From assembly GCA_000525675.1 (NCBI GenBank), contig CP002190.1, positions 2,480,001 through 2,544,000 of the forward strand: a DNA stretch of 64,000 bases. Direction: 5' to 3'. Of the stretch, positions 1 through 64,000 are shown piece by piece (positions within the stretch are counted from its first letter, which is position 1; each line of letters starts with the position of its first letter). A program made the position numbers and the translations under genes. Under the pieces are notes generated by a model that saw only the letters and a list, made by a program, of their open reading frames with translations, was not told the origin of the DNA and searched no databases. The DNA is from Bdellovibrio bacteriovorus W (lineage in GTDB: Bacteria > Bdellovibrionota > Bdellovibrionia > Bdellovibrionales > Bdellovibrionaceae).

Positions 1-872
1 CGAGGGATCGAGCGAGCCTTACGACCGCCTACACCTTCTACTTCGATAGTTTCATTATCATTGACCATCGAAGCCATCGCACAACCGTATTTCTTCTTTA
101 ATTCTTCAGCAGCAAACTGAGGAGTACGAAGACCTACTGCCACATCGTGTGTGAAATGCTGACCACCGACTGGAATCGTTGATGAATGAGCAACACTGCC
201 ATTTACAAAGTAAAGAGCGTTACAAGCACCACCGCCCATATCAACAACGCAAACCCCAAGGTTTTTCTCGTCATTTGAAATCACTGCTGTTGCTGAAGCC
301 AATTGCCCCAACACCAGACCGCCAATTTTCAGGCCTGCTTTTTCGATACATTTAATAGAGTTATTGATAGCGCTTTGACTTCCCGTCACGATATGAACAT
401 TCGCTTCTAAGCGAATACCTGACATGCCGATAGGATCGGTAATTCCGTCTTGCCCATCGACTTTAAACTCTCTTGGCAAAACGTGCAAAACTGTGCGATC
501 TGCAGGCACTGCAACGGCCTTAGCAGCATCAATCACGCGATCGATTTCGGAAGCTGTGACTTCACGATTCTTAATCGCCACCATTCCTTTAGAGTCAAAA
601 GAAGAGATATGAACGCCTGCAACACCTGCCCACACTTCGTTGACAGAGTATCCAGACATCAATTCAGCTTCTTCTTTAGCCTTCTTGATGGATTCAGTTG
701 TTGCTTCAATATTAACGACGACACCCTGACGAATCCCTGTATTGGGAGCGGTGCCAACACCTACGACTTCAATTTTTCCGTCCGGATTGACTGTTCCAAT
801 AACAAATGAAACTTTTGTGGAGCCGATGTCCAACCCAGCCAATACCGGTGCTTTCGGTTTCGATGTACTCAT
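1..872 (-). CDS. ftsA: Cell division protein FtsA (3' part cut by window edge)
   Basis: FtsA is the actin-like ATPase that tethers FtsZ filaments to the membrane and recruits later divisome proteins. Translating the minus strand from the ATG at 872 gives an actin-fold start (LAGLDIGSTKV) and later SSFDSKGMVAI and VVDMGGGACN, the phosphate-1 and phosphate-2 type motifs of the family. About 290 residues are visible; the C-terminal lobe and membrane-targeting helix lie beyond the left edge. A GAGG site sits 9 bases before the ATG. It follows ftsQ on the same strand after a 113-base gap, the usual ftsQ-ftsA order, so ftsZ is expected just outside the window. Confidence 0.93.
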   Translation of the reverse strand, partial: MSTSKPKAPVLAGLDIGSTKVSFVIGTVNPDGKIEVVGVGTAPNTGIRQGVVVNIEATTESIKKAKEEAELMSGYSVNEVWAGVAGVHISSFDSKGMVAIKNREVTASEIDRVIDAAKAVAVPADRTVLHVLPREFKVDGQDGITDPIGMSGIRLEANVHIVTGSQSAINNSIKCIEKAGLKIGGLVLGQLASATAVISNDEKNLGVCVVDMGGGACNALYFVNGSVAHSSTIPVGGQHFTHDVAVGLRTPQFAAEELKKKYGCAMASMVNDNETIEVEGVGGRKARSIP

Positions 873-985
873 CCTTAAGTCCTCACGGATGCAAAACTTA
901 TGTTGTAGGACCACCAATTAAAATCATTTCAAATGGTTATTAAGGGGGTATACACCCGACTTTGATCGGTCCTCCAGACTTAAGC

Positions 986-1789
986 TTAGGGACCCTTACG
1001 CAACCTGACAAGGACTTTCTTTGAGAGGTTCGCATCTATGACGCGCGCCTCAAACTGACGATTTTCCAAATACTCAACGACCTGACTCACGCGTGAAGCC
1101 TTGAGCGCAACTTGCTCTTCCCCCATCTTCACCGTGATTCCTGACTTCACCAACGTCATCCAGAAACCTTCATTTTTATTATGACGAATTTCTGCGATGG
1201 TCTTTTTGCTGAAAGGTCCCACGTCCGGAATTTGTTCGATCACTGCTACCGCTTTCTTGCGAAGCTCAGGATTTTTTTCAAAGGCGTCGCCTTCTACAAG
1301 GGCAACATCTGGAGCTTGCCTTGAATCCACAGGATTCAACATCTGCCCTTCTTTAATAATAGGAGTGAGCTTTCCACCTTTACTCATTAAAAGTAGTTTT
1401 ACTTCATGCGGTTGAATACGAACTGAAAGAGTCGTCGGCCAACTTCTTTTCACATTCAAATTCATAATCCAATTCTCACTCGCCACCTCTGAAGAAATTC
1501 TCTTAAGAGGCAATTTCCAAAGCGAAACATTTTTATACTTTTCTAAGGAGGATTTTAGATCTGTTACAAGCGGCTCCAAGAACTGCTCTTGCCCTACTGG
1601 TAAGTTTTCAACACTGACTTCCACTGCTGTCAGATTGAAAAAACCAATGGAGTTAAGATAGTAAAGAGACCCTGTTAGCATCGCAGGAAATACAATAACT
1701 CCGAACACTAACTGTAAAACTAACTTTTTCACTTCGGCTCTTTCTGTACAACGTCCTTCCTTCACTCTAGCAACAAGCAAGCTCCTCAT
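986..1789 (-). CDS. ftsQ: Cell division protein FtsQ
   Basis: FtsQ links early and late divisome proteins through a periplasmic POTRA domain. This 267-residue protein has a short basic N-terminus, one membrane helix at about residues 25-48, a POTRA-like segment starting near [10 protein letters not shown], then the FtsQ beta domain with [10 protein letters not shown] and the [13 protein letters not shown] end. Length fits the family. It lies directly upstream of ftsA on the same strand. The ribosome site before the ATG at 1789 is weak, so the start is the likeliest rather than certain. No ddl or murB lies upstream; a divergent chemoreceptor gene does. Confidence 0.9.
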
Positions 1790-1851
1790 AAATTGCCCGC
1801 AGCCAAATCAAGACCTTCGTCGCAAATATTACAAATGCGAGGGATTACCCA

Positions 1852-1878
1852 TTTTATTAAATCTTAACAAGCCGATAA
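1852..1878 (+). promoter_or_regulatory. Candidate FliA (sigma-28) promoter for the chemoreceptor
   Basis: GCCGATAA at 1871-1878 is a perfect match to the sigma-28 -10 element, 35 bases before the receptor start codon. The -35 octamer at the expected 11-base spacing (TTTTATTA) is poor against TAAAGTTT, so only half the promoter is convincing. Control by the flagellar sigma factor would suit a chemoreceptor. Confidence 0.45.
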
Positions 1879-1913
1879 ACATCGTATCTGCACCTCAAAG
1901 GAGTCCTTACACT

Positions 1914-3443
1914 ATGAAACTTTCAAGCAAGATTATTCTCACTATTGCTTCGTCATGCTTGGTCTGCTCTTTGGCCGCCGTCGCCATCACCTATACTAAA
2001 GTTCATGAACAGGGCGAAAAACAACTGGTTGAGAAATCGCAAGCCATCCTAAGTCGCTTAGAAGCCATCCGCACCTACGTCGCCACTCAAGGCGGACTTA
2101 AAGAAGAATTTGCTCACGCTGCCGAAAAGTATTCAGATGGCAACATCCCGCAAGAAGTTAAAGAAAATCTGCTGCGCAAAGTTCCTATCTTTGCTTCGAT
2201 TCAAGTCGGCTATGCAGATTCAGAAAAAGACAATTACACCTTCCGTGTATTTGCCAACGATGCTCGTCGCAAATCCAACACGCCAGATGAACATGAAAAA
2301 GCTATTTTACAACGCTTCTTAGATGCACCAGATCTTCCTGAGATCGTGGAGAACTCAAACAAAGCTGTTACTGTCTATAGACCCGTACGCCTAAGCGCCC
2401 AACAAGGCTGCCTCACCTGTCACGGAAACCCTTCCACGAGCCCATGGGGAAATGGAAAAGATATCTTAGGCTATCCAATGGAGGACTGGAAAGATGGCCG
2501 ACTCCATGGGGTCTTTGCGGTGACATCATCAAAAGATCGCGTGATTCAAGCCGCCAACAATACCACTGGCTCTATTTTACTTTGGGCGTTGCTAATCACA
2601 TCTACAATTCTTGTAATTTCATTTGTCTTTATTCGTAAGCCTCTAGGTGCTTTAACCTTTGTCATCGATAAGCTCAGCCAAGCAGGTTTGCAAGTTTCTG
2701 GAACAGGTCGCGAGATTCTTTCTGCCAGCCATAACTTGAGTAACGCCGCTGTTCGCTCCGCAGCCTCCATCGAAGAGACCTCTGCTTCCACCGAAGAAGT
2801 CTCGAGTATGGTGTCTATGAATACACAGCACGCCAGTCGCGCTCGTGACTTGGCTGAACAAGCACAGCAAAAAGCGCGCATCGGTGAACAAGAAGTGCGT
2901 AAGCTGACTTCATCGATGGATGAGATTTCAAAAAGCTCCAAGCGCATTGAAGAGATTATTACTGTAATTGATGATATTGCCTTTCAAACAAATCTCTTAG
3001 CACTGAACGCTTCCGTGGAAGCCGCCCGCGCTGGAGAACATGGAAAAGGTTTTGCCGTCGTCGCTGATGCCGTACGCGGACTCGCCCTGCGCAGCGCAAA
3101 CTCTGCTAAAGAGATTTCAACTTTGATTAGTGAAAGCGTTGAAAAAATTGAGCAAGGGCACGCTGTTGTTCAATCTAGCGAACAATCCTTAAAGGCCATC
3201 GTTGAAACCATCGAAGACCTCTCTACGCTGAATAAAGAAATCTCTACGGCTAGCGCCGAGCAAGAGGTGGGTGTGATTCAAATCAATCGAGCTCTTAACG
3301 AAATGGATAAGATTACACAAGCCAATGCGGCGGCGGCTCAAGAATGCGCCTCTGCCTCTGAGGACCTCACTTCACAGTCCGAAGTGCTCGAAGCTTCTGT
3401 GATTCAGTTGAACGCCATCATCACAGGACAACGAGCGTCTTAG
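1914..3443 (+). CDS. Methyl-accepting chemotaxis protein with periplasmic haem-c sensor domain
   Basis: This 509-residue chemoreceptor has a membrane helix at about 6-27 and a periplasmic domain of about 190 residues of the DUF3365/Tll0287 type. It carries a CLTCH haem-c site (C166, C169, H170). A second helix at about 220-240 leads to the cytoplasmic signalling domain, with the conserved hairpin tip ([20 protein letters not shown]) and flanking methylation helices. A clear HAMP domain and a C-terminal CheR/CheB docking pentapeptide are not seen. AAGGAG lies 9 bases before the ATG. The CXXCH suggests redox or gas sensing (inference). It sits alone, divergent from ftsQ, inside the division gene cluster. 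Confidence 0.93.
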
Positions 3444-3465
3444 AGGACCCGACACACAGAAAACA

Positions 3466-3493
3466 AAAAAGGCAGCCTTTGAGCTGCCTTTTT
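3466..3493. terminator. Bidirectional rho-independent terminator
   Basis: The stem GGCAGC/GCTGCC is flanked by an A-run and a T-run, between the convergent chemoreceptor and ggt genes. It can serve both strands. Confidence 0.85.
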
Positions 3494-3509
3494 AAATTCA
3501 CCTTAAGAA

Positions 3510-5234
3510 TTACTTAGCGATCCCTATTCCAATATCTCGTGGATCTGCGACAGCTCTTAAAGTTTTTCCCTCTTTAGAAACAGCCATTACGTAACAAGGT
3601 ACGGGTTCAATACTCACTTTATAACCCATCTCTTCTAATGACTTCGTCACCTCGGGAGCAGGCCCTGGAGGATCAAAAAAGAGCGTATCCGGTTGCCATT
3701 GATGGTGGTACCGAATGGATGAAACAGAATCCACCAATGGCATTTGGAACTCCAGATAGTTCAAAATTGTCTGCGCCACACAGCTAATAATTCTTGTTCC
3801 CCCGGGTGCGCCCACCGCAAGAACCGGCTTATCATCTTTCATAACTATTGTTGGCGACATACTACTGAGTGGCGTTTTTAATGGAGCAATCGCATTCGGC
3901 TTACCTCCAACGGCTCCAAATAAATTACTCGCCCCCTCTTGAGCAGAGAAGTCATCCATTTCATTATTAAGAACAATTCCTGTTCCCGGGGCTACAATCC
4001 CCGAGCCCATCCAACCATTGATCGTCTGAGTTGAACTCACGGCATTTCCTTGTGCATCTATTATAGATAAATGAGTAGTTTCGACGGACTCGTAGGCTTG
4101 TGGAATCCCCGCCTGTACCTGCGACATTTTTCGCGCTTTCGTCAAATCAACTTCTTGCCTGCGACTTTTGACGTATTCCTTAGAGATCAACCCTTTCACT
4201 GGAACTTTCACGAAGTCAGGGTCTCCGAGATATTTCGCGCGATCGGAAAAAGAAGATTGCAAAGCTGACGCCGCAAGATGAATCGACTCCGTTGAAAGAG
4301 GCTTCTTTGATCTTAACGAATCTCCTTCTAAAAACTCTAAAAACTGAATGACGTGGATGCCACCTGAACTTGGTGGTGGCATCGAGACGATATCAAAGTT
4401 TTTGTATTTAGCTTCAACAGGATCTCGCCACTTAACGGTGTAGGTGTCTAAATCTTTTTGCGAGATAATGCCTTTTTTCTTTTTCGATAGCCCCACAATA
4501 GAGTCTGCTATCTTGCCTTTATAAAATCCATTTCTTCCTTTTTCAGCAATGAGACGCAAACTCTGAGCAAGATCCTTCTGATAGATTCGCACCCCTAACT
4601 CTGGAACTTTTCCATCCACAAGAAAGATTTTTTTAGCCTCTGGGTCTTTTAATATTTGTGCTTGGCGAGCAAGAAGAGCCCGACGAAACTCGGGATACAA
4701 ATCAAAACCATTTTCTGCCAACTCAATACTAGGTTTTAGATTTTCAGCCCAAGGAAGTTTTCCAAACTTCGCGTGGATTTCACTTAACCCCGCAACCATT
4801 CCTGGAACTGCCACACTCAGGATACTGTCTTGTGCAAGATCATTTTGAACCACGCCATTTTTTACGAACATGGTTTCCGTAGCTCTTAAAGGTGCTCTTT
4901 CACGAAAATCAATAGCATACTTTTTTTTCGTTTGAGAATCGTAATAGACTAAGAATCCTCCACCACCAATTCCCGTCGACTGAGGTCGTTCGACCGAAAT
5001 TACAAAAGAGGCTGCGACCATAGCATCTATGATATTCCCCCCTTGTTCAAAGGCCCACTGAGCCGCCCTACTGGCGTAAACACCTTGAGTGGCAATAGCG
5101 TATTGAGTTCCCGATGCTTGAGAGCTAGAAATATCTTTACGAACGGCTTGTGCATACTGAGGACTTGATTGAAGCGTCGTCTTACAACCAAGAATGGCGA
5201 GCGTAGTAAGAAAGAGGACAATAAGATTTCTCAT
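3510..5234 (-). CDS. ggt: Gamma-glutamyltranspeptidase, probable lipoprotein
   Basis: This Ntn-hydrolase transfers or hydrolyses the gamma-glutamyl group of glutathione in the periplasm and self-cleaves before a catalytic threonine. The substrate-site region STGIGGGGF, the cleavage motif ETTHLSIID (nucleophile Thr of TTH) and LNNEMDDFS are present. The C-terminus has GAPGGTRII. The signal peptide ends in LAILGC, so a lipid anchor is likely. An ATG at 5243 is also in frame, but its AGGA site would be only 2-3 bases away. The ATG at 5234 lies about 11 bases from it and starts a normal signal peptide, so it is preferred. The gene is monocistronic between terminators. Confidence 0.93.
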   Translation of the reverse strand: MRNLIVLFLTTLAILGCKTTLQSSPQYAQAVRKDISSSQASGTQYAIATQGVYASRAAQWAFEQGGNIIDAMVAASFVISVERPQSTGIGGGGFLVYYDSQTKKKYAIDFRERAPLRATETMFVKNGVVQNDLAQDSILSVAVPGMVAGLSEIHAKFGKLPWAENLKPSIELAENGFDLYPEFRRALLARQAQILKDPEAKKIFLVDGKVPELGVRIYQKDLAQSLRLIAEKGRNGFYKGKIADSIVGLSKKKKGIISQKDLDTYTVKWRDPVEAKYKNFDIVSMPPPSSGGIHVIQFLEFLEGDSLRSKKPLSTESIHLAASALQSSFSDRAKYLGDPDFVKVPVKGLISKEYVKSRRQEVDLTKARKMSQVQAGIPQAYESVETTHLSIIDAQGNAVSSTQTINGWMGSGIVAPGTGIVLNNEMDDFSAQEGASNLFGAVGGKPNAIAPLKTPLSSMSPTIVMKDDKPVLAVGAPGGTRIISCVAQTILNYLEFQMPLVDSVSSIRYHHQWQPDTLFFDPPGPAPEVTKSLEEMGYKVSIEPVPCYVMAVSKEGKTLRAVADPRDIGIGIAK

Positions 5235-5312
5235 AGGTGTCATTTTCCTTTCAAAGATAGTTAAGCGATGATGCCGTCAAAGGATAACCTATTCAAAGCC
5301 AATGCTGAAATA

Positions 5313-5347
5313 TAAATAAAAAAAGGTGAGACTCATCGCCTCACCTT
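5313..5347 (-). terminator. Rho-independent terminator after murC
   Basis: AAGGTGAG pairs with CTCACCTT around a 9-base loop, with a run of T on the minus strand. It closes the ftsW-murG-murC unit. Confidence 0.85.
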
Positions 5348-5371
5348 CCCTTTTTCAATTATTATTTTTAA

Positions 5372-6736
5372 TTATCCAAGAACAGAAAGAAGATCGATTC
5401 CTAATTTCCATCCATCACCTGCACCCAAGGTCACGAACACGTCTCCTTCTTTCAGGATTCCCATAACCTTCTGAGCTGATGTTTCATCACGCATAAAGTA
5501 TTTGGCACTTTTATGTTGCAAATCGAGTGCTAGTTTTTCACTGCTAATCCCTGGAATCGGTGTTTCTCCTGCGGCATAAATGTCCGCCAGCAAAACTTCA
5601 TCCGCTTCCTTGAACGCAGTCATAAAATCATCCCAGCAATGCTGAGTTCTTGAATAACGATGCGGTTGAAAATAAACAATCAAACGGTTCTCAGGATATT
5701 TCTCTCTGAAAGCTTGCAGAACAGCGCGCACCTCTGTTGGGTGATGACCATAGTCATCGTAAACTTTGATACCGCGTTTTTCGCCCTTAAACTGAAAGCG
5801 ACGATCCACACCATCAAAAAGCTCAATTCCTGAAGCACAAACTGCAAAAGGAATTCCCGCAGCCATACCCGCGCAGATCGCTGCCACCGCATTGAGGGCA
5901 TTGTGTTTCCCTGGGAACTTTAATGAGAACTCTCCGACGAGATGTTTTGCTCCTAAGAGCTTATCCGTACGATGAAGAGCGTAGCGTCCACCCGACCCAG
6001 AAACAACTAAGTCATTGGTCTCTTCGAATCCATAGAACAGAATTCGCTTTGGAAAGTTCACAAACGTTGAACGAATAATTGGGTCATCACCACAAGCGAT
6101 GATTTTGCCATAGAATGGTACTCGCAAAGCAAAGTCATAAAAACTTTTTTGCAAGTTCTCAAAAGTTTTAAAGTGATCTAAGTGATCAGAGTCGATATTA
6201 GTGATGATGGCAATTTCAGGAGAGAGTTTATGGAAACTCCCATCAGACTCATCGGCCTCTGCTACCAACCACTCGCCGCTCCCTAAGTGCGCTGTGGACT
6301 TGATAAGTTCAAAGCGGCCTCCCACCATAATAGTAGGACTTAGTTCAGCTTTTAAGAAAACTGCTGAAGTCATAGATGTCGTGGTGGTTTTACCGTGTGT
6401 CCCCGCAACTGCGATGCCGCGTTTTAACCGCATAATCTCTGCCAAAGCCTCTGCACGTGGAATCAATGGAATCTGACGAGCGCGAGCTTCTGCGATTTCT
6501 GGATTTTCAAAACGAATCGCACTAGAGTACACCACAACATCCGCAGCTCCGACATGCGCCGCCGAATGCCCTTTGTGGACTGTCACTCCTAGCTCTTTCA
6601 ATCTATCAGTATTTGCATTTTCAGAAAGATCACTTCCAGAAACTCTGGCACCCATATTGTGTAAAAGCTCTGCAAGCCCACACATTCCGATGCCACCAAT
6701 ACCTATAAAATGAAATTTTGCGTTCTGAAGTCTCAT
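5372..6736 (-). CDS. murC: UDP-N-acetylmuramate--L-alanine ligase
   Basis: MurC adds L-alanine to UDP-MurNAc using ATP, the first peptide step of cytoplasmic peptidoglycan precursor synthesis. The 454-residue protein starts with a Rossmann motif (FIGIGGIGMCGLAE), followed by the Mur ligase P-loop GTHGKTTTT, the central DESDGSF and NIDSDHLDHF motifs, and the C-terminal DDYGHHPTEV and QPHRYSRT signatures. Length is normal. Its ATG overlaps the murG stop by four bases (ATGA), and AAGGA lies 8 bases upstream inside murG, so the two are translationally coupled. The gene is the last in its transcript. Confidence 0.98.
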   Translation of the reverse strand: MRLQNAKFHFIGIGGIGMCGLAELLHNMGARVSGSDLSENANTDRLKELGVTVHKGHSAAHVGAADVVVYSSAIRFENPEIAEARARQIPLIPRAEALAEIMRLKRGIAVAGTHGKTTTTSMTSAVFLKAELSPTIMVGGRFELIKSTAHLGSGEWLVAEADESDGSFHKLSPEIAIITNIDSDHLDHFKTFENLQKSFYDFALRVPFYGKIIACGDDPIIRSTFVNFPKRILFYGFEETNDLVVSGSGGRYALHRTDKLLGAKHLVGEFSLKFPGKHNALNAVAAICAGMAAGIPFAVCASGIELFDGVDRRFQFKGEKRGIKVYDDYGHHPTEVRAVLQAFREKYPENRLIVYFQPHRYSRTQHCWDDFMTAFKEADEVLLADIYAAGETPIPGISSEKLALDLQHKSAKYFMRDETSAQKVMGILKEGDVFVTLGAGDGWKLGIDLLSVLG

Positions 6737-7803
6737 TGTAAGATTTCCTTCGCGATTTTTTCCGCCGCCTGAGGTGTGTAAAATTTCTTAATATTCTGAA
6801 CCATTTCCGCGCGCATCGCAGGGTCTTTGCGCAAGGTTTGAATTTCAGAAATCAACCTACTCGGTGTCAAATCGTGTTGCAAAATCATTCGGCCGGCGTT
6901 TTTCTCCAAAAGCGCCTCTGCGTTGCGCTGCTGGTGGTTATCCGCTGCCGGAATAGGAACGATGATTGGTATAATACCGAACGCAGCCGCCTCTGCAATA
7001 GAACTTGCGCCGCCTCGACAAACAACAATATCTGCCCACTGGTAGTACTTCGGCATATCAAAGATAAATTCGAATGTCGACACTTCACAGGGAGCCCCCG
7101 CATACTTATCGGTAATATCCTTGTAATCCCAAGAACCCAATTGATGGACAATTGACAAATTCTCAGTCCACTCCCCGCCCTGCATCACTGCTGTGTTTAA
7201 GCATTGATTAATAACGCGAGAACCCTGACTACCACCAAAAGAGAGCAAATGAAATTTTGAATTTTCCTTAGTTTCTGAAGAACCCAGCTCAATCTCTGCG
7301 CGAACCGGCATGCCGACTCGGAGAATGTTCTTATTTTTTAGGTGCTTTACGGCCTCATCAAAAACGACAAAACACTTATCCACGAAGCGCGCTAAGAATC
7401 GATTGGCCATCCCCGGCATCGCATTCGGCTCCCAGATCGCGGTATTAAAACCCACAATGCTCGCCGCAAGCACGAAGGGACCTGAGGCATATCCGCCCAC
7501 TCCAATCACATACAGAGGCTTCAACTGAGTCAAAAGGCGAACAGACTGCCAGATTCCTAAAGGAATTTTAAATAACGTTTTTAGCTTTTTTATAGGACTG
7601 CTGACATTCAACTGACCTGATTCAATCAAGTGGAGAGGGAAACCTTCGCGGGGAATAATTTTAGACTCTAAACCACGAGACGTACCTACAAAGTGAATCT
7701 CTACAGAAGGATCCATCTTCTCCAGTGCCCGCGCGATGGCGATCCCAGGATAAATATGTCCCCCAGTTCCACCACCTGCAATTACAATTGTTTTCTTACT
7801 CAT
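6733..7803 (-). CDS. murG: Lipid II synthase MurG (GlcNAc transferase)
   Basis: MurG transfers GlcNAc from UDP-GlcNAc to lipid I on the inner face of the membrane, forming lipid II. It is a GT-B enzyme of 356 residues. The N-terminal acceptor-site loop GGGTGGHIYPG, the second-domain GGSQGSRVIN and the UDP-GlcNAc site CRGGASSIAEA plus DNHQQRNAE are all visible. The frame is open 27 bases further, but the ATG at 7803 directly precedes the canonical SKKTIVIAGGG start and has an AAAAGG site. It overlaps the ftsW stop by four bases and its own stop overlaps murC. Confidence 0.98.
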   Translation of the reverse strand: MSKKTIVIAGGGTGGHIYPGIAIARALEKMDPSVEIHFVGTSRGLESKIIPREGFPLHLIESGQLNVSSPIKKLKTLFKIPLGIWQSVRLLTQLKPLYVIGVGGYASGPFVLAASIVGFNTAIWEPNAMPGMANRFLARFVDKCFVVFDEAVKHLKNKNILRVGMPVRAEIELGSSETKENSKFHLLSFGGSQGSRVINQCLNTAVMQGGEWTENLSIVHQLGSWDYKDITDKYAGAPCEVSTFEFIFDMPKYYQWADIVVCRGGASSIAEAAAFGIIPIIVPIPAADNHQQRNAEALLEKNAGRMILQHDLTPSRLISEIQTLRKDPAMRAEMVQNIKKFYTPQAAEKIAKEILQ

Positions 7804-8945
7804 GAACCTTTTACTCTCGATGCATTCCAACGATTTCCGAATCGTCTTGAAAATTTATCACTCTCTAACGAGTTTTCCACATTCAGAATTAATCCAAACA
7901 TAAAACACAATGAGATCAACGAGCTTCCACCATAACTGAGAAATGGCAGGGTTAAACCTTTCGTTGGAAGCAATCCCATTACAACTCCAGCATTGATAAA
8001 TACGCTGAGTGCAAAAGTCACTGATAAACCAAGGCAGAGAGCTTTTTTAAAAGGCTCTTCTGATTTCACAGAAATCTGAATGCCACGGAACACAACAAAT
8101 CCATACAGGGCAAGAATAAGTACGAATCCGACAAATCCCATTTCCTCACCTAAAACCGCCATTGTAAAATCGGTGTGCGCTTCAGGTAAGAAGAAGAGTT
8201 TGCCCTGACCTTGACCAAGTCCTACCCCCGTTAATCCACCAGAGTGAAAACTCAACATACTTTGAATGACTTGAAAACCCTTCTGCGCAGGATCTGCCCA
8301 AGGATCTAAAAATGCCAAAACACGGGCCTTACGATATGGCACCATCATCACTAAAAAGTAAAATGCCGGAAGAATAATCGCAAAAGCTCCGGCGATGTAT
8401 TTCCACTGCAAACCAAAAGCAAAAAGCAGAGCCACGCCCACTAAAATGATAATTGCAAAAGTTCCGAAGTCAGGTTGCTTTAAGAGCAGCATTAATGGCG
8501 CCACCATCATCAAAAACAACCAATGCATTTTAATTCTGCTTAGGAAACTACTCTGACGAACCAAGAGGCTTGCAAACCAAATACTAAAAGTGATCTTCAA
8601 AAGCTCACCTGGCTCAAAACGCAAACCAAGAGGCAAGCGCAACCAACGAGCAGCTCCGCCTACCTTCACCCCCACCCCTGGAATAAACGTCGCCGCCACT
8701 CCAAGTGCTGCTACTAACCAAAGGGCCCAGCCGTATTTTTCGAAGTACTTAAAAGGAATGTGAATGGTGCCAATTAAAACACCAAAGGAAATAATGGCAA
8801 AGATAAGCTGGCGTTTGAAAAAGTAAAGTCCGTCCCCATAGGATTCAATCGCGAAGATAAAACTAGATGAATAAACCTGAACTAAACCAATTCCAAGAAG
8901 TGTGATGATAGCCAGAAAAAGGCTGCTAGAAAGATATCGCAACAT
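7800..8945 (-). CDS. ftsW: SEDS peptidoglycan polymerase FtsW
   Basis: FtsW polymerises lipid II into septal glycan strands together with FtsI. The 381-residue protein has about ten hydrophobic helices and the SEDS signatures: AARWLRLPLG-type residues near position 97, PEAHTDFTMAVLGEE in the large loop (with the catalytic Asp/Glu region), and LPFLSYGGSSLI near the C-terminus. It lies next to murG and could instead be a RodA-type paralogue by sequence alone, but the position within the mur genes favours FtsW. It overlaps murG by four bases. A GGGGG stretch precedes the ATG. Confidence 0.94.
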   Translation of the reverse strand: MLRYLSSSLFLAIITLLGIGLVQVYSSSFIFAIESYGDGLYFFKRQLIFAIISFGVLIGTIHIPFKYFEKYGWALWLVAALGVAATFIPGVGVKVGGAARWLRLPLGLRFEPGELLKITFSIWFASLLVRQSSFLSRIKMHWLFLMMVAPLMLLLKQPDFGTFAIIILVGVALLFAFGLQWKYIAGAFAIILPAFYFLVMMVPYRKARVLAFLDPWADPAQKGFQVIQSMLSFHSGGLTGVGLGQGQGKLFFLPEAHTDFTMAVLGEEMGFVGFVLILALYGFVVFRGIQISVKSEEPFKKALCLGLSVTFALSVFINAGVVMGLLPTKGLTLPFLSYGGSSLISLCFMFGLILNVENSLESDKFSRRFGNRWNASRVKGS

Positions 8946-9027
8946 ACTCCAAATTCCCCCACTTCATCTTACTCAAAGCTCTGGCTAATCGTCTAGAGCA
9001 GAGGAATTTGTAAAGACAAAGCTAGAC

Positions 9028-9393
9028 CTAGGGAGCTTCGACGATATCTCCGTCTTTTTTATCAACTGGAGTGGCGCGACGAGGTGTTGGAGCCGGCAAG
9101 TTCTTTTTCTCCATGCGCGCTGAGTGGCAGCAATACAGAACACCGTTATGATTAGAAGAGTTTCTAAACTGAGTCATAGTAAAGTTCTTACCCGCATCAC
9201 AGCGACGCGCCATTTGCAGACTGAGCTCAACTTCTATATCCGGAAACATATCACCACTTACGAAGTCACAGTACATACCCGTTGAAACCGCAAGCTTCTC
9301 ACGCTGTTCTTGGCGAACCTTTAAAGTGTTTGAAGAGCACGCTGATAGAATTACCAAAACCAATGAAAGCAATGACAGGTTTAAAACGTTCAT
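9028..9393 (-). CDS. Small lipoprotein of unknown function
   Basis: The open frame extends further upstream through a terminator, but the ATG at 9393 has a strong GAGGGA site 6 bases away and begins a lipoprotein signal peptide ending LSACSS, giving 121 residues. The mature part has four cysteines in the pairs YC and CC (MYCDF, RRCDAG, LYCCHS) and a proline-rich basic tail. No family was recognised. It lies between the murD terminator and ftsW, 82 bases before ftsW, so it may be the first gene of the ftsW-murG-murC transcript. A division or envelope role is only suggested by position. Confidence 0.75.
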   Translation of the reverse strand: MNVLNLSLLSLVLVILSACSSNTLKVRQEQREKLAVSTGMYCDFVSGDMFPDIEVELSLQMARRCDAGKNFTMTQFRNSSNHNGVLYCCHSARMEKKNLPAPTPRRATPVDKKDGDIVEAP

Positions 9394-9411
9394 GAAAATC
9401 CCTCTCCGTGA

Positions 9412-9443
9412 AAAACAATAAGGGCCCTCGTTTCCGAGAGCCC
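9412..9443 (-). terminator. Rho-independent terminator after murD
   Basis: The imperfect stem AGGGCCCTCG/CGAGAGCCCT with a TTTC loop is followed on the minus strand by a T-rich tract. It separates mraY-murD from the lipoprotein-ftsW unit. Confidence 0.8.
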
Positions 9444-9460
9444 TCATAGTTTGGATGATT

Positions 9461-10849
9461 CTAGTTAAATTTTCTAACAATTTCTTTGAAGTACTCGCCT
9501 CTTTCTTCAAAGCTATCGAACATATCGAAGCTTGAACAACCTGGAGACAGAAGAACTACGTCTCCAATCCTAGACTTTTGGTAAGCAATCAAAACAGCCT
9601 CTTCGAATGTTCCAATTAAGAACGTTTCAGAGAAGTCACCAAGATCACGATTGATACGCTCTTTTGCCTCACCTACTAAGATCAAAGTTTTTACTTTTCT
9701 CTTCACAGCCGTGCGCAGTGGCTCATAATTCAAGTTCGTATCTTTACCGCCCGCAATAAGAATTACGTTTTCATCAAACGTATCTAGAGCTCTTAATACA
9801 GCATGTACGTTCGTCGCCTTAGAGTCGTTGTAAAACATCACTCCACCCACTTTGCGTACGTACTCGATTCTATGCGGAAGTGAACCAAAACTGTCGATCA
9901 CTTTTTGCACAGCTTCGCGTGTAGCGCCGTGTTCGCGAGAAGCCAAGATAGCTGCCATCATATTTTCAATGGCGTGTTTACCGCGCATTTTGATGTTCTT
10001 GATTGTGAAGGTTTCAATTTCAGGACCCGTTCTTACACGAATCTCATCACCAATATTTACAGCTCCACCAATATTCATAATTTGTGGCTCTAGAGCCGGC
10101 TTACGAGAGAAGTAGAAAATACGTCCTCTTTGCACCGCTGGATCTCTTGCCAACTCAACCACTGCATTGTCATCCGCATTTAAAATGCTTGTCGTTGCTT
10201 GGTTCGTATTTTTAAAGATCTTACGTTTTGCGTTTACATACTCTTCCATTGAACGGTAACGATCTAAATGGTTTTCAGCTAGATTCGTAAATACGACATT
10301 CATTGGGTTAAAGCTCTCACAGTGCTCAAGCATGAAGCTAGACACTTCCGCAATCACTACCTGAGATCTAGTATCAAGGCGTAGGTATTCCACAAGTGGT
10401 TTATCATTGGCCCCACCAACCCATGTAGAAACACCTGATTCACGCAAAATCGCTTCCGTGATTTTTGCAACAGTGGTTTTACCGTTAGTTCCTGTCAATG
10501 CAATGATAGGCTCTTTAATAAATCCCGCAGAGAATTCAAACTCTCCTGTGATTTTAATTCCTTGAGATCTAGCGTATTCAAAAATCTTTAAATTGCTCGG
10601 TACACCTGGAGAAAGAATCACAAGGTCCTGAGCAATAAAAGTTTTAGGGCTATGTCCACCCAACTCATACTTAATCGGAAGATCACCCAACTGCTCTAGC
10701 TGAGTTGACAATTCCGGCTTAGATTTATGATCCGTTACAGTCACCTGCGCGCCGTATTTAGTCAGGAAGTGCGCAAGCGCTACACCTGTTTTTCCTAAAC
10801 CGACTACTAGGATTCTTTTATCTTTTAATTCACTGTACTCTTTAAACAT
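9461..10849 (-). CDS. murD: UDP-N-acetylmuramoylalanine--D-glutamate ligase
   Basis: MurD adds D-glutamate to UDP-MurNAc-L-alanine. The 462-residue protein shows the N-terminal Rossmann motif ILVVGLGKTGVA, the P-loop ALTGTNGKTT, the NLAENHLDRY motif of the central domain, and the C-terminal FYNDSKATNVHA and LLSPGCSSFDMF signatures. It starts 4 bases after the mraY stop, so the pair is an operon. Length is normal and all motifs are intact. Confidence 0.98.
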   Translation of the reverse strand: MFKEYSELKDKRILVVGLGKTGVALAHFLTKYGAQVTVTDHKSKPELSTQLEQLGDLPIKYELGGHSPKTFIAQDLVILSPGVPSNLKIFEYARSQGIKITGEFEFSAGFIKEPIIALTGTNGKTTVAKITEAILRESGVSTWVGGANDKPLVEYLRLDTRSQVVIAEVSSFMLEHCESFNPMNVVFTNLAENHLDRYRSMEEYVNAKRKIFKNTNQATTSILNADDNAVVELARDPAVQRGRIFYFSRKPALEPQIMNIGGAVNIGDEIRVRTGPEIETFTIKNIKMRGKHAIENMMAAILASREHGATREAVQKVIDSFGSLPHRIEYVRKVGGVMFYNDSKATNVHAVLRALDTFDENVILIAGGKDTNLNYEPLRTAVKRKVKTLILVGEAKERINRDLGDFSETFLIGTFEEAVLIAYQKSRIGDVVLLSPGCSSFDMFDSFEERGEYFKEIVRKFN

Positions 10850-10853
10850 TTAC

Positions 10854-11930
10854 TTACCTCAACTTTAGAGTGGCTAAACTTAAAACAGCTAACAAAATAG
10901 AAATGATCCAAAAACGAACGATGATCTTCGTTTCGGTCAGTCCCCCAAGTTCAAAATGATGATGAATCGGAGCCATTTTAAAGACTCTCTTTCCTGTCGT
11001 TTTGAACGAAATGACTTGTGTGATCACGGAAAGGGCTTCGACTACGAAAACTCCTCCTAAAAGAACCATTAACAATTCGTTTTGTGTCATCACTGCCATG
11101 GTTCCTAAAAAACCACCTAATGATAAAGATCCTACGTCTCCCATGAAAACTTGTGCTGGGTAAGTATTGAACCATAGGAAACCCATACCTGCGGCAACAA
11201 CAGTTGCTGCCACAGGTGTTAACTCTCCAGCTCCCATCACGTGAGGGATTTGCAAATAGGAAGCAATCGAGAAGTGACCTGTCACATAGGCAAAAAGACC
11301 TAGCGTGGCTGCTGAAATCATCACTGGAACAATTGCCAAACCATCAAGACCATCCGTCAAATTCACGGCATTCGCAGTTCCCACAATCACCAATGAAGCA
11401 AAAAGGATATAGAAGTTACCTAAATCCCAAGAAATTGATTTCATGAATGGAATTGTCACAGCCGTGCTTAAGCTGTGATAGTGCACCAAGTAGGCAACAA
11501 CTAAACCACTGATCGCAAACTCGCCTGCTAAACGAATCTTGCCTGAAAGACCTTTTGAGTTTTTCTTACTCACTTTCAACCAGTCATCGATATAACCGAT
11601 CAAACCAAAACCCCAAGTGACGATCAATACTCCCCACACCAATGGGTTCGTCATATCAACCCACAAAAGACATGGAATCAGAGTCGAAAGAAGAATCAAC
11701 CCACCACCCATTGTCGGTGTGCCTGCTTTTTTCTTATGAGTCTGAGGACCATCATCGCGAATACTTTGACCAAAATGCTTCATCTTCAAACGATTGATGA
11801 AGTGTGGACCCCAAATCCAGCACAGTAAAAACGCGGTAAAAAAAGAAATGAAAGTTCGCACGGTGATGTATCGGAAGACATTCAGCGGTGAAAACTGATC
11901 AGCCATCGAGTAGAGCCATTGATAAAGCAT
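10854..11930 (-). CDS. mraY: Phospho-N-acetylmuramoyl-pentapeptide transferase
   Basis: MraY moves phospho-MurNAc-pentapeptide onto undecaprenyl phosphate, giving lipid I. About ten membrane helices are visible, with the signatures [37 protein letters not shown] (Mg-binding aspartates) and HHHFELGG. The frame is open to 11999, but the ATG at 11930 begins [14 protein letters not shown], matching the usual MraY N-terminus, and has GGGGAT 9 bases upstream, so 358 residues is preferred. It is divergent from the CBS-domain gene and has its own promoter region at about 11931-12142, where no further gene is seen. Confidence 0.97.
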
Positions 11931-12142
11931 TGGCGTAGATCCCCATCTAAGTTGTTTATTTTTTTGGAACTTATAGGGTTTATCATGTTTCCCAGACAAA
12001 AATCAAGCAAGAGTTTCTAAGTTATTGTATTTACTTGTGAATTTATAAATTCTGCTTTCTTGCAGTTCACCCCCTCTTTCCCTAAGAACCCTGCTAAAAT
12101 AGACAGATCAGTGCCCTTATCCCTACAAAAGGAGGAATCGCT

Positions 12143-12610
12143 ATGAAACTCACTTTGAAGGAGCATATGTCAGACAAACTTATTACCGTGGGAAAGTCTG
12201 TCAGCGCCAAAGATGCCCACAGAATCATGGCAAACTTTTGGGTGCGCCATCTGCCTGTTGTCGATGAAGATTCTGGCGAAGTTCTGGGCCTTATTGCCGA
12301 GAAAGATCTCTTGAGCGAACCCTCAGAACTCACCTCGGTGGAAGAGCTACTTGGCTCGGAAGAGTTGACGAGCTTTCAACTCGACACTCCTGTGAAAACA
12401 ATTTTGAATTACTTTATAGAGAACAAAGCTTCGGCTTGTCTTATCTCTGAGGATGATGAAGTCATTGGCCTTGTAACGGTCGAAGATATGCTCTTGATGC
12501 TCGATCAACTTCTCGATAAAGAAGAATCGGAAAGCTGGAGCTTAAATGAAATTCTAATGAATCCAGCACTTCAAAAGGCCGCCTACTTATTAGGCCAAGC
12601 AGGGATCTAA
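12143..12610 (+). CDS. CBS-domain pair protein
   Basis: This 155-residue soluble protein consists of two CBS motifs. The first covers about residues 5-60 (HMSDKLITVGKSVS, RHLPVVDEDSGEVLG) and the second about 75-130 (DTPVKTILNYFIENKASACL, VIGLVTVEDMLLML). Such modules bind adenosine nucleotides or related ligands and act as sensors; no catalytic domain is attached. A strong AGGAGG lies 7 bases before the ATG. The EcsC gene follows after 3 bases, so the two probably form an operon. The specific partner is unknown. Confidence 0.88.
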   Translation: MKLTLKEHMSDKLITVGKSVSAKDAHRIMANFWVRHLPVVDEDSGEVLGLIAEKDLLSEPSELTSVEELLGSEELTSFQLDTPVKTILNYFIENKASACLISEDDEVIGLVTVEDMLLMLDQLLDKEESESWSLNEILMNPALQKAAYLLGQAGI

Positions 12611-12613
12611 GAA

Positions 12614-13393
12614 ATGAATATTTCTGCTGAAGATCTTCAATCACTGAAGTCGGCCAAAAAATCATTAGAGCACCCGAGCCTTCCTGCGCGCCTTGCCTCT
12701 ATGGCAGGAGCGCCACTTGAAAAAGGCTTAGTGCTCTTGCCCAAACAAGCACAGAGTCTCATTCATAAAACTGCTGAAAAGTCGATTCATCTCAGTTATC
12801 AGGCAGCAAATAAAACTTTAAACAAGAAAACCCACACCAAACCGGATAACTTTTTCCATCGAGCACTTGTCGTCGGCAGTGGAGCTGCCAGTGGCCTCTT
12901 TGGTCCCGCAGCTTTACTTGCAGAACTTCCATTTTCTACATCTGTTATCATGCGTTCGATTATTGATATCGCCATCAGCGAAGGTGAAGACCCCGCAAGC
13001 CTCGAAACACAGTATGCCTGCCTGGAAGTCTTTGCCTTTGAAGGTTATTCAAAGTCAGATGATACCGCAGGCTCGGGTTACTTCATGACCCGCGCTGCTT
13101 TAGCAAAATCATTGGGCGACGTTGCGAAAAATGTCGGCAATAGAGTTCTTACGAAAGAAAGTGCCCCGATGGTAACCCGCTGGTTAAGTGCTATCGCTTC
13201 TCGCTTTCAAGTTGTCGTTGGGGAAAAACTCGCCGCTCAATTGGTGCCGGTGATAGGAGCCCTTGGAGGAGCCACCGTGAATTTAGTTTTTATGAATCAC
13301 TTTCAAGAGATGGCGCGAGGGCATTTTACCGTGCGCCGTTTAGAAAGAAAGTATGGTTACGATTTAGTCCGTAACCACTATAATGAAATGTAA
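12614..13393 (+). CDS. EcsC family protein
   Basis: The 259-residue protein matches the EcsC family in layout: a charged N-terminus, the glycine/alanine-rich amphipathic segment VVGSGAASGLFGPAALLAEL, the IMRSIIDIA helix, YACLEVFAFEG, and a C-terminal GALGGATVNLVFMNHFQEMA segment near the conserved HF. The biochemical role of this family is poorly defined; association with ABC exporters or membranes is known for the Bacillus namesake. It is co-oriented with the CBS gene 3 bases upstream. Its TAA ends at 13393 and the murF stop begins at 13394, so the two convergent genes abut with no spacer. Confidence 0.85.
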   Translation: MNISAEDLQSLKSAKKSLEHPSLPARLASMAGAPLEKGLVLLPKQAQSLIHKTAEKSIHLSYQAANKTLNKKTHTKPDNFFHRALVVGSGAASGLFGPAALLAELPFSTSVIMRSIIDIAISEGEDPASLETQYACLEVFAFEGYSKSDDTAGSGYFMTRAALAKSLGDVAKNVGNRVLTKESAPMVTRWLSAIASRFQVVVGEKLAAQLVPVIGALGGATVNLVFMNHFQEMARGHFTVRRLERKYGYDLVRNHYNEM

Positions 13394-14815
13394 TTATTGT
13401 TTCGGGGCAAAATCAAGTGGCTCGCACGGAAACACAAAACGCTCAAGCTTCGTGCCGCGTGATGCTTTGACGACAACCACATCATCAGGTTTTAGAAAAG
13501 CTGCTAAATCACTTCCCGCAGCTTCCGAATAATCCTTCGCAATCGAGCTCGCTGCTTTAAACCCAGAATTCTTTAAACCTTCTGCAAATGCTGAATGATC
13601 ATCTCCAATAAAGTAAACACGATCAAATCCCGCAGAGCCCACCCATTGCCCTAGCTCTTGATGTAATTCTGCTGAAGAACTGCCGAGTTCGCGCATCTGC
13701 CCGAAGACTCCTACTTTTCTTCCTACAGTTTTTACAAGCTCCATATTATCAATAAGAGCGCGCATACTGTCTGGATTCGCATTATAGGCGTCAAAAATCA
13801 TGCGGGCGCCGGATTTTAAATGCACCAACTGATTGCGTCCCCAATTTGTTTTGCACTTTTCTAGGCCCTTCCAAATTTCTGCGGGAGTCATTCCCACAGA
13901 TAAACCTAAGCTAGCTGCCGCCATCAAGTTCACTAAGTTCTGAGCTCCAAAGACTTCAACTTTGACCTTCCCAGCAACTCCCTGAATTTGGCCTTTGATT
14001 GTCAACGATTCCATTGTCATGGATTCGATCTGTAGATACACATCTGCAGAGGGATTCTTTGCAGAGAAGGTTTGAATTTGCTCTTTCGACAGGCGCTTCA
14101 AAGCACGTTCATACATCTTATGAGTTTGCTCATTGTCTAAATTAAAAATCTGTCGCGCCGTTTTTGGTGCATGAACGTAAATTTCTTCTTTAGCTTCAGC
14201 GACTTTCTCAAGAGTTCCAAAAAACTCCATGTGCGCTCGCCCTACTGTCGTACACACAACAACATCAGGCTGAGCTATCTGAACCAGCTCTGTCAGCTCT
14301 CCCGCATGATTCATGCCCATCTCGACCACTGCAACTTCCGTCTTTGGAGGAATTTGCATCAAAGTGAACGGCACTCCCCAGTGGTTATTGAAACTGCCTT
14401 GATTAAAGTGAACTCTGCGAGCGGTACCAATCAAGGCCGCGGTGAATTCCTTTGTTGTGGTTTTTCCATTGGAGCCTGTAATTGCCAGTATCTTTGCTTT
14501 TGATTGCAAACGAGCCCAAGTCCCGATTGCTTGAAGAGCTTTCAGCGTATCTTTTACCTTTAGAACAGTGATACGCGATTTCAATTCTTCGGTCTGCGCA
14601 TTTTCTTCATGCACTAGAACTCCCGAAGCCCCTTGTTTCTCGGCATTATGCAGGAACTGATGAGCATCAAAAGACTCACCCTTTAAAGCGATGAATAAAA
14701 AACCTTTTAGATCCTGCCTAGTATCTGTTCCTATTCCTAAAAAACTTTCTGTAGTTTGACTTAGAATTTCAGCGCCAGTGATCTCGACAAGTTTTTTTAA
14801 TTCAATCTGCAACAT
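13394..14815 (-). CDS. murF: UDP-MurNAc-tripeptide--D-alanyl-D-alanine ligase
   Basis: MurF adds the D-Ala-D-Ala dipeptide, completing the UDP-MurNAc-pentapeptide. The 473-residue protein has the Mur N-domain (GTDTRQDLKGFLFIALKG), the P-loop ITGSNGKTTTKEF, NNHWGVPFTL, the ATPase motif MGMNHAGEL, and the C-terminal FDAYNANPDSM signature. It starts 16 bases after the murE stop, forming a murE-murF unit. No terminator was found at its 3' end, where it meets the convergent EcsC gene directly. Confidence 0.98.
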   Translation of the reverse strand: MLQIELKKLVEITGAEILSQTTESFLGIGTDTRQDLKGFLFIALKGESFDAHQFLHNAEKQGASGVLVHEENAQTEELKSRITVLKVKDTLKALQAIGTWARLQSKAKILAITGSNGKTTTKEFTAALIGTARRVHFNQGSFNNHWGVPFTLMQIPPKTEVAVVEMGMNHAGELTELVQIAQPDVVVCTTVGRAHMEFFGTLEKVAEAKEEIYVHAPKTARQIFNLDNEQTHKMYERALKRLSKEQIQTFSAKNPSADVYLQIESMTMESLTIKGQIQGVAGKVKVEVFGAQNLVNLMAAASLGLSVGMTPAEIWKGLEKCKTNWGRNQLVHLKSGARMIFDAYNANPDSMRALIDNMELVKTVGRKVGVFGQMRELGSSSAELHQELGQWVGSAGFDRVYFIGDDHSAFAEGLKNSGFKAASSIAKDYSEAAGSDLAAFLKPDDVVVVKASRGTKLERFVFPCEPLDFAPKQ

Positions 14816-14831
14816 TCTAAATGATCTCTTT

Positions 14832-16316
14832 CTAGTTCATGCTCTGCGCAGCCACTTCAACATCGCTAAAAGGATATTTCGTCTGACCGACAATCTGATA
14901 ATCTTCATGGCCCTTGCCGGCGATTAAAATAACATCACCAGGAACGGCATTATGGATAGCATACTCAATCGCTGTCTTTCGATCTTCGATGCTCTTAATA
15001 TTTTCTAAGGAATCAAAACCGGACATGATCTCCTCAATAATAACATGAGGATTCTCGCTGCGTGGATTGTCTGAAGTCACAATCACAAAATCAGACCCCT
15101 TACTCGCAACCTCGGCCATCATAGGGCGCTTGCCTTTGTCGCGATCTCCACCACAACCAAACACTGTCCAAATACGGGCTGGGGATTTTAAAGAACTGCG
15201 AATCTTGCCTAGAGAACTTAGAACATTTTCCAAAGCATCGGGCGTGTGCGCGTAGTCCACAAAAACGGATAGTTTTTTATTATTTGGCACGGTCTGCAGT
15301 CGCCCCGGAACACCGGTAAAACTCTCAAGGGCTTTTGCACAAGTCGCTAAAGAGACCCCCGCAGAAAGCCCCACTCCCACCGCAGCCAAAGCATTCATGA
15401 TATTGTGCTCTCCCGACATTGGAAGAGACATCTTCATCTCACCTTCAGGAGTTCTCACTAAGAACTCAGTTTTAGCAAACTCCATCGAAAGGATTTCATA
15501 AGAAAGGTCATGATCAGGATCTACTCCGTAGGTCCATCTACGAACCCCCGGAGAAACATTAATTTTACGGCCATACTCATCATCGCCGTTAATAATGGCC
15601 GTCTTGATCTTTTTAGTCGAGCGGCCAATGAGATCATGAAACATTTTACTTTTAGCTTCGAAATATTGTTCCATGGTTTTGTGATAATCCAAATGGTCTC
15701 TTGAAAGATTTGTGAAAACCACCGTATCAAAAGAAACACTGTTGGCTCGACTCTGAGAGAGCGCATGAGAAGAAACTTCCATCGCTACAGCTTTGGCTCC
15801 AGCATCTAAGAACTCGCGCAATCTTGCCTGTAAAAAAATTGGATCTGGAGTCGTCATATCCGAAGGCCAAATACGATTTAACAAATGGTGATTCACAGTC
15901 CCAACCACTCCAGTGGGAATTTCCGCGGCATTTAAAATGGACTCTGCCATATAGCATACGGAAGTTTTGCCATTGGTTCCCGTCACACCCATTGCAAAAA
16001 GATGATCACCAGGATTGTTTGAAAACTGACATGCTAAAAGATCTAAGGCTTCACGGCAGTCCCTGACTTGCAAAACGTGGCCTTGGTAGATCTCTGGTAT
16101 ATGAGATTTATCTTCCACAACCAAGGCTGTAGCCCCATTGCCGATCGCAGAGGGAATAAAGGTGTGTCCATCTAATTGAACCCCTTTAATCGCCACAAAC
16201 ACAGACCCCGCGATGACTTTGCGAGCATCATTGCAAATAGAGGACAGCTCGATCTTCGGATCAAGATCTGCAGGCGGCGCGATAGAAAGAGTGGTAAATA
16301 AATCTTTTAGCTTCAT
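14832..16316 (-). CDS. murE: UDP-MurNAc-L-Ala-D-Glu:meso-DAP ligase
   Basis: MurE adds the third residue of the stem peptide. The P-loop GVTGTNGKTS, NLSRDHLDYH and the DNPR motif (TSDNPRSENP) are visible; DNPR is the signature for meso-diaminopimelate rather than lysine. The frame runs open to 16391, but the ATG at 16316 begins the normal MKLKDLFTTL start and has an AAGGGCGAG site, giving 494 residues. It is divergent from the esterase gene across only 34 bases. Confidence 0.97.
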   Translation of the reverse strand: MKLKDLFTTLSIAPPADLDPKIELSSICNDARKVIAGSVFVAIKGVQLDGHTFIPSAIGNGATALVVEDKSHIPEIYQGHVLQVRDCREALDLLACQFSNNPGDHLFAMGVTGTNGKTSVCYMAESILNAAEIPTGVVGTVNHHLLNRIWPSDMTTPDPIFLQARLREFLDAGAKAVAMEVSSHALSQSRANSVSFDTVVFTNLSRDHLDYHKTMEQYFEAKSKMFHDLIGRSTKKIKTAIINGDDEYGRKINVSPGVRRWTYGVDPDHDLSYEILSMEFAKTEFLVRTPEGEMKMSLPMSGEHNIMNALAAVGVGLSAGVSLATCAKALESFTGVPGRLQTVPNNKKLSVFVDYAHTPDALENVLSSLGKIRSSLKSPARIWTVFGCGGDRDKGKRPMMAEVASKGSDFVIVTSDNPRSENPHVIIEEIMSGFDSLENIKSIEDRKTAIEYAIHNAVPGDVILIAGKGHEDYQIVGQTKYPFSDVEVAAQSMN

Positions 16317-16350
16317 AGACTCGCCCTTAAGAATAGCGTATGTATAACTT

Positions 16351-17031
16351 ATGAGACAACTTGGAAAAATACATTGCCGAGAAATAAACAAAGACGATAA
16401 TGCCCCATGGGTTCTGTGTTTTCACGGATATGGAGCAGATTGTAATGATCTTTTTTCTTTAGGAGAAATGATCCAAACTCAAACAACCTATAATTGGCTT
16501 TTCCCCAATGGTTTACTTGAAGTCCCTATTGGTCCAGGCTGGACTGGCAGAGCTTGGTGGAACATCGACATGATGGAAATCCAAAGAGCCGCAGAACGCG
16601 GTGAACATCGCGATTTCAGCAATCAAACTCCTCCAGGAATGGATAAGGCTTTTGACAAAGTTTCTGAAATGATTGCTCAGCTTAAAGTGCCATGGGACAA
16701 AATTATTCTGATGGGCTTTAGCCAAGGCGCTATGCTGGCCACAGAGCTTTACCTACGTGCTCCTGAAAAACCTCGCGGTCTTGTCATTATGTCTGGAACT
16801 CTTTTGCACCAAGATCAGTGGAAACCTTTGGCAGAAAAACGCAAAGGGGCGGAGTTCTTCCAAAGTCACGGAGCTCAAGACCCTGTGCTGAGTTATAAAA
16901 TTGCTCAACACTTAGCAACTCTCCTGTCACAAGCCGGAATGAAGGGTTCTTTATTAGGATTTAATGGTGGGCACGAAATTCCGATGCCGGTCATGAAAGC
17001 TATTGGTAAGTATATCGACTCTCAAAAATAA
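16351..17031 (+). CDS. Phospholipase/carboxylesterase family alpha/beta hydrolase
   Basis: A 226-residue serine hydrolase of the carboxylesterase-2 (YpfH/acyl-protein thioesterase-like) type. It has the oxyanion region LCFHGYGAD, nucleophile elbow MGFSQGAM, acid residue in GAQDPVL and histidine in GGHEIPM, a complete triad. No signal peptide, so cytoplasmic. No Shine-Dalgarno sequence precedes the ATG at 16351; an A/T-rich TATAAC lies only 2 bases upstream, so a leaderless or poorly initiated transcript is possible. The natural ester substrate cannot be told from sequence. It interrupts the dcw cluster. Confidence 0.88.
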   Translation: MRQLGKIHCREINKDDNAPWVLCFHGYGADCNDLFSLGEMIQTQTTYNWLFPNGLLEVPIGPGWTGRAWWNIDMMEIQRAAERGEHRDFSNQTPPGMDKAFDKVSEMIAQLKVPWDKIILMGFSQGAMLATELYLRAPEKPRGLVIMSGTLLHQDQWKPLAEKRKGAEFFQSHGAQDPVLSYKIAQHLATLLSQAGMKGSLLGFNGGHEIPMPVMKAIGKYIDSQK

Positions 17032-17057
17032 GGAGGCAAAACGCCTCCTTATTTTTT
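17025..17057. terminator. Bidirectional rho-independent terminator
   Basis: AAGGAGGC pairs with GCCTCCTT around AAAAC, with A- and T-runs on either side. It serves both the esterase and the convergent SDR gene. Confidence 0.9.
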
Positions 17058-17934
17058 ACTTCTTAAATTCGTTTTTAAAAGTTCTTAATAGATCCTGGAA
17101 AAAAGTTTCAAGCCCGCGACAACGGAAGCCCAAACTCTCTGACAAGCTGACATCCATCGTCCAATCAGCATAAGCCCCGTAGGGGGACGCCCAACCCTTT
17201 TCTCTTTGCTCGGTATAAATCGCTTTTTGCCCACAGATACTTTCAATCTGCGCCATCATCTCACGCAAAGTAAACGTCTCGGCAGTGGCGAGATTCACAG
17301 GGCCTTGGTGTTTATTTTTGGCAAGCCAGAGTAAACTTTGTGCCGCATCCTCAGCATGAATCAACATGAAGCGAGCATCGATGTTTGGAAAGTAGATAGG
17401 TTCTTGCTCTAGGACTTTCCAAACGTGATCTCGCAATCGATGAGTATAGTCATCTTCGCTCACCACGACTGGGAACCTTGCCATAGCGACCGAAAAATAG
17501 CTCTGTTGGCTGAATACGAACTCCATGGCTCGTTTGTCTTCCCCATACTTTTGCGCTGGAGTCTCTGCTGGTTGTCTTTGATACCGAGCCGGCTCCACAT
17601 CACTTTCAGGATGACGATCTCCCCACCCATAAACAGCTAAAGTAGATGTAACTACATAGCGAGATGTTTTCTCTTTAAATACCTCAATGGCAATTTCAGC
17701 GTCGTGTGCAGTCATGCACACTTGATCTATCACCACATCAAATTGCAATCCCGCAACGGCAGCTCGTAATGATTGAAGATCCGTCCGATCCCCCGTAAGT
17801 CTTTTCACGGATGCTGGAAAATCAACTTTGGCTTGACCACGCGAGAACACAAAAACTTCGTGCCCCTCAGATACCAAGAAGTGAACAAGTTTTTTTCCAA
17901 AAAAACGGGTTCCGCCTAAAACTAGTACTTTCAT
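17056..17934 (-). CDS. NAD-dependent epimerase/dehydratase (atypical SDR)
   Basis: The 292-residue protein begins with a Rossmann NAD(P) motif (VLVLGGTRFFGKKLV). It continues with the GDRTD and DVVIDQVCMTA segments of extended SDRs and a STLAVYGWG catalytic-region strand. The usual YxxxK appears only loosely as KYGEDKRAME. It resembles the atypical sugar-nucleotide epimerase-like or RNA-binding SDR group more than GalE, so the substrate is not assigned. It follows the nucleotidyltransferase after 3 bases, so the two are likely co-transcribed. Confidence 0.8.
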   Translation of the reverse strand: MKVLVLGGTRFFGKKLVHFLVSEGHEVFVFSRGQAKVDFPASVKRLTGDRTDLQSLRAAVAGLQFDVVIDQVCMTAHDAEIAIEVFKEKTSRYVVTSTLAVYGWGDRHPESDVEPARYQRQPAETPAQKYGEDKRAMEFVFSQQSYFSVAMARFPVVVSEDDYTHRLRDHVWKVLEQEPIYFPNIDARFMLIHAEDAAQSLLWLAKNKHQGPVNLATAETFTLREMMAQIESICGQKAIYTEQREKGWASPYGAYADWTMDVSLSESLGFRCRGLETFFQDLLRTFKNEFKK

Positions 17935-17937
17935 CTT

Positions 17938-18681
17938 TTATCCTTTACGAAGTTGCTGAGTGAGAATTTCGCGAATCTCTTTAGCATTGCCGATCATTTG
18001 CTCGATGGTTGTAACCTTGAAATACCTTTCGATATTTTCCGCGTCAGCCTTGAGATCTCGATAAATATAGCGCAAGCCAAAGTCATGCTTCTGAGGAGCT
18101 TTGTCATAACGAAGAACCTGCACGTAGAGCTGAACTGAGCGCATATAGAAAACATGCGCATCAATGAACTTGCCCCTCAGAGCTTCTTTTAGAAATGTTC
18201 TATACATAACTTCAAAACGCGCTAAAAAATTCGCCGTATTCAACGAAGGACTTTCAAGATGAGTGTCCATCAAAGAGGCTCTTTGCAGAATACCGTCGGT
18301 ATCGAAAATAATTTCAGGCTTCCCGTGGCGGGCTCCATTAAAATACTCTCGATAGAAATAAGGATCTTGAGAAGTGAAAACTCCGGCGTCTAAGTAATAG
18401 ACTTCAGCACCCTCTTTAAAGATATAAAACTTTTGATAAAACTGTGGCCATGGATTTCCCTCCACATGCCAAATTTGATCCACATCAGCGATGCTAGCTA
18501 GGTATTTTTCAAGGGCTATAAAAAACTCGGAGGGGCTTTCGCAGATGCCCACGATGTCAGTGTCAGAGAGTTCATCCTCAAAACCAGTCGCCCTTGATCC
18601 ACCAAACCACAAGCCCTTAATAAGAGGGTGACTTGATAGATCTTTGAGTCCATTTTCGATGTTTTTCTTTAGTTGATCCAT
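17938..18681 (-). CDS. Nucleotidyltransferase-domain protein
   Basis: The 247-residue protein has the polymerase-beta-type nucleotidyltransferase core near its start: GLWFGGSRATGFEDELSDTD, that is GS followed by a DxD metal site, and a third acidic residue possibly in DVDQIWH. The remainder is helical and resembles aminoglycoside-type or MNT-type transferases only in outline. AGGA lies 8 bases before the ATG. Substrate unknown; resistance, RNA or protein nucleotidylation are all possible. It is coupled to the downstream SDR gene. Confidence 0.75.
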   Translation of the reverse strand: MDQLKKNIENGLKDLSSHPLIKGLWFGGSRATGFEDELSDTDIVGICESPSEFFIALEKYLASIADVDQIWHVEGNPWPQFYQKFYIFKEGAEVYYLDAGVFTSQDPYFYREYFNGARHGKPEIIFDTDGILQRASLMDTHLESPSLNTANFLARFEVMYRTFLKEALRGKFIDAHVFYMRSVQLYVQVLRYDKAPQKHDFGLRYIYRDLKADAENIERYFKVTTIEQMIGNAKEIREILTQQLRKG

Positions 18682-18759
18682 GCTTGTATCCTATCGGCAG
18701 AGTCTTAATCAAGGATACTGAATTCAGAAAGTACTGTTTTTTAATGCTTTTAGAGTTAA

Positions 18760-20301
18760 TTAGGACAACTCAGCCAGGACGTCCCAGCCAAATTTTTCAA
18801 TCTTATTGTCGCCAATCCCATAGATGCCACGCAGACCTTGAACGTCTGACGGATTCTTCACCGCCAACTCACGCAACGTCTGATCACTGAACACAACGAA
18901 GGCTGGCATATCTAGCTCTTTCGCCTTCTGACGGCGCCATTCTTTAAGACGAGCTAAGCGCTCCAACTGAGCAGCGGTAAGCTCTGACTCATCAAACTTC
19001 TTCTTCTTACCCTTAAGGGCCTTCTTCAAGCCAACGCTAATATCTGACAAAGTCACTGGTGGATTCGGGATTCTGCGGTCTGATTTCGGAGCACAGGAAT
19101 CACAGTGCCCACAACGCTGAATCCTTTGAGCATCTTTATAATAAGTCAGAATTTCCGAATGACGACACTCTCCGCCTTCGGCGTAATTCACGAGAGCATC
19201 TAAATTCTTCCAGCGAAGATCTTTGATTTCTTCGCGCGCTTCTGAATTATGAATGAAGTAAGATTGAAGCCCCTTATCTTTTTTGGAAAACAAAGTCAGA
19301 CAAGTAGAATCCTTCCCATCTCGCCCTGCTCGGCCCATCTCTTGATAAAGAGCATCGATGTTCCCAGGAATTTGATAGTGCACCACTAAGCGAACATCTG
19401 GCTGATCGATTCCCATGCCAAAGGCATTTGTAGCTACTAAAATTCTTAACTTCGCATCCGCGTAGCTTTCTTGAGTCTTAGCGCGCACCTCAGCCGGCAA
19501 ACCCGCGTGATAGAAACCAACCCCTGAGAACTTCTTTCCCAGAATCTCTGCAAGCATCTCTGTGTTTTTGCGAGTCCCGCAATAAACTATGATCCGCCCT
19601 TTGGGAGTTTTCTTAATGGCTTGGATCAAAAAGTCTAACTTTGCATCTTCGTTCTCGCAGAGTTCAACTTGATAATAGAGATTGTTGCGATAAAAGCCAT
19701 AAACCAAGCGCAGAGATTTTGGAATTTTCAACTGCACTGAAATATCATCTAAAACTGTCGGAGTCGCAGAAGCCGTTAACGCCAATACCGGAACATCAGG
19801 GCGCAACTCTTTAAGGATGCATAACTGAGAGTATTCTTCACGAAAATCATGTCCCCATTGAGAAACGCAGTGAGCTTCGTCCACGGCAAAAAGCGCAATC
19901 GGTCGATGTTGAATCCACTTCTTGAATCCATCTTTTTGCGAACGCTCTGGAGAAATATATAAAACGAAAGCTCCGCCCTTATTAAGGCGAGCAAAGACGT
20001 CTCTTTTTTCGTCATCTGTTTGAGCTGAGTGCAAACAGCCAGCCGCGATCCCCATTCTTTGCAGGGATTCGACTTGATCCTTCATCAGAGCAATCAAAGG
20101 CGAAATAACGATCACTAAGCTATTAAAGTGAACAGCGATGTATTGATAACAAAGAGATTTACCACCACCTGTTGGCAGTACGGCAAGGACGTCCTTCTTT
20201 TCCAAGATTCCTTGAATGATCTCCGCTTGCCCTGATCTAAAAGATGGCAATCGAAAATATTTTTTTAAAAGAGTTTTATCTGCTTGAATCTCGGACAACA
20301 T
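18760..20301 (-). CDS. recQ: ATP-dependent DNA helicase RecQ, lacking an RQC domain
   Basis: RecQ unwinds recombination and repair intermediates 3' to 5'. Helicase motifs are intact: FRSGQAEII (motif 0), LPTGGGKSLCYQ (I), DEAHCVSQWGHDFR (II), LTASAT (III) and QEMGRAGRDG (VI). A zinc-binding CRHS...CGHCDSC follows. About 35 basic residues then lead straight to an HRDC domain (RLKEWRRQKAKE to IEKFGWDVL); the winged-helix RQC region is missing, making 513 residues versus about 600. The frame is open to 20454, overlapping the ftsI terminator. The ATG at 20301 has GTGAGG 5-6 bases away and gives a standard RecQ start. Confidence 0.92.
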   Translation of the reverse strand: MLSEIQADKTLLKKYFRLPSFRSGQAEIIQGILEKKDVLAVLPTGGGKSLCYQYIAVHFNSLVIVISPLIALMKDQVESLQRMGIAAGCLHSAQTDDEKRDVFARLNKGGAFVLYISPERSQKDGFKKWIQHRPIALFAVDEAHCVSQWGHDFREEYSQLCILKELRPDVPVLALTASATPTVLDDISVQLKIPKSLRLVYGFYRNNLYYQVELCENEDAKLDFLIQAIKKTPKGRIIVYCGTRKNTEMLAEILGKKFSGVGFYHAGLPAEVRAKTQESYADAKLRILVATNAFGMGIDQPDVRLVVHYQIPGNIDALYQEMGRAGRDGKDSTCLTLFSKKDKGLQSYFIHNSEAREEIKDLRWKNLDALVNYAEGGECRHSEILTYYKDAQRIQRCGHCDSCAPKSDRRIPNPPVTLSDISVGLKKALKGKKKKFDESELTAAQLERLARLKEWRRQKAKELDMPAFVVFSDQTLRELAVKNPSDVQGLRGIYGIGDNKIEKFGWDVLAELS

Positions 20302-20433
20302 TTCAGCCTCACTGTCTTTCAAATTTAACTTAGAATCAACGAAAGACTGGGGTTGCAACTTCATTGCCGCAAACAGACGTTCTGCCGAGTAAAACTTATT
20401 AAAATAACTATAGAAAAAATGCGTGGCGTAAAT

Positions 20434-20466
20434 AAAAAAAGACGTGCCAGTCATTGCACGTCTTTT
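20434..20466 (-). terminator. Rho-independent terminator after ftsI
   Basis: GACGTGC pairs with GCACGTC around an 8-base loop, followed on the minus strand by seven T. It closes rsmH-ftsL-ftsI and argues against the longest recQ start. Confidence 0.88.
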
Positions 20467-20500
20467 AAGTTTTTATAGATCAGAAAGCATATAATAGAGC

Positions 20501-22474
20501 CTACTTCAGATAAACCGTGATTTCCTTATTTTCAGGAATTGGCGAGCCTGCCTGTGGAGAAACTTCGGAAACTAATCCTTGACCAATAAACTTCACCTTA
20601 ATGTCTCGGCCTTTCACACGGCGGAGCACATCTCGAGTCGTTAGATTACTCATATTCGGAATAATTTCAGAATTATTTTCTGCCACTACAGCTGCCAACT
20701 CCTCAGCCGTGATTGTCTTTAAGTGGCTCTCATCCTTTTTATCCTGTGAAGCAACTTGGCGCTTCTCAATTTTTGGATTTGCCGAATCAGCTAAAGTTAA
20801 AGGAGCAATCCCCTCTTTACGAACTGCATAGGATGCGATTCGTGAAAAAATCGGCGCGGCGACAGTAGAGCCATAGTATCCTTTTCTGGGCGTATCAACA
20901 GCTATGTAGATAACAAACTTAGGATCATTCGCTGGGATAAAGCCCCCGAAACTTGAAATATATGCACCTTTTAAATAACCTCTGCCATGAGGATTCACTT
21001 TTTGTGCAGTTCCGGTTTTACCTGCAACCATGAAACCCTCGACACGCGCATTGCCACCAGTTCCACCTTTTGAAGTGACTCCCACTAGCATTGCACGCAT
21101 CTGTGCTGCGTGCTCAGGCGAAAGCACTCGACGAATTGGCTTAACTTTTGTCTCAACAGATTTCCCAGTTTCCACATCATGAATAGACTGAACAATGTAA
21201 GGTGTATTTAAAACTCCACCATTGGCAATCGCTGCAAAGGCATTCGCCATCTGCAAAGGTGTTGCAGAAATCCCATGACCAAAAGAAATATTACTCATCA
21301 AATGTGTGCGCCAAGGAAGAGCTTGCAGCATACCGCGAGCCTCACCAGGAAGATCAATTCCCAATTTCTGTCCAAAACCGAAATCCAACATCCCTTGACG
21401 AAGCTTTTCAGGCCCCATCTCCATCGCAATTTTCGTCGTACCGATATTTGATGAAACGGCAAGGATCTCAGAAACCGTCAGGTCTTCGTATTGTCCTCGA
21501 GAATCAGATTCTCGGATGATACGATCACCGACCTTGAAGCGCCCCTTTTCACAATAAAACTTAGAGTTTGGCTTCACTACATTCTCACGCAGAGCCGTTG
21601 CAATCGCAAAAGCCTTCATTGTCGAACCTGGCTCAAACGCATCTGTGATGTTCTTATTTCTACGATTATCAGATTTGCTCTTTTGCGCTTTGTTCACATC
21701 AAATGTCGGAGCTGAGGCGATGGCTAGTACAGCCGAAGTTTTCGCATCCATGACAATACCCACAGCATTGTCGGCTTCGAAAGTTTGCACAGCGTTTGCG
21801 AGTTCTGTCTCTAAGCGATACTGCAACTCTGAATCTACCGTGAGTTTAATCTCACTGCCTTCTGGGTTTTCAATGAACATCAAACCATTGGCAATAAGCG
21901 GACGTCCCCTTGCATCTCGACGTACCGACATTTTCTTTTTATTACCGGTAAGAATTTGATTATAAGCAAGTTCAAGCCCCTCAAGCCCTTGCCCCTCACT
22001 TCCTAAGAAGCCCAGAGTTTGCGCAAGCAGGGTTTCATTGGGATAAACTCGGCGCCACTCTTCTACAAAAGATAATCCACGGATATCGAGAGCTTTGATC
22101 TGATCCGCACGATCTTGCTCTAACATTCTTTGAATCCAAACGAATCGTTTTCTTGGATCTTTAATCTTTGCGTAAACAGATGGTACAGATTGGTTCAAAA
22201 TTTTTGCTAACTGACGAGCCGCTGCTTTTTTATCAACGATAATTTTGGGATCAGCATAAAGCGAATATGCCGTTGTGGACATTGCCAGATCGCGACCGTT
22301 TTTATCTACAATCGCTCCACGACGCGCCTGCAAAGTGACCTTAGTTTGAAACTGACGACTCTGCAAAGAGTTCAAACGACTATTGGGTGCAAACTGCAGG
22401 TACCCCGCACGCAAAATTAGAAACGACCAGAGGACTAATACCCCAACAAAGATAATTACAATACGTGACTTCAC
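20501..22474 (-). CDS. ftsI: Septal peptidoglycan transpeptidase FtsI (PBP3) with C-terminal PASTA domain
   Basis: FtsI cross-links septal peptidoglycan in the periplasm. The 657-residue protein has a single N-terminal membrane anchor (about 5-24), the PBP dimerisation domain, and the transpeptidase triad SxxK (S284-TMK287), SSN (341-343) and KTG (486-488). A PASTA repeat of about 65 residues closes the protein. The start is GTG at 22474, two bases beyond the ftsL stop, with AAGGA 9 bases upstream inside ftsL. PASTA domains are common in Gram-positive and delta-proteobacterial PBPs but absent from E. coli FtsI. Confidence 0.96.
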   Translation of the reverse strand: MKSRIVIIFVGVLVLWSFLILRAGYLQFAPNSRLNSLQSRQFQTKVTLQARRGAIVDKNGRDLAMSTTAYSLYADPKIIVDKKAAARQLAKILNQSVPSVYAKIKDPRKRFVWIQRMLEQDRADQIKALDIRGLSFVEEWRRVYPNETLLAQTLGFLGSEGQGLEGLELAYNQILTGNKKKMSVRRDARGRPLIANGLMFIENPEGSEIKLTVDSELQYRLETELANAVQTFEADNAVGIVMDAKTSAVLAIASAPTFDVNKAQKSKSDNRRNKNITDAFEPGSTMKAFAIATALRENVVKPNSKFYCEKGRFKVGDRIIRESDSRGQYEDLTVSEILAVSSNIGTTKIAMEMGPEKLRQGMLDFGFGQKLGIDLPGEARGMLQALPWRTHLMSNISFGHGISATPLQMANAFAAIANGGVLNTPYIVQSIHDVETGKSVETKVKPIRRVLSPEHAAQMRAMLVGVTSKGGTGGNARVEGFMVAGKTGTAQKVNPHGRGYLKGAYISSFGGFIPANDPKFVIYIAVDTPRKGYYGSTVAAPIFSRIASYAVRKEGIAPLTLADSANPKIEKRQVASQDKKDESHLKTITAEELAAVVAENNSEIIPNMSNLTTRDVLRRVKGRDIKVKFIGQGLVSEVSPQAGSPIPENKEITVYLK

Positions 22475-22476
22475 TT

Positions 22477-22809
22477 TTAGAGGTCCTTTTTATCTGTCGA
22501 TTTATTTTTATCAGATTCCAAAGTAGAGATCGGGCCCGTTAGATGAATGATCTGACTGGCCTGAACTTTTTTAAGAGTGAATTTCTCTTGCGCAACAGAT
22601 TCTAAAAGCTGTGGCCGGGTGACTTTTGCTAAAGAGATCTCTTTGACTCTTTTTTCTTCCCAGATGCGTTTGTATTCACGCGTGAGTTTAAGGACACTAT
22701 ATCCCACGCGCCTTTCTTCCATTTGCAGGAAGACGATCGAAAACAAAGTAAAAATAATAAGAATGATACTGAAGAACGGTTTTAACTGCTTAAAGTTTTC
22801 CGAGCTCAT
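22477..22809 (-). CDS. ftsL: Cell division protein FtsL
   Basis: This 110-residue protein has the FtsL form: a short cytoplasmic tail, one membrane helix (about 11-29) and a periplasmic leucine-zipper-like coiled coil (YSVLKLTREYKRIWEEKRVK), then a short charged tail. FtsL scaffolds FtsB/FtsQ and activates FtsWI. Sequence identity is weak in this family, so the call rests on architecture and on position between rsmH and ftsI. It overlaps the rsmH end by 20 bases. Confidence 0.87.
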   Translation of the reverse strand: MSSENFKQLKPFFSIILIIFTLFSIVFLQMEERRVGYSVLKLTREYKRIWEEKRVKEISLAKVTRPQLLESVAQEKFTLKKVQASQIIHLTGPISTLESDKNKSTDKKDL

Positions 22810-23776
22810 CCTGAGCGCCCCTCTCGAATATCCTCAACTTCGCCGATCGCGCACGAGGATTTCTGTCACACTCTTCCTGAGTGGGAACAATTACTTTTTT
22901 AGTCACAACTCTTCCAAGATCTTCTGATGCACGGAAGATGTTTTTTACAATTCGATCTTCTAAAGAGTGAAAGCTAATAACAGCCAAGCGCCCTTTAGGA
23001 TTTAATTTTTTGATAAAACGAGGAATCGCTTCTGCAACAACTTCTAGTTCAGAGTTCACAGCCAAGCGCAATGCCATGAAGTACTTCGTCGCTGGATGAA
23101 ATCCCTTCACTTGCCAGCCATCGACTCTTTCAATAAGTCCTGCTAATTGTTGCGTGGATTGAAATGCTTTGGTTTTACGATCATTAACGATCGCTTTAAC
23201 GACACGGAAAGGACGATGGATCTCGCCATACTCCTTAAACAATCGATTAAGCTCTTCTTCCGAAGCGGTGTTGATGATCATCTCTGCAGTCAGTCCCTGT
23301 TGCTGATTCATTCGCATATCAAGCGGACCTTCGTGATAGAAACTAAAGCCTCGATCACCTTGGTCTAACTGAGGGGAACTTACCCCTAAGTCTAATAAAA
23401 TCATATCAAACATCTCTTCAGTTTGCTCAGAAAACTGTGCAAAATTGAGATGATAGAACTTTAACTGGCCCTTCTCGACTTCAGTCCTGAAGTTCTCTTT
23501 TCCAAACTCGATGGCCCTCATATCTTGATCTGTCACGCTGGCATGAAGCTGCGGTATCAAAAACTTCACCGCAGAGTAGTGTCCACCACGCCCGAACGTG
23601 CCATCGAAATAATGGGGGTTTGGATGATTTCTGAGAGGATAAAAGGCGCCTAGTACTTCTTGAAGCAATACAGGTTCATGCTCTGGAGAGAACTTAAAAG
23701 GAAGCTCGACCTTGGGTGGGATTTCATCAAGAGGAATTTCAATTTTCTCTCCAGTTCCCGGCTTATATTTCTTCAT
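22790..23776 (-). CDS. rsmH: 16S rRNA (cytosine1402-N4)-methyltransferase RsmH
   Basis: RsmH (MraW) methylates C1402 of 16S rRNA using SAM. Motifs HEPVLLQEVL, DGTFGRGGHYSA (SAM site), LLDLGVSSPQLDQGDRGFSF and LAVISFHSLEDRIVK are all present. A GTG start at 23797 is possible, but the ATG at 23776 has AGAGG 8 bases upstream, giving 328 residues. It is the first gene of the cluster. The usual upstream mraZ is not present; a divergent zinc-ribbon gene takes that position. Confidence 0.96.
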   Translation of the reverse strand: MKKYKPGTGEKIEIPLDEIPPKVELPFKFSPEHEPVLLQEVLGAFYPLRNHPNPHYFDGTFGRGGHYSAVKFLIPQLHASVTDQDMRAIEFGKENFRTEVEKGQLKFYHLNFAQFSEQTEEMFDMILLDLGVSSPQLDQGDRGFSFYHEGPLDMRMNQQQGLTAEMIINTASEEELNRLFKEYGEIHRPFRVVKAIVNDRKTKAFQSTQQLAGLIERVDGWQVKGFHPATKYFMALRLAVNSELEVVAEAIPRFIKKLNPKGRLAVISFHSLEDRIVKNIFRASEDLGRVVTKKVIVPTQEECDRNPRARSAKLRIFERGAQDELGKL

Positions 23777-23820
23777 TGGTCGTCCTCTCAGCACCACTCA
23801 CACGCGAGTCTCGTGCTCCC

Positions 23821-23849
23821 AAGGTATGAATAATTCTATTGAGCGTCAA
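23821..23849 (-). promoter_or_regulatory. Candidate sigma-70 promoter for rsmH-ftsL-ftsI
   Basis: On the minus strand TTGACG (23844-23849) is followed after 17 bases by TACCTT (23821-23826). The -35 is good, the -10 weak. It lies 45 bases before the rsmH start. Confidence 0.4.
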
Positions 23850-23918
23850 GTCGCTTTGTCTTAACCTATTAGAGGTACTACTCTATTTATGTTTGTCTCA
23901 AAAAAGGATTTATTCTAG

Positions 23919-24944
23919 ATGCTTATCAATTGTCCACGCTGTGGTTTTCAACAACCTAAAGACACATACTGTGCTCAGTGCGGAATTGATATGGAGAGCT
24001 TTAAACCAGCCAATCCACCTTTTTTAAAACGACTTTTTAGTAGTGTTCTGATCCAACTTGGTTTGATTGCCGTCGTGGCCGTTGGAATTTCGTTCACGTT
24101 AATTAAACCCAGTAAGTTTGAAAATCAACCGCGCTTCACCAATGCCCGAAGCTTCCTGCAAATTAGTAATACATCTGCTACAGACGAAGCCTCTAACAAC
24201 CTAGCTTCCGAATCTCTTGCAGCGAGTGAAGCCGAAGAACTTGCCCAGGCCAAAGCAGCTCAAGAAGGCACCATCAATGCCTATCGAGTCGCCAACCCTC
24301 AAGCCACCGACAACAGGGAGCCCAGCGAAGCTGTGCAATTAGCAGCTGCTTCTGCCGCCTCTCCAAGCCCGAAAGCCGCCGCTGAGAAGGCAACGTCTTC
24401 AAGACTTCTTGTGACCTACGCCGAAGTGGGACGCAATACTTTGAATAGACTCATGGATAATAGCCGCCATACTGGGCAATTTATGAATCTCCCAGACTAT
24501 TCAGCAGGCATTATTAGTTCTCCTGAAAAGTTTACGACGTCGCCGCAAGTGAAAGTTCTTCTTCAGGTTGAAAAGTCCATCGAAGATTTACGATCCTTCC
24601 AATGGGCTTACTTGATTCCCAATCAAAAAGAATCAGAGCCCGATATCGGCTTGATGATGTACTTGGATTTTAACGAAGTCGATTCGAACTCTTTGCGTGG
24701 AAACGTTGAAGTTCAATGGATATGGAAAGAGCCAGGCGGAAGCGATTCATTCCCAAAGAAAACTTTTCCTGCATTCTTCGAAATCTCTGGAGAGTCTGGG
24801 TTCTTTATGGCTGGAATCATCTCCCACCAGTCTCGTTTAGAAAATGAAAATAGCTCTTCACATGAGATTTTTAAAATTTTCAAATCGCCACAGTTTAAAG
24901 AAGGCGAAAGCGAATTTGTTATTTTCATTGAATACAAAAAATAA
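23919..24944 (+). CDS. Zinc-ribbon membrane protein of unknown function
   Basis: The 341-residue protein starts with a four-cysteine zinc ribbon (CPRCG at 5-9, CAQCG at 19-23), then one membrane helix at about 45-65. A long alanine-, serine- and glutamate-rich linker (about 80-165) leads to a folded C-terminal domain rich in beta-type segments. The ribbon would be cytoplasmic and the C-terminal domain periplasmic. AAAGGA lies 10 bases upstream of the ATG. No family was recognised for the C-terminal domain. It is followed by upp after 23 bases, possibly one transcript, and is divergent from rsmH. Confidence 0.8.
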   Translation: MLINCPRCGFQQPKDTYCAQCGIDMESFKPANPPFLKRLFSSVLIQLGLIAVVAVGISFTLIKPSKFENQPRFTNARSFLQISNTSATDEASNNLASESLAASEAEELAQAKAAQEGTINAYRVANPQATDNREPSEAVQLAAASAASPSPKAAAEKATSSRLLVTYAEVGRNTLNRLMDNSRHTGQFMNLPDYSAGIISSPEKFTTSPQVKVLLQVEKSIEDLRSFQWAYLIPNQKESEPDIGLMMYLDFNEVDSNSLRGNVEVQWIWKEPGGSDSFPKKTFPAFFEISGESGFFMAGIISHQSRLENENSSSHEIFKIFKSPQFKEGESEFVIFIEYKK

Positions 24945-24967
24945 GATCTAACTTTTGAGGTTTCAAC

Positions 24968-25756
24968 ATGATGATCGCTCAAGAACAGGCTCACCTCTAT
25001 GGCCCTCAAGTACATTTAATCGACAATCCCTTCTTAAGTGGCCTGCTTGCAAAACTCTGCTCTCCTGATTGTCATCAACCCGAGGTCAATCGCATCGTCG
25101 AAGTTCTTTATACACATTTGATTTCAAGTGCGATCAATAATGAACTTGAAAAAGAATCCTTTTCGAGCAAAACACGTATGGCTGCGGATTTTCCAAATCA
25201 AGATTTACAAGGGCAGCGAATTGCTCAAAACCAAAGGGCCGTCACGGTCAACCTAGCCAGAGCAGGGACTTATCCTAGTCATATCTGCTACAACTTCTTA
25301 CACTTTGCCCTGCCACCCCAAAATATTCGCCAAGATCATATCTTCGCAGCCCGTATCACAGGTGCCAAAGATGAAGTGACCGGCGCTGAGTTTGGAGGGG
25401 TGAAGATTGGTGGGGATGTGAAAGACTCTACGGTGATCTTTCCCGACCCCATGGGCGCAACAGGGAATACGATGATACAGGCCATAGACCATTACAAAAA
25501 TCATATTGCTGGTCCAGCCCGACGCTATATTGCCCTGAATCTGATTATCACCCCTGAGTACTTAAAGAATCTGTTAAGAAGCCATCCTGATGTCGTAGTC
25601 TATGCTTTACGACTTGACCGAGGACTATCGCCTCAGGCAATTTTAGATTCTACTCTTGGTCAATACTGGGATCAGGAGCGTGGCCTCAGCGACAAGCACT
25701 ATATCGTGCCCGGTGGTGGTGGCTTCGGTGAAGTAATGAATAATTCCTACGTCTAA
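24968..25756 (+). CDS. upp: Uracil phosphoribosyltransferase-like protein
   Basis: UPRT salvages uracil to UMP with PRPP. The 262-residue protein has the PRPP loop as FPDPMGATGNTM (usual form DPMLATGGS) and the C-terminal uracil-site pattern HYIVPGGGGFGEVMN (usual YIVPGLGDAGDR). Both are recognisable but altered, and the protein is about 50 residues longer than typical UPRTs, mostly at the N-terminus. GAGG lies 8 bases before the ATG. It is followed by hpt after 14 bases, making a nucleobase salvage pair. A different pyrimidine phosphoribosyltransferase or regulatory role cannot be excluded. Confidence 0.75.
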   Translation: MMIAQEQAHLYGPQVHLIDNPFLSGLLAKLCSPDCHQPEVNRIVEVLYTHLISSAINNELEKESFSSKTRMAADFPNQDLQGQRIAQNQRAVTVNLARAGTYPSHICYNFLHFALPPQNIRQDHIFAARITGAKDEVTGAEFGGVKIGGDVKDSTVIFPDPMGATGNTMIQAIDHYKNHIAGPARRYIALNLIITPEYLKNLLRSHPDVVVYALRLDRGLSPQAILDSTLGQYWDQERGLSDKHYIVPGGGGFGEVMNNSYV

Positions 25757-25770
25757 CGGAGAAATGAAGA

Positions 25771-26301
25771 ATGACAAATCTAGCTCTGAAAACTTATCTA
25801 ACCGAAGATCAAATTCAAAATAAAGTAAAAGAAATCGGCGCGGCTCTTTCAAAAAAATTCAATAATGAAAAAGTAGTCGCGGTTTGCGTTCTTAAGGGTT
25901 CTTTCATGTTCTACTCAGACCTTGTAAGAAGCATCTCTACAGATATTACTTGCGAGTTCTTTGGTGTTTCTTCTTACCACGGTGGCACAACTTCTTCTGG
26001 AGAAGTAAAAGTTACTCTGGACTTAGCAAGCCCGGTCGAGAACTGCCACGTTATTCTTGTCGAAGACATCGTAGATACAGGTCTTACAATGAACTATCTA
26101 AAAAGTTCAATTCTTGCACGTCGCCCGAAGAGCCTTACAACAGTGGCTCTTTTAGAAAAACCCGATGCACTCAAAGTGGAATGCAAAATTGATCATGTGG
26201 GCTTCCAAATTCAGAACGAATTCGTTGTGGGTTACGGACTTGATTACCAAGGTTACTACCGCAATCTTCCTTACATCGCGCAAGTTCAAAACTTCCAATA
26301 A
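25771..26301 (+). CDS. hpt: Hypoxanthine phosphoribosyltransferase
   Basis: This type I phosphoribosyltransferase converts hypoxanthine or guanine to IMP or GMP with PRPP. The 176-residue protein has the PPi loop (VCVLKGSFMF), the flexible-loop region SSYHGGTTSSGEV, the PRPP-binding motif LVEDIVDTGLTM and the C-terminal VGYGLDYQGYYRNLPYI. Length and motifs fit the bacterial HPRT family. It ends before a strong terminator. Confidence 0.96.
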   Translation: MTNLALKTYLTEDQIQNKVKEIGAALSKKFNNEKVVAVCVLKGSFMFYSDLVRSISTDITCEFFGVSSYHGGTTSSGEVKVTLDLASPVENCHVILVEDIVDTGLTMNYLKSSILARRPKSLTTVALLEKPDALKVECKIDHVGFQIQNEFVVGYGLDYQGYYRNLPYIAQVQNFQ

Positions 26302-26319
26302 AAAATAGCTTTCAAAACA

Positions 26320-26359
26320 GAAAAGGCAAGCGAGTCACTCTCTCTTGCCTTTTCTTATT
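26320..26359. terminator. Rho-independent terminator between hpt and pirin gene
   Basis: An 11-bp stem GAAAAGGCAAG/CTTGCCTTTTC with a 13-base loop and T-rich flank lies between convergent genes. Confidence 0.85.
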
Positions 26360-26397
26360 TCAGCCTACAAAAAAACTTTCAACTCTAAGAATAAATC

Positions 26398-27099
26398 TTA
26401 ATTTAAATCAAAGAGAAGAAACTCTGTTTCCTGAAGGGCTTTCATTTCAATACTGGACACATCTTGGATGGCCGCTCCATCGCCAGAGTTCATCACCACA
26501 CCATTCACCTCAAGTTTTCCCTCGGCCAACTGAATCCAAATTCCTCGTTCAGGACGAACCTCAAAAGTCTTTGCGTGCCCTGGTGTAAAGACTGCTGCAT
26601 AAAGATCTACATCTTGATGAATTTTTTGACTGCCTTCGCGACCATGTTTTGAAACGAGCAAGCGAAGATTGTCCAGTTTTTCTTCTCGAGAAAAGCTTTG
26701 CTGAGTGTACCCCGGAGTGACACCTTCAGTATCGGGCATGATCCAGATCTGAAAAAGACGTAAATCTTCTGTTGAGCTTGGATTGCGCTCGCCATGACGA
26801 ATTCCCGTCCCCGCATGCATGGTTTGAATTTCCCCTGCGGTGATCTGGCCCACATTGCCAAGGCTGTCGGTGTGCTCCACTGCGCCCTGCAGCACGTAGG
26901 TGATAATTTCCATATCGCGGTGTGGATGAGGCGGGAATCCCGATCCGCGGGCAATCCAATCCTGATTAATCACGCGCAAATCTCGAAATCCCATGAATTT
27001 CGGGTCGTAATAGTCGCTAAAAGAGAAGGTATGGTAGGATTTCAACCACCCACCGACTTCAGCGTAACCGCGATCGTCTGATTTTCTAAGATAGAGCAT
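26398..27099 (-). CDS. Pirin family protein
   Basis: A bicupin of 233 residues in the pirin/YhhW family, some members of which are quercetin 2,3-dioxygenases. The metal-binding histidines are visible in the N-terminal cupin (FPPHPHRDMEIITYV and EHTDS, and GTGIRHGE). The characteristic openings SYHTFSFSDYYDP and DLRVINQD are present. The protein is cytoplasmic with no signal peptide. It stands alone after a terminator, divergent from thyA. The true substrate is unknown. Confidence 0.93.
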   Translation of the reverse strand: MLYLRKSDDRGYAEVGGWLKSYHTFSFSDYYDPKFMGFRDLRVINQDWIARGSGFPPHPHRDMEIITYVLQGAVEHTDSLGNVGQITAGEIQTMHAGTGIRHGERNPSSTEDLRLFQIWIMPDTEGVTPGYTQQSFSREEKLDNLRLLVSKHGREGSQKIHQDVDLYAAVFTPGHAKTFEVRPERGIWIQLAEGKLEVNGVVMNSGDGAAIQDVSSIEMKALQETEFLLFDLN

Positions 27100-27185
27100 T
27101 TAAGCCTCCTTGTTTTTACGCTCCTCGGCTGAGGTTCAGTCAGCTTCATTCTAACGAATATCCGCCGGCCTTAAAAGGTTTCAAG

Positions 27186-27191
27186 TATAAT
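27186..27191 (+). promoter_or_regulatory. Possible -10 element for thyA-folA
   Basis: TATAAT is a perfect -10 hexamer, 101 bases before the thyA GTG. No good -35 lies at 17 bases, so the call is tentative. It would give a 5' leader of roughly 95 bases. Confidence 0.35.
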
Positions 27192-27291
27192 ATTTCTGAA
27201 TGGCAGCTTGTCATAGGTGGACATTGCTGACCTCTGCAATAGAATGCCAGATAGCAGCTCTAATGCCAAATCCCACCCATGGAGGACCGCC

Positions 27292-28086
27292 GTGAAGCAA
27301 TACCATGATTTAATGAAAACAGTCTTAGAAACTGGCGTAAAAAAAGAAGACCGCACAGGCACTGGCACTATATCCGTTTTTGGATATCAGATGCGCTTCA
27401 ATCTTCAAGAAGGTTTTCCTCTTTTAACCACTAAGAAACTTCACACGCGCTCTATCTTCCATGAGCTTCTGTGGTTTTTAAAAGGTGAAACGAACATTCA
27501 ATATCTTAAAGATAACAATGTGACGATCTGGGATGAATGGGCAGATGAAAATGGCAACCTCGGTCCTGTCTATGGCAAACAGTGGAGATCTTGGGAAACT
27601 GCCGATGGCCGCACTATCGATCAGATCAAAAATGTTGTGGAGCAAATTAAAAAGAATCCGGATTCACGCCGCCTTCTAGTTGTTGCTTTCAACCCTGGTG
27701 ATGTTGAGAAGATGGCTCTACCACCGTGCCATGCTTTCTTCCAATTTTATGTGGCTAACGGCAAACTTTCTTGCCAACTCTATCAGCGCAGTGCGGATAT
27801 CTTCTTGGGTGTTCCTTTTAACATCGCAAGCTACGCTCTTCTCACTCATATGATTGCGCAAGTTTGCAACCTTGAGGTGGGCGATTTTGTTCACACTCTT
27901 GGCGATGCACATCTTTATTCTAATCACCTTGAGCAAACTCAAACTCAATTGCAAAGAGACTTCCGTCCGCTACCACAATTGAAACTGAATCCAGACGTAA
28001 AAGATCTTTTCGATTTCAAATTCGAAGATATCGAAGTTGTGGGATATGACCCGCACCCAGCTATCAAAGCTCCGGTGGCAGTATGA
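27292..28086 (+). CDS. thyA: Thymidylate synthase
   Basis: ThyA methylates dUMP to dTMP with methylene-tetrahydrofolate, yielding dihydrofolate. The 264-residue protein is very close to the E. coli type: [20 protein letters not shown] and the active site [14 protein letters not shown] with Cys146. A longer frame starts at 27217, but the GTG at 27292 follows a strong GGAGGA by 5 bases and aligns with the MKQYLELM start of the family, so it is preferred. The stop overlaps folA by four bases, coupling dTMP synthesis to regeneration of tetrahydrofolate. Confidence 0.98.
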
Positions 28087-28592
28087 TTTTAACCCATGTT
28101 GTAGCCTGTTCAGAAAATCGTGTTATTGGCACCCAAGGAGATCTACCTTGGAGCCTTCCTGAAGATATGAAGTTTTTCAGGGATACCACAAAAGGCCACA
28201 TTATGATCATGGGCCGCAAAACCTTTGATTCTTTCAAAGGACGCGCTCTTCCGAACCGCTACCATATCGTGATTACACGCAACCCAGAAGCTCATTCATT
28301 TACTTCAACGGAAGATGCTCCTGTTGTCTTCGTGAAGTCCATTGATGAGGCGATTGCGCATGCAGCTCCACTGACTAGCAAATGGGGCGATGAGGTATTC
28401 ATCATTGGCGGTGGTGAGATCTATAAACAAGTGATGGATAAGACCGATAAAATCCACCTCACTCTTATTCATAAAACATTTGATGGTGATACGTTTTATC
28501 CAGAAATTGACGAAGAAGTTTTCAAGCTCATCAGTCGTCGAGATGTCGAATTGCCCATTCCTTTTTCATTTCTTACATACATTAAAAAGTAA
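28083..28592 (+). CDS. folA: Dihydrofolate reductase
   Basis: FolA reduces dihydrofolate to tetrahydrofolate with NADPH. The 169-residue protein has [20 protein letters not shown] (Met20-loop equivalent), the catalytic acidic residue in [11 protein letters not shown], the NADPH-binding [10 protein letters not shown] and [10 protein letters not shown], and THL-like [15 protein letters not shown]. It overlaps the thyA stop by ATGA. Confidence 0.97.
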
Positions 28593-28602
28593 GGTCCAGA
28601 TT

Positions 28603-28632
28603 CCAATCTCAAAATGAGATTGGGGTCTTTTT
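28603..28632 (+). terminator. Rho-independent terminator after folA
   Basis: CCAATCTC pairs with GAGATTGG around AAAAT, followed by GGTCTTTTT. Confidence 0.8.
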
Positions 28633-28693
28633 AACTCTCTTCCTGAAATAAAAGCTCCGACAATATAATTATGTCACCGTCGGAGTTTGTTTT

Positions 28694-28999
28694 ATGAAGA
28701 AAGCCAAACGTTACCGAACAAGAGAAATCGCTAGTATCGAGGTCTACGGACACATTGGTATCGTCAGTGCCAAGCTCGAGAACCTTTCTCTGACGGGTGC
28801 TTTTTTAGAAATTGCTAAGGGCAGCTATGTCCCCCAAAAAGGGGATCTTTTGAATCTCACCGTAAATCTAAGCACTGTTCGTAAATCCCACAACCTCGCA
28901 GCGGAAGTCGTCTGGAGTCGCGGTATGGGAATTGGCATATGTTTTATTAATAAAGGCGATGTTCTCGAAAGAATGATGGCAAAAGCCGACGGCTTCTAA
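28694..28999 (+). CDS. Single-domain PilZ protein
   Basis: PilZ domains bind cyclic di-GMP and control motility, surface attachment or secretion. This 101-residue protein is almost only a PilZ domain, with the RxxxR motif (RYRTR, residues 5-9) and the second motif NLSLTGAFLE, matching the [DN]xSxxG pattern. It ends with the VVWSRGMGIGICF strand pattern. Both binding motifs are intact, so c-di-GMP binding is likely. No partner gene is adjacent; murB follows after 14 bases. Confidence 0.88.
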   Translation: MKKAKRYRTREIASIEVYGHIGIVSAKLENLSLTGAFLEIAKGSYVPQKGDLLNLTVNLSTVRKSHNLAAEVVWSRGMGIGICFINKGDVLERMMAKADGF

Positions 29000-29013
29000 T
29001 AAGATCCCTGACA

Positions 29014-30027
29014 ATGGAAATCCTTAAAAACTTTGACCTTAAAAGTTTAAATACGCTTCAACTCCAAGCCTTTGCTGAGTTCTACACGGAACTACACAGC
29101 GAAGAGGATATCCAACGCATCCTCGCAGATGCTACCTTCGCAAATATTCCAAAGCGGGTTCTAGGCGGCGGCAGCAATCTTGTGATGCCCACTCTCGTAC
29201 AAGGCCTAGTACTCAAAGTCAGCAACACCGGAAAAGCTCTTCTCAAAGAAGACGCCACTCATTGGTATGTGCAATCCAGTGCCGGAGAAAACTGGCATGA
29301 CTTTGTTCAATGGACTTTAGCGCAAGGTTTTTGGGGACTTGAAAATCTCTCTTTAATTCCTGGTACGGCAGGTGCCGCTCCCATTCAAAACATCGGAGCC
29401 TACGGAGTTGAGGTCAAAGACTTCATCGATTCTGTTTCTGCGATTTCCCTGCGCGATGGAAGTAAAAGAGTTTTCTCTAATTCTGAGTGCGAGTTTGCTT
29501 ATCGCGATAGCTATTTTAAAAATGCAGGTAAAGATCAATGGATCATTTGGGATGTGACCTTTAAACTTCCTAAAGCAAATCGCCTTGCACTAGACTATGG
29601 CGACATTCGCAAAGAAGCAGAGCGCTTAGGGACGGGGCTCAACCCTCGCACAGTGGCCCAAGCAGTTATCAATATTCGTCAAAGTAAGCTTCCCGACCCA
29701 AAACAAATTGCCAATGCAGGAAGCTTCTTTAAAAACCCTATTATCCCCACAGCGTTGCGCGATCAACTTCTCAACACCTACCCTCACCTTGTGAGCTTCC
29801 AATACGGCGAAGCTCAGTGCAAGCTTGCTGCAGGCTGGTTGATTGATCAGGCAGGATGGAAGGGGAAATCCGCAGGCCCTGTCGGTATGTTTGAAAAACA
29901 GGCCCTCGTCTTAGTCAATCGCGGCGAAGCCACCGCGGAAGATGTTTGGGGACTTGCTCAGCAAGTTTCTGCCGACGTTTATGCAAAGTTTGGCGTGGAG
30001 ATAGAACCTGAACCCATTCGCTGGTAA
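29014..30027 (+). CDS. murB: UDP-N-acetylenolpyruvoylglucosamine reductase
   Basis: MurB is the FAD enzyme that reduces UDP-GlcNAc-enolpyruvate to UDP-MurNAc. The 337-residue protein is the type I (E. coli-like) form: VLGGGSNLVMP, LSLIPGTAGAAPIQNIGAYG (FAD site), CEFAYRDSYFK, PNAGSFFKNP-type ANAGSFFKNP with the catalytic serine, and terminal VEIEPEPIRW. It lies outside the dcw cluster, directly after the PilZ gene. In many relatives murB is inside the cluster. Confidence 0.97.
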   Translation: MEILKNFDLKSLNTLQLQAFAEFYTELHSEEDIQRILADATFANIPKRVLGGGSNLVMPTLVQGLVLKVSNTGKALLKEDATHWYVQSSAGENWHDFVQWTLAQGFWGLENLSLIPGTAGAAPIQNIGAYGVEVKDFIDSVSAISLRDGSKRVFSNSECEFAYRDSYFKNAGKDQWIIWDVTFKLPKANRLALDYGDIRKEAERLGTGLNPRTVAQAVINIRQSKLPDPKQIANAGSFFKNPIIPTALRDQLLNTYPHLVSFQYGEAQCKLAAGWLIDQAGWKGKSAGPVGMFEKQALVLVNRGEATAEDVWGLAQQVSADVYAKFGVEIEPEPIRW

Positions 30028-30126
30028 AATCTTACAGGACCTACATCCTGAGCAATAGACTTTTGGCTACACCTACTAAAGTTTTAATTCCAAACTATCT
30101 CTCGTAACCATCTCCAGGGAGGGACG

Positions 30127-31353
30127 ATGAGATTTCTAATGTTTGCTGTGTTGGCAACGAGTTTTCTATTTTTAAACTCTACAGCTAAGTCCATTGATAC
30201 AAATACCTATTGGATGAAAATCCCTGCAACAACGAAAGAAGAAAGAACACGCATTGCAAATACTGGTGTTTCTATTGAACTTGTCGGAGAAGACTATGTG
30301 ATTGCGACAGGGAATATCGAAGAAAGAAATCAGATTGCAAAGATGGGTTTGCTTGAAGTCGACTTCCCATTAGTTGATGCGATGGATTTCCCAGAGCAAG
30401 ATGCTGCCTTTCATAACTATGCCGAGATGCTCGAAAAACTTCAGAACCTGCATAACTCCAATAAAGAAATCACTAGCCTGACTTCGATTGGTAAAACCGT
30501 TGAAGGCAGAGACATCTGGGCCTTTCGTATTTCAGGACAGCTACAGAACGCAGAAAACCTTCCCGCGTCGGTCTTTATGGGCGGGCATCACGCAAGGGAA
30601 CATCTGTCTATAGAGTTACCGATTTACTATGTTGAATATCTGCTTCAAGAGTACAACGCCGGCAATGCGCGCATTCGCAGCCTTGTCGACAACCGTGATA
30701 TTCATTTTATTCCAATGGTGAATCCTGATGGTGCTGAGTTCGATATTTCAACAGGCCGCTATAAGTCTTGGAGAAAAAATCGCTCTGCAAATAGCAATGG
30801 CACGTTCGGTGTTGATTTAAATAGAAACTATGGCTTCGGCTGGGGCGGCGCTGGTGCAAGCACAAACCCTGGGAGTGATACTTATCGCGGAACTTCCGCA
30901 TTTAGTGAAAACGAATCCTTAGCAATTAAGAACTACGTTGAAGCGCACACTAACATCACGATTCTGCTTTCTTTCCACACGTTTTCTGAGTTGATTCTCT
31001 ACCCATGGGGACACGTGTACGAAAGCATCGGAAATACTCGCGATAAAATGGTTCACGAAGAAATGGCTAAGACAATGGCACGTTGGAATGGCTACACTCC
31101 TCAGAAATCTTCAGATTTATATATTGCCAGCGGAGACACCACGGATTGGTCTTATGGAGAACATAGAATCATCTCTTTTACTTTTGAACTTGATCCAAAA
31201 GACAATTGGCGAGGCGGAGGCTTCTATCCCGGAGCTGGCGTCATCCCTGCTGTGCAAAGAAAGAACTTAGAACCTGTTCTTTATCTCATAGATCACTCTG
31301 CGAATCCTTACCGAGTCATTGATCAGAAAAACGAATACTTCTATCAGCCTTAG
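30127..31353 (+). CDS. Secreted M14 zinc carboxypeptidase
   Basis: A 408-residue metallocarboxypeptidase of the A/T type. An N-terminal signal peptide (about 1-21) and a propeptide-like segment precede the catalytic domain. Zinc ligands are H155-x-x-E158 in GGHHAREH and H284 in SFHTFSE. The substrate-binding RSAN/GVDLNRNYGF region and the catalytic E354 in FTFELDP are present. It would act on peptides in the periplasm, medium or, if the host is a predator, prey contents (inference). GGAGGG precedes the ATG and a terminator follows. Confidence 0.95.
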   Translation: MRFLMFAVLATSFLFLNSTAKSIDTNTYWMKIPATTKEERTRIANTGVSIELVGEDYVIATGNIEERNQIAKMGLLEVDFPLVDAMDFPEQDAAFHNYAEMLEKLQNLHNSNKEITSLTSIGKTVEGRDIWAFRISGQLQNAENLPASVFMGGHHAREHLSIELPIYYVEYLLQEYNAGNARIRSLVDNRDIHFIPMVNPDGAEFDISTGRYKSWRKNRSANSNGTFGVDLNRNYGFGWGGAGASTNPGSDTYRGTSAFSENESLAIKNYVEAHTNITILLSFHTFSELILYPWGHVYESIGNTRDKMVHEEMAKTMARWNGYTPQKSSDLYIASGDTTDWSYGEHRIISFTFELDPKDNWRGGGFYPGAGVIPAVQRKNLEPVLYLIDHSANPYRVIDQKNEYFYQP

Positions 31354-31357
31354 TTCC

Positions 31358-31383
31358 AAGCCTCCCCTCGGGGAGGCTTTTTT
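31358..31383 (+). terminator. Rho-independent terminator after the carboxypeptidase
   Basis: A perfect 10-bp stem AAGCCTCCCC/GGGGAGGCTT with a two-base TC centre and a T-run. Confidence 0.9.
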
Positions 31384-31417
31384 AATTCTGCAATTGGTGC
31401 CTGACATTTCAAGGGGC

Positions 31418-31443
31418 CTGTCTCAAAGTTAGACAGCCTGTCT
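31418..31443. promoter_or_regulatory. Alternating hexamer palindromes, possible operator
   Basis: CTGTCT (31418-31423), AGACAG (31431-31436) and CTGTCT (31438-31443) alternate in orientation, giving a perfect 13-base palindrome (AGACAGCCTGTCT) plus an overlapping 7-base-spaced one. It lies 62 bases before the cysteine-repeat gene. Confidence 0.4.
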
Positions 31444-31504
31444 TTACTCAGATCAAATCTATTCCGTTTGGACAAGGGCAAGGTTTTGCATAGTCTTTTT
31501 TAAG

Positions 31505-31954
31505 ATGGAAAAACTTCGCAGACTCAGCCTATTCATTTTCATTATTTGCAGCCTGACTTCCACAGCTTCCTTGGCGAAGACAGTTTGTCTATTTCCAAAA
31601 AACTCTCAGTTAGCACGGGATCAAAGAGACGCCGATAAAATGAACTGTCTGCGCACGCAGATTCACCGGCTTTCATTTAATAATTGCACACAAGTCGCTC
31701 GCTCCATGGAGTACTCAACAACCGCCGAAGAAGCGAAACTTCTTTGCTTGTACGAAAAAGCGAGAAATCTCTCACAATGCTTAGACGTCGTTAAAAGTCT
31801 GGAGTACCCAGACAGTGGCGACGAAGCTCGATGGCATTGCTTAAAAAACTTTTCTCATAAAATGAGTAAAAACGATTGCCGAAAAATTTCCGATAAGATG
31901 TCCTATCCCGCCCAAAAAAATCGCGCGACTGTATTCTGCCAATCCGAAATCTAA
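31505..31954 (+). CDS. Secreted cysteine-repeat protein of unknown function
   Basis: The 149-residue protein has a signal peptide (about 1-24, ending SLAKT) and a mature part built of about three tandem repeats of 34-36 residues. Each has the pattern C-x5-M or L-x-Y-x6-A-x3-C (CTQVARSMEYS...LLCL, CLDVVKSLEYP...WHCL, CRKISDKMSYP...VFC). A partial copy precedes them (DADKMNCL). The paired cysteines suggest disulfide-stabilised helical hairpins in the periplasm or outside. No family recognised. No strong Shine-Dalgarno site is seen. Confidence 0.75.
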   Translation: MEKLRRLSLFIFIICSLTSTASLAKTVCLFPKNSQLARDQRDADKMNCLRTQIHRLSFNNCTQVARSMEYSTTAEEAKLLCLYEKARNLSQCLDVVKSLEYPDSGDEARWHCLKNFSHKMSKNDCRKISDKMSYPAQKNRATVFCQSEI

Positions 31955-31980
31955 GCAGCAGATTTCTTCTCGCGAACGTC

Positions 31981-32006
31981 GACCTAGGTCTGGAATGTTA
32001 CATTCC
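31981..32006. promoter_or_regulatory. Paired palindromes, candidate TetR operator
   Basis: GGAATGTTACATTCC (31992-32006) is a perfect 15-base palindrome with 7-base arms. A second perfect 10-base palindrome GACCTAGGTC (31981-31990) abuts it. Both lie 75-100 bases upstream of the TetR-type regulator, where autoregulatory operators usually sit. Confidence 0.55.
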
Positions 32007-32021
32007 TGTAAAAAACCAGAC

Positions 32022-32050
32022 TTGCAGAGCCACTCACATTTACCTATTCT
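32022..32050 (+). promoter_or_regulatory. Candidate promoter of the TetR gene
   Basis: TTGCAG (32022-32027) and TATTCT (32045-32050) are separated by 17 bases, 31 bases before the start codon. Moderate match to sigma-70. Confidence 0.4.
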
Positions 32051-32080
32051 GGACTCACAGGGACTTAGCGGAAGGCAAAA

Positions 32081-32752
32081 ATGACATCGTTACGAGAAAA
32101 AGCTAAAAAAAATAAAATTGTTGTTAAAGCACCCACTCAAGAACGTTCAAGACAAACAGTCGCTACAATATTAGACGCTTGTTCTCGCTTGCTCATTTCA
32201 GAAGGTTTTTACGCAATCACTACTGACAAAATAGCAAAAGAGGCTGGAGTTAGCATCGGTTCTTTGTACCAGTTTTTTGGTAACAAAGAGTCTGTAGTTC
32301 AGGCCGTCGTTCGCAATGTCATCGAAGAAGACAAAAGAATCTTCAGCGAAAAAATGCGCGCTATTTCTCCACTGCCACCAGAGATTCGTATCCGAAAAAT
32401 GATCGAATTGTCTGTTGAGACTCTTCGTCATAACTATATTTTGAGATCAAAGCTCTCTACGATTCAGTATTACGTTGCCGAATCTAGCTATATCAGCGAG
32501 TCCCTCAGGTTCTTCCAAGAAGTTGTCAGATACAACCTTCCAGCTATTCCTGGCAGAGATATGGAGAAGGTGTCATATCTTATGGTGAACTCGTTTATTG
32601 GCCTTACAGGGACAATGGCAGTAGATGCTCCTGAGAACATCAACGATGACACTATCATCGAAGAAGTTGTGAGAATGTTCTATGCTTACTTGAATCTTCC
32701 TTTGGAAAATCCAGGACCGCAGATTCAACATCCTAAAAGAGATTTTCTTTAG
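32081..32752 (+). CDS. TetR family transcriptional regulator
   Basis: A 223-residue regulator with the TetR helix-turn-helix at about residues 25-70 (ATILDACSRLLISEGF, TTDKIAKEAGVSIGSLYQFF, NKESVVQAVV). The helical C-terminal ligand domain has no recognised relatives. A basic N-terminal extension (SLREKAKKNKI) precedes the domain. GGAAGG is at a good distance from the ATG. A perfect palindrome upstream may be its own operator. Its ligand and targets are unknown; no transporter lies beside it. Confidence 0.92.
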   Translation: MTSLREKAKKNKIVVKAPTQERSRQTVATILDACSRLLISEGFYAITTDKIAKEAGVSIGSLYQFFGNKESVVQAVVRNVIEEDKRIFSEKMRAISPLPPEIRIRKMIELSVETLRHNYILRSKLSTIQYYVAESSYISESLRFFQEVVRYNLPAIPGRDMEKVSYLMVNSFIGLTGTMAVDAPENINDDTIIEEVVRMFYAYLNLPLENPGPQIQHPKRDFL

Positions 32753-32768
32753 AGTTTAAGACTTTCAT

Positions 32769-32801
32769 AAAAAAAGGGACCTTGTGAGGTCCCTTTTTTT
32801 A
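32769..32801 (+). terminator. Rho-independent terminator after the TetR gene
   Basis: AGGGACCT pairs with AGGTCCCT around TGTG, with A- and T-runs. Confidence 0.9.
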
Positions 32802-32820
32802 TTTCCAAATTTTGAGATAA

Positions 32821-32851
32821 AAAAAAGAGCAGATAAAATCTGCTCTTTTTT
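32821..32851 (-). terminator. Rho-independent terminator after the transglycosylase
   Basis: AAAAGAGCAGAT pairs with ATCTGCTCTTTT around three or four bases. It lies just past the stop of the minus-strand dacB-transglycosylase unit. Confidence 0.9.
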
Positions 32852-32858
32852 ATTCAAG

Positions 32859-34034
32859 CTACTGCTGAGCCTGCGCTGCGGGACTCTTCTTCTCTTCCAT
32901 CGCAATCGTGCGATTCTTTCTGGCTAAAGAGATTAAGGCCACATTGTATTTATCTTTTGGAACTGCCACGACTGTGCGTACCGGCACTACGGCCTTACCC
33001 TTGCGCGCGTGGTATGTGATATGCGGATTGTAAAGCTGAGCCTTACGATCATCCCCATCAAACCAAACTAAGATATCTTTGTAGCGAACATTTACTGGCA
33101 ACTTAAGATCTTGAGACTCCAGAGGGTTTGCCCACTTCACCTGTTCAAAGTACTTATTCGCGTTCTTTTCAACTTCTAAGGCTGCCAAGAAGCTTGCATA
33201 AAAGTTTCTCGAAGCAAACCCGAAGCTCTTGCGCGAGCGAACATTCTGCACCAACTCACCAAGGTCGCGCGTCTCATAGGAACGAGTCATCTTAAGAACG
33301 CCAGTGGGGCCATGGTTATATCCAGTGACTGCCAGGGGCCATGACTGAAGCATATTATAGTTCTGACGAAGTAACTTCGCTGCTACTCGCGTTGCATCCA
33401 TAGGATGATTACGACGATCCACAGATGGCGTAATCATGCGGTATGGCTTGGCCGTGTAAGGCATGATTTGCCACAGGCCACTGGCGCCGACCTTTGAACG
33501 AGCCATGATATTAAATGAGCTCTCCACAAAAGCTAAGCGCACCAACTCCGTTGGTACCTTTTCGTTCCTAAAGATCTTTTCCATTTCTTCGATATAGCGA
33601 CCCGAGTAATAGATCGCATCTTGCATACGATCCTTTTGCCCCATTTGGTAGCGAAGGCGATCTTTTTCTTCTTGAGAAAGTTTTTTACCAATTTGCTCTT
33701 TTACTTCATCGACTTTCTTTTGTTTTTCAACGTCCGTAGAAAGACCCGCAAAGTCTACAACTTGATATACTTTTTCAACATTCTCAGAATCATGGATCAC
33801 TCCTTGGGTGCTAGAATATTTAGTATAAATATCCACCCAAAATTGAACCTGTTTTTCCATTCCCTTTGGAATTGCAAACGCAGTTTCGCCATATCCTAGG
33901 GCTTGAGATTGATTCCCATAAACCGGTGCACGCCATGCCCGACCGTCTTGAGTCGCCACATCAGCCAAAGCTGGCGCTGAGCTCAAGCTCACAAAGCCAA
34001 TGTATAAAAATGAGACAACTTTATTAATCTTCAT
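32859..34034 (-). CDS. Periplasmic lytic murein transglycosylase (SLT/MltD-like)
   Basis: Cleaves glycan strands with 1,6-anhydroMurNAc formation. The 391-residue protein has a signal peptide (ending ALA|D at about 24), a helical region, and an SLT domain with catalytic E171 in FVESSFN, then SKVGASGLWQIMPYT and the downstream TGYNHGPTG motif. A C-terminal region of about 110 residues lacks a clear LysM. It follows dacB after 25 bases, so endopeptidase and transglycosylase are probably made together. Self-wall remodelling or, in a predator, digestion of prey wall are both possible (inference). Confidence 0.93.
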   Translation of the reverse strand: MKINKVVSFLYIGFVSLSSAPALADVATQDGRAWRAPVYGNQSQALGYGETAFAIPKGMEKQVQFWVDIYTKYSSTQGVIHDSENVEKVYQVVDFAGLSTDVEKQKKVDEVKEQIGKKLSQEEKDRLRYQMGQKDRMQDAIYYSGRYIEEMEKIFRNEKVPTELVRLAFVESSFNIMARSKVGASGLWQIMPYTAKPYRMITPSVDRRNHPMDATRVAAKLLRQNYNMLQSWPLAVTGYNHGPTGVLKMTRSYETRDLGELVQNVRSRKSFGFASRNFYASFLAALEVEKNANKYFEQVKWANPLESQDLKLPVNVRYKDILVWFDGDDRKAQLYNPHITYHARKGKAVVPVRTVVAVPKDKYNVALISLARKNRTIAMEEKKSPAAQAQQ

Positions 34035-34059
34035 GAAATGCCCTTATGGTTTCATCGGT

Positions 34060-35496
34060 TTATTTTACTAAATGAATAAGCAAATTATCAAAAAATGAGC
34101 GCACCTTAGCTTCGTCCGTCGAGCCATTATAGACAAAAGAGTACGTAACAACTCTGCCATCCTCAAGACCCGCATAGCCAGCAAGAGATACGACACCCGT
34201 TAGGAATCCCGTTTTGGCGCGAACCCATCTTTCTGCTTTGGTGTTTTTCATTCTGCGTTTCAAGGTGCCATCCACCCCTGCAATCGGGAGAGATGTTAGA
34301 AATTCTGGCTGAACTTTGAAGTCATCACGTAAATGCTGAAGTACCTTCCACATTGCAAACGAAGACATTTTATTGTCTCGACTCAATCCTGAAGGTGATT
34401 GAATGCTATACTGCTCCTTGGGAATCCCCAAGCTCTGCATATGTTCATTGATGACTAACATACCATCTTGCAATGTCGCACCTTTATTCTTCTTAGATAC
34501 TCCCAAGTTCTTCGTCAGCATTTCCGCCACATAGTTATTGGAGAACTTATTCATGTCCGCCACTATTTGTTCGACAGCTTTGCTCTCTGATTCGGCTAAT
34601 AATTCAGCGTTTGTCGGCGCAACGGCATTTTTCACTGTCCCCGTGACTGTAACGCCACGTTGCTTTAAGAAGGACTTTAAGTTGTATCCAGCCCACAGAT
34701 CAGGCTGAGTGATGTTTTTAAAGACCACCGCCTCTTTCAAATCTTTACCGATGCTGCCGCCGACATGAATCACATCCCCGGCAAAACTCTTGGTCTCTTT
34801 GCGATCCACTAGCAGACTGTTGCCTTTTCCAGGGACCGACTTTGTATTATTCACAAGCCGAATGTATTCATTTTTAGGATCAATGAAGACCTGAGCCGAA
34901 CCGTTTTCCATCGGGCGCACAAAGATATTCACAGAGTTCCAGTTGAAACTCATAGCCCCCACTGGGGCGTCATATGCGCGATCCACCCGAGCTTTCTGGC
35001 GACTCGAATCGTAACGAACACTATCAAAAAGAGAATCATCTACTAAAAGATCACCCTCAACTCTTGAAATTCCTGAGCGCAAAAAGGCATTGACCAAGAA
35101 CCACATGTTCTCTGAAACAAAAGACGGGTCCCCGCCACCACGTAGATAAAGATTCCCCTTCAGAGTTCCTTTATTTACAGTTCCATCCATCAAGATCTGT
35201 GTTTTAAATTTATAACCAGGAGGAAAGTGCTCCAACACCGCAGAGGCTGTCACCACCTTTGTGATCGATGCGGGGATCATGAGTTGACGACCATTAAGAT
35301 CCAAGAGCGTCTTCATATCCGCACCTTCACCCACTGAAGCATAGATACCGATATCTTTAGGCGCCACCCCATGCTGCTTCATCAGCTTTTCAATTTCTTG
35401 ATCAAGCTTTTCAAACTTTCCTTTTGAATCCGGATTCTGCGCAAGCGAAAGAGAGGCAGATAAAAGAATCTGAGCAAATACCAAAAAAAACTTCAC
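34060..35496 (-). CDS. dacB: D-alanyl-D-alanine carboxypeptidase/endopeptidase (PBP4, DacB)
   Basis: A peptidase S13 enzyme that trims D-Ala and cuts DD-crosslinks in the periplasm. The 478-residue protein has a signal peptide (about 1-19) and the three active-site motifs S77-x-x-K80 (PASITK), S319-N320-N321 (KFSNN) and K428-T-G (RAKTG), with the long insert domain of PBP4 between the first two. In Bdellovibrio, PBP4-type enzymes are known to loosen prey walls during invasion; whether this copy does so is not visible. It heads a two-gene unit with the transglycosylase. Confidence 0.95.
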   Translation of the reverse strand: MKFFLVFAQILLSASLSLAQNPDSKGKFEKLDQEIEKLMKQHGVAPKDIGIYASVGEGADMKTLLDLNGRQLMIPASITKVVTASAVLEHFPPGYKFKTQILMDGTVNKGTLKGNLYLRGGGDPSFVSENMWFLVNAFLRSGISRVEGDLLVDDSLFDSVRYDSSRQKARVDRAYDAPVGAMSFNWNSVNIFVRPMENGSAQVFIDPKNEYIRLVNNTKSVPGKGNSLLVDRKETKSFAGDVIHVGGSIGKDLKEAVVFKNITQPDLWAGYNLKSFLKQRGVTVTGTVKNAVAPTNAELLAESESKAVEQIVADMNKFSNNYVAEMLTKNLGVSKKNKGATLQDGMLVINEHMQSLGIPKEQYSIQSPSGLSRDNKMSSFAMWKVLQHLRDDFKVQPEFLTSLPIAGVDGTLKRRMKNTKAERWVRAKTGFLTGVVSLAGYAGLEDGRVVTYSFVYNGSTDEAKVRSFFDNLLIHLVK

Positions 35497-35623
35497 AAAG
35501 TTCTCCTTACGAGAGGGCTCTTACCAGATCTCCGTGGGGGAAAATTTCGTTCTCTGGTCCAGCCAATTCTAAATGCAATAGTTTTCCTTCGCAACCGCGA
35601 CTCGACTTGTTAGACTCAGTTTC

Positions 35624-36559
35624 ATGAAAAAACGTGAGTGGCTAATTGTAATACTTCCTCTTCTACTTACTTGGAGCATCGACCGTGTCACCAAAACTTG
35701 GGCGACAGGTATCTCGCAAATAGAATCCTTTGGACCTCTCCATTTCGTTTTACATCATAATCATGGGGCCATGCTTGGCCTCTTCTCAGATCTTCCGTCG
35801 CTCCTACGCATTGTCTCCCTCTCGACGGGAGGCGCATTTCTTTTATGTACCTATGCTCTGATTCAATATCTGCTACCCATTAAGTCTCTGACTTTAAGAA
35901 CGGGGCTTTCGATTCTCATTGGTGGCATTATCGGCAATGTCACCGATCGAATTATTTGGGGCTACGTCGTGGACTTTATTGTGATCGGAACACCGACACT
36001 TTCAAGTCCGGCCTTTAACTTAGCCGACGTCCTACAATGGCTAGGCTATGGTCTAATCATCTTTGCGGTTGTAAAAGAAGGTGAGCTGCTTTGGCCAGAG
36101 AACAACGTGCGCAAACAGTACTGGGTCAACAAACCTTTCCAGCTTAAATATAGTTTTCTTTTAATGGCTGTTGGAATGAGCCTCACGTTGATCTGCTTGG
36201 TATTTTCTTACACCTATATGCGTGTCGTCGTTCAAGAGCTTGTGGGCAATAACGCCTATCTTTTAAATAAATTCCTCGTTCCCTTTGTCATCACGTTTGC
36301 GATTATCTGCATCACCTTCTGCGCCATCTTATTTACAGTTGGTAGATTGATTTCCCACAGAATTGCAGGTCCTCTCTATGCCTTTGAACGATTTCTGAAG
36401 GCCAGCCTTGAAGGAGAAAATGCTGTCCTGAAGCTCCGCTCTGGGGACGAATTCAAACACCTTGAGAAACTAGCTGAACAGGTTCGCGAAAAGCTGTCTG
36501 AAATTAAAAATGAGCGCACAGTTCAAGTGGTCGAATACACAGATATCGAAGAAGAGTAA
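35624..36559 (+). CDS. lspA: Lipoprotein signal peptidase (LspA) fused to a membrane-HAMP-like module
   Basis: Residues 1-160 are an LspA: DRVTK (D20), the NHGAMLGL loop (N47), the catalytic aspartates D108 in GGIIGNVTDR and D135 in AFNLADVLQ, and four membrane helices. The protein then continues for about 145 residues beyond the normal end. There are two more helices (about 175-200 and 215-240) and a HAMP-like linker (SHRIAGPLYAFERFL to SGDEFKHLEKLAEQVREKL), ending in an acidic tail. Ordinary LspA is about 165 residues. The extension lacks any kinase or receptor output domain. The many lipoproteins in the window are its expected substrates. Confidence 0.88.
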   Translation: MKKREWLIVILPLLLTWSIDRVTKTWATGISQIESFGPLHFVLHHNHGAMLGLFSDLPSLLRIVSLSTGGAFLLCTYALIQYLLPIKSLTLRTGLSILIGGIIGNVTDRIIWGYVVDFIVIGTPTLSSPAFNLADVLQWLGYGLIIFAVVKEGELLWPENNVRKQYWVNKPFQLKYSFLLMAVGMSLTLICLVFSYTYMRVVVQELVGNNAYLLNKFLVPFVITFAIICITFCAILFTVGRLISHRIAGPLYAFERFLKASLEGENAVLKLRSGDEFKHLEKLAEQVREKLSEIKNERTVQVVEYTDIEEE

Positions 36560-36693
36560 TACCTTCGTCGAGTTCCCCTTATGTAAGTTCTCAAAACAGA
36601 CCTCTTAGAAAATTCAGAGATTCGAAATTTCGATAAACTCCTTATATCAAAGTCTTTCTGACTGAATAGTTTTGACTGATAAAGGAGTTCGCC

Positions 36694-36882
36694 ATGAACA
36701 TGCGCAATTGGTTAATTGGACTGGGTTGTTGTGTCGGCGCTGCTTATTTAGCTTCTCGCTGGATGAAAAGCCGCCGCACACCGATCATCTATATTGAAGA
36801 CGAAGTAGATATCTCTTCGGACGACTCATTTCCAGCAAGTGATCCACCTTCGTGGAGTTCCACGGTGGCCCATAGGCATTAG
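36694..36882 (+). CDS. Small membrane protein with an SFPASDPPSW motif
   Basis: The 62-residue protein has one hydrophobic helix (about 6-22), a basic stretch (MKSRRTP) and an acidic tail containing DDSFPASDPPSWSSTV. The S-F-P-A-S-D-P-P-S motif recurs in many small proteobacterial proteins of unknown function. A good AAAGGAG site lies 9 bases upstream, and codon use looks like a real gene. Function unknown; it stands alone before a hairpin-rich intergenic region. Confidence 0.7.
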   Translation: MNMRNWLIGLGCCVGAAYLASRWMKSRRTPIIYIEDEVDISSDDSFPASDPPSWSSTVAHRH

Positions 36883-36912
36883 TACTAGAATATATTTCCG
36901 TACCGTCGCTCA

Positions 36913-36944
36913 ACCAAGTTCTCTTCCCCTCAAAAGAACTTGGT
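36913..36944. repeat. Inverted repeat hairpin
   Basis: ACCAAGTTCT and AGAACTTGGT form a perfect 10-bp stem with a 12-base loop, downstream of the small SFPASDPPS gene. No T-run follows directly, so it is an mRNA-end or regulatory hairpin rather than a clear terminator. Confidence 0.6.
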
Positions 36945-36955
36945 AAGCTCTCCTT

Positions 36956-36993
36956 AAATGGGTTCTTCTGAAAAATGAAGAGCCCATTTTTTT
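36956..36993. terminator. Bidirectional rho-independent terminator
   Basis: AAATGGGTTCTT pairs with AAGAGCCCATTT (one G-U) and is followed by a T-run, between the plus-strand small gene and the minus-strand exonuclease. Confidence 0.8.
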
Positions 36994-37819
36994 AATAGAC
37001 GATAACAGCGTCGGAAATTCTTGTAAGGTAATACTTTTTATCTTTATCTTCCTCATGGCATCGCGCTTGGAGATAGTCCCCATCCGGATTTCTCACGACT
37101 CCAATGGGTGTCACTCTTCGAGTTTTTCCACGGTTAGATCCACCTTCGTAAACCAAGTCGATATTCTTTTTCTCGCGAATGGCTTGAAGGATATTAAGAT
37201 ACTTCTCATCTCTCAGAGCAGAGATTGAATAGTCCTGCCAGTAAAGTTTTTTACCTTGAGTGCGCATGAGATCTGCCAAAGTCACCGACTCCGGCATCTT
37301 TTTCACACATTCAAGGGCAACTTGTAAGCAAGCCTTGGCATCGTCATAGGCTCTATGGGCTTGCCCTCCTTCCAGACCAAATGCTTTTACTAAGGTCTGT
37401 AGGCGATGATTCTCCACTCCGTGCAAAAGCTTTCGCGCGAGTAAACTTGTACAGAGAGCTGGTTCCGTTGGTAGTGGAAGTTTTGCTTTTTCAAACTCAA
37501 TCGTTAAAAACCCAAGATCAAAAGGAGCATGATGAGCCATAACCACCGCTCCCTTGAAGAAATCATGAATCTCATGGATTTTTTCAGAAATTTGAGGTGC
37601 ATCGGCAACCATTTCATTGGTGATTCCATGAATACCGATGATGAAATCCGTCATCGGCTCTCGTGGTTTAAACAACATTTGTAAACGCCCCACTTCTTGA
37701 CCGTTTTTCCACTTCACAGCTCCCAATTCGACAATTTCATGCCCAATCGGATATGCGCCGCTCGTCTCTGTATCAAATGCTATGTAGGTATATTCCGAAA
37801 ATTTTTGCTCTAAATTCAT
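36992..37819 (-). CDS. DnaQ-type 3'-5' exonuclease fused to a WYL domain
   Basis: Residues 8-165 are a DEDDh exonuclease like DNA polymerase III epsilon: D16-T-E18 (FDTETSG), HHAPFD with D101, and H155...D160 in AHRAYDDAK. After a linker, residues about 205-275 match a WYL domain (LQAIREKKNIDLVYEGG, RRVTPIGVV, YLTRISDAVIV). WYL domains sense nucleic-acid ligands and usually sit on transcription regulators. The fusion could be a nucleic-acid-controlled nuclease in repair or defence (inference). The frame opens with TTG at 37828; the ATG at 37819 gives 275 residues and is preferred, although its ribosome site is weak. Confidence 0.85.
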   Translation of the reverse strand: MNLEQKFSEYTYIAFDTETSGAYPIGHEIVELGAVKWKNGQEVGRLQMLFKPREPMTDFIIGIHGITNEMVADAPQISEKIHEIHDFFKGAVVMAHHAPFDLGFLTIEFEKAKLPLPTEPALCTSLLARKLLHGVENHRLQTLVKAFGLEGGQAHRAYDDAKACLQVALECVKKMPESVTLADLMRTQGKKLYWQDYSISALRDEKYLNILQAIREKKNIDLVYEGGSNRGKTRRVTPIGVVRNPDGDYLQARCHEEDKDKKYYLTRISDAVIVY

Positions 37820-37972
37820 GATGACCAACTATGCTTCTGAAGCTCTGCCTGACACAACTTATTTGTCTTTTTCGATGGATTCAACATCCTGCTTCAATGG
37901 CAAAAGGTCCAGCTTGCTCAATTTATAGTCTTTGTTTTTCTTTTTTTAATAATACACAATTTAATTAGAACT

Positions 37973-38659
37973 ATGAGAAAACTACTTGTATCAATCATCA
38001 CTTTAATTTCTCTCCAGTCCCTCGCCCAGAGCGAAGCTGGTAACACTCCGCCAAACCTTCGACTTTCTGGCGATGTATCCTTGCTTTCACACTATATTGA
38101 GCACGGACTTTCACAGTCGAACTACTCGCCAGCACTTCAGGGTTCTTTTTGGTTTAATTTTGGCCCGCAGTTTCGCCTTGGAGTCTGGGGATCAAATACG
38201 AACTATAAAAATTCAGATGATAATTTTAATCTGCGCTTCGGGGCTGATATCAATGTTAATCTCTCGGCTATTTCTTATCTGACTCTAGGTTACTTTAAAA
38301 GTAACTACTACAATGGCGGCGATCGAACTGGAGAGCTCTTTGAATTAAATATTTTCGTAAAGGATGTTCGCGTGCTCTACGAAAAAACCACCAACTGGGA
38401 AGGTTCGGGCAAGCGCGGTGATCGCTTTGGCTTCGGCGCCACCTCAAATGTTTTGAATACTTGGAAGTGGAATAACGAAATTGGCTACACAACAATTGAT
38501 AGCGATGACCTTAATAACTACTTTGATTTTAAATCTGGATTAGGAACTCGCTGGGGAGCTTTATTCTTTGAAGGAGCTCTCACTGGAACCAGCGAGAGCT
38601 CTCAATTTGATGGCCGTGGAGATTTCTTCTTTATTCTGTCTGCTTCGACGGATTTGTAA
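37973..38659 (+). CDS. TorF-like outer-membrane beta-barrel protein
   Basis: The 228-residue protein has a signal peptide (about 1-18, ending LAQS) followed by alternating amphipathic strands with many aromatic girdle residues. It opens with [18 protein letters not shown] and ends in [12 protein letters not shown], the pattern of the TorF/Gcw_chp putative porin family. The usual phenylalanine end is replaced by leucine. There is no clear Shine-Dalgarno site, and the upstream region is pyrimidine-rich. Its last 29 bases overlap the convergent motB gene. Confidence 0.72.
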
Positions 38660-39584
38660 AACCAGCTTCTTCTTTAAGCTCAGCATCGACTTGATTCTTA
38701 AGATCATTCGGTGCTTGCTTGCGATTACTGATCTGGTGAACGAAATTATCATACACCGACATATCCACTTGCGACGATCCAAATAAAGTATCTAGCTTAC
38801 GCGGTTTTCTTCCATCGGAAGTGATTTCCTTCTGTGCAACTTTGATTCGTACAAAACCAACCAATCTTGCTGGATCAATCTCACCGCGCTTTTCTTTGAC
38901 GTTAATACCACCGTCTACAGTGACAGTATTAGAATCCAAAGAAGCCAAAATCTTATTACGAACAATATCAAATCTTTCGGACGCAACTTTATTTGCCGAC
39001 ATCACACTGCGATCTGGAACTGATTGTACAAACAATCCCGAAGTCACCTTGATGTTCGCATCTTTCAATCCACCCGTTACAGCTTTAATCTTATCCATAA
39101 CTTTTACGAAGTTTGCATTTGGTTGCGCTGAACCTCTTTCAAACAACATATAGTCAGGAATATCAAAATCATAACCTTCTGGTGTGACCACAACGTTTTT
39201 TGCAACGTCATTTAACTGGTCTGCCATATAAGCTGCCACTACTTTTGCAGAACCCATATCTAACAAGTTAGGAGTTCTATCTGCTGGTTCCATGAAACTT
39301 TGAAAGGCTTTTAGTGGTTCATTTAAGATATCCAAGAAAAGTTTTTCTAAAGTAATCTCGGCACCAAAGTTTTGGAAGTTATATTCAATCACCGATGGAG
39401 TTGAAAAATAATCCGAAACCGCTTTTTTCGTTTCTTCGGATTGCCCTAGCAACCACATCACAAGGAAGAATGCCATCAGAGCTGTCATGAAGTCTGCAAG
39501 AGCAACCTTCCATGATCCCCCATGATGGCCACCGCCTTGGACGATGACCTTTTTAATAACGATAATAGGTTTCTTTTCAGCCAT
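38631..39584 (-). CDS. motB: Flagellar stator protein MotB
   Basis: MotB couples ion flow to flagellar rotation and anchors the stator to peptidoglycan. The 317-residue protein has the single helix with the ion-binding D31 ([20 protein letters not shown]), a plug region, and a C-terminal OmpA-like domain from about 150 to 240 ([23 protein letters not shown]). The peptidoglycan-binding loop is divergent: no clear GHTD is visible, [12 protein letters not shown] taking its place. It starts 3 bases after motA. Its 3' end overlaps the TorF-like gene on the other strand. Confidence 0.93.
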
Positions 39585-39587
39585 TTA

Positions 39588-40454
39588 TTATGCTGCCTTC
39601 TTAATTTCTTTAGTAGCTTTATCAATCTCTGCGAATGATGGTCTTTCTTCTGGCATGATAGTACGACGAGCATACTCCACACACACAATCGGTGGCGCGC
39701 CTCTTTGCAGGGCAATCATCGCAGCCTTGATACACTGAAGATACCTACCTTCAGCTTCAATATCTGCACCCATTTTTGTCGCTGTTGGACCAATCAAACC
39801 GTAAGCTCCGAAAACCCCTAACATCGTACCAACAAGGGCGCCGGCAACAAGGGCACCGATCTTTTCCACACCTTCGGTTAAGTGACCCATCGTTTTCACG
39901 ATACCTAGAACCGCGGCAACGATACCCAATCCAGGGAAACCGTCTGCAACCATTTGCACGGCGTGCTGAGCCAAGTGTTCTTCAGAGTGAATGGCTTTAA
40001 TATCTGCATCCAAAAGATCATCAACGTCATACGGAGACATCTCAGCAGAAAGAGTGATCTTCATCGTGTCACATAGAAAGTGAACCGCATGGTGATTATT
40101 CATAAAGCTTGGATAAGCTTTAAAGATGTCACTCTTATCTGGTTCCTCAATATGTTTTTCGATTCCTTGTGGCCCCTCTTTACGGAAGGCTTGGAAGAGC
40201 TGAAAAAGCATCTGCAAAAGTTCGACATAATCTGACTTTTGCGGGCCTTTCGCCGTCATGGCCTTCATCCCGAGTTTGATCCCTGACTTAACGATTTTCA
40301 TTGGGTTGGCAATGATATACGCGCCGAGCGCCGCCCCACCGATAATCATCAACTCAAGAGGTGCCGATTTAATGATAACCGAGAGATTACCGCCTGCGAG
40401 CAGGAAGCCCCCGAACACCATCACGAATACAACGATAATACCTACAAAACCCAT
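39588..40454 (-). CDS. motA: Flagellar stator protein MotA
   Basis: MotA forms the ion channel with MotB and generates torque on FliG. The 288-residue protein has four helices, the long cytoplasmic loop with charged residues (AFRKEGPQGIEKHIEEP), and the conserved DGFPGLGIVAAVLGIVKTMG segment with the proline next to helix 3, then the ALVGTMLGVFGAYGLIGP helix. AGAGG lies 9 bases upstream. A sigma-28-like element is found before it. The gene pair implies flagellar motility. Confidence 0.97.
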   Translation of the reverse strand: MGFVGIIVVFVMVFGGFLLAGGNLSVIIKSAPLELMIIGGAALGAYIIANPMKIVKSGIKLGMKAMTAKGPQKSDYVELLQMLFQLFQAFRKEGPQGIEKHIEEPDKSDIFKAYPSFMNNHHAVHFLCDTMKITLSAEMSPYDVDDLLDADIKAIHSEEHLAQHAVQMVADGFPGLGIVAAVLGIVKTMGHLTEGVEKIGALVAGALVGTMLGVFGAYGLIGPTATKMGADIEAEGRYLQCIKAAMIALQRGAPPIVCVEYARRTIMPEERPSFAEIDKATKEIKKAA

Positions 40455-40476
40455 ATGATATGACCTCTCAGATTCC

Positions 40477-40504
40477 CTATCGGAGCCTCTCGTGCTAAGA
40501 TTGA
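40477..40504 (-). promoter_or_regulatory. Possible sigma-28 type promoter of motAB
   Basis: On the minus strand TCAA (40501-40504) and TCCGATAG (40477-40484) are 16 bases apart, resembling TAAA-N15-GCCGATAA with 3/4 and 6/8 matches. It lies 23 bases before the motA start. Confidence 0.3.
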
Positions 40505-40557
40505 GTCATTGTGGAATAAACTTGCCCATGGTCGAGAGTAGGACTAAGAGATTTTCT

Positions 40558-42363
40558 ATGAAGTTCAGTTTTAGATTTCTATTTCTAGTGTTCGTCGCAT
40601 TATCAACTGGCCTTATGTCTGTTAAGGCACAATCGTCTTTTGATGAAAAAGATCCTTTGCTCTTAAAGACGCAAATTCTTCCCTATGAATGGCAGCCTGG
40701 ACAAGGTGGCGAGCTGCAAATTGAAATGACTCTTCCAGACGATTTCTACGCCTATGAAGATAAATTCAACATCGTCATCTTAGAGCCTGCCGGCTACAAA
40801 ATCGGCGCGTTGCAAATCACTCCGCTAAAAACTTGGTACGATAAGTTTTCCAAAAGAGATCGCACCGGCATTCAAAACTCTGCGGTCCTTAAAGCCAATC
40901 TTGAGGCTCCTCCCCGCTTTTTAAAAAACCATAAAGAACTCAAATTTGATTTTACATACCAAGCGTGCTCTTCACAGTTCTGCCTTTTCCCACTGACAAA
41001 AACAGTTTCTGTTCCCATCGTAGCCAAAGTAACAGGAGCAGAAATTGGAACTCCAACGAATGAATCTTTAACAAGCGAAGACACGGGATCACTTTTTGAT
41101 GCTGCTAACTTTGAAAAGACATTAGCTTCAGGAATCTTCACCGGACTTTTCTTCGTGTTCATTGCCGGAATTTTCACAAGCTTCACTCCTTGTATATTCC
41201 CAATGATTCCCATCACTCTTGCGGTACTGGGGAATGAATCAAATAAACGCAGCCGCCTGATGAACTTCATCACCAGCTGCTTCTATGTTTTAGGAATTGC
41301 GACGACTTATTCTATTCTGGGATTGATAGCAGCCTCTTCGGGAAGTCTCTTTGGTGCAAGCTTAGGAAATCCCTATGTACTGGCCGTCATCTGTGCCATT
41401 TTCTTAGCCATGAGTCTTAGCATGTATGGACTCTTCGACCTTCAAGTCCCTGCGTTTATTCGCAATCGCTTAGGCTCCGGCAAAAGCAAAGGCTTAGGTG
41501 GTGCTTACTTAACAGGGCTCTTCGCCGGAATTGTTGCAAGTCCATGTGTGGGACCGGTCCTTGTTGCCATTTTAACTTACGTCGCTTCCACACAAGATAT
41601 GCTCCTTGGCTTTCTCTATCTCTTCTTCTATGCACTGGGACTAGGAATGATCTTCTTAGCTCTAGGGTTATCGAATCAGTTACTTAAAAACCTTCCACGC
41701 TCTGGCGTATGGATGAATTCATTCAAGTTCATTCTCGGCACTTTAATGCTCAGTGCATTTTACTATTATCTTGAGTTGCTTTTGCCTTCCCGCTGGTTTG
41801 ATGGAGCTTTAGGACTGGGGCTCATCATTTTAGCTAGTGCCTATGGTGCTTTTCAAACCCTGAAGGAAACAGCCTATCTGCGCCGTATTCAAAAAGGGCT
41901 CATGCAGGCGGTGCTCTTTATTGGAATTATCTCCCTTTCTATCTGTGTCTTTGATCTGCGCCCGTATATCTACGGCCGCGTGATAGATGCCGGAGCGGTC
42001 AGCGAGCTTAAAAAACTAGCTTGGACTCCTTACAGTGAAGAAGCTGTGGCAGCTGCCAAAGCCAGCAATAAGCCCGTCATCATTGATTTCTGGGCAGACT
42101 GGTGCGCTGCGTGTCATGAATTGGAGCAACAGACATTTACAGACCCTCGAATTCGCGCCCGCAGCGATGATTTCGTACTTTTAAAATTTGATGCCACTAA
42201 GGATTCCGATAGTTTAAAAGCACTTAAGAAAAAATACAGAATTCAAGGGTTGCCGACTCTCATTTTTCTTAATAAACAAGGGGACTGGCTTGAGTCTTTG
42301 ACTCTCACCCAGTTTGAAAAAGCGGATAGCTTTTTGAAACGAATGGATAAAGGAGCGCAATAG
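40558..42363 (+). CDS. dsbD: Thiol:disulfide interchange protein DsbD
   Basis: DsbD carries electrons from cytoplasmic thioredoxin to the periplasm for DsbC and cytochrome c maturation. The start at 40558 opens a signal peptide (KFSFRFLFLVFVAL). The 601-residue protein has the N-terminal alpha domain with its cysteine pair (ACSSQFC), an eight-helix core with FTPCIFPMIP and SPCVGPVL, and a C-terminal thioredoxin domain with WCAAC. All three redox pairs are intact. The longer frame to 40492 has no sense as a signal peptide. ilvE follows after 2 bases. Confidence 0.95.
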   Translation: MKFSFRFLFLVFVALSTGLMSVKAQSSFDEKDPLLLKTQILPYEWQPGQGGELQIEMTLPDDFYAYEDKFNIVILEPAGYKIGALQITPLKTWYDKFSKRDRTGIQNSAVLKANLEAPPRFLKNHKELKFDFTYQACSSQFCLFPLTKTVSVPIVAKVTGAEIGTPTNESLTSEDTGSLFDAANFEKTLASGIFTGLFFVFIAGIFTSFTPCIFPMIPITLAVLGNESNKRSRLMNFITSCFYVLGIATTYSILGLIAASSGSLFGASLGNPYVLAVICAIFLAMSLSMYGLFDLQVPAFIRNRLGSGKSKGLGGAYLTGLFAGIVASPCVGPVLVAILTYVASTQDMLLGFLYLFFYALGLGMIFLALGLSNQLLKNLPRSGVWMNSFKFILGTLMLSAFYYYLELLLPSRWFDGALGLGLIILASAYGAFQTLKETAYLRRIQKGLMQAVLFIGIISLSICVFDLRPYIYGRVIDAGAVSELKKLAWTPYSEEAVAAAKASNKPVIIDFWADWCAACHELEQQTFTDPRIRARSDDFVLLKFDATKDSDSLKALKKKYRIQGLPTLIFLNKQGDWLESLTLTQFEKADSFLKRMDKGAQ

Positions 42364-42365
42364 CT

Positions 42366-43433
42366 ATGACATCTTCAAAATTTCCTGTCGAAAGAACTTC
42401 GGCTCCAAAAGTAAAACCTCCCTCTGACTCTTTAGGCTTTGGCAAGTACTTCACTGATCACATGTTCACGGCTTGGTTCTCAAAAGAAAAAGGCTGGCAT
42501 GACGCTAAAGTTTCTCCTTATCAGCCTCTTCCTCTAGATCCAGGTGCCAGCGTTCTTCACTACGGACAAGCTCTCTTTGAGGGAATGAAAGCCTTCATCC
42601 ATGAAAATGGAGACTGCGCTATGTTCCGCCCAGAGTTCAACTGGAAGAGAATGTGCGACGGGGCTGAACGTCTTTGCATGGAGCCACCTCCAAAAGATCT
42701 ATTCATCGAAGGCGTTGCAGAACTTATTCGCACGGATCGTGATTGGATTCCAAGAGCTAAAGGCAGCTCTCTGTACATCCGCCCTACACTGATTGGAACT
42801 GAGGCCTTCTTAGGCGTAAGACCTTCTCAAGAATACTTATTCTTCACAATCCTTTCTCCGGTTGGTTCTTATTATGGAAACGACAACAAATGCGTAAAAA
42901 TTTGGGTTGAAGAAGAATTAATTCGCGCAGCTCCTGGTGGTCTTGGATCTACGAAAGCCGCGGCAAACTATGCTGCGAGCTTAAAAGCTGGATACTCCGC
43001 TCGTAAGAACGCATACTCTCAAGTTCTTTGGTTAGATGTTACTAAAGAGTACATCGAAGAAGTTGGCACAATGAACGTGTTCTTCGTTTTTGAAAACGAA
43101 ATCGTTACCCCTTCATTGGATGGAACTATCTTAGGTGGTGGAACTCGTGATTCTATCATCACTCTTTTAAAAGATATGGGTAAGCCGATTGTTGAAAGAA
43201 AACTAAAGATCAGCGAAGTGCGCGAAGCTGCTCAAAAAGGCACATTGAAAGAAGTGTTCGGAACAGGAACAGCAGCCGTTATCAGCCCTGTTGGTGAGTT
43301 AGCAGCGAAAAACTGGAAGATCACAATCAACAATGAAGAAGTGGGCCCAATCGCTACGAAACTTTATGATGAGTTAACAGGTATTCAACAAGGCGTGAAA
43401 CCAGACACTCATGGATGGTTATACAAAGTTTAA
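42366..43433 (+). CDS. ilvE: Branched-chain amino acid aminotransferase
   Basis: A PLP fold-type IV aminotransferase that makes Leu, Ile and Val from their keto acids with glutamate. The 355-residue protein is the long form. It has HYGQALFEGMKAF, RPEFNWKRM, the Schiff-base lysine K197 in GGLGSTKAAANYAAS, VLWLDVTKEYIEEVGTMNVFF, and GTRDSIITL for phosphate binding. It sits 2 bases after dsbD. Its terminator downstream has been split by an insertion sequence. Confidence 0.96.
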   Translation: MTSSKFPVERTSAPKVKPPSDSLGFGKYFTDHMFTAWFSKEKGWHDAKVSPYQPLPLDPGASVLHYGQALFEGMKAFIHENGDCAMFRPEFNWKRMCDGAERLCMEPPPKDLFIEGVAELIRTDRDWIPRAKGSSLYIRPTLIGTEAFLGVRPSQEYLFFTILSPVGSYYGNDNKCVKIWVEEELIRAAPGGLGSTKAAANYAASLKAGYSARKNAYSQVLWLDVTKEYIEEVGTMNVFFVFENEIVTPSLDGTILGGGTRDSIITLLKDMGKPIVERKLKISEVREAAQKGTLKEVFGTGTAAVISPVGELAAKNWKITINNEEVGPIATKLYDELTGIQQGVKPDTHGWLYKV

Positions 43434-43454
43434 TTTCAAACTCGACATTCAAAT

Positions 43455-43468
43455 AAAAAAGGGCAGAG
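43455..43468 (+). terminator. Left arm of the interrupted ilvE terminator
   Basis: AAAAAAGGGCAGA is the left half of a hairpin whose partner TCTGCCCTTTTTTT lies at 44847-44860 across the insertion sequence. Removing the element and one GAA copy restores a perfect stem with a GGAA tetraloop. Confidence 0.85.
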
Positions 43469-43471
43469 GAA

Positions 43472-43497
43472 TGATCTGTACCCCAAAATCCGGACAC
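43472..43497 (+). repeat. Left terminal inverted repeat of the IS
   Basis: TGATCTGTACCCCAAAA followed by TCCGGACA matches the complement of the right end with few mismatches. Confidence 0.9.
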
Positions 43498-43512
43498 AAA
43501 AATAAAAGACCC

Positions 43513-43530
43513 TGTCCAGTTTTTGGGGTA
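43513..43530 (-). repeat. Internal inverted copy of the IS end
   Basis: TGTCCAGTTTTTGGGGTA is a near copy of the terminal repeat facing the opposite way, 16 bases inside the left end. With the left repeat it can fold into a long hairpin before orfA. Confidence 0.75.
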
Positions 43531-43553
43531 TTTTCGTATTTGAGAGGCAGATC

Positions 43554-43958
43554 ATGGGTTCATTTACAGCAAAAGATCGCAAAGATCTTGAGAACAATCA
43601 AAATGTTTTAAAGGTAACAACCTCTAACGTTACCTATACTCCAGAGTTTAAGGTTAAGGCTTTGAAGCTCCGTCAAGATGGGCTAATGCCTTCAGAAATA
43701 TTTAAAGATGCCGGAATCAACCTTTCTCTCTTCGGCAAAGACTACCCCAGAAAGTGTATCCAGCGTTGGGCGAAGATGTCTCAAAAAGACGGTGGATTAA
43801 AGAAGGAGCGTCGAGGAGTTAATTCTACTGGGCGCCCCAAGGGGCTTCGGTTTAAATCAGCAGAAGAAGAAATTGCTTATTTGCGCGCGGAGAATGATTT
43901 CCTAAAAAAGCTCCACGCCTTGGAGGCAAGATACGCAAACAAGAAAAGTTCGCGTTAA
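43554..43958 (+). CDS. IS3-family transposase OrfA
   Basis: The 134-residue protein is the DNA-binding part of the transposase. It has a helix-turn-helix (YTPEFKVKALKLRQDGLMPSEIF, about 28-50), a basic middle (KKERRGVNSTGRPKG) and a C-terminal leucine-zipper-like helix (SAEEEIAYLRAENDFLKKLHAL) where the frameshift lies. GAGAGG is 7 bases upstream of the ATG. Confidence 0.9.
   Translation: MGSFTAKDRKDLENNQNVLKVTTSNVTYTPEFKVKALKLRQDGLMPSEIFKDAGINLSLFGKDYPRKCIQRWAKMSQKDGGLKKERRGVNSTGRPKGLRFKSAEEEIAYLRAENDFLKKLHALEARYANKKSSR
43904..43927 (+). other. Programmed -1 ribosomal frameshift site
   Basis: A-AAA-AAG (43904-43910) lies in the orfA frame as the canonical slippery heptamer. It is followed by CTCCA/TGGAG (43911-43925) or the alternative small stem GCCT/AGGC (43917-43927). 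Slipping back one base joins orfA to orfB as one transposase. Confidence 0.8.
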
Positions 43959-44800
43959 TTCACGAGGCAATAATTCACCAGCCTGATCTGCGTCTCGATC
44001 GGCTATGTAAGCAAGCTAAAGTAAGCACGAGTGGATTTTACGAATGGTCTGCGAAGAAGAAAAGTTCTCAAGAAGCCATTTTCGATGAAGAGTGGGTCTG
44101 TATCCTTTTTGAAAGTAAAAAAGGTAGGATCGGTGCTCGCAGCATAAAGATGCTTTTACAGAAATATTTTTGGATCAATATGAACTTAAAGAAAGTCCGT
44201 CGTCTTATGAAAAAGCATGGACTTCGAACTGTCATCCGCAGAAAGAATAGATCTAGGCAAGTTTGGGTAGAAGGAGATGAACATAGAGCAAGCCCGAATA
44301 TTCTTAATAGGAATTTTAATGTCCAAAAGAAGGATACTGTGTATTCGACAGACATTACTTATCTTGATTATGGACTTGGAAAACGAGCTTATCTATCGGC
44401 AGTAAAGGATTTGGCAACGAAGGAGATCGTGCATTACACCGTTTCAGCAAGTGCAACTTTAAATATCGCACTTAGGGGCCTCGAAGATCTTTTTAGTCAA
44501 AAGCCCAAACATATCATTATGCACTCAGATCAAGGCAGCCACTATACTTCAAAGATCTATCGAGATTTATTAAGCAAGTGGGAAATAACTCAATCAATGT
44601 CACGTAAGGGAAATTGTTTGGACAATGCTCCGATAGAAAGTTTTTTCGGACATTTAAAAGATGAGGCAGAGCTTCGAGATTGCAATACATATGAAGAGTT
44701 GGTAGCAGAGATAGATCGTTATATTAAATACTATAATAACGAACGACCCCAATGGGACTTAAAAGGAAAAACCCCGGCAGAGTGCCGAGGTTTTACTTAA
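43910..44800 (+). CDS. IS3-family transposase OrfB (DDE integrase domain), made as OrfAB
   Basis: From the slippery site the -1 frame stays open to 44800, about 296 residues. It holds an HTH_21-like start (EKFALIHEAIIHQPDLRLDRL, with SGFYEW), then the rve integrase core with catalytic D in YSTDITYLDYG, D in IIMHSDQGSHYTS and E in NAPIESFFGHLKDE, and the end YYNNERPQWDLKGKTPAE. An internal ATG at 44150 would give only the catalytic part. All catalytic residues are present, so the element can probably move. Confidence 0.92.
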   Translation, partial: APRLGGKIRKQEKFALIHEAIIHQPDLRLDRLCKQAKVSTSGFYEWSAKKKSSQEAIFDEEWVCILFESKKGRIGARSIKMLLQKYFWINMNLKKVRRLMKKHGLRTVIRRKNRSRQVWVEGDEHRASPNILNRNFNVQKKDTVYSTDITYLDYGLGKRAYLSAVKDLATKEIVHYTVSASATLNIALRGLEDLFSQKPKHIIMHSDQGSHYTSKIYRDLLSKWEITQSMSRKGNCLDNAPIESFFGHLKDEAELRDCNTYEELVAEIDRYIKYYNNERPQWDLKGKTPAECRGFT

Positions 44801-44816
44801 GAGGCCCTTTTATTTA

Positions 44817-44843
44817 TCTGTCCACTTTTTGGGGTACAGATCA
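44817..44843 (-). repeat. Right terminal inverted repeat of the IS
   Basis: The complement reads TGATCTGTACCCCAAAAAG then TGGACAGA, pairing with the left end. Confidence 0.9.
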
Positions 44844-44846
44844 GAA

Positions 44847-44861
44847 TCTGCCCTTTTTTTT
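44847..44861 (+). terminator. Right arm of the interrupted ilvE terminator
   Basis: TCTGCCC followed by seven or eight T is the second half of the hairpin started at 43455. It is now separated from it by the 1.4-kb element. Confidence 0.85.
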
Positions 44862-44901
44862 ATTCATTTTTTTTATAGAAAGAAATCTGTCCCTCTAGTT
44901 T

Positions 44902-45399
44902 CTAGAGACGCTTTAGGCGAGCAATTTCCATCTTGGCTTCATTCAAAGCCGTCTGACAAACAACCATCTGCGCTTCTTTATCAGCCAATAACTTCTGCAG
45001 TTGATTCATACGAACTTCGAAACTTTTTACGACGTTATTATGTCTGTCCACCATCTCATGCACTTTTGCGTCCAAAGTTTTGCGTTCATTCAGTCTTTGA
45101 CTGAATACATTCAACTTATGACCCGCCTCAGTCGCTAAGCCATTATGACTTTGCTCTAAGCGCGCAACCAATTGAGCTTGTTTTTCGAACTTAATATTCG
45201 AAGTCTTAATCAGCTCATTCACTGTGCCCACGATCTTATTCATCTGATCAACCAAGGCTTGATTCTGTAGTTTTAGTTCGTGAATTTGACGATCGGTATT
45301 GAGGAAATTCATTCCTGAATTATCGCTTGCAGTGTCCATCGTAGACCCAGCGCTAACTCTTCTCTCTCCAAATAGATCAGGATTTAATTCTTTGTGCAT
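44902..45399 (-). CDS. Coiled-coil protein of unknown function
   Basis: The 165-residue protein has a disordered N-terminus (about 1-35) and a long charged heptad-rich helix from about 36 to the end (DRQIHELKLQNQALVDQMNK onward to NEAKMEIARLKRL), with no signal peptide. GGAGGGG is placed 6 bases before the ATG. A perfect CTCTAG-TTT-CTAGAG palindrome covers the stop codon. It is divergent from the next gene. No family recognised; a cytoskeletal or structural part is possible but unproven. Confidence 0.75.
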   Translation of the reverse strand: MHKELNPDLFGERRVSAGSTMDTASDNSGMNFLNTDRQIHELKLQNQALVDQMNKIVGTVNELIKTSNIKFEKQAQLVARLEQSHNGLATEAGHKLNVFSQRLNERKTLDAKVHEMVDRHNNVVKSFEVRMNQLQKLLADKEAQMVVCQTALNEAKMEIARLKRL

Positions 45400-45503
45400 T
45401 TTGCCCCTCCGTAGGACTTTTAAAAAAACTCACTCTTATATCATATTTTCTCTGGACTAAAATTTCAAATGTTCATACTTTAGCGACATAAAGGAGGCTT
45501 GCT

Positions 45504-46553
45504 TTGCTAAAGGTTGGACAGCTTTTAAAATTTGTTTCAGATCTTAATCCGCAAAACACGCCTACTCGCCTGTGCTTTTATAACTTTCTGCGCGGCATCG
45601 CACACCCTGAGGACTCCCTCACGCCTGAATTGATCGAAACTTTCTTCGCTTATTGCATGGATTACCCTCACTGGGCCTCAAATAAGCAGCAATTAGGCCA
45701 CGAAGTGCAGTTCCTACTAGAAAACTTCAATAGCTTTTACCAACAAAAGTTCGATCTTTCCGCTATTCGCTTCCCTCAAAAGATGCAGCTTATCGAACTT
45801 GAGAACTTCTCAGACGTCGTCGAAGCCTTGGGTGCCTATCTCAAGACTCTGTGCGGCGAAAATGATAAGTTCCGCGTCCTTCCAGATCAAAATAAGCGCG
45901 CTATCGCCATCGTTTTACGCGAAAACAAAAGCCTTGAGGTTCGCTGCTTTGATAAGAAGTTCACCATTCGCAATGGGGTTCTTGAGCCTCTTCGCAAAGA
46001 TTTGGTTGTTTTCTACACAGACAACCTTGAGTTGAGCCAGCAACACACCCACAAGCTGGAAGTAGCCCCGTATATCACGGCTCAGTTTACTGTGACGGGC
46101 AGTCGGATTTCTGGGTCCCTTCTAAGAGGTTATGTTTTCCAAAAACTTCAAGAAATGAAAAACGAGCCCCTTGAAGAGCAAACTCGCGTTCTTTACCCTT
46201 TAAAACGCCTAGAACAGTTCTTTGTCGATCGTAAGTCTGATCCTTATTACCAAGACATCATCAGCCAACTGGAGCGCACTTGCGCCCTGGTTCAACAAAA
46301 AGACCCTACGGCCATGAAGTGGGCCTCTGTGGTGCTCAATAAGTCTGAAACAGCCCTTGATAACGTGTTTTTAGGGGATAAGCTCATGACTCTATTGGTG
46401 AAAGACCTGCGCCATGCAATTGCTTCAAATCCCTATAAGAATATCTCCTCAAGCGATTCGAAGAGTGATATAAGCCTCCCTGAACATTTAGATGAGGCTG
46501 AAGAAGAATGTCTGAGAATAACTCCGCTGAAAGAGTTCGACTTAATAAATTAA
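45504..46553 (+). CDS. Hypothetical cytoplasmic protein
   Basis: The 349-residue protein has no signal peptide or membrane helix. The N-terminal ~100 residues look helical (FYNFLRGIAHPEDSL, LIETFFAYCMDYPHW). The middle is mixed alpha/beta (FRVLPDQNKRAIAIVLRENK, VAPYITAQFTVTGSRISG), and the tail is serine- and acid-rich. I recognise no family. AAGGAGG precedes the ATG. Its last 46 bases overlap the start of rluB in another frame, so the two are likely co-expressed. Confidence 0.75.
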   Translation: MLKVGQLLKFVSDLNPQNTPTRLCFYNFLRGIAHPEDSLTPELIETFFAYCMDYPHWASNKQQLGHEVQFLLENFNSFYQQKFDLSAIRFPQKMQLIELENFSDVVEALGAYLKTLCGENDKFRVLPDQNKRAIAIVLRENKSLEVRCFDKKFTIRNGVLEPLRKDLVVFYTDNLELSQQHTHKLEVAPYITAQFTVTGSRISGSLLRGYVFQKLQEMKNEPLEEQTRVLYPLKRLEQFFVDRKSDPYYQDIISQLERTCALVQQKDPTAMKWASVVLNKSETALDNVFLGDKLMTLLVKDLRHAIASNPYKNISSSDSKSDISLPEHLDEAEEECLRITPLKEFDLIN

Positions 46554-47452
46554 TCGCTGATAGCGGACTTGCTTCCCGTCGCCATGCTGATCGCATGATC
46601 GAAGAGGGACAGGTCACGGTAAACGGTAAAAAAGTTTACGAATTGGGTGTCAAAGTCGACCCTGCAATTGATCGTATTTTAGTTCAGGGCAAACCTCTGA
46701 GAAAACCTCTTTCTCAAAAGCTTTATCTTATGTTCAACAAACCTCCAGGAGTTTTGACAACGATGGAAGATCCATTCGATCGCCCTACCGTTGCCCACTA
46801 TCTCGGTGATGTTCCGGGTCGCGTCTTCCCTGTGGGACGTCTGGATTGGGACTCTGAAGGAATGATTCTTCTGACAAACGATGGTGATTTTGCCAACAAG
46901 ATCATGCACCCAAAAACAGAAGTAACAAAAACTTACTTGGTTAAATTAGATGGTAAACCAGATGCTTCTCACCTTGAAAAATTAAGAAGAGGAGTGACGA
47001 TTGTTGGGGGCCGCGTGTCTGCTCGCCACATCGAGCGCATTTCTAAAGCTGGTGATAATAAATCTAAAAAATACGAGTGGTACAAGATCGTTATTACTGA
47101 GGGTAAAAACCGTCAGATCCGTCAGATGTTCCATAAAGTTGGCTTCGACGTTTTAAAACTTCAGCGCGTGGCCATTGGCCGCCTCCGCTTAGGTGCTCTT
47201 AAAGTAGGAACTCTTGTTTACCTCAATGATGCCGCTGTTGCGAGAGCCCTTTTACCGGATATTCCTGATGAAGTAAAAGCGAAGAAGGCACAAAAAGGTA
47301 AAGCACCTATTGCCAAAAAAGCGACTGCTGGCGCAGCTAAATCTGGTGCAAAAGCGGGAGCAAAAAAGACTTCCACTCGTCGCGCAGCTCCTCGCTCTGA
47401 GGACAAGCCATTCGCAAGAAAGACTGGCAAAAAAGTTTCTAAAAAATTCTAG
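46508..47452 (+). CDS. rluB: 23S rRNA pseudouridine synthase RluB/RsuA family
   Basis: It isomerises a uridine in rRNA. It has an N-terminal S4 RNA-binding domain (VRLNKLIADSGLASRRHADRMI, about 10-70), then the catalytic core with D113 in VGRLDWDSEGMIL, NKPPGVLTTMEDPF, and EGKNRQIRQMFHKVGFDVLKL. An ~80-residue Lys/Ala-rich tail follows (AKKAQKGKAPIAKK...), likely disordered and RNA-binding; E. coli RluB has a similar basic tail. RluB is preferred over RsuA for that reason, but the exact target uridine is not provable here. Confidence 0.9.
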   Translation: MSENNSAERVRLNKLIADSGLASRRHADRMIEEGQVTVNGKKVYELGVKVDPAIDRILVQGKPLRKPLSQKLYLMFNKPPGVLTTMEDPFDRPTVAHYLGDVPGRVFPVGRLDWDSEGMILLTNDGDFANKIMHPKTEVTKTYLVKLDGKPDASHLEKLRRGVTIVGGRVSARHIERISKAGDNKSKKYEWYKIVITEGKNRQIRQMFHKVGFDVLKLQRVAIGRLRLGALKVGTLVYLNDAAVARALLPDIPDEVKAKKAQKGKAPIAKKATAGAAKSGAKAGAKKTSTRRAAPRSEDKPFARKTGKKVSKKF

Positions 47453-47474
47453 TTCTGTCTTCTTATAAACATTC

Positions 47475-47518
47475 AACAGCTCTTAATTCTTTCAAAGGTT
47501 AAGAGCTGTTTTATTTTG
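47475..47518 (+). terminator. Rho-independent terminator after rluB
   Basis: AACAGCTCTTAA pairs with TTAAGAGCTGTT around a 12-base loop, followed by TTTATTTT. Confidence 0.88.
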
Positions 47519-47559
47519 AGGCATTTTAGTTTCTGTTTTTTTGCGCCGATAAAGACTCT

Positions 47560-47859
47560 ATGAATACAAGCGCAAGGATTTTAGCCTTTTCGATGTTCTT
47601 AGCTCTAGCAGGTTGCTCGATGGAAGCTAATATTCAAAGCGTTGCCACATCGCCCTCAACTATCTTTAATATGTCCAAGACAAGCGGCCTTGTTTCTGGC
47701 TCTACACAGACTGGAACCGCTACCGGTGGTGGTACAACCTATTTCGTGCAAAGCTCTGTCGGCAGCTATATGTCTGGCATTGATCAACAAACCACCGATG
47801 GTCAGTATCGAGTGTATAGCTCTGTTCAAGGAGCTCTCGTTTCTGGAGACAATCACTAG
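47560..47859 (+). CDS. Small lipoprotein of unknown function
   Basis: A 99-residue protein with a lipoprotein signal (MFLALAGCS, lipid-accepting Cys at 19). The mature part is Ser/Thr/Gly-rich with two similar beta-like segments (YFVQSSVGSYMSG and YRVYSSVQGALVSG), suggesting an internal duplication. The ribosome site is weak. The family is not recognised. A terminator precedes it, so it has its own promoter. Confidence 0.7.
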   Translation: MNTSARILAFSMFLALAGCSMEANIQSVATSPSTIFNMSKTSGLVSGSTQTGTATGGGTTYFVQSSVGSYMSGIDQQTTDGQYRVYSSVQGALVSGDNH

Positions 47860-47946
47860 CCCTAAGTCCTAGGAAGTTCATTTCTCTTAAGTTTCATTTT
47901 AAGACAGCCGATAGAGGCCTTAGTGATAACCACGGAGAGGTTTTCA

Positions 47947-48507
47947 ATGAAATACATTTTCATAGCGATGGCACTCACTCTAATAAAGAGCTATGCCTAT
48001 GCCGCAGATATATATGTTGTCGATGTTCGTCGTAACATCACTTTGGCAGAAAATGATCCTGTCTATAAAGACTTTTATCTTAGCAATGCACCCGGCGCCG
48101 GTCTTAAAAAGAATATGGTTGTTACGGTCGTTCGCAAGGTCAACATTCGCGATGCCAGCGGTGCCAGTGCCGTTGGAGAGATTCAAGTCCCCGTTGGACA
48201 GCTTCGCATTATTGCTGTTTACGAAAAAGTTGCTGTGGCTCGAGAGTTCGCTCTTCTTTCAAGGGATGAACTTCCAATGCTTGAGCAAATTGGCATTATG
48301 ACTGGGGACAAAATTGAAACCCAGGGCTCTTTTCAATACTCCCCGAAAAAGACCTCAGAGCATCGCCCTCTGGTTCCGGCGAACCCTGTAGAAACTGCAA
48401 AAGTTACCGAGCCCATCGCAGATAAGAGCGAAGCTGTAAACCAACCTGAAGCCGTTCAATTATCCTCTGGGGAAATGCTTGAAAAAATAGCCAAATCTAG
48501 CTACTAG
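47947..48507 (+). CDS. Secreted protein of unknown function
   Basis: The ATG at 47947 has GGAGAGG 7 bases upstream and opens a signal peptide (KYIFIAMALTLIKSYAYA|A), giving 186 residues. The first half of the mature protein looks like a compact beta domain (DIYVVDVRRNITL, MVVTVVRKVNIRD, IQVPVGQLRIIAVYEKVAVAR). The second half is a low-complexity Pro/Glu/Ala tail ending LSSGEMLEKIAKSSY. No family recognised. It lies 7 bases before prmA. Confidence 0.75.
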   Translation: MKYIFIAMALTLIKSYAYAADIYVVDVRRNITLAENDPVYKDFYLSNAPGAGLKKNMVVTVVRKVNIRDASGASAVGEIQVPVGQLRIIAVYEKVAVAREFALLSRDELPMLEQIGIMTGDKIETQGSFQYSPKKTSEHRPLVPANPVETAKVTEPIADKSEAVNQPEAVQLSSGEMLEKIAKSSY

Positions 48508-48514
48508 ATTTGGC

Positions 48515-49405
48515 ATGAATGAAAACTCCTACTTAAGAATACGTCTGTCTCAACTTCCTGCGGAACTTGAGGAAATCATCACTTCACATTGCTTTGATTA
48601 CGGCGCTACTGGCGTCACAGAAGCACTTGTCTTTAGCCAACCAGATCTTACTTACGATGCAAAACCCGTAGAAACAGCTTCATCCGATGTTGATGTTTTC
48701 TTCTCAGAAGAACCTGCAAAAGATTTTTATGATCTTCTCACGACTCACTCTATTCAGTGGAAGTCCTACACTGAAGAAAATAAAGATTGGTTAGAAGAGT
48801 GGAAAAAGGGTTTCGAAGCTTTCCGCCTTGTTGGAGACTTCTGGGTTGTGCCTTCATGGTTAACTCCACCTGCTGATTGCAAACATCCTATTTACATTGA
48901 TCCGGGAATGGCATTCGGTACAGGCACTCACGCAACCACGCAAATGATGGCATTCTTCATTCATAAGGTTGCACAAAAATATCCTTCAGAGCTCAACTCT
49001 TGGAAAATGCTTGATGTCGGTACGGGTACAGCTATTCTCGCTATGCTCGCTCGCCTTGAAGGTATGGGCGAAACTGTAGGAATTGAAATTGATCCAGAAG
49101 CTCAAAGAGTGGCTCGCGAAAACATTGCACTCAATAAGCTAGATCGCATCGAGATCCCTACTAAACAGATCGAAGAAATTCGTGAAAAGTTTGATCTCGT
49201 CGTTGCCAATATTATTGATGGCGTTCTTATCAATATCAAAAAAGAACTTATGCGTGTTCTAAAGCCAGGTGGTCATATGCTACTCACTGGAATTCTTGAA
49301 GAGCGCGATAATCACTTCTTTGAAAAGTTCATCGAAGACAGTGGCCTACAAGTTGTTCGCCGTCTTGAAAAAGACGAGTGGGTTGGTTACTGGGTTCGTT
49401 CATGA
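48515..49405 (+). CDS. prmA: Ribosomal protein L11 methyltransferase
   Basis: PrmA trimethylates L11 with SAM. The 296-residue protein has an N-terminal ferredoxin-like recognition domain with ENKDWLEEWKKGFEAF, then IDPGMAFGTGTHATTQMM, the SAM motif MLDVGTGTAILAMLA, VVANIIDGVLI (NPPY-type region) and the C-terminal LTGILEERDN. Its stop overlaps rsmE by four bases (ATGA), a pairing common in bacteria. Confidence 0.94.
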   Translation: MNENSYLRIRLSQLPAELEEIITSHCFDYGATGVTEALVFSQPDLTYDAKPVETASSDVDVFFSEEPAKDFYDLLTTHSIQWKSYTEENKDWLEEWKKGFEAFRLVGDFWVVPSWLTPPADCKHPIYIDPGMAFGTGTHATTQMMAFFIHKVAQKYPSELNSWKMLDVGTGTAILAMLARLEGMGETVGIEIDPEAQRVARENIALNKLDRIEIPTKQIEEIREKFDLVVANIIDGVLINIKKELMRVLKPGGHMLLTGILEERDNHFFEKFIEDSGLQVVRRLEKDEWVGYWVRS

Positions 49406-50160
49406 GACGTTATTGGATAGAAACCAAAGATATTTTTCAAGACTCCGTCAACTTTCAAGGCGACGTCTTTCATCATATCTTTGATGTATGCCGCCAAGGC
49501 GCCGGTTCAAAATTTGAAGTCCTCACCGAAGAAAGCAAAGCTTACTTTGTTGAAGTCACCTATTTGGGCAAAAAAAACGCAACAGCAACAATTTTAGAAG
49601 AGCGTATTATTCCGGCTCTTCCCTACCCTCATATTCACGTAGCCCTTTCCATCTCTCGCTTTCCCGTGATGGATTCAGTCATGGAGAAATTGGTTGAAAT
49701 GGGTGTGAAGTCCGTTCAGCCATTCTTCTCTGAATTCAGCTTTATGAGAAGTGACGATAAAATCTCTGCCAACAAGTTTGAACGCTGGCAAAAGATCGTT
49801 CGCTCCGCCACCCAGCAAAGTGGCCGTGGCGATCTTATGGAAATCAAAGATCCCGTTACCTTTAAGAAGCTCCCTGAAATCATTAACCTTTCTGCAAACT
49901 CTATGGGTCTATTTGCCTATGAGGGCGACTCTGCCCTGGATATCAAGACTTATGTAACGGAGAAGCAAAAGGAAAATTCGAAAATCGAAAACATCTGGGT
50001 TATTGTAGGAAGTGAAGGCGGTTTCTCAACACAGGAAGTGGAGAAGATGACCCTACTGGGCCTTCGCCCAGTGACTCTTGGACCTCAGATTCTCCGAGTG
50101 GAAACGGCTTGCATGGCCCTTGTATCAGCCTTAAAGTATGACTTTGGTCTGATGCGCTGA
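49402..50160 (+). CDS. rsmE: 16S rRNA (uracil1498-N3)-methyltransferase
   Basis: RsmE is a SPOUT methyltransferase for U1498. The 252-residue protein begins at the ATG overlapping prmA and has the PUA-like N-terminal domain (FQDSVNFQGDVFHHIFDVCR). Its SPOUT part has SISRFPVMDSVMEKLVEMGV, RWQKIVRSATQQSGRG, the SAM knot VIVGSEGGFSTQEV (seen as WVIVGSEGGFS) and LGPQILRVETACM. The longer frame at 49378 is rejected because the coupled start aligns with the family. Confidence 0.95.
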   Translation: MRRYWIETKDIFQDSVNFQGDVFHHIFDVCRQGAGSKFEVLTEESKAYFVEVTYLGKKNATATILEERIIPALPYPHIHVALSISRFPVMDSVMEKLVEMGVKSVQPFFSEFSFMRSDDKISANKFERWQKIVRSATQQSGRGDLMEIKDPVTFKKLPEIINLSANSMGLFAYEGDSALDIKTYVTEKQKENSKIENIWVIVGSEGGFSTQEVEKMTLLGLRPVTLGPQILRVETACMALVSALKYDFGLMR

Positions 50161-50171
50161 AAGGAGAAGGA

Positions 50172-50924
50172 ATGGATCCCTTCGAAGAGTTTGAATTTAA
50201 GCCCCTCACTGACGGATTAGGTTTTCATAAAAAGAAAACAAGCACTCCACAGAATCATTCTGATGACAGTCTTTTATTCAAATCCACTAGCTTGGCAGAT
50301 CAAGGCTTAGAACTGATTGAAGAAAGTGCGGTTGATCCATTACGTCCGCCACTTCCTAGAAAAAAAATCAATCCACAGCCTTCTTTAGAAGCTTCAACTT
50401 CTGACAGCTCACAAGCTGTGAATGAAATTTTAAAAACACTTCAGAGCAATAAACATTTGGAGTTCAACGCCAAGGCGAAGAACACTCCTGTTAAAGATGA
50501 GTTCAAGAAAACGACTTGGAGCTTCTCTGCGGTTCTTTTAGATTCCATGCTTGTTGTCGCGGCAAGTCTGCTTTGCATGATCATTCTTTTGCTTGTGACT
50601 AAAGTGGACCTTATCGGAAATCTTAAGAATCCAGACTCTCAAGGTATGATCTATCTTGCGACTCTTGCGATCTTCGCAGGCGTTTCATTTATTTACTTAA
50701 CAATGAACCGCATTTTCTTAGGTTACACCCCTGGCGAGTGGGCCTTTGACCAACGCGTGGGTCTTCCTGAAGATTTAGACAAAGCGACTTTCTCGCTGAA
50801 GGTTCTAGTGCGCGCCGTGTTCGTAATTGCGACTGGCTTTGTGCTCTTGCCAATTATTTCTGTTTTATTTAACAAAGATATTGCTGGCTCTCTATCTGGA
50901 GCCAAACTCTATAAAAAGGCTTAA
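50172..50924 (+). CDS. RDD family membrane protein
   Basis: The 250-residue protein has an acidic, disordered N-terminal half (about 1-110) and a C-terminal RDD module of three helices (about 117-141, 155-175 and 207-230), with the expected DS in VLLDSMLVVAAS, GYTPGEWAFDQRV and LVRAVF. RDD proteins are small transporters or antiporter-like membrane proteins whose role is mostly unknown. GGAGAAGG precedes the ATG 11 bases after rsmE. Confidence 0.8.
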   Translation: MDPFEEFEFKPLTDGLGFHKKKTSTPQNHSDDSLLFKSTSLADQGLELIEESAVDPLRPPLPRKKINPQPSLEASTSDSSQAVNEILKTLQSNKHLEFNAKAKNTPVKDEFKKTTWSFSAVLLDSMLVVAASLLCMIILLLVTKVDLIGNLKNPDSQGMIYLATLAIFAGVSFIYLTMNRIFLGYTPGEWAFDQRVGLPEDLDKATFSLKVLVRAVFVIATGFVLLPIISVLFNKDIAGSLSGAKLYKKA

Positions 50925-50932
50925 TTCTATTC

Positions 50933-51406
50933 ATGGGTAAAGTCAGTTCATGGGACAAGATCGTCGCAGACGTTGAGAGTCTGCGACAGTCCGGCAAAAA
51001 AATCGTTTTTACAAATGGTGTCTTTGATTTGTTACATGTAGGCCACGTCCGCTATCTTCAAGAAGCGCGTGCTCTTGGAGATGCCCTGGTTATTGGTGTC
51101 AATGCCGATGCCAGCGTGAAACGCCTTAAAGGCCCTACTCGCCCTGTTCAAGTGGAAGCAGATCGTGCTGAGATCCTCGCAGCTCTTCAATGTGTCGACC
51201 TGACTGTGATCTTTACTGACGACACTCCGGCCACTCTGATTGAAAAAGTACGCCCTGACATTCTTGTCAAAGGTGGTGACTGGAAAATCGAAGATATTGT
51301 CGGCGCTCCCTTTGTTCAGTCCTATGGTGGACAAGTGATGTCCCTTCAATTTATCGACGGTCGCTCAACAACCAAGATTATCGAAAAAGCTCAAATCAAC
51401 AGCTAA
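50933..51406 (+). CDS. hldC: D-glycero-beta-D-manno-heptose-1-phosphate adenylyltransferase
   Basis: It makes ADP-heptose for the LPS inner core. The 157-residue protein is a stand-alone nucleotidyltransferase domain equal to the C-terminal half of E. coli HldE. It has FTNGVFDLLHVGHVRYL (HxGH at 35-38), GVNADASVKRLKGPTRPV, LVKGGDW and the ISSTS-like end FIDGRSTTKII. A separate HldA kinase must be elsewhere. No strong ribosome site is seen before the ATG, which lies 8 bases after the RDD gene stop. Confidence 0.92.
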   Translation: MGKVSSWDKIVADVESLRQSGKKIVFTNGVFDLLHVGHVRYLQEARALGDALVIGVNADASVKRLKGPTRPVQVEADRAEILAALQCVDLTVIFTDDTPATLIEKVRPDILVKGGDWKIEDIVGAPFVQSYGGQVMSLQFIDGRSTTKIIEKAQINS

Positions 51407-51484
51407 ATTTCAATCTAGCAATTTCATTCTTGTAAAGTGATTCACCTCTGGTTTCAGCCCATAAAGAAGCCGGAGGAAAAATCT

Positions 51485-52843
51485 ATGAAAAAATCATTTC
51501 TACTTTTGGGAGCCGCTTTCACACTCGGTAGCTCCAATAGTTTGGCCCTGAGCCTCAATGAGATTGTTGGCCTTAAGCGCACGGAGTATAAATCTCCACA
51601 AGGTATTTCAGAAGTCTGCGCAACCCCTCGCAAATGGGCCGGTGCCAACTATACCGACTCCGATGCAAAAAAAGAAAACACTCTTTGTGGTTATGATTTC
51701 TATGCTACTGTCGGAATTTGCCCTAAGTATTCCTCAACCAATCCTGGGTTGATGATTATTGAACCAGATGAGAAATTTTCTAAGCAAGCCATCGACTCTT
51801 CAAGCTGTGATCTAAAAAAACTTGGCTTAAAAACCGATGCAAAATTCAAACAATCCATCACCTGCTCTTACACGCCTTCGATTCTAGGTTACTATCACCT
51901 CTCAAGAATTCTTGGTGATGTCGGCCGCGTACCTGTTTCTGTTTTCAGATCGATTGATATTAAAACCCACAAAGCACAAACCACCAAAGCTGTGAACTCT
52001 TTGCGCAATTCCAAGCTTGCGATTAAGGACTCTTGGGCAATGCTAGAGAAGGTTCATGCAAACCCACAAAACTATCCCAATCTAGTGGATCGCTCTGGTA
52101 CTCAGATGTTCGGAGCGCTTTCTGATAATGTTCGCAATGAAGAACAGTACGTAGAAGTCAGCGGAGTGGGCTCTTACGATACTCGCTATGAACGCTTTAT
52201 TAAACAAAGGCCGTATCAAATTGTCAGCAGCTCTTCAAGCCCACAACAACTTATTGGCAGCAATGAATTTACGCGAGTCGCTCAAACGGCCCTACAAATG
52301 AAAGACGTTTCCGATATGGTCATTATTGACACCCTCATGAACCAACAAGATCGCATAGGAAATATTCACTACAAATTTGTCTGGTATACGATCAATCCAC
52401 AATCTTCAACTCTGGAAAGATTCAAGTCCAAAGCAAAAATTAAAGACGGAAAAATCACCATTCCAGCTGAAGAGAAAACTGCCATGGCGAATCGCAAAGC
52501 AGTTCTATTGAAAGAAATGATCTTAAAAGATAATGACTGCGGAGTTACTAAAACTAATATGATGAGAAAGGTTTCTGCGATCGAAGGGCTTAAACACGTC
52601 AGCTACCGCACCTATGCCAATCTCTTAACCTTTGAACAGGCTCTTGCCGGAGCTTCTGCTAAAGATTTCTTCACTAAAGAACTTCTTTTCACAGAGGCTG
52701 ACTATAATCTTCTAAAACGCAACGCTCTTTTTGCTCGACAAGTACTTGTTAAAAAATGCCAATCCGGAGAACTGAAGTTTGACGTCGATCTTGAAGACTA
52801 TATCCCAGGAGCAACTCCCGTTCGCAAAGCTTGCGGAAGCTAA
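51485..52843 (+). CDS. Secreted protein with Fam20C-like atypical kinase motifs
   Basis: The ATG at 51485 has GGAGGA 8 bases upstream and starts a signal peptide (about 1-22). The 452-residue protein has three features seen together in Fam20C-type and related atypical kinases. These are a YHLSRILGDVGRVPVSVFR helix (137-155, compare FHLDRILG...VPP), a catalytic-loop-like DTLMNQQDRIGNIHYKF (D289, N293), and a later LKDNDCG (347-353) where the metal-binding D-x-G is expected. Eight or more cysteines suggest disulfides. Kinase activity is inferred, not shown; no nucleotide lysine was pinned down. It is convergent with the polyphosphate operon. Confidence 0.6.
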   Translation: MKKSFLLLGAAFTLGSSNSLALSLNEIVGLKRTEYKSPQGISEVCATPRKWAGANYTDSDAKKENTLCGYDFYATVGICPKYSSTNPGLMIIEPDEKFSKQAIDSSSCDLKKLGLKTDAKFKQSITCSYTPSILGYYHLSRILGDVGRVPVSVFRSIDIKTHKAQTTKAVNSLRNSKLAIKDSWAMLEKVHANPQNYPNLVDRSGTQMFGALSDNVRNEEQYVEVSGVGSYDTRYERFIKQRPYQIVSSSSSPQQLIGSNEFTRVAQTALQMKDVSDMVIIDTLMNQQDRIGNIHYKFVWYTINPQSSTLERFKSKAKIKDGKITIPAEEKTAMANRKAVLLKEMILKDNDCGVTKTNMMRKVSAIEGLKHVSYRTYANLLTFEQALAGASAKDFFTKELLFTEADYNLLKRNALFARQVLVKKCQSGELKFDVDLEDYIPGATPVRKACGS

Positions 52844-52867
52844 ATATTTTACCGATCTAGTTTTAAC

Positions 52868-52903
52868 GAAAAAGTCGCAAGAGGAAATCCTTGCGACTTT
52901 TTA
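52868..52903. terminator. Bidirectional rho-independent terminator
   Basis: AAAAAGTCGCAAG pairs with CTTGCGACTTTTT around an 8-base loop. It lies between the kinase-like gene and the VTC gene and touches the VTC stop codon. Confidence 0.9.
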
Positions 52904-53677
52904 TCGATACAAAAATCCTGGACTTTGTACGTCCGGTCTTTGATGAAGAGTCAGCATTGAGTTACCGAACTTTGAAAATGAACCTCCCATGAGTTCAAAC
53001 TTTCGAATCAGATCAATAAACCAAAGTGGAATCTTCTTTTCACATTTAAGTTCTAGAACAACACAGGTTCCTGACTCTCCAAAAGACTCCGGATGATCGT
53101 AGTGAACCATCATTCTCTCTTCTGGAGTCACAGTCCAATCAAAGACCTCTTGAAAGCGAAGGTCTCGATCAAATGTCACTCGTGCATAATCATCAATTTC
53201 TGAGATATAGGCTTTGCGTCGATACTGAGTTAGAATCACAGGGCCGGTATTATACACCTCACGATAATTTAAGAACTCCATCAGGTTTTCTAAACCGTCA
53301 ACTCCTGTGGGTAAATCACCATCAAGGAAAGACACCCAATCATCATTCATGTATTTGGCTCTCTTCTTGCGTACAAACTCACGGACTTTATGTTTAATTT
53401 CAAAGAAGTAAGGACCACTTTTCCCATCGCCATAAGAACGAATGCGCATGTTAAAACTATAAGCCTGAGCCATTTCCTTAGCTCTCATGAGGTAGAGACT
53501 CGGTGAATCCAGATATAAAGAGTTAATCGTATAAAAGCAGTCCTTTTCAATTTGTGAATAGTAGTCCATATGACAGTATGTTTCGACATATCGAGAGATT
53601 GGATCTACCAACTCAAGGGGAATGAGATACTTGAGTTCATAGCGTTCTAAGTTTAATGGAGATACCGCAACACTCAT
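52901..53677 (-). CDS. VTC-type polyphosphate polymerase domain protein
   Basis: VTC domains are triphosphate-tunnel enzymes that make polyphosphate from ATP. The 258-residue protein is a bare catalytic domain with the tunnel residues intact: ERYELKYLI (E14, K16), R78-I-R80 (MRIRSY), E93-I-K95 (FFEIKHK), QYRRKAY (152-157), RVTFDRDLRF (R166, D170), E209-L-K211 and the SKFGNS end (K236). There is no membrane helix or SPX domain, so it must be recruited by partners. Its ATG overlaps the stop of the outer-membrane component by four bases. Last gene of a four-gene unit. Confidence 0.88.
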   Translation of the reverse strand: MSVAVSPLNLERYELKYLIPLELVDPISRYVETYCHMDYYSQIEKDCFYTINSLYLDSPSLYLMRAKEMAQAYSFNMRIRSYGDGKSGPYFFEIKHKVREFVRKKRAKYMNDDWVSFLDGDLPTGVDGLENLMEFLNYREVYNTGPVILTQYRRKAYISEIDDYARVTFDRDLRFQEVFDWTVTPEERMMVHYDHPESFGESGTCVVLELKCEKKIPLWFIDLIRKFELMGGSFSKFGNSMLTLHQRPDVQSPGFLYR

Positions 53678-54831
53678 GAGATAGGGCCTTCTTGAAAAAG
53701 AAAATTTCTTTGCGGTTGTTTTGCGAGCAACTCACTTTCTAAAAGAAACTGAATATACTGAGTATAGAGATCTATCTGAAGATCTACGGATTCTATACAC
53801 TGACTGCCTTGAGATATCTTTTCTTCAAGTTTTTCCAGAGGATCTGTAGCCGAAGTGCGTTTTAAATTTCTTTCTGAATCAATGATCTCAAAGTCTGTCA
53901 GGGTGTTCAGAAGTTTTGTTCTTAAAACACTCAATCCTTCTCTTTCTTCAAGATCCCGTTTTTTCTGCGCCCTCTTAAAAACCAATTCATTCTTTTTTTG
54001 AATAGCAGACTCGTCAGAAAATAAGAAAGGTAGCTGAATGCTGACTTGAACCTCGTACACATCTTCATCTTTCTTATTCTTCTTAGAAACTCCGATACTC
54101 TTAATCCACTGGTCTTCCTTGCCTTGAACAACTTCAATCTCTTTTTGTAGTTGATCAATCTCTTGATGCCCAAGCCTCAAACTCAAAGTTTCGATTCTTT
54201 CTAGGGGAATCTCATTCACGACAGCCTCAATTGCTTTGGCAGAAAGAAAGGGTGCTACAAAGCGGTCTTCTTCTTTAAATTTTTGCTCCCAGTGCTGAAT
54301 GAGTTTCGTATTTTGCAAAATTTCATATTCCAATTGGCGAACCAAACGTTCATTTTTCAAAGTATCTAGACGAGCCTTAGTAAAAGTCTTTCCACTGGCT
54401 CTTCCCGCCTTCAAAGAAACGCCCTGCGCCTCTGTCCAGCGCTTCAGCGAATCATGCGCTGCTTGGGCGCACTTCATTTTCTCACTTAAAAGCTTGTGCT
54501 TCATAATTGCGATATAGCGAGTGTGCAACGCCCAGCTCAGAGAAAAGCTCTCAACCACTCTCTCTGCATCTTTCGAGGTGTTTCTCAGTTTCCATTCAGG
54601 ATAGGACTTAAATTGAAACTTTAGGCCGACCTCAGTTTCCTTATTCGCATCCGTTTCTTGCGAAGCCGTAAGTTCCACATTACGAAAGGGGTTGGCCGTA
54701 CTGGGGCTTATCCGATTTGTTTGGGAAACATAGAACTCATCTGCCCATGCAGTTTTTAAGACATCATTTGTCGTGACGGCGTTACAGGAAAAGGCCACGA
54801 GCCAAATGCCAAAACCCATAATCCAATTCAT
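53674..54831 (-). CDS. TolC-like outer-membrane/periplasmic coiled-coil component
   Basis: The 385-residue protein has a signal peptide (about 1-18). The long heptad-rich helices (about 80-200 and 285-380, such as ESFSLSWALHTRYIAIMKHKLL and CIESVDLQIDLYTQYIQFLLESELLA) are separated by amphipathic strands (VYEVQVSIQLPFLF, VGLKFQFKSYP). That is the layout of a TolC-type outer-membrane channel subunit, although sequence signatures are weak and the protein is shorter than usual. The call leans on the adaptor gene just upstream, with which it overlaps by ATGA. It may be the exit channel of the polyphosphate operon (inference). Confidence 0.55.
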   Translation of the reverse strand: MNWIMGFGIWLVAFSCNAVTTNDVLKTAWADEFYVSQTNRISPSTANPFRNVELTASQETDANKETEVGLKFQFKSYPEWKLRNTSKDAERVVESFSLSWALHTRYIAIMKHKLLSEKMKCAQAAHDSLKRWTEAQGVSLKAGRASGKTFTKARLDTLKNERLVRQLEYEILQNTKLIQHWEQKFKEEDRFVAPFLSAKAIEAVVNEIPLERIETLSLRLGHQEIDQLQKEIEVVQGKEDQWIKSIGVSKKNKKDEDVYEVQVSIQLPFLFSDESAIQKKNELVFKRAQKKRDLEEREGLSVLRTKLLNTLTDFEIIDSERNLKRTSATDPLEKLEEKISQGSQCIESVDLQIDLYTQYIQFLLESELLAKQPQRNFLFQEGPIS

Positions 54832-56453
54832 AATAGAGCCCCTAGAGCAGAAGTTTCAGAGAGAAAGAAGCCTTCTGATCCTCCGACAAGAGAAAACACC
54901 GTTTCGTCTTTAAAATAGAGACTGCGCAAGTTCTTTTGCTCGAGCGATTTTAAAGTTCGATGACTCTTTTTTGTAAAATCATACAGATGAGGCATAAACT
55001 TACCAGTCTCATCAGCGACTGCGAAGAAAACGGACTCTCCACCGGCACTGCCACTAATAATATTTTTCCCAAGAAAACCATCAAGTTTTAAATGAGCACT
55101 GGCAAAGGAAGTAAGTTTCCTTACATCTTCAAGTTTATACTTTCTAAGCTCCACTTCTTCTCTAGAAAGAATCGCCAAAATAAGTGAATCTCTGTGAAGC
55201 CAAACTTCCACATCGCTTCCCTTCAACTTCTCCTGTAAGCCCGCAAGACTCACTCTCTCTAAAACTAAAAATCGATATCCCTCTCGATGGGCTTTGATGA
55301 CTTCATCAACTTTGCCAAAGCGTTTTACAAGAAAGTAGTAAGTTGATCCCAAGTTGCTCAGCCCCACAATCTCGCTCCCTTTAAGCTCTTTAAGCTCAAA
55401 GGCATGTGGAAGTACTTTTCCATTTTCTTGCAAGAGTAAGATCCCTGTGGACTGAGGGTCCTTTTGACTATAGGTCACGACGACTTTCTTTAAGTCATTC
55501 GAATAGCTTAAATTCAAAAGGCTCAAAGAATTTGAATCTAATTGAATATCCTCTGGCAAAGAGATACGGCGACTGTTCTTCGGAGAAACCTCCAAAAGTT
55601 CATCTGCCTGCGCTTCGCTCATAAGGCTGATACTTAGTTTTTTAAGGACACTGACTTTTTCGCCAACTAAGAGATTGTTGTCGGTTGGGATTTTAACGAC
55701 AACCTCTCTCCCCCATGCTGTTAGAGTTTGTATTCGTAAGAGTCTTTCCGGGATAGGAACAATACGCACCCCAATACTTACGACAGTTCCTTGAATGGCG
55801 TCACCTGACGGAGATACCACTTCAACTTTTTCGCCAATCTTAAACTTCGATTGAAGGTTTTCATTTAAGTATCCATGAACGTACATTGGTCTTAAAGGAA
55901 TCAAAGTCAAAATCGGATTAAAAGCCGAAACCAGTTCTCCGGCCTTAAAGTTAATGGCACCCACGGCTCCATCAACTTCAGAAAAAACAAAGAGATTCTC
56001 TAGGCGATTTTCTAAAACTTTTCTTTCGGCTTCTGCCTCTAAAAAGTCCGCCATCAAAGGGTCAGCTCCATCTGGTAGATCCATTTTCTCATTGGCTATT
56101 TTTGCGATGTGCTGACGAAGATTTATTTCGGCCATGAGCTTATCAATACGGCCCTTAAGAAGCCTTAGTTGAGACTCTAAGTTTTCCTGATTGAGCTCTA
56201 AGAGAAGATCCCCCTTATTAACAACTTGCCCAGGCAGAACATGGATCTTTTTTATTTCCACGGCACTGTCAAAATTTACCTGATACTCTTTGGAATCGGC
56301 CACGCCCAAAATGCGAATCGGCTCGAAACTTAAATACAAACCCACGACGATAATTGCAATCACCGCCCCCCACCAAGAAAAGAATAAAAGGCGATTGTCC
56401 TGTCCTACAATATCGTTCAACCAAGACCTTGGCGTGCTCCATATTCTTTTCAC
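54828..56453 (-). CDS. HlyD-type membrane fusion adaptor with long C-terminal extension
   Basis: The 541-residue protein starts at GTG with GAGG 8 bases upstream. It has a membrane anchor (about 23-44), a lipoyl/barrel-sandwich half (VEIKKIHVLPGQVVNKGDLLLELN), a short coiled-coil hairpin (about 85-155), the second lipoyl half (LFVFSEVDGAVGAINFKAGELV) and the beta-barrel (MYVHGYLNENLQSKFKIGEKV). About 270 further residues follow, with repeated strand-rich blocks that look like a beta-propeller. Normal adaptors end near 300-400 residues. It bridges inner- and outer-membrane partners encoded on either side. Confidence 0.8.
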   Translation of the reverse strand: MKRIWSTPRSWLNDIVGQDNRLLFFSWWGAVIAIIVVGLYLSFEPIRILGVADSKEYQVNFDSAVEIKKIHVLPGQVVNKGDLLLELNQENLESQLRLLKGRIDKLMAEINLRQHIAKIANEKMDLPDGADPLMADFLEAEAERKVLENRLENLFVFSEVDGAVGAINFKAGELVSAFNPILTLIPLRPMYVHGYLNENLQSKFKIGEKVEVVSPSGDAIQGTVVSIGVRIVPIPERLLRIQTLTAWGREVVVKIPTDNNLLVGEKVSVLKKLSISLMSEAQADELLEVSPKNSRRISLPEDIQLDSNSLSLLNLSYSNDLKKVVVTYSQKDPQSTGILLLQENGKVLPHAFELKELKGSEIVGLSNLGSTYYFLVKRFGKVDEVIKAHREGYRFLVLERVSLAGLQEKLKGSDVEVWLHRDSLILAILSREEVELRKYKLEDVRKLTSFASAHLKLDGFLGKNIISGSAGGESVFFAVADETGKFMPHLYDFTKKSHRTLKSLEQKNLRSLYFKDETVFSLVGGSEGFFLSETSALGALL

Positions 56454-56456
56454 GGC

Positions 56457-57140
56457 CTATACCTCAATCACAGATTCTTGATTCATAAAGTTCACACCTC
56501 GCATTGTCTGCACCTGAGCCAGCTGATCAATAAGATGGGCTGACGTGAAGTCGTTGCGAAGTCGAATTTGATAGGAATAATCTAAACGCCCACCTTGAGC
56601 AGTTTCACGGATCGTAGCCAAAGCAAAATGCCGGCATTGATTCTCGAGGATGAGTTCCACTTGCTTTTGTGCCTCTAGATTTCTTTCCATATTAAATCGC
56701 AACAAACCATCAAACTGTGGTCCCGTCGCAAAGTTAGCACCTCTTAAAACAAGCAATGCGCTAGCAAAACAAGCTGTTCCTAAGATGGCAATTCCATAGG
56801 CATGAACTCCAGAAGCAAGTCCGATAGCAAGAGAGGCAAAGATAAAAAACATATCTCGTGGATCTTTGACATTGGTTCTAAATCTTAAAAGAGACAATGC
56901 TCCGATCATCCCGATCCCTCTTGCCACATTGTCCCCGATGGCCTGCATCGCTATGGCGATGACAATTGGAAGCAAAACAAGTCCGTGCAGAAAGTTCAAC
57001 GAATAGGAGAGTCCCTTAAAGGTGCGCACGTAAATAATCGCAAGAACAGTTCCCAAAACAAAACTTAGCAAAAAAGCATAAACCGCAGAAATCCATGTTG
57101 GATTCATAAACGATGAATTTAGAATGGCAAAATCCAGCAT
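56457..57140 (-). CDS. DUF4956 membrane protein
   Basis: The 227-residue protein has four or five hydrophobic helices in the first 135 residues. It carries the DUF4956 signature around RGIGMIGALSLLRFRTNVKDPRDMFFIFASLAIGLASG and then a cytoplasmic domain with a ferredoxin-like pattern (VELILENQCRHFALATIRET). DUF4956 genes are often found beside VTC polymerase and CotH genes, and the membrane part is a reasonable channel or anchor for the polymerase (inference). AAGGAAAATGAA precedes the ATG. First gene of the four-gene unit; the adaptor GTG follows 3 bases after its stop. Confidence 0.87.
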   Translation of the reverse strand: MLDFAILNSSFMNPTWISAVYAFLLSFVLGTVLAIIYVRTFKGLSYSLNFLHGLVLLPIVIAIAMQAIGDNVARGIGMIGALSLLRFRTNVKDPRDMFFIFASLAIGLASGVHAYGIAILGTACFASALLVLRGANFATGPQFDGLLRFNMERNLEAQKQVELILENQCRHFALATIRETAQGGRLDYSYQIRLRNDFTSAHLIDQLAQVQTMRGVNFMNQESVIEV

Positions 57141-57274
57141 TTCATTTTCCTTTTTTTAGAAAATTCACACCGGATATATAAGACTTGTATTGATAGTTTA
57201 TAAAGGACTAGGACGAGGACCTGCGATGTAACAAGAAGAATTCAAAGATGAATTACATCTCTGCAAAGAAGCCT

Positions 57275-58000
57275 CTAAAAGCGATAGCCTAACTTTGCAC
57301 CATAGAAAGAATCTTCATAGCGATTGATCTCAACTGCCGCAAAAAATCCCGACAAAGAAAAGCTCATTCCTAAAAGACTATGCGTCTTCATAATACTATG
57401 TTCAACAGTAACACCTTCAGCGGTAATTCCATTACTGCCTCCGATGAATTGTGCCGATCCTCGCACCTGACCAATTCCAATGTAGGCTGCCACTCGATCA
57501 ACACTCACTGTCGCTAATAAATCGCCACCAAAAGAGGATGCGTTGACGAGATTCGCGAAGTTTGCCCCACCTGCATATAGAGACATACTCAAAGCAAACG
57601 GAAAGTATGAAGACTCATAGAAACCCCAGCGCAACTGAGCACCATAGGTTTGAATTCCCGATTCTTGGCGAAGAGGCGTGAAGTATACAAATGTGTCGAC
57701 GTTGTGGTGAATCCCTTTTCCTAGCATGAGCGTGTTGTAGGAAAAACTGTCCTTGTTGGGACTCTTTCCACCTAACTCTGCGAGATCCTCTGTAGGGATG
57801 AACTCGGCAGATAAACCGAATTCGATGCCGGAGTAGCCACCCAATGGGTAAGGATTTCCTAAAATTTTAGGTGCAGTACCTAAAGCCAAAATTTCTGTGG
57901 CACGAAGACGATCCGACGCATTTAAGTTCTTTGGTAAAACGAAAGCCGCATGGACTTGCTGGGTAAGTAGAATAACTATGGAAAGAATAAAAAACTTCAC
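57275..58000 (-). CDS. Outer-membrane beta-barrel-like protein of unknown function
   Basis: A longer frame starts at 58045, but the GTG at 58000 has GAGG 6 bases upstream and opens a signal peptide (KFFILSIVILLTQQVHA|A), giving 241 residues. The mature part alternates amphipathic strands rich in Gly, Tyr and Phe (GYSGIEFGLSAEF, VDTFVYFTPL, GAQLRWGFYES, ALSMSLYAGG) and ends YGAKLGYRF, with a C-terminal phenylalanine typical of outer-membrane barrels. No family was recognised. It precedes the DUF4956 gene by 134 bases on the same strand. Confidence 0.75.
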   Translation of the reverse strand: MKFFILSIVILLTQQVHAAFVLPKNLNASDRLRATEILALGTAPKILGNPYPLGGYSGIEFGLSAEFIPTEDLAELGGKSPNKDSFSYNTLMLGKGIHHNVDTFVYFTPLRQESGIQTYGAQLRWGFYESSYFPFALSMSLYAGGANFANLVNASSFGGDLLATVSVDRVAAYIGIGQVRGSAQFIGGSNGITAEGVTVEHSIMKTHSLLGMSFSLSGFFAAVEINRYEDSFYGAKLGYRF

Positions 58001-58063
58001 AATGGGCCTCTTCGATTCTTCTATCTCGTGCCCATTGTTACACATTTCAAATATGTGTCACTA

Positions 58064-59134
58064 TTAAAGAGAGGCGACTGCCTGCTGCATCTGACTCAAT
58101 GCCACCAAGGCTTGAGAAGAAATTACCGAATTTCCACTTCCCGAAAGAGTTTGGAAAATTGGAATGAACTTATTGAATTCCTCGACTGTTGTGATTTTCC
58201 CATCGCCACGTTGATCACGTGGATCAGAAGCAACATTTTGTCCTGATTTAGCCTTTGCATAACCATTCATCACAACCTGAAGTGCGATCTCTACCACTTC
58301 GGGATTTTTAGCTTGTAAAGCCCCTGCTAGTGCAGAAAAACGGCTCGCAATTGCAAAACCTTCTAAAAATTCGTGAAGCTCACCTTGGTATTCAGCAGGT
58401 ACTTGCTCTAAGTATTGTGCCGCTAAAGTAAAGCTTGTTGCTGTATAGGCTGCTTTAACAAGAACAACTGCCATCTCAAGACGGTCTGGACGACCATCAA
58501 CGAAAAGTTCCTCAGTAATCGCATAATAGCTACTTGAATCCAAATCACCACTGCGAAATGCTGAAATCATTTTTTGAATATTTTCAACTGTAGGCGCCGC
58601 AAGAATAAGAGTTCTCCATTGATCTCCAGTTTTCTTTTCACCTTGCTGCTCGACATTTCCAGAATCGCTGCCGACCTTACCTTGATTCTGGTCAGCTATT
58701 GCAACTCCTGTGCGTTGGTTGGCTTGCCCATTGGCCCAACCATCTTCGCCACCGAGAGCTGTTGCCCCAGAGGCTGGAATGATTGTCACATCCATTTTCT
58801 TAGCTGGAGGTAACGCCGATACACGCTTTGCAACTTGTGTTTTTTTCGTCTGTACAACAGGTGGAGCCTTCTTAGCGTCTTCTTTGGCCTTAGCATCCTT
58901 GGCTGCAACTTTTTTCTTATCAAATGGATTAACGTATTTTCTTTCTACTTCACGATCACCCAAACTAAAAAGCGCAGAGAGGAAGCTTACTTTTGGGCGT
59001 GGCATTTCATAGACGACGTCTTGTTCGTTTTGAACTGGAGATAATGAGGCCTTGTTCACATGAACCAGTCCCATCACGATAATTACGCCCAAGCCAGCCA
59101 TTGAAATTTCTAGTTTTTTATCTGCTATGCTCAT
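58064..59134 (-). CDS. Membrane-anchored protein of unknown function
   Basis: The ATG at 59134 has GGAGG 5 bases upstream, giving 356 residues. One membrane helix (about 11-24, GLGVIIVMGLVHV) is followed by a Lys/Ala-rich linker (KKKVAAKDAKAKEDAKKAPP). An unstructured Gly/Gln part comes next, then a helical C-terminal domain of about 170 residues (ENIQKMISAFRSGDLDSSSY onward), possibly TPR-like. It may span the periplasm like a TonB- or GspC-type linker, but no family was recognised. The beta-barrel-like gene follows after 63 bases, so co-transcription is likely. Confidence 0.72.
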   Translation of the reverse strand: MSIADKKLEISMAGLGVIIVMGLVHVNKASLSPVQNEQDVVYEMPRPKVSFLSALFSLGDREVERKYVNPFDKKKVAAKDAKAKEDAKKAPPVVQTKKTQVAKRVSALPPAKKMDVTIIPASGATALGGEDGWANGQANQRTGVAIADQNQGKVGSDSGNVEQQGEKKTGDQWRTLILAAPTVENIQKMISAFRSGDLDSSSYYAITEELFVDGRPDRLEMAVVLVKAAYTATSFTLAAQYLEQVPAEYQGELHEFLEGFAIASRFSALAGALQAKNPEVVEIALQVVMNGYAKAKSGQNVASDPRDQRGDGKITTVEEFNKFIPIFQTLSGSGNSVISSQALVALSQMQQAVASL

Positions 59135-59248
59135 AGGGCCTCCTGTTCTTAATATCTTTAAGAGCAGTGCCTGTGCCATCTTGAATTGCGTTTAAATGTG
59201 GATAGAGTGTCTCAACTTGATCGAGAGACAATTAGAGCAATCAGCTGT

Positions 59249-59629
59249 CTACTTCTTAGGCGATCCAGGGCAGAAGCCAGGACGTGGGCCAATCGAGGGG
59301 AACTCTCGGCAAGTATCAGGGCGTTTCTCGTAAACAGTACATAGACGTGTGGTCGAATCTAAAAACAGACAATCTCTATTTGCCTTCTGAGTCAGCATAA
59401 AAAACTCCGTCCCAGATCGATACGAAGAAATAATGCCTTCTTTAGTCAGTCTTTTTGCGAGCTTTTTAATAGAGGCTGAAGCTTCATCTTCAGTGGTAAG
59501 TCCTAAGCGGATGAGATCAGAAAGTCGGATTTCGACGGGCATGGTGCAACACCCGCCGAAACAGCCCTCGCACATCTCTGTGCGATAGGGCTTCCATGTA
59601 GAAGGGCGATCAATATCAGGTCTTTTCAT
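59249..59629 (-). CDS. YkgJ family cysteine-cluster protein
   Basis: The 126-residue protein has the CxxC-x3-CC cluster (C20, C23, C27, C28 in MCEGCFGGCC) plus C87, C97, C107 and C120 (RDCLFL, RLCTVYEKRPDTCREFP, GFCPG). This is the YkgJ/zinc- or iron-chelating pattern, which likely holds an Fe-S cluster or zinc. No signal peptide, so cytoplasmic. It starts 5 bases after the deacetylase stop and is the last gene of the polysaccharide group. The role is unknown. Confidence 0.87.
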   Translation of the reverse strand: MKRPDIDRPSTWKPYRTEMCEGCFGGCCTMPVEIRLSDLIRLGLTTEDEASASIKKLAKRLTKEGIISSYRSGTEFFMLTQKANRDCLFLDSTTRLCTVYEKRPDTCREFPSIGPRPGFCPGSPKK

Positions 59630-59634
59630 AAATC

Positions 59635-60771
59635 CTAAGGAAGACGTTTCTTCACCAGCTTGCTGTTTGTTCTAGCTTTAGCATCAGAAGATTGAAGTAA
59701 TACAATGCTGTAACCACGTTTGTGAAGCTCTTTTAAGAACTCTGGCATAATCTCAGCCGTTCTTCTTTGGATATCATGGAAAAGAACTACTCCACGACCA
59801 CGAGCCTCAATACGAGAAATTGTATTTCTTAATAGAGTCTCATTTGATTGAGCTTTCCAGTCTTCAGAGTCAATCGCCCAGAAGAAATCACCTACTGAGT
59901 TTTGACGTAAGAAATTCTTCAATTCAGGAGAAGACTCACCGTATGGGAAACGGAAGAATGGATCTACGAAGCCAAGAGTGTCATAGACCGCTTGATGCGC
60001 GCCTCTGATCTCTGCTGAAGCTTCTTCAAGAGTCAGGTTCTTACCGTTTGTTTTACGGCAAGCTACACTGTTACCTAGACACGCATGAGTCATAGAGTGA
60101 GAACCCACCGCATGTCCATCAGCTGCAACACGCTTTACGATCTCTGGGTTTGAACGAACGTTACGACCTAAAAGGAAGAAGATCCCCTTTGCGTTTACTT
60201 CTTTCAATGATCTCAAAATAGAGTCTGTATAAACTCCACTTGGTCCGTCATCGAACGTGATAACTACTTCTTTACGGCCTACATCTCCACTGATGGCATA
60301 GTAACCATTCGTCGTATCACGATACTGAACGTTATCTGCAAATTTAAAGGCATTGCGAGAACCCGTTAAAGACATTGGATTCACAGGTACAGAAAGCGTC
60401 GCTCTCTCACCTTCATAGTATTTTTCGATTTTTTCTAGCAACTCATCCTTACAGTCATTGAGTAAGGCACGGTTGGCTTCGTCACGAATATCATTATCAA
60501 ATAAAGTAAGCTTCTCACCTTCTAAAAGGTTCAACTCTTTACAGATCTCAGCAGAAAGTTGTGCTTGGCGCTCGCTATCCATCATCATGTCGTCGCGCCA
60601 TTGCTTGAAAAGAACTTCAGGATGGTTGGGCGATGTCTCCCACTCCATATAGCTAGTTGCATTCTTATTGTCCTCTACAGACTGCTGAATGCTTTTGCTG
60701 ACTTGGTTTCCACAACCTACTAAGGCTGAGGCCGATAACATCATCATTCCACCTAATAAAACTCTTTTCAT
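59635..60771 (-). CDS. Lipoprotein polysaccharide deacetylase (NodB domain)
   Basis: A CE4 deacetylase of 378 residues with a lipoprotein signal ending ALVGC (C20), a helical region (about 50-125) and a NodB domain. Metal and catalytic motifs are complete: TFDDGP with D174 and D175, H225 and H229 in GSHSMTH, RFPYGE with R274, and LFHD with H332. It could remove acetyl groups from the exopolysaccharide made by its neighbours or from peptidoglycan GlcNAc. Bdellovibrio is known to use CE4 enzymes on prey wall, but a prey target is not shown here. It lies 10 bases after wzz. Confidence 0.93.
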   Translation of the reverse strand: MKRVLLGGMMMLSASALVGCGNQVSKSIQQSVEDNKNATSYMEWETSPNHPEVLFKQWRDDMMMDSERQAQLSAEICKELNLLEGEKLTLFDNDIRDEANRALLNDCKDELLEKIEKYYEGERATLSVPVNPMSLTGSRNAFKFADNVQYRDTTNGYYAISGDVGRKEVVITFDDGPSGVYTDSILRSLKEVNAKGIFFLLGRNVRSNPEIVKRVAADGHAVGSHSMTHACLGNSVACRKTNGKNLTLEEASAEIRGAHQAVYDTLGFVDPFFRFPYGESSPELKNFLRQNSVGDFFWAIDSEDWKAQSNETLLRNTISRIEARGRGVVLFHDIQRRTAEIMPEFLKELHKRGYSIVLLQSSDAKARTNSKLVKKRLP

Positions 60772-60781
60772 CTTGCACCTT

Positions 60782-62200
60782 CTATTGTGTTAAATCTGTC
60801 CCTTGTCCTACATTTAGAACATTCCAAGCAACTTTATGCTGCTCTTCTCCTTGTTCTTTCTCGTTCTTCGCATCCGGCTTTTTTAAACTAAATTTAATCT
60901 TAGAGTTTTCGATAATGACCCGAGGGTCGGTGGAGTTATTATCGAAAATAACCAAGTTTCTAGAGGCTTGCGCTGTAACCACATGCGGATTCCAAAGGTA
61001 TTTAAAGTAAATCACCAGTGAACCCGCAAACTGACTCAAAATGAGAGCCAGCAGTCCTAAGCTAAGAAGTCCAATCTGTGGAAGAGTATTCTCCCATCTT
61101 GCGAGCTCCAAAACTTCAAATCGTGAACCGATCGAAAGCTTTTGAGCTTCGAGCTTTGCCAACGCGCCACTAAGTTCTTTGTAGCGGTTAAACTCAAACT
61201 CTGACTTCTTCTTTAAGTCCTCTACCATTTGCTGTGCAAACGGTAGGCCACGCACCTCGTTCTTAATACGGGCAGTAGTGGCCTGAACCTGTGTCAATTT
61301 TTCTGACAGGAGACTATTTTCGATCTTCAATGACTCAATTTTCCCACCCACACCATACAGCGTGCTTTCCCGCTGACCGTTGCGTCCTTTATCTAAATAA
61401 TGGATGAGGCGTTGATTCTCGGAGATCTTAAGTTTGATCTCATTCGCTCGAACGATCAATTCTGAGACATATTCACCCATCTTATCTTTAGATGCTAAAG
61501 GTAAGAGGTTTTCATCTTTGTTTTGCAACTCTGCAAGCTGCTTACTAAAATTAGCAAGCTTCACATCTGCATCTTTACGCTGTTGGGTCATGAACTCTTC
61601 GACACGGCTAATCTCTGCAAGCTCTCTCACACGCAAGGTCTCTGCTGAAAGCTCAGAAGCCGTATTCGCCAAGAAAAGCGAGACCTCTCGAAAAGGAGTC
61701 AGTGCTTCGACTTTGATTTCAAACTCTGAGCTTAAAGAAAACTTAGTCCAACGATCCAGCCTCTGAAGGAAGGCTACTCTCTCTTCAGGGCTGTTAAGAT
61801 TGCCCATTAGATCACTCTTTAAAAGTTCGAATCCTTTTTTTTCCTCCAAAGTAATTTTAGGACTCATTCCTCGGGCTTGAATACGCTGTGCGAGAGAGTC
61901 ATAGAACTCCCGTGTCTTTAAGTATTCAAGGTGCTTCGATAATAAACTATTCCCCTTCTTAGATTCTTGCAGTGCCTTCGAAAGACCGAAGAACTGCGTC
62001 GAGAAGGCTTGCATCGCCGAGTTTTGAGAGTCATTGATCACAATGCTGGATGTTGCCACATAGGGCACCTTCACAGCATAGTAAGCGGCACAGACTCCAA
62101 AGATTCCTACCAGAAAAAGTAAGAACATGCGCCAATGAGAAATATAAAGTCTGATAATTTCGCCAACACTTAATTCTGGCTCGATATGCTGATTGCCCAT
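60782..62200 (-). CDS. Wzz/GumC-type polysaccharide chain-length regulator
   Basis: A polysaccharide co-polymerase of 472 residues. The first helix (about 24-43, MFLLFLVGIFGVCAAYYAV) leads to a Wzz domain with the conserved start YVATSSIVIND. A long periplasmic coiled coil follows (about 180-370), then the second helix near 385-410 with flanking residues, and a cytoplasmic tail of about 70 residues without a BY-kinase domain. The start is placed at 62200 (MGNQHIEPELSV), with GAGGGG 5 bases upstream; the frame is open to 62308. It works with the O-antigen ligase/polymerase upstream. Confidence 0.88.
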   Translation of the reverse strand: MGNQHIEPELSVGEIIRLYISHWRMFLLFLVGIFGVCAAYYAVKVPYVATSSIVINDSQNSAMQAFSTQFFGLSKALQESKKGNSLLSKHLEYLKTREFYDSLAQRIQARGMSPKITLEEKKGFELLKSDLMGNLNSPEERVAFLQRLDRWTKFSLSSEFEIKVEALTPFREVSLFLANTASELSAETLRVRELAEISRVEEFMTQQRKDADVKLANFSKQLAELQNKDENLLPLASKDKMGEYVSELIVRANEIKLKISENQRLIHYLDKGRNGQRESTLYGVGGKIESLKIENSLLSEKLTQVQATTARIKNEVRGLPFAQQMVEDLKKKSEFEFNRYKELSGALAKLEAQKLSIGSRFEVLELARWENTLPQIGLLSLGLLALILSQFAGSLVIYFKYLWNPHVVTAQASRNLVIFDNNSTDPRVIIENSKIKFSLKKPDAKNEKEQGEEQHKVAWNVLNVGQGTDLTQ

Positions 62201-62292
62201 ATAGACCCCTCTTGAAAAACTGCGATTCAAAATGGTGAATTGAATAGCCCTTGTTTTCCCACTTTCTGAAGTCTTTGGCTCGTGTTTATTCC

Positions 62293-62306
62293 GCAATAAA
62301 TATTGC
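62293..62306. promoter_or_regulatory. Perfect palindrome upstream of the wzz-like gene
   Basis: GCAATAAATATTGC has 6-base arms and a 2-base centre, 93 bases before the wzz start. It may be an operator or part of a promoter. Confidence 0.3.
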
Positions 62307-62368
62307 ATGCGTGAAACCTACACGCAGGAAATGATTTGTTCGTTGAAAACTCGCAGGACACAGCGAAT

Positions 62369-63676
62369 TTATTTTGCCGTGACATCTCTTTCTTGAGGAG
62401 GCTCGTAGGTCCAACTGACTGAAGCTGCTGCTACAAAACCAAAAACTAACCAGTACAACCTGTCTGCCATTCCACCCAAAGATAGATGGATATGGTAAAT
62501 AATCAGAATGGGGATATGGGCGCATAGATAAATTGCAACTTGTCGTTTAAAAAGGTCCGGAGACTTTAAAGCCTTAAGCCCTCCAATAGTCATAAGCACT
62601 AAAGCAATGACTCCCATAAATAACAGAGGCCAACCACCAATCACCCCGGCGGAGATTAAAATATTGTGGGGATCTTTCATGGCATTGTAACTAGTGACAC
62701 TGACTTCTTCGCCAGCGGCAAACTTTGATGCCAAACCATGACCAAGCCACTGTGACTCTCTAAACATCTGCGCTCCACGCTCCACTTCCTCCCAACGAGA
62801 AGCAACTCCATCTTGAGCTTCACGTCCTCCAAGGGCGGCCTTTCCCATAGCGACAGATCTAACAAAGTCATAGGCCTTTAAGCCAAACAACATGGTAAAG
62901 GAAAGTGACAACGTAATAAAAGCAAACTTAAAGAGACGCCCTTGATTGGTTTTAGTTCTATGCAAAATCATTGTGAGAATAAATGCTGCGACGGCGGCTG
63001 CGGCTGATGAGCGAGTGCCTGTCAAAATGATTGCAAAAAAACTTGCCCCAATGATAAGTGCATTCCAAAGACGCTCTGTGCGACTCTTGGAATCTATAAA
63101 AGTTGTCAGAGAAAAAATAAAGGCCACAGTGGCACAAGTCACCATGTGAGGGATGTGTTTAAACACACCAATAAAACGCCCTCCTTTAAACGCGGCACCT
63201 TTAGAAAAGAAAAGCATCGCTAAGGAAATTAACACCAACACACCGGCCCAGCGTTGGATAAACTTGACGAAGCTTTTCGCATCCCATGCACTCGGAATAA
63301 CTAAACCACAAATTAAAACCATAAAAACAGACGTCACCAAGGCGGCAAGATCCATTAAGCGCGACTCGCCTCTATAGACATAGTTCATCTGTAAAAATGT
63401 TTGCGCCACTAAAAGAAGAATCAGTAGCAAACAAAAAAGCTTATAAAAACCACTGAGATGATTTCGATTCTTCATCCTCATCCACAGAAATAATAAAGGC
63501 ACTCCTGTTAAAAAACTTAAGACCACATTCAAATAGGGATGCATCCCCGCCTGAAAAAGAACGAACGAAAACGAGCGCGGCACTGGTAAGAAACCTGCCA
63601 GCGAAACCTTGGATATAAATACCAAAGAGACAAATGCCTTTATTAAAAAAACAATGCGCCCGTCTAACTTTCGCAT
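62369..63676 (-). CDS. O-antigen ligase/polymerase (Wzy_C family) membrane protein
   Basis: The 435-residue protein has about 11-12 membrane helices and a large periplasmic loop (about 270-345). The loop contains the conserved pattern SRWEEVERGAQMFRESQWLGHG, followed by the MKDPHNILI histidine, as in WaaL/Wzy proteins. TGTRSSAAAAV occurs in the helix before the loop. Whether it ligates O-antigen to lipid A-core or polymerises repeat units cannot be decided by sequence; the wza and wzz neighbours favour an exopolysaccharide polymerase. It starts 10 bases after wza. Confidence 0.87.
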   Translation of the reverse strand: MRKLDGRIVFLIKAFVSLVFISKVSLAGFLPVPRSFSFVLFQAGMHPYLNVVLSFLTGVPLLFLWMRMKNRNHLSGFYKLFCLLLILLLVAQTFLQMNYVYRGESRLMDLAALVTSVFMVLICGLVIPSAWDAKSFVKFIQRWAGVLVLISLAMLFFSKGAAFKGGRFIGVFKHIPHMVTCATVAFIFSLTTFIDSKSRTERLWNALIIGASFFAIILTGTRSSAAAAVAAFILTMILHRTKTNQGRLFKFAFITLSLSFTMLFGLKAYDFVRSVAMGKAALGGREAQDGVASRWEEVERGAQMFRESQWLGHGLASKFAAGEEVSVTSYNAMKDPHNILISAGVIGGWPLLFMGVIALVLMTIGGLKALKSPDLFKRQVAIYLCAHIPILIIYHIHLSLGGMADRLYWLVFGFVAAASVSWTYEPPQERDVTAK

Positions 63677-63686
63677 GCTCTAGCCA

Positions 63687-64000
63687 CTACTTGTCCGTAT
63701 TCTTATCGATAAGAACAGCTGTAAGTACGATTCCTAATACGACGGATGCAATTGTTATGTTTCGTGAGGCCTCCGAACTTATCCACGGAGTTCGTGGCGG
63801 TACATATATAAAGTCGTCCTGCTGAAGCTTTAAGTTTTTGGCGCCACCATACTTAATAATCTTCTCAGCATTGATCTCATAGGCTCCTTGGTATTCATTG
63901 ATAGCTTTTGAGTTCAAATCCGCCCAAGCTTTAGGCTCCGTCTTTCTCACAAGAACCTCAGAAAGATCTCCCCCGTTAGTTGTTCCCCCTGCCAGCGTGA
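63687..64000 (-). CDS. Polysaccharide export protein (Wza-like), 5' part cut by window edge
   Basis: The frame is open to the right edge. The visible ~104 C-terminal residues contain an SLBB-type beta-grasp start (TLAGGTTNGGDLSEVLVRK), then a strand-rich part ending LQQDDFIYVPP. A C-terminal hydrophobic helix (NITIASVVLGIVLTAVLI) resembles the outer-membrane helix of Wza. Wza forms the outer-membrane exit pore for capsule or exopolysaccharide. The N-terminus and signal peptide lie outside the window. It heads the visible cluster wza, ligase/polymerase, wzz, deacetylase. Confidence 0.8.
   Translation of the reverse strand, partial: TLAGGTTNGGDLSEVLVRKTEPKAWADLNSKAINEYQGAYEINAEKIIKYGGAKNLKLQQDDFIYVPPRTPWISSEASRNITIASVVLGIVLTAVLIDKNTDK

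Follow-up and report, generated by a model that had tools for sequence, protein, structure and literature searches.

The exported protein and its genomic setting

Within the window, a stretch of 64,000 nucleotides from the genome of Bdellovibrio bacteriovorus W, an open reading frame on the forward strand (51485-52843) begins with an ATG at 51485, closes with a stop codon ending at 52843 and encodes a protein of 452 amino acids (Table 1). A ribosome-binding site, GGAGG, lies 5' of the ATG at 51472-51476, and the N-terminus, MKKSFLLLGAAFTLGSSNSLALS, reads as a Sec signal peptide. This agrees with the initial annotation, which had described a signal-peptide protein. The three strings that it had quoted as kinase motifs were all found in the protein, namely YHLSRILGDVGRVPV at residues 137-151, NQQDRIGN at 286-293 and LKDNDCG at 347-353. 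The gene is present as a single copy in the genome (3.0 Mb, one contig). A probable surface-polysaccharide cluster that includes the VTC, HlyD-type adaptor and DUF4956 genes occupies the opposite strand at 52901-63676. Four of its proteins (53674-54831, 57275-58045, 58064-59179 and 60782-62308) gave no convincing Pfam family.

Table 1. Features of the kinase-like gene and of the adjoining cluster, with positions in the window.
Feature	Position	Strand	Basis
Fam20-like kinase-fold protein, 452 aa, exported (predicted)	51485..52843	+	ORF, ribosome-binding site, AlphaFold model, Fam20 best match
Sec signal peptide, residues ~1-22	51485..51550	+	sequence reading; model pLDDT <50 at residues 1-6 and 8-18
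E64, invariant acid in N-lobe helix; candidate stand-in for the ion-pair acid	51674..51676	+	45/45 homologues
Beta-3 strand K120-F-K122, candidate ATP-binding lysines	51842..51850	+	both 45/45; predicted strand 119-122
Helix 130-142 and strand 152-158 (TPSILGYYHLSRILGDVGRVPVSVFRSID), pairs with Fam20	51872..51958	+	profile alignment to Fam20
Catalytic loop NQQDRIGN, D289 and N293	52340..52363	+	D289, R290, N293 46/46; aligned with Fam20 DRHHYE
Metal site LKDNDCG, D349 and D351	52523..52543	+	46/46; DN..G pattern as in Fam20 LDNGRG
VTC-domain protein (polyphosphate polymerase type), convergent neighbour	52901..53677	-	PF09359 E 3.6e-43
Conserved protein of VTC operon, no family assigned	53674..54831	-	Pfam scan
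HlyD/RND-type periplasmic adaptor	54828..56453	-	PF13437 E 7e-9; TIGR01730 E 1.6e-16, below its cut-off
DUF4956 membrane protein	56457..57140	-	PF16316 E 6e-13
Polysaccharide deacetylase	59638-60771	-	in probable surface-polysaccharide cluster
O-antigen ligase-like protein	62372-63676	-	in probable surface-polysaccharide cluster

The predicted fold is closest to that of Fam20 kinases

The AlphaFold model of the 452-residue protein had a mean pLDDT of 93.6 and a pTM of 0.91. A Foldseek search against the PDB with this model returned three matches below E 0.001, all of them Fam20C (E 5e-6 to 8e-6, probability 1.00); the next-best match was a PI3K at E 0.056. In a structural aligner, hydra Fam20 scored best (Z 18.1, rmsd 4.3 over 276 residues), followed by DrFam20C1 (Z 18.0), human FAM20C (17.1) and worm Fam20 (16.1). 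Among the proteins outside Fam20, Z was 15.8 for PI4KII, 12.3 for CtkA, 10.8 for HipT, 10.7 for CotH and 8-10 for HipA. A fold unrelated to kinases, which the initial annotation had named as grounds for abandoning its proposal, was thus not what the searches returned.

The profile comparison gave the same result. Aligned with hhalign to Fam20, the family profile reached a score of 34.3, which none of 300 column shuffles attained (mean 15.4, maximum 27.1), and the reversed profile scored 13.3. The Fam20 side consisted of four sequences, fetched with a Fam20C query and compared as they stand in the PDB entries. At equal settings, the P value was 6e-5 for Fam20 vs 0.22 for CotH. The strongest segment was ILGYYHLSRILGDVGRVPVSVFR, and the full alignment was collinear, pairing D289-R290 with the DR motif of Fam20. 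We are highly confident that the exported protein adopts a Fam20-type atypical kinase fold. Of the Fam20C/CotH-like fold originally proposed, the Fam20 part is therefore retained, but CotH proved to be the more distant relative.

Searches of Pfam, NCBIfam and PDB sequences, with the single protein as well as with alignments, recognised no family. At E 1, the Pfam models for Fam20C (PF06702), HipA and the PI3/PI4 kinases matched neither the window protein nor any of 28 aligned members, and the CotH model (PF08757) had no match in these proteins or elsewhere in this genome. The Fam20C model likewise found nothing in this genome, and across 191 genomes of the phylum none of its matches fell on the Fam20-like family. 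Another Bdellovibrio protein, L064 (G021:C1:3103363-3103524, reverse strand), which lies outside that family, gave a weak match to the Fam20C model (E 4e-4); with its motifs NGDRHGFNYL and IDHGLSFG, it is probably a second bacterial kinase-fold protein. One survey calls Fam20 a Metazoa-specific cluster (PMC9758233). The literature search, whose coverage excluded preprints and many subscription papers, found no bacterial Fam20 family and no Bdellovibrio with CotH or VTC. The Fam20-like bacterial family is thus absent from the family libraries and from the literature searched.

Active-site residues are invariant, with a different spacing and other cysteines

In the alignment, D282, D289, R290, N293, D349, N350 and D351 were identical in all 46 homologues, and E64, K120, K122, H371 and D433 in all 45 that cover these positions. 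G353 was kept in nearly all. The initial annotation had read the second and third motifs as catalytic loop and metal site, and had stated that poor conservation of D289, N293 or the DxD/DxG aspartate would speak against a kinase; the invariance of D289, N293, D349 and D351 bears out this reading. The catalytic-loop DR motif of Fam20 corresponds to D289-R290, and its DN..G metal motif to D349-N350, where the equation of D349 with the Fam20 metal aspartate is based on the shared DN..G pattern and the fold, not on the profile alignment. The order and the identity of the motifs are of the Fam20 type, but their spacing, which had also been taken as the expected one, is not: 60 residues separate D289 from D349, whereas the catalytic and metal aspartates of FAM20C (DRHHYE to LDNGRG) are 20 residues apart. 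The greater distance is due to an insertion that comprises strands and a helix. A diverged paralogue group of about 550-570 aa, found in several Bdellovibrio genomes, retains all of these active-site residues in three members (L085, L086 and L088), which are devoid of Cys127 and Cys352.

In active Fam20 kinases, the beta-3 lysine forms an ion pair with a glutamate or aspartate, a position taken by glutamine in the pseudokinase Fam20A (PMC5865150). This acid is E213 in the worm and D152 in the hydra protein. In the aligned homologues, acidic residues were absent from the stretch between K122 and H138, whose helix corresponds to Fam20 FHLDR. Because the ion-pair acid is absent from its usual place, activity is likely but not assured, and we regard a catalytically active phosphotransferase as the probable state of the protein, judging from its sequence.

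Eight cysteines are conserved and are lost in pairs: 79 and 108 in L019, 127 and 352 in L030 and the paralogues, and 425 and 450 in L058. These pairwise losses point to disulfides 79-108, 127-352 and 425-450, leaving 45-68 by elimination. The four-disulfide pattern of Fam20 with its CC motif was not found, and none of the disulfides proposed here resembles it.

Distribution of the family

A search with the single protein matched 36 of 99 related genomes, as did a profile built from 32 diverse members. Many members of the genus have no full-length copy, and several Bdellovibrio genomes gave no match. Further homologues came from scanning the species genomes of GTDB, namely in Bradyrhizobium, Methylococcales, Thiotrichaceae, Silvanigrellales, Halobacteriovorax and a Verrucomicrobia bin. 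In the midpoint-rooted tree, the copies from Bradyrhizobium and Methylococcales formed one clade (support 100/99) inside the Bdellovibrionota sequences, with enclosing branches at 95/85 and 95/94. This nested position suggests that the gene reached Bradyrhizobium and Methylococcales by horizontal transfer. In one Methylococcales bin, a DSP-like gene is followed by two tandem homologues (L045:1434-4269), which share about 27% and 36% identity with the window protein.

A phosphatase-like partner and DUF2252 proteins often accompany the kinase gene

When the neighbours of 33 homologues were grouped, two main families recurred, one DSP/PTP-like and the other DUF2252. The DSP/PTP-like protein, predicted to be exported or lipoprotein-like, stands beside the kinase in eight loci (for example L031:8838-9641 on the reverse strand, L042:9186-9860 and L045:768-1370). 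The family has no NCBIfam coverage, and one member matched DSPc and related Pfam models weakly. For the model of one member (pLDDT 78.7, pTM 0.76), Foldseek placed TpbA at the top (E 7e-4, probability 1.00), and the Tk-PTP phosphatase and AtPFA-DSP1 matched as well, the latter with a Z of 14.0. The canonical P-loop HCxxGxxR[ST] was not found in the eight aligned sequences, which read HCWxGxH[AS][ST]G: cysteine and glycine are kept, and the arginine is replaced by serine or alanine in all eight.

Strong partner matches occurred in 26 of the 99 genomes, all among the 36 with the kinase; two weaker ones (E 8e-5 and 9e-4), in kinase-negative genomes, were left out of this count. The hypergeometric value of the co-occurrence is 5e-16, a figure that ignores the relatedness of the genomes. 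By coordinates, the partner adjoins the kinase in 16 of the 26 genomes and does so in more than one arrangement: in 11 genomes of the genus and in a single other genome it lies upstream in divergent orientation, and four others have it downstream of the kinase in the same orientation. Kinase/DSP-fold loci also occur in Bradyrhizobium and Methylococcales. We are fairly confident that kinase and phosphatase-like partner are linked across the family. In B. bacteriovorus W, a search detected no DSP-like gene at the locus or elsewhere. By sequence, the phosphatase-like gene is cleanly lost from this genome; the pair is thus not obligatory, and the loss accounts for the absence of partner genes from the initial annotation.

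DUF2252, which a survey places in the kinase clan as a family whose lobes are flipped (PMC9758233), matched a gene beside the kinase homologue in seven loci, and in L034:9911-12379 a single protein fuses the Fam20-like kinase to a DUF2252 kinase-like domain. Genomes that lack the Fam20-like kinase widely carry DUF2252 genes too, so that co-occurrence alone is no evidence here, and it is the adjacency and the fusion that count. Metallophosphatase genes adjoin two further homologues.

The VTC/DUF4956 operon

By coordinates, the kinase gene is convergent with the VTC gene in 12 Bdellovibrio genomes, this one included. The relative L087 has the order rsmE, RDD, rfaE2, DSP-like gene and kinase, followed by VTC, the unassigned gene, HlyD and DUF4956; the window has the same order minus the DSP-like gene. 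Around homologues outside the genus, a search for relatives of the VTC operon found only DUF4956, directly upstream of the kinase homologue on one Thiotrichaceae contig, and we therefore give the VTC link moderate weight. Limited to one genus and that contig, it may reflect inherited synteny. A link between the kinase and the VTC/DUF4956 system is accordingly a tentative proposal, to which we give somewhat less than even odds. In Gram-positive bacteria, CotH, a polyphosphate polymerase and DUF4956 have been described as a set of accessory genes next to pel (PMC7112168), and in G064, another genome of the order, CotH and VTC lie close together. By analogy, the Fam20-like gene may fill the place of CotH.

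Proposed function and alternative explanations

We favour, with a probability of roughly 70%, an exported, disulfide-rich enzyme of the Fam20 type that acts on an envelope or surface substrate, usually together with a DSP-fold partner. Building on the predicted export and fold and on the aligned active site, we infer catalysis, substrate, ATP source and functional pairing as follows. After export, the protein would fold with its disulfides and bind ATP together with a divalent metal between the lobes. Phosphate would then be moved to a protein or glycan of the envelope or surface, and the exported DSP-fold protein, where kept, would oppose or read this modification. The setting in Bdellovibrio would likely be the surface-polysaccharide and VTC/DUF4956 system beside the kinase, where other bacteria keep CotH. 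The scarcity of ATP outside the cytoplasm speaks against this proposal.

A pseudokinase of the same fold, or an enzyme that does not phosphorylate, would explain why the Fam20 ion-pair acid is missing from its usual place; such a protein could be an allosteric partner, as Fam20A is for Fam20C, or transfer AMP or amino acids. The kinase-like fold of the associated DUF2252, fused to one homologue, and the partner's lack of the P-loop arginine are consistent with this. However, pseudokinases usually lose some of the active-site residues, and here both active-site aspartates, N293 and the two beta-3 lysines never vary among 46 diverged homologues, while the invariant E64 could replace the ion-pair acid. 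We therefore consider a pseudokinase unlikely. Still less probable is a family related to CotH, PI4K or HipA rather than to Fam20. The superfamily fold is shared, PI4KII lies merely about 2 Z units under Fam20, and VTC and DUF4956 are known companions of CotH (PMC7112168), but the Foldseek and profile scores clearly favour Fam20 over CotH, and no member scanned matched a CotH, HipA or PI3/4-kinase Pfam model.

The initial annotation had suggested that the kinase could act on prey proteins. Its presence in Bdellovibrio and its predicted export would suit a predation factor sent into prey, but homologues exist in Bradyrhizobium, Methylococcales and Thiotrichaceae, copies are missing from many members of the genus, and the surroundings are a surface-polysaccharide cluster. 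The occurrence in 36 of 99 relatives and in Bradyrhizobium and Methylococcales thus does not support a predation-specific role, which is possible but not favoured, and we judge prey-directed export very improbable.

Returning to the envelope-directed enzyme, a broader and more speculative idea, which we regard as doubtful, is a bacterial module for extracytoplasmic phosphorylation, in which a Fam20-type kinase, its DSP-fold partner and often DUF2252 would be exported together and would modify an envelope protein or glycan with extracytoplasmic ATP. A parallel is Fam20B, which phosphorylates xylose. If such a module exists, secreted kinases of the Fam20 type are not confined to animals, and the bacterial family would offer a simple system for studying kinases outside cells, the origin of their ATP and the bacterial roots of Fam20. 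The finding also points to a family outside the coverage of Pfam and NCBIfam.

Comparison with known systems

The partner shares a predicted PTP fold and a signal peptide with TpbA and the PFA-DSP phosphatases, and differs from them in the missing arginine of the P-loop, which in these enzymes reads HCxxGxxR[ST]G. PI4-kinase type II, H. pylori CtkA and HipA/HipT resemble the Bdellovibrio kinase in their superfamily fold, but they show no sequence match and are cytoplasmic or membrane lipid kinases and toxin kinases. The spore-coat kinase CotH is, as predicted for the Bdellovibrio protein, an atypical bacterial kinase of an envelope or coat layer, and its genes often adjoin VTC/PPP and DUF4956 genes (PMC7112168), as does the Bdellovibrio gene. 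CotH differs in its lower Z and in the lack of a Pfam or profile match, and it has been described as having no DFG-type metal motif (PMC12189002), whereas the Bdellovibrio family has DND.

With the Fam20 proteins of animals (Fam20C, Fam20B and hydra Fam20), the family has in common export through the secretory pathway, the overall fold (Z 16-18), the HLxRIL...RVP helix-strand signature, the catalytic DR loop and the DN..G metal site. Both are rich in disulfides, predicted ones in our case, with unlike cysteine patterns. Fam20 is animal and the present family bacterial, and in the latter the loop between beta-3 and the helix is shorter and carries no ion-pair acid. Owing to this missing acid, the other disulfides and the 60-residue spacing, we do not file the family as Fam20 proper; it is a sister-like family that probably works like Fam20.

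Follow-up and report, generated by a model that had tools for sequence, protein, structure and literature searches.

A conserved four-gene cassette of Bdellovibrio bacteriovorus W combines a VTC-type polymerase with an envelope-spanning conduit and is a candidate polyphosphate exporter

We analyzed a 64,000-nucleotide stretch of the Bdellovibrio bacteriovorus W genome (contig CP002190.1, positions 2,480,001 to 2,544,000), referred to here as the window. Four genes lie one after another on its minus strand between positions 57140 and 52901. In the direction of transcription, they are as follows: (i) a 227-aa inner-membrane protein of the DUF4956 family (56457..57140); (ii) a 541-aa periplasmic adaptor of the HlyD/MacA type with a GTG start (54828..56453), whose C-terminal part forms a beta-propeller; (iii) a 385-aa outer-membrane channel protein of the TolC fold (53674..54831); and (iv) a 258-aa polyphosphate polymerase domain of the VTC type (52901..53677). 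A preliminary description of the locus had named these genes, and the open reading frames lie exactly where it placed them. It had also read them as one operon, and this reading is supported by intergenic gaps of 3, -4, and -4 bases and by the same order and overlaps in every one of the 14 complete genus loci.

Between the VTC gene and a convergent neighbor, a repeat search found a perfect 13-bp inverted repeat with an 8-nt loop and T-rich ends (AAAAAGTCGCAAG/CTTGCGACTTTTT, 52869..52902, assigned to neither strand). It is likely a two-way terminator serving both genes, as judged from its sequence and placement. The repeat was absent from the list returned by a terminator scan, probably because that scan counted the A/T ends into the stem. 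An Rfam search returned no RNA element within the operon, and a sigma-70 promoter scan returned fewer sites than in shuffled sequence. The convergent gene (51437..52843, plus strand) encodes a secreted protein of 468 aa as listed, with a likely true start at an ATG 16 codons in. Neither Pfam nor NCBIfam assigned it to a family. Among 16 genus genomes, relatives (strong or weak matches) were present in 11/11 with the cassette and 0/5 without it. The homologue is convergent to VTC in 11 of 14 complete relatives, and in G014 and G010 it lies elsewhere in the genome. We regard this protein as a candidate extra component of the system.

The VTC reading frame matched Pfam PF09359 with 148.2 bits (cut-off 23) over profile positions 2-235 of 235, and no other family was listed for it. 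It aligns to yeast Vtc4, and its profile found Vtc4 structures with an E value of 2e-11. The preliminary description had called it a lone soluble domain whose tunnel residues are intact. Consistent with this, the protein consists of the VTC domain alone, with no transmembrane (TM) segment and no SPX domain, and 13 of 13 checked tunnel residues are invariant in 79/79 cassette VTCs. The window protein keeps the equivalents of Vtc4 R264, R266, K281, K294, R361, R373, E426, and K458 (numbers counted from the alignment to 8i6v). R264, R266, and E426 form the triple change used to inactivate Vtc4 (PMC9911596). Since every checked tunnel residue is kept, a broken polymerase was ruled out. The yeast VTC complex synthesizes the chain in the cytoplasm and feeds it through a membrane channel of positive charge; synthesis and translocation are coupled (PMC9911596). 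By analogy of sequence, the window protein would be expected to synthesize polyphosphate from ATP.

The DUF4956 reading frame matched PF16316 with 49.3 bits (cut-off 30.6) and showed weak similarity to MgtC. A TM scan placed four hydrophobic segments at aa 20-135, followed by a soluble C-terminal domain. Two of its arginines, R86 and R88, correspond to a basic residue in 137/137 DUF4956 sequences examined, and R95, R148, and R178 are basic almost exclusively in cassette members. We found no solved structure related to the family by sequence. Our guess is that DUF4956 could serve as the inner-membrane pore for the chain.

The adaptor reading frame matched Pfam HlyD_3 with 37 bits (cut-off 22.2). 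It has the architecture of a HlyD/MacA-type adaptor: one N-terminal TM helix (aa 22-40), then a barrel-sandwich, a short alpha-hairpin, and a beta-barrel extending to about aa 275. Its structural model matched MacA (Foldseek 2.3e-11; VIA Z 14.5 over 221 residues), as well as MexA, AcrA, and EmrA. About 260 residues follow the beta-barrel (54828..55604, minus strand, aa about 284-541), and for these the structure matches were propellers, with Z about 10 and a model confidence below 50 at aa 410-507. Pfam searches with adaptor relatives pointed to the same kind of domain: Phytase-like was matched by 6 of 16 (best 1.3e-5) and DUF3616 by 7 of 16 (best 4.2e-5). The propeller of the window protein is degenerate; against all aligned relatives, it is shortened and has lost the EPSG...VISDDTD motif. 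Several cassettes elsewhere encode adaptors of about 300-370 aa that lack a propeller; hence the propeller is an accessory and not an essential part.

The TolC-like reading frame had no match to Pfam OEP, a family matched by 4 of 21 aligned TolC-like members (best 6e-6), and its profile found nothing among PDB sequences. Its AlphaFold2 model (pLDDT 84.6) has the two repeats of the TolC fold, each a beta-hairpin (aa 49-74 and 243-265) with long helices. The model matched TolC (Foldseek E 2.4e-10; VIA Z 22.2 over 373 residues), OprM, and CusC. A helical protein that merely resembles TolC was ruled out, as TolC and OprM matches scored Z 13.6-22 and the remainder Z 8 or less. On the strength of the model, we consider the protein to be a divergent but genuine TolC-fold channel protein.

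We then compared the locus across 24 genomes of the genus. A strong HlyD match was found in 16 of them, the window's included, and DUF4956 was found in the same 16. VTC was present in 15 of these, and the sixteenth locus (L043) is truncated by a contig end ahead of VTC. All three families are absent from the other 8/24 genomes, i.e., they were gained or lost together. The four-gene order is identical in all 14 complete loci, with every gap between -11 and +3. The preliminary description had proposed a search for conserved co-occurrence of the four genes, and co-occurrence proved strong both in these 14/14 loci and in other phyla (see below). The flanks of the cassette are quite different in several genus genomes, which indicates that it travels as a unit. 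Strain kdesi of B. bacteriovorus carries it, and closely related strains exist that do not. Since the order is constant in the genus and the cassette relocates as a whole, chance adjacency of the four genes was ruled out. No RND, ABC, or MFS pump gene is conserved beside the cassette in 15 genus loci, considering their neighborhoods only. In the window, Wzz-like and O-antigen-ligase-like genes and a polysaccharide deacetylase gene (60782-63676, minus strand) lie upstream of the cassette, the first two 3.6-6.5 kb away; "O-antigen-ligase-like" is our own reading of a membrane gene. This neighborhood is common to only part of the genus, and since flanks vary, we found no support for the cassette being part of a neighboring polysaccharide cluster.

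Outside the genus, we searched for the VTC family in 291 genomes of the phylum, a survey with no bias towards cassettes, and then read the neighborhoods. We identified 17 further cassette loci, of which contig ends truncate three, along with many VTC loci that have DUF4956 but no conduit. For loci outside the phylum, public genomes were scanned with a DUF4956 profile. As cassette members were used to build it, the frequency of cassettes there is biased upwards; many of the records are metagenome bins, and single taxon names may therefore be wrong. The cassette was found in Bdellovibrionota, Fibrobacterota, Spirochaetota, Nitrospirota, and Pseudomonadota (Crenothrix, Thiotrichaceae, and others), and part of the cassettes outside the phylum have the rotated order HlyD-TolC-VTC-DUF4956. 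Partial arrangements were also observed. In Myxococcota, VTC-DUF4956-adaptor is followed by an unrecognized reading frame. Ten or so loci of Bacillota have VTC-DUF4956 without adaptor or channel. Some Bacteroidota (L189, L192, L193, and L203) have DUF4956-HlyD-TolC without an adjoining VTC; one of these genomes has no VTC match, and most have VTC at a separate locus, where in two cases its neighbors are another DUF4956 gene and a large unassigned gene. A Thiotrichaceae metagenome-assembled genome (L196) likewise has a cassette without VTC.

In a tree of VTC sequences, those of the cassettes form one clade of 50 entries with 99% support, and those of Myxococcota form a second group. Only two entries of the cassette clade are labeled as having no HlyD, and both lie at contig ends. 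A count of label changes on this tree gives 4, versus 35 expected by shuffling. Over 46 cassettes, pairwise distances for any one of the four proteins correlate with those for the others (r 0.83-0.94), as expected for joint inheritance, with a contribution from shared species history.

Several cassettes have further neighbors. A PHO4/PiT phosphate transporter gene is located inside or beside the cassette in three Gammaproteobacteria, between TolC and VTC in L171 and L190 and after VTC in L165. CotH kinase, lamin-tail-domain, and secreted PPDK_N proteins adjoin some cassettes. The ATP-binding PPDK_N proteins were seen near L150, L172, L194, L199, L100, L140, and L168, and some have what looks like a lipoprotein or secretion signal at the start; an extracytoplasmic domain that uses ATP would be unusual. 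Proteins of about 1100-1200 aa that match no Pfam family are encoded immediately next to the cassettes of several marine relatives (L090:8446-11775, L096:8666-11995, L091:12058-15510, and L095:321-3920). No CotH gene is present among the listed reading frames beside the window cassette, and none is conserved in the genus loci.

Searches with two separate domains showed that PPK1 is absent from the window genome, the sole such case among 16 genus members tested, and a search for PPK2 in this genome found none. The two genes on either side of ppk1 in relatives, ppx being one, lie 38 bases apart here (G000 716.0 kb region, L224:8985-9024), and a small neighboring gene is also gone. A relative's PPK1 used as a query between the two flanking genes gave no match. 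ppk1 was lost from the window genome by a clean deletion. Exopolyphosphatase (PPX) is kept, with three Ppx/GppA homologues. Since neither PPK1 nor PPK2 is present, VTC is the only recognized polyphosphate synthase of this genome.

The preliminary description had suggested that the inner membrane is the site of polyphosphate synthesis and that the chain then crosses the envelope. Its gene identities, operon, and trans-envelope idea stand; from these we infer catalysis by VTC, a pore in DUF4956, an assembled tunnel, and an exported product. On balance, we favor the view that the four genes encode a synthesis-driven trans-envelope exporter of polyphosphate; the anatomy and conservation are as described above, and the function would follow from them in several steps. 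Cytoplasmic VTC, with its intact tunnel residues, would transfer the gamma-phosphate of ATP to the growing chain. VTC would dock on DUF4956, whose invariant arginines may guide the chain through the inner membrane. Polymerization together with the membrane potential would do the work of an RND, ABC, or MFS pump. The MacA-like adaptor would seal DUF4956 to the TolC-fold channel, an assembly suggested by the folds of the two proteins, and the pore of that channel would span the periplasm and outer membrane. More speculatively, the beta-propeller might bind or trim phosphorylated material on the periplasmic side. Polyphosphate would end up on the cell surface, be released, or serve as a phosphate donor outside the cytoplasm. 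Against an exporter we counted the Bacteroidota and L196 loci that lack VTC, the DUF4956-VTC pairs that lack a conduit, the adaptors that lack a propeller, and the close strains that lack the cassette. Because DUF4956-VTC is widespread without a conduit, the pair does not need one.

In the main rival to this reading, what passes through or is modified by the conduit would not be free polyphosphate. The exported cargo would then be a surface polysaccharide or protein, and polyphosphate from VTC would be the energy source or phosphate donor for its modification, together with extracytoplasmic kinases (CotH or secreted PPDK_N-type). The CotH, lamin-tail-domain, and secreted PPDK_N genes beside some cassettes fit such a role, as do the Wzz-like and O-antigen-ligase-like genes upstream of the window cassette and the position of CotH, polyphosphate polymerase, and DUF4956 genes next to Gram-positive pel clusters (PMC7112168). 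However, the CotH or PPDK_N neighbors are scattered, the conserved cassette has no glycosyltransferase, several genus cassettes sit in different flanks without polysaccharide genes, and the link to a phosphate transporter points to phosphate itself. We consider this rival unlikely, if still the strongest.

A second possibility is that the periplasm is where DUF4956 and VTC place polyphosphate, and that the adaptor and TolC-like protein form an accessory unit for efflux or sensing, with the propeller as a phosphate or metal sensor. The extra propeller on the adaptor and the occurrence of DUF4956-VTC without adaptor or channel in many bacteria would agree with this, but the conserved order requires both the adaptor and the TolC-fold protein, no other pump accompanies them, and it is hard to see why a complete TolC fold would be present if no chain passes through it; we regard this possibility as improbable. 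Least plausible is that VTC is another triphosphate-tunnel enzyme, such as a tripolyphosphatase, or that the system scavenges phosphate inwards: the triphosphate tunnel fold does host several activities, and the PiT importer and phytase-like propeller associations could fit phosphate recovery, but VTC is the best family at 148 bits with none other listed, the Vtc4-type residues are all kept, and TolC-type conduits are exporters in all cases known to us.

Surface and extracellular polyphosphate have been reported in bacteria, and we know of no dedicated bacterial machine for polyphosphate export. The cassette is a concrete candidate gene set for such export in culturable organisms. It also offers a role for DUF4956 and bacterial VTC, both of which lack an assigned function in Pfam and NCBIfam, and the window genome, with VTC and exopolyphosphatase and no PPK, is a natural test. 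If the exporter reading is true, a polymer-driven engine would be added to the pumps that use TolC-type channels. We put at about even the chances that the cassette represents a new class of secretion machine, in which a polymerase takes the place of the tripartite pump, an inorganic polymer passes through a continuous two-membrane tunnel, and, in the PPK1-less window organism, the machine is the sole recognized source of polyphosphate.

Each of the four proteins belongs to a known family, and the combination is apparently undescribed: we found no published account of a polyphosphate export cassette in the open-licence literature, and it may be described elsewhere. Alginate, cellulose, and Pel are polymers made at the inner membrane and exported via a dedicated periplasmic and outer-membrane route, and alginate secretion includes an adaptor-like domain in Alg44. 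We propose the same principle for the cassette, whereas those systems handle sugars with glycosyltransferases and use beta-barrel porins or OPX proteins in place of a TolC-fold channel. The closest published relative, and the only one we found, is the set of CotH, polyphosphate polymerase, and DUF4956 genes that adjoins pel polysaccharide clusters of Gram-positive bacteria as an accessory set (PMC7112168). These DUF4956-VTC(-CotH) modules share with the cassette the side-by-side placement of DUF4956 and VTC, but have CotH and DUF4832, and no adaptor or channel. Eukaryotic VTC (yeast Vtc1/Vtc3/Vtc4) shares a tunnel domain of the Vtc4 type and its catalytic residues, synthesis in the cytoplasm next to a small membrane protein, and, as a proposed principle, translocation coupled to synthesis. 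In contrast, it has SPX and fused TM domains that the window VTC lacks, its Vtc1 TM domain is unrelated in sequence to the membrane partner DUF4956, and the adaptor and outer-membrane channel are additions of the cassette. MacAB-TolC, AcrAB-TolC, and EmrAB-TolC share an adaptor of the HlyD/MacA type with one TM helix and a TolC-fold protein. Where these tripartite exporters have an RND, ABC, or MFS pump, the cassette has DUF4956 and a polymerase instead, and its adaptor, unlike theirs, carries a C-terminal beta-propeller. The cassette may function as a yeast-type VTC mounted on such an exporter, but with no SPX domain, no fused TM domain, and no RND, ABC, or MFS pump, it is neither a VTC complex nor a tripartite exporter.
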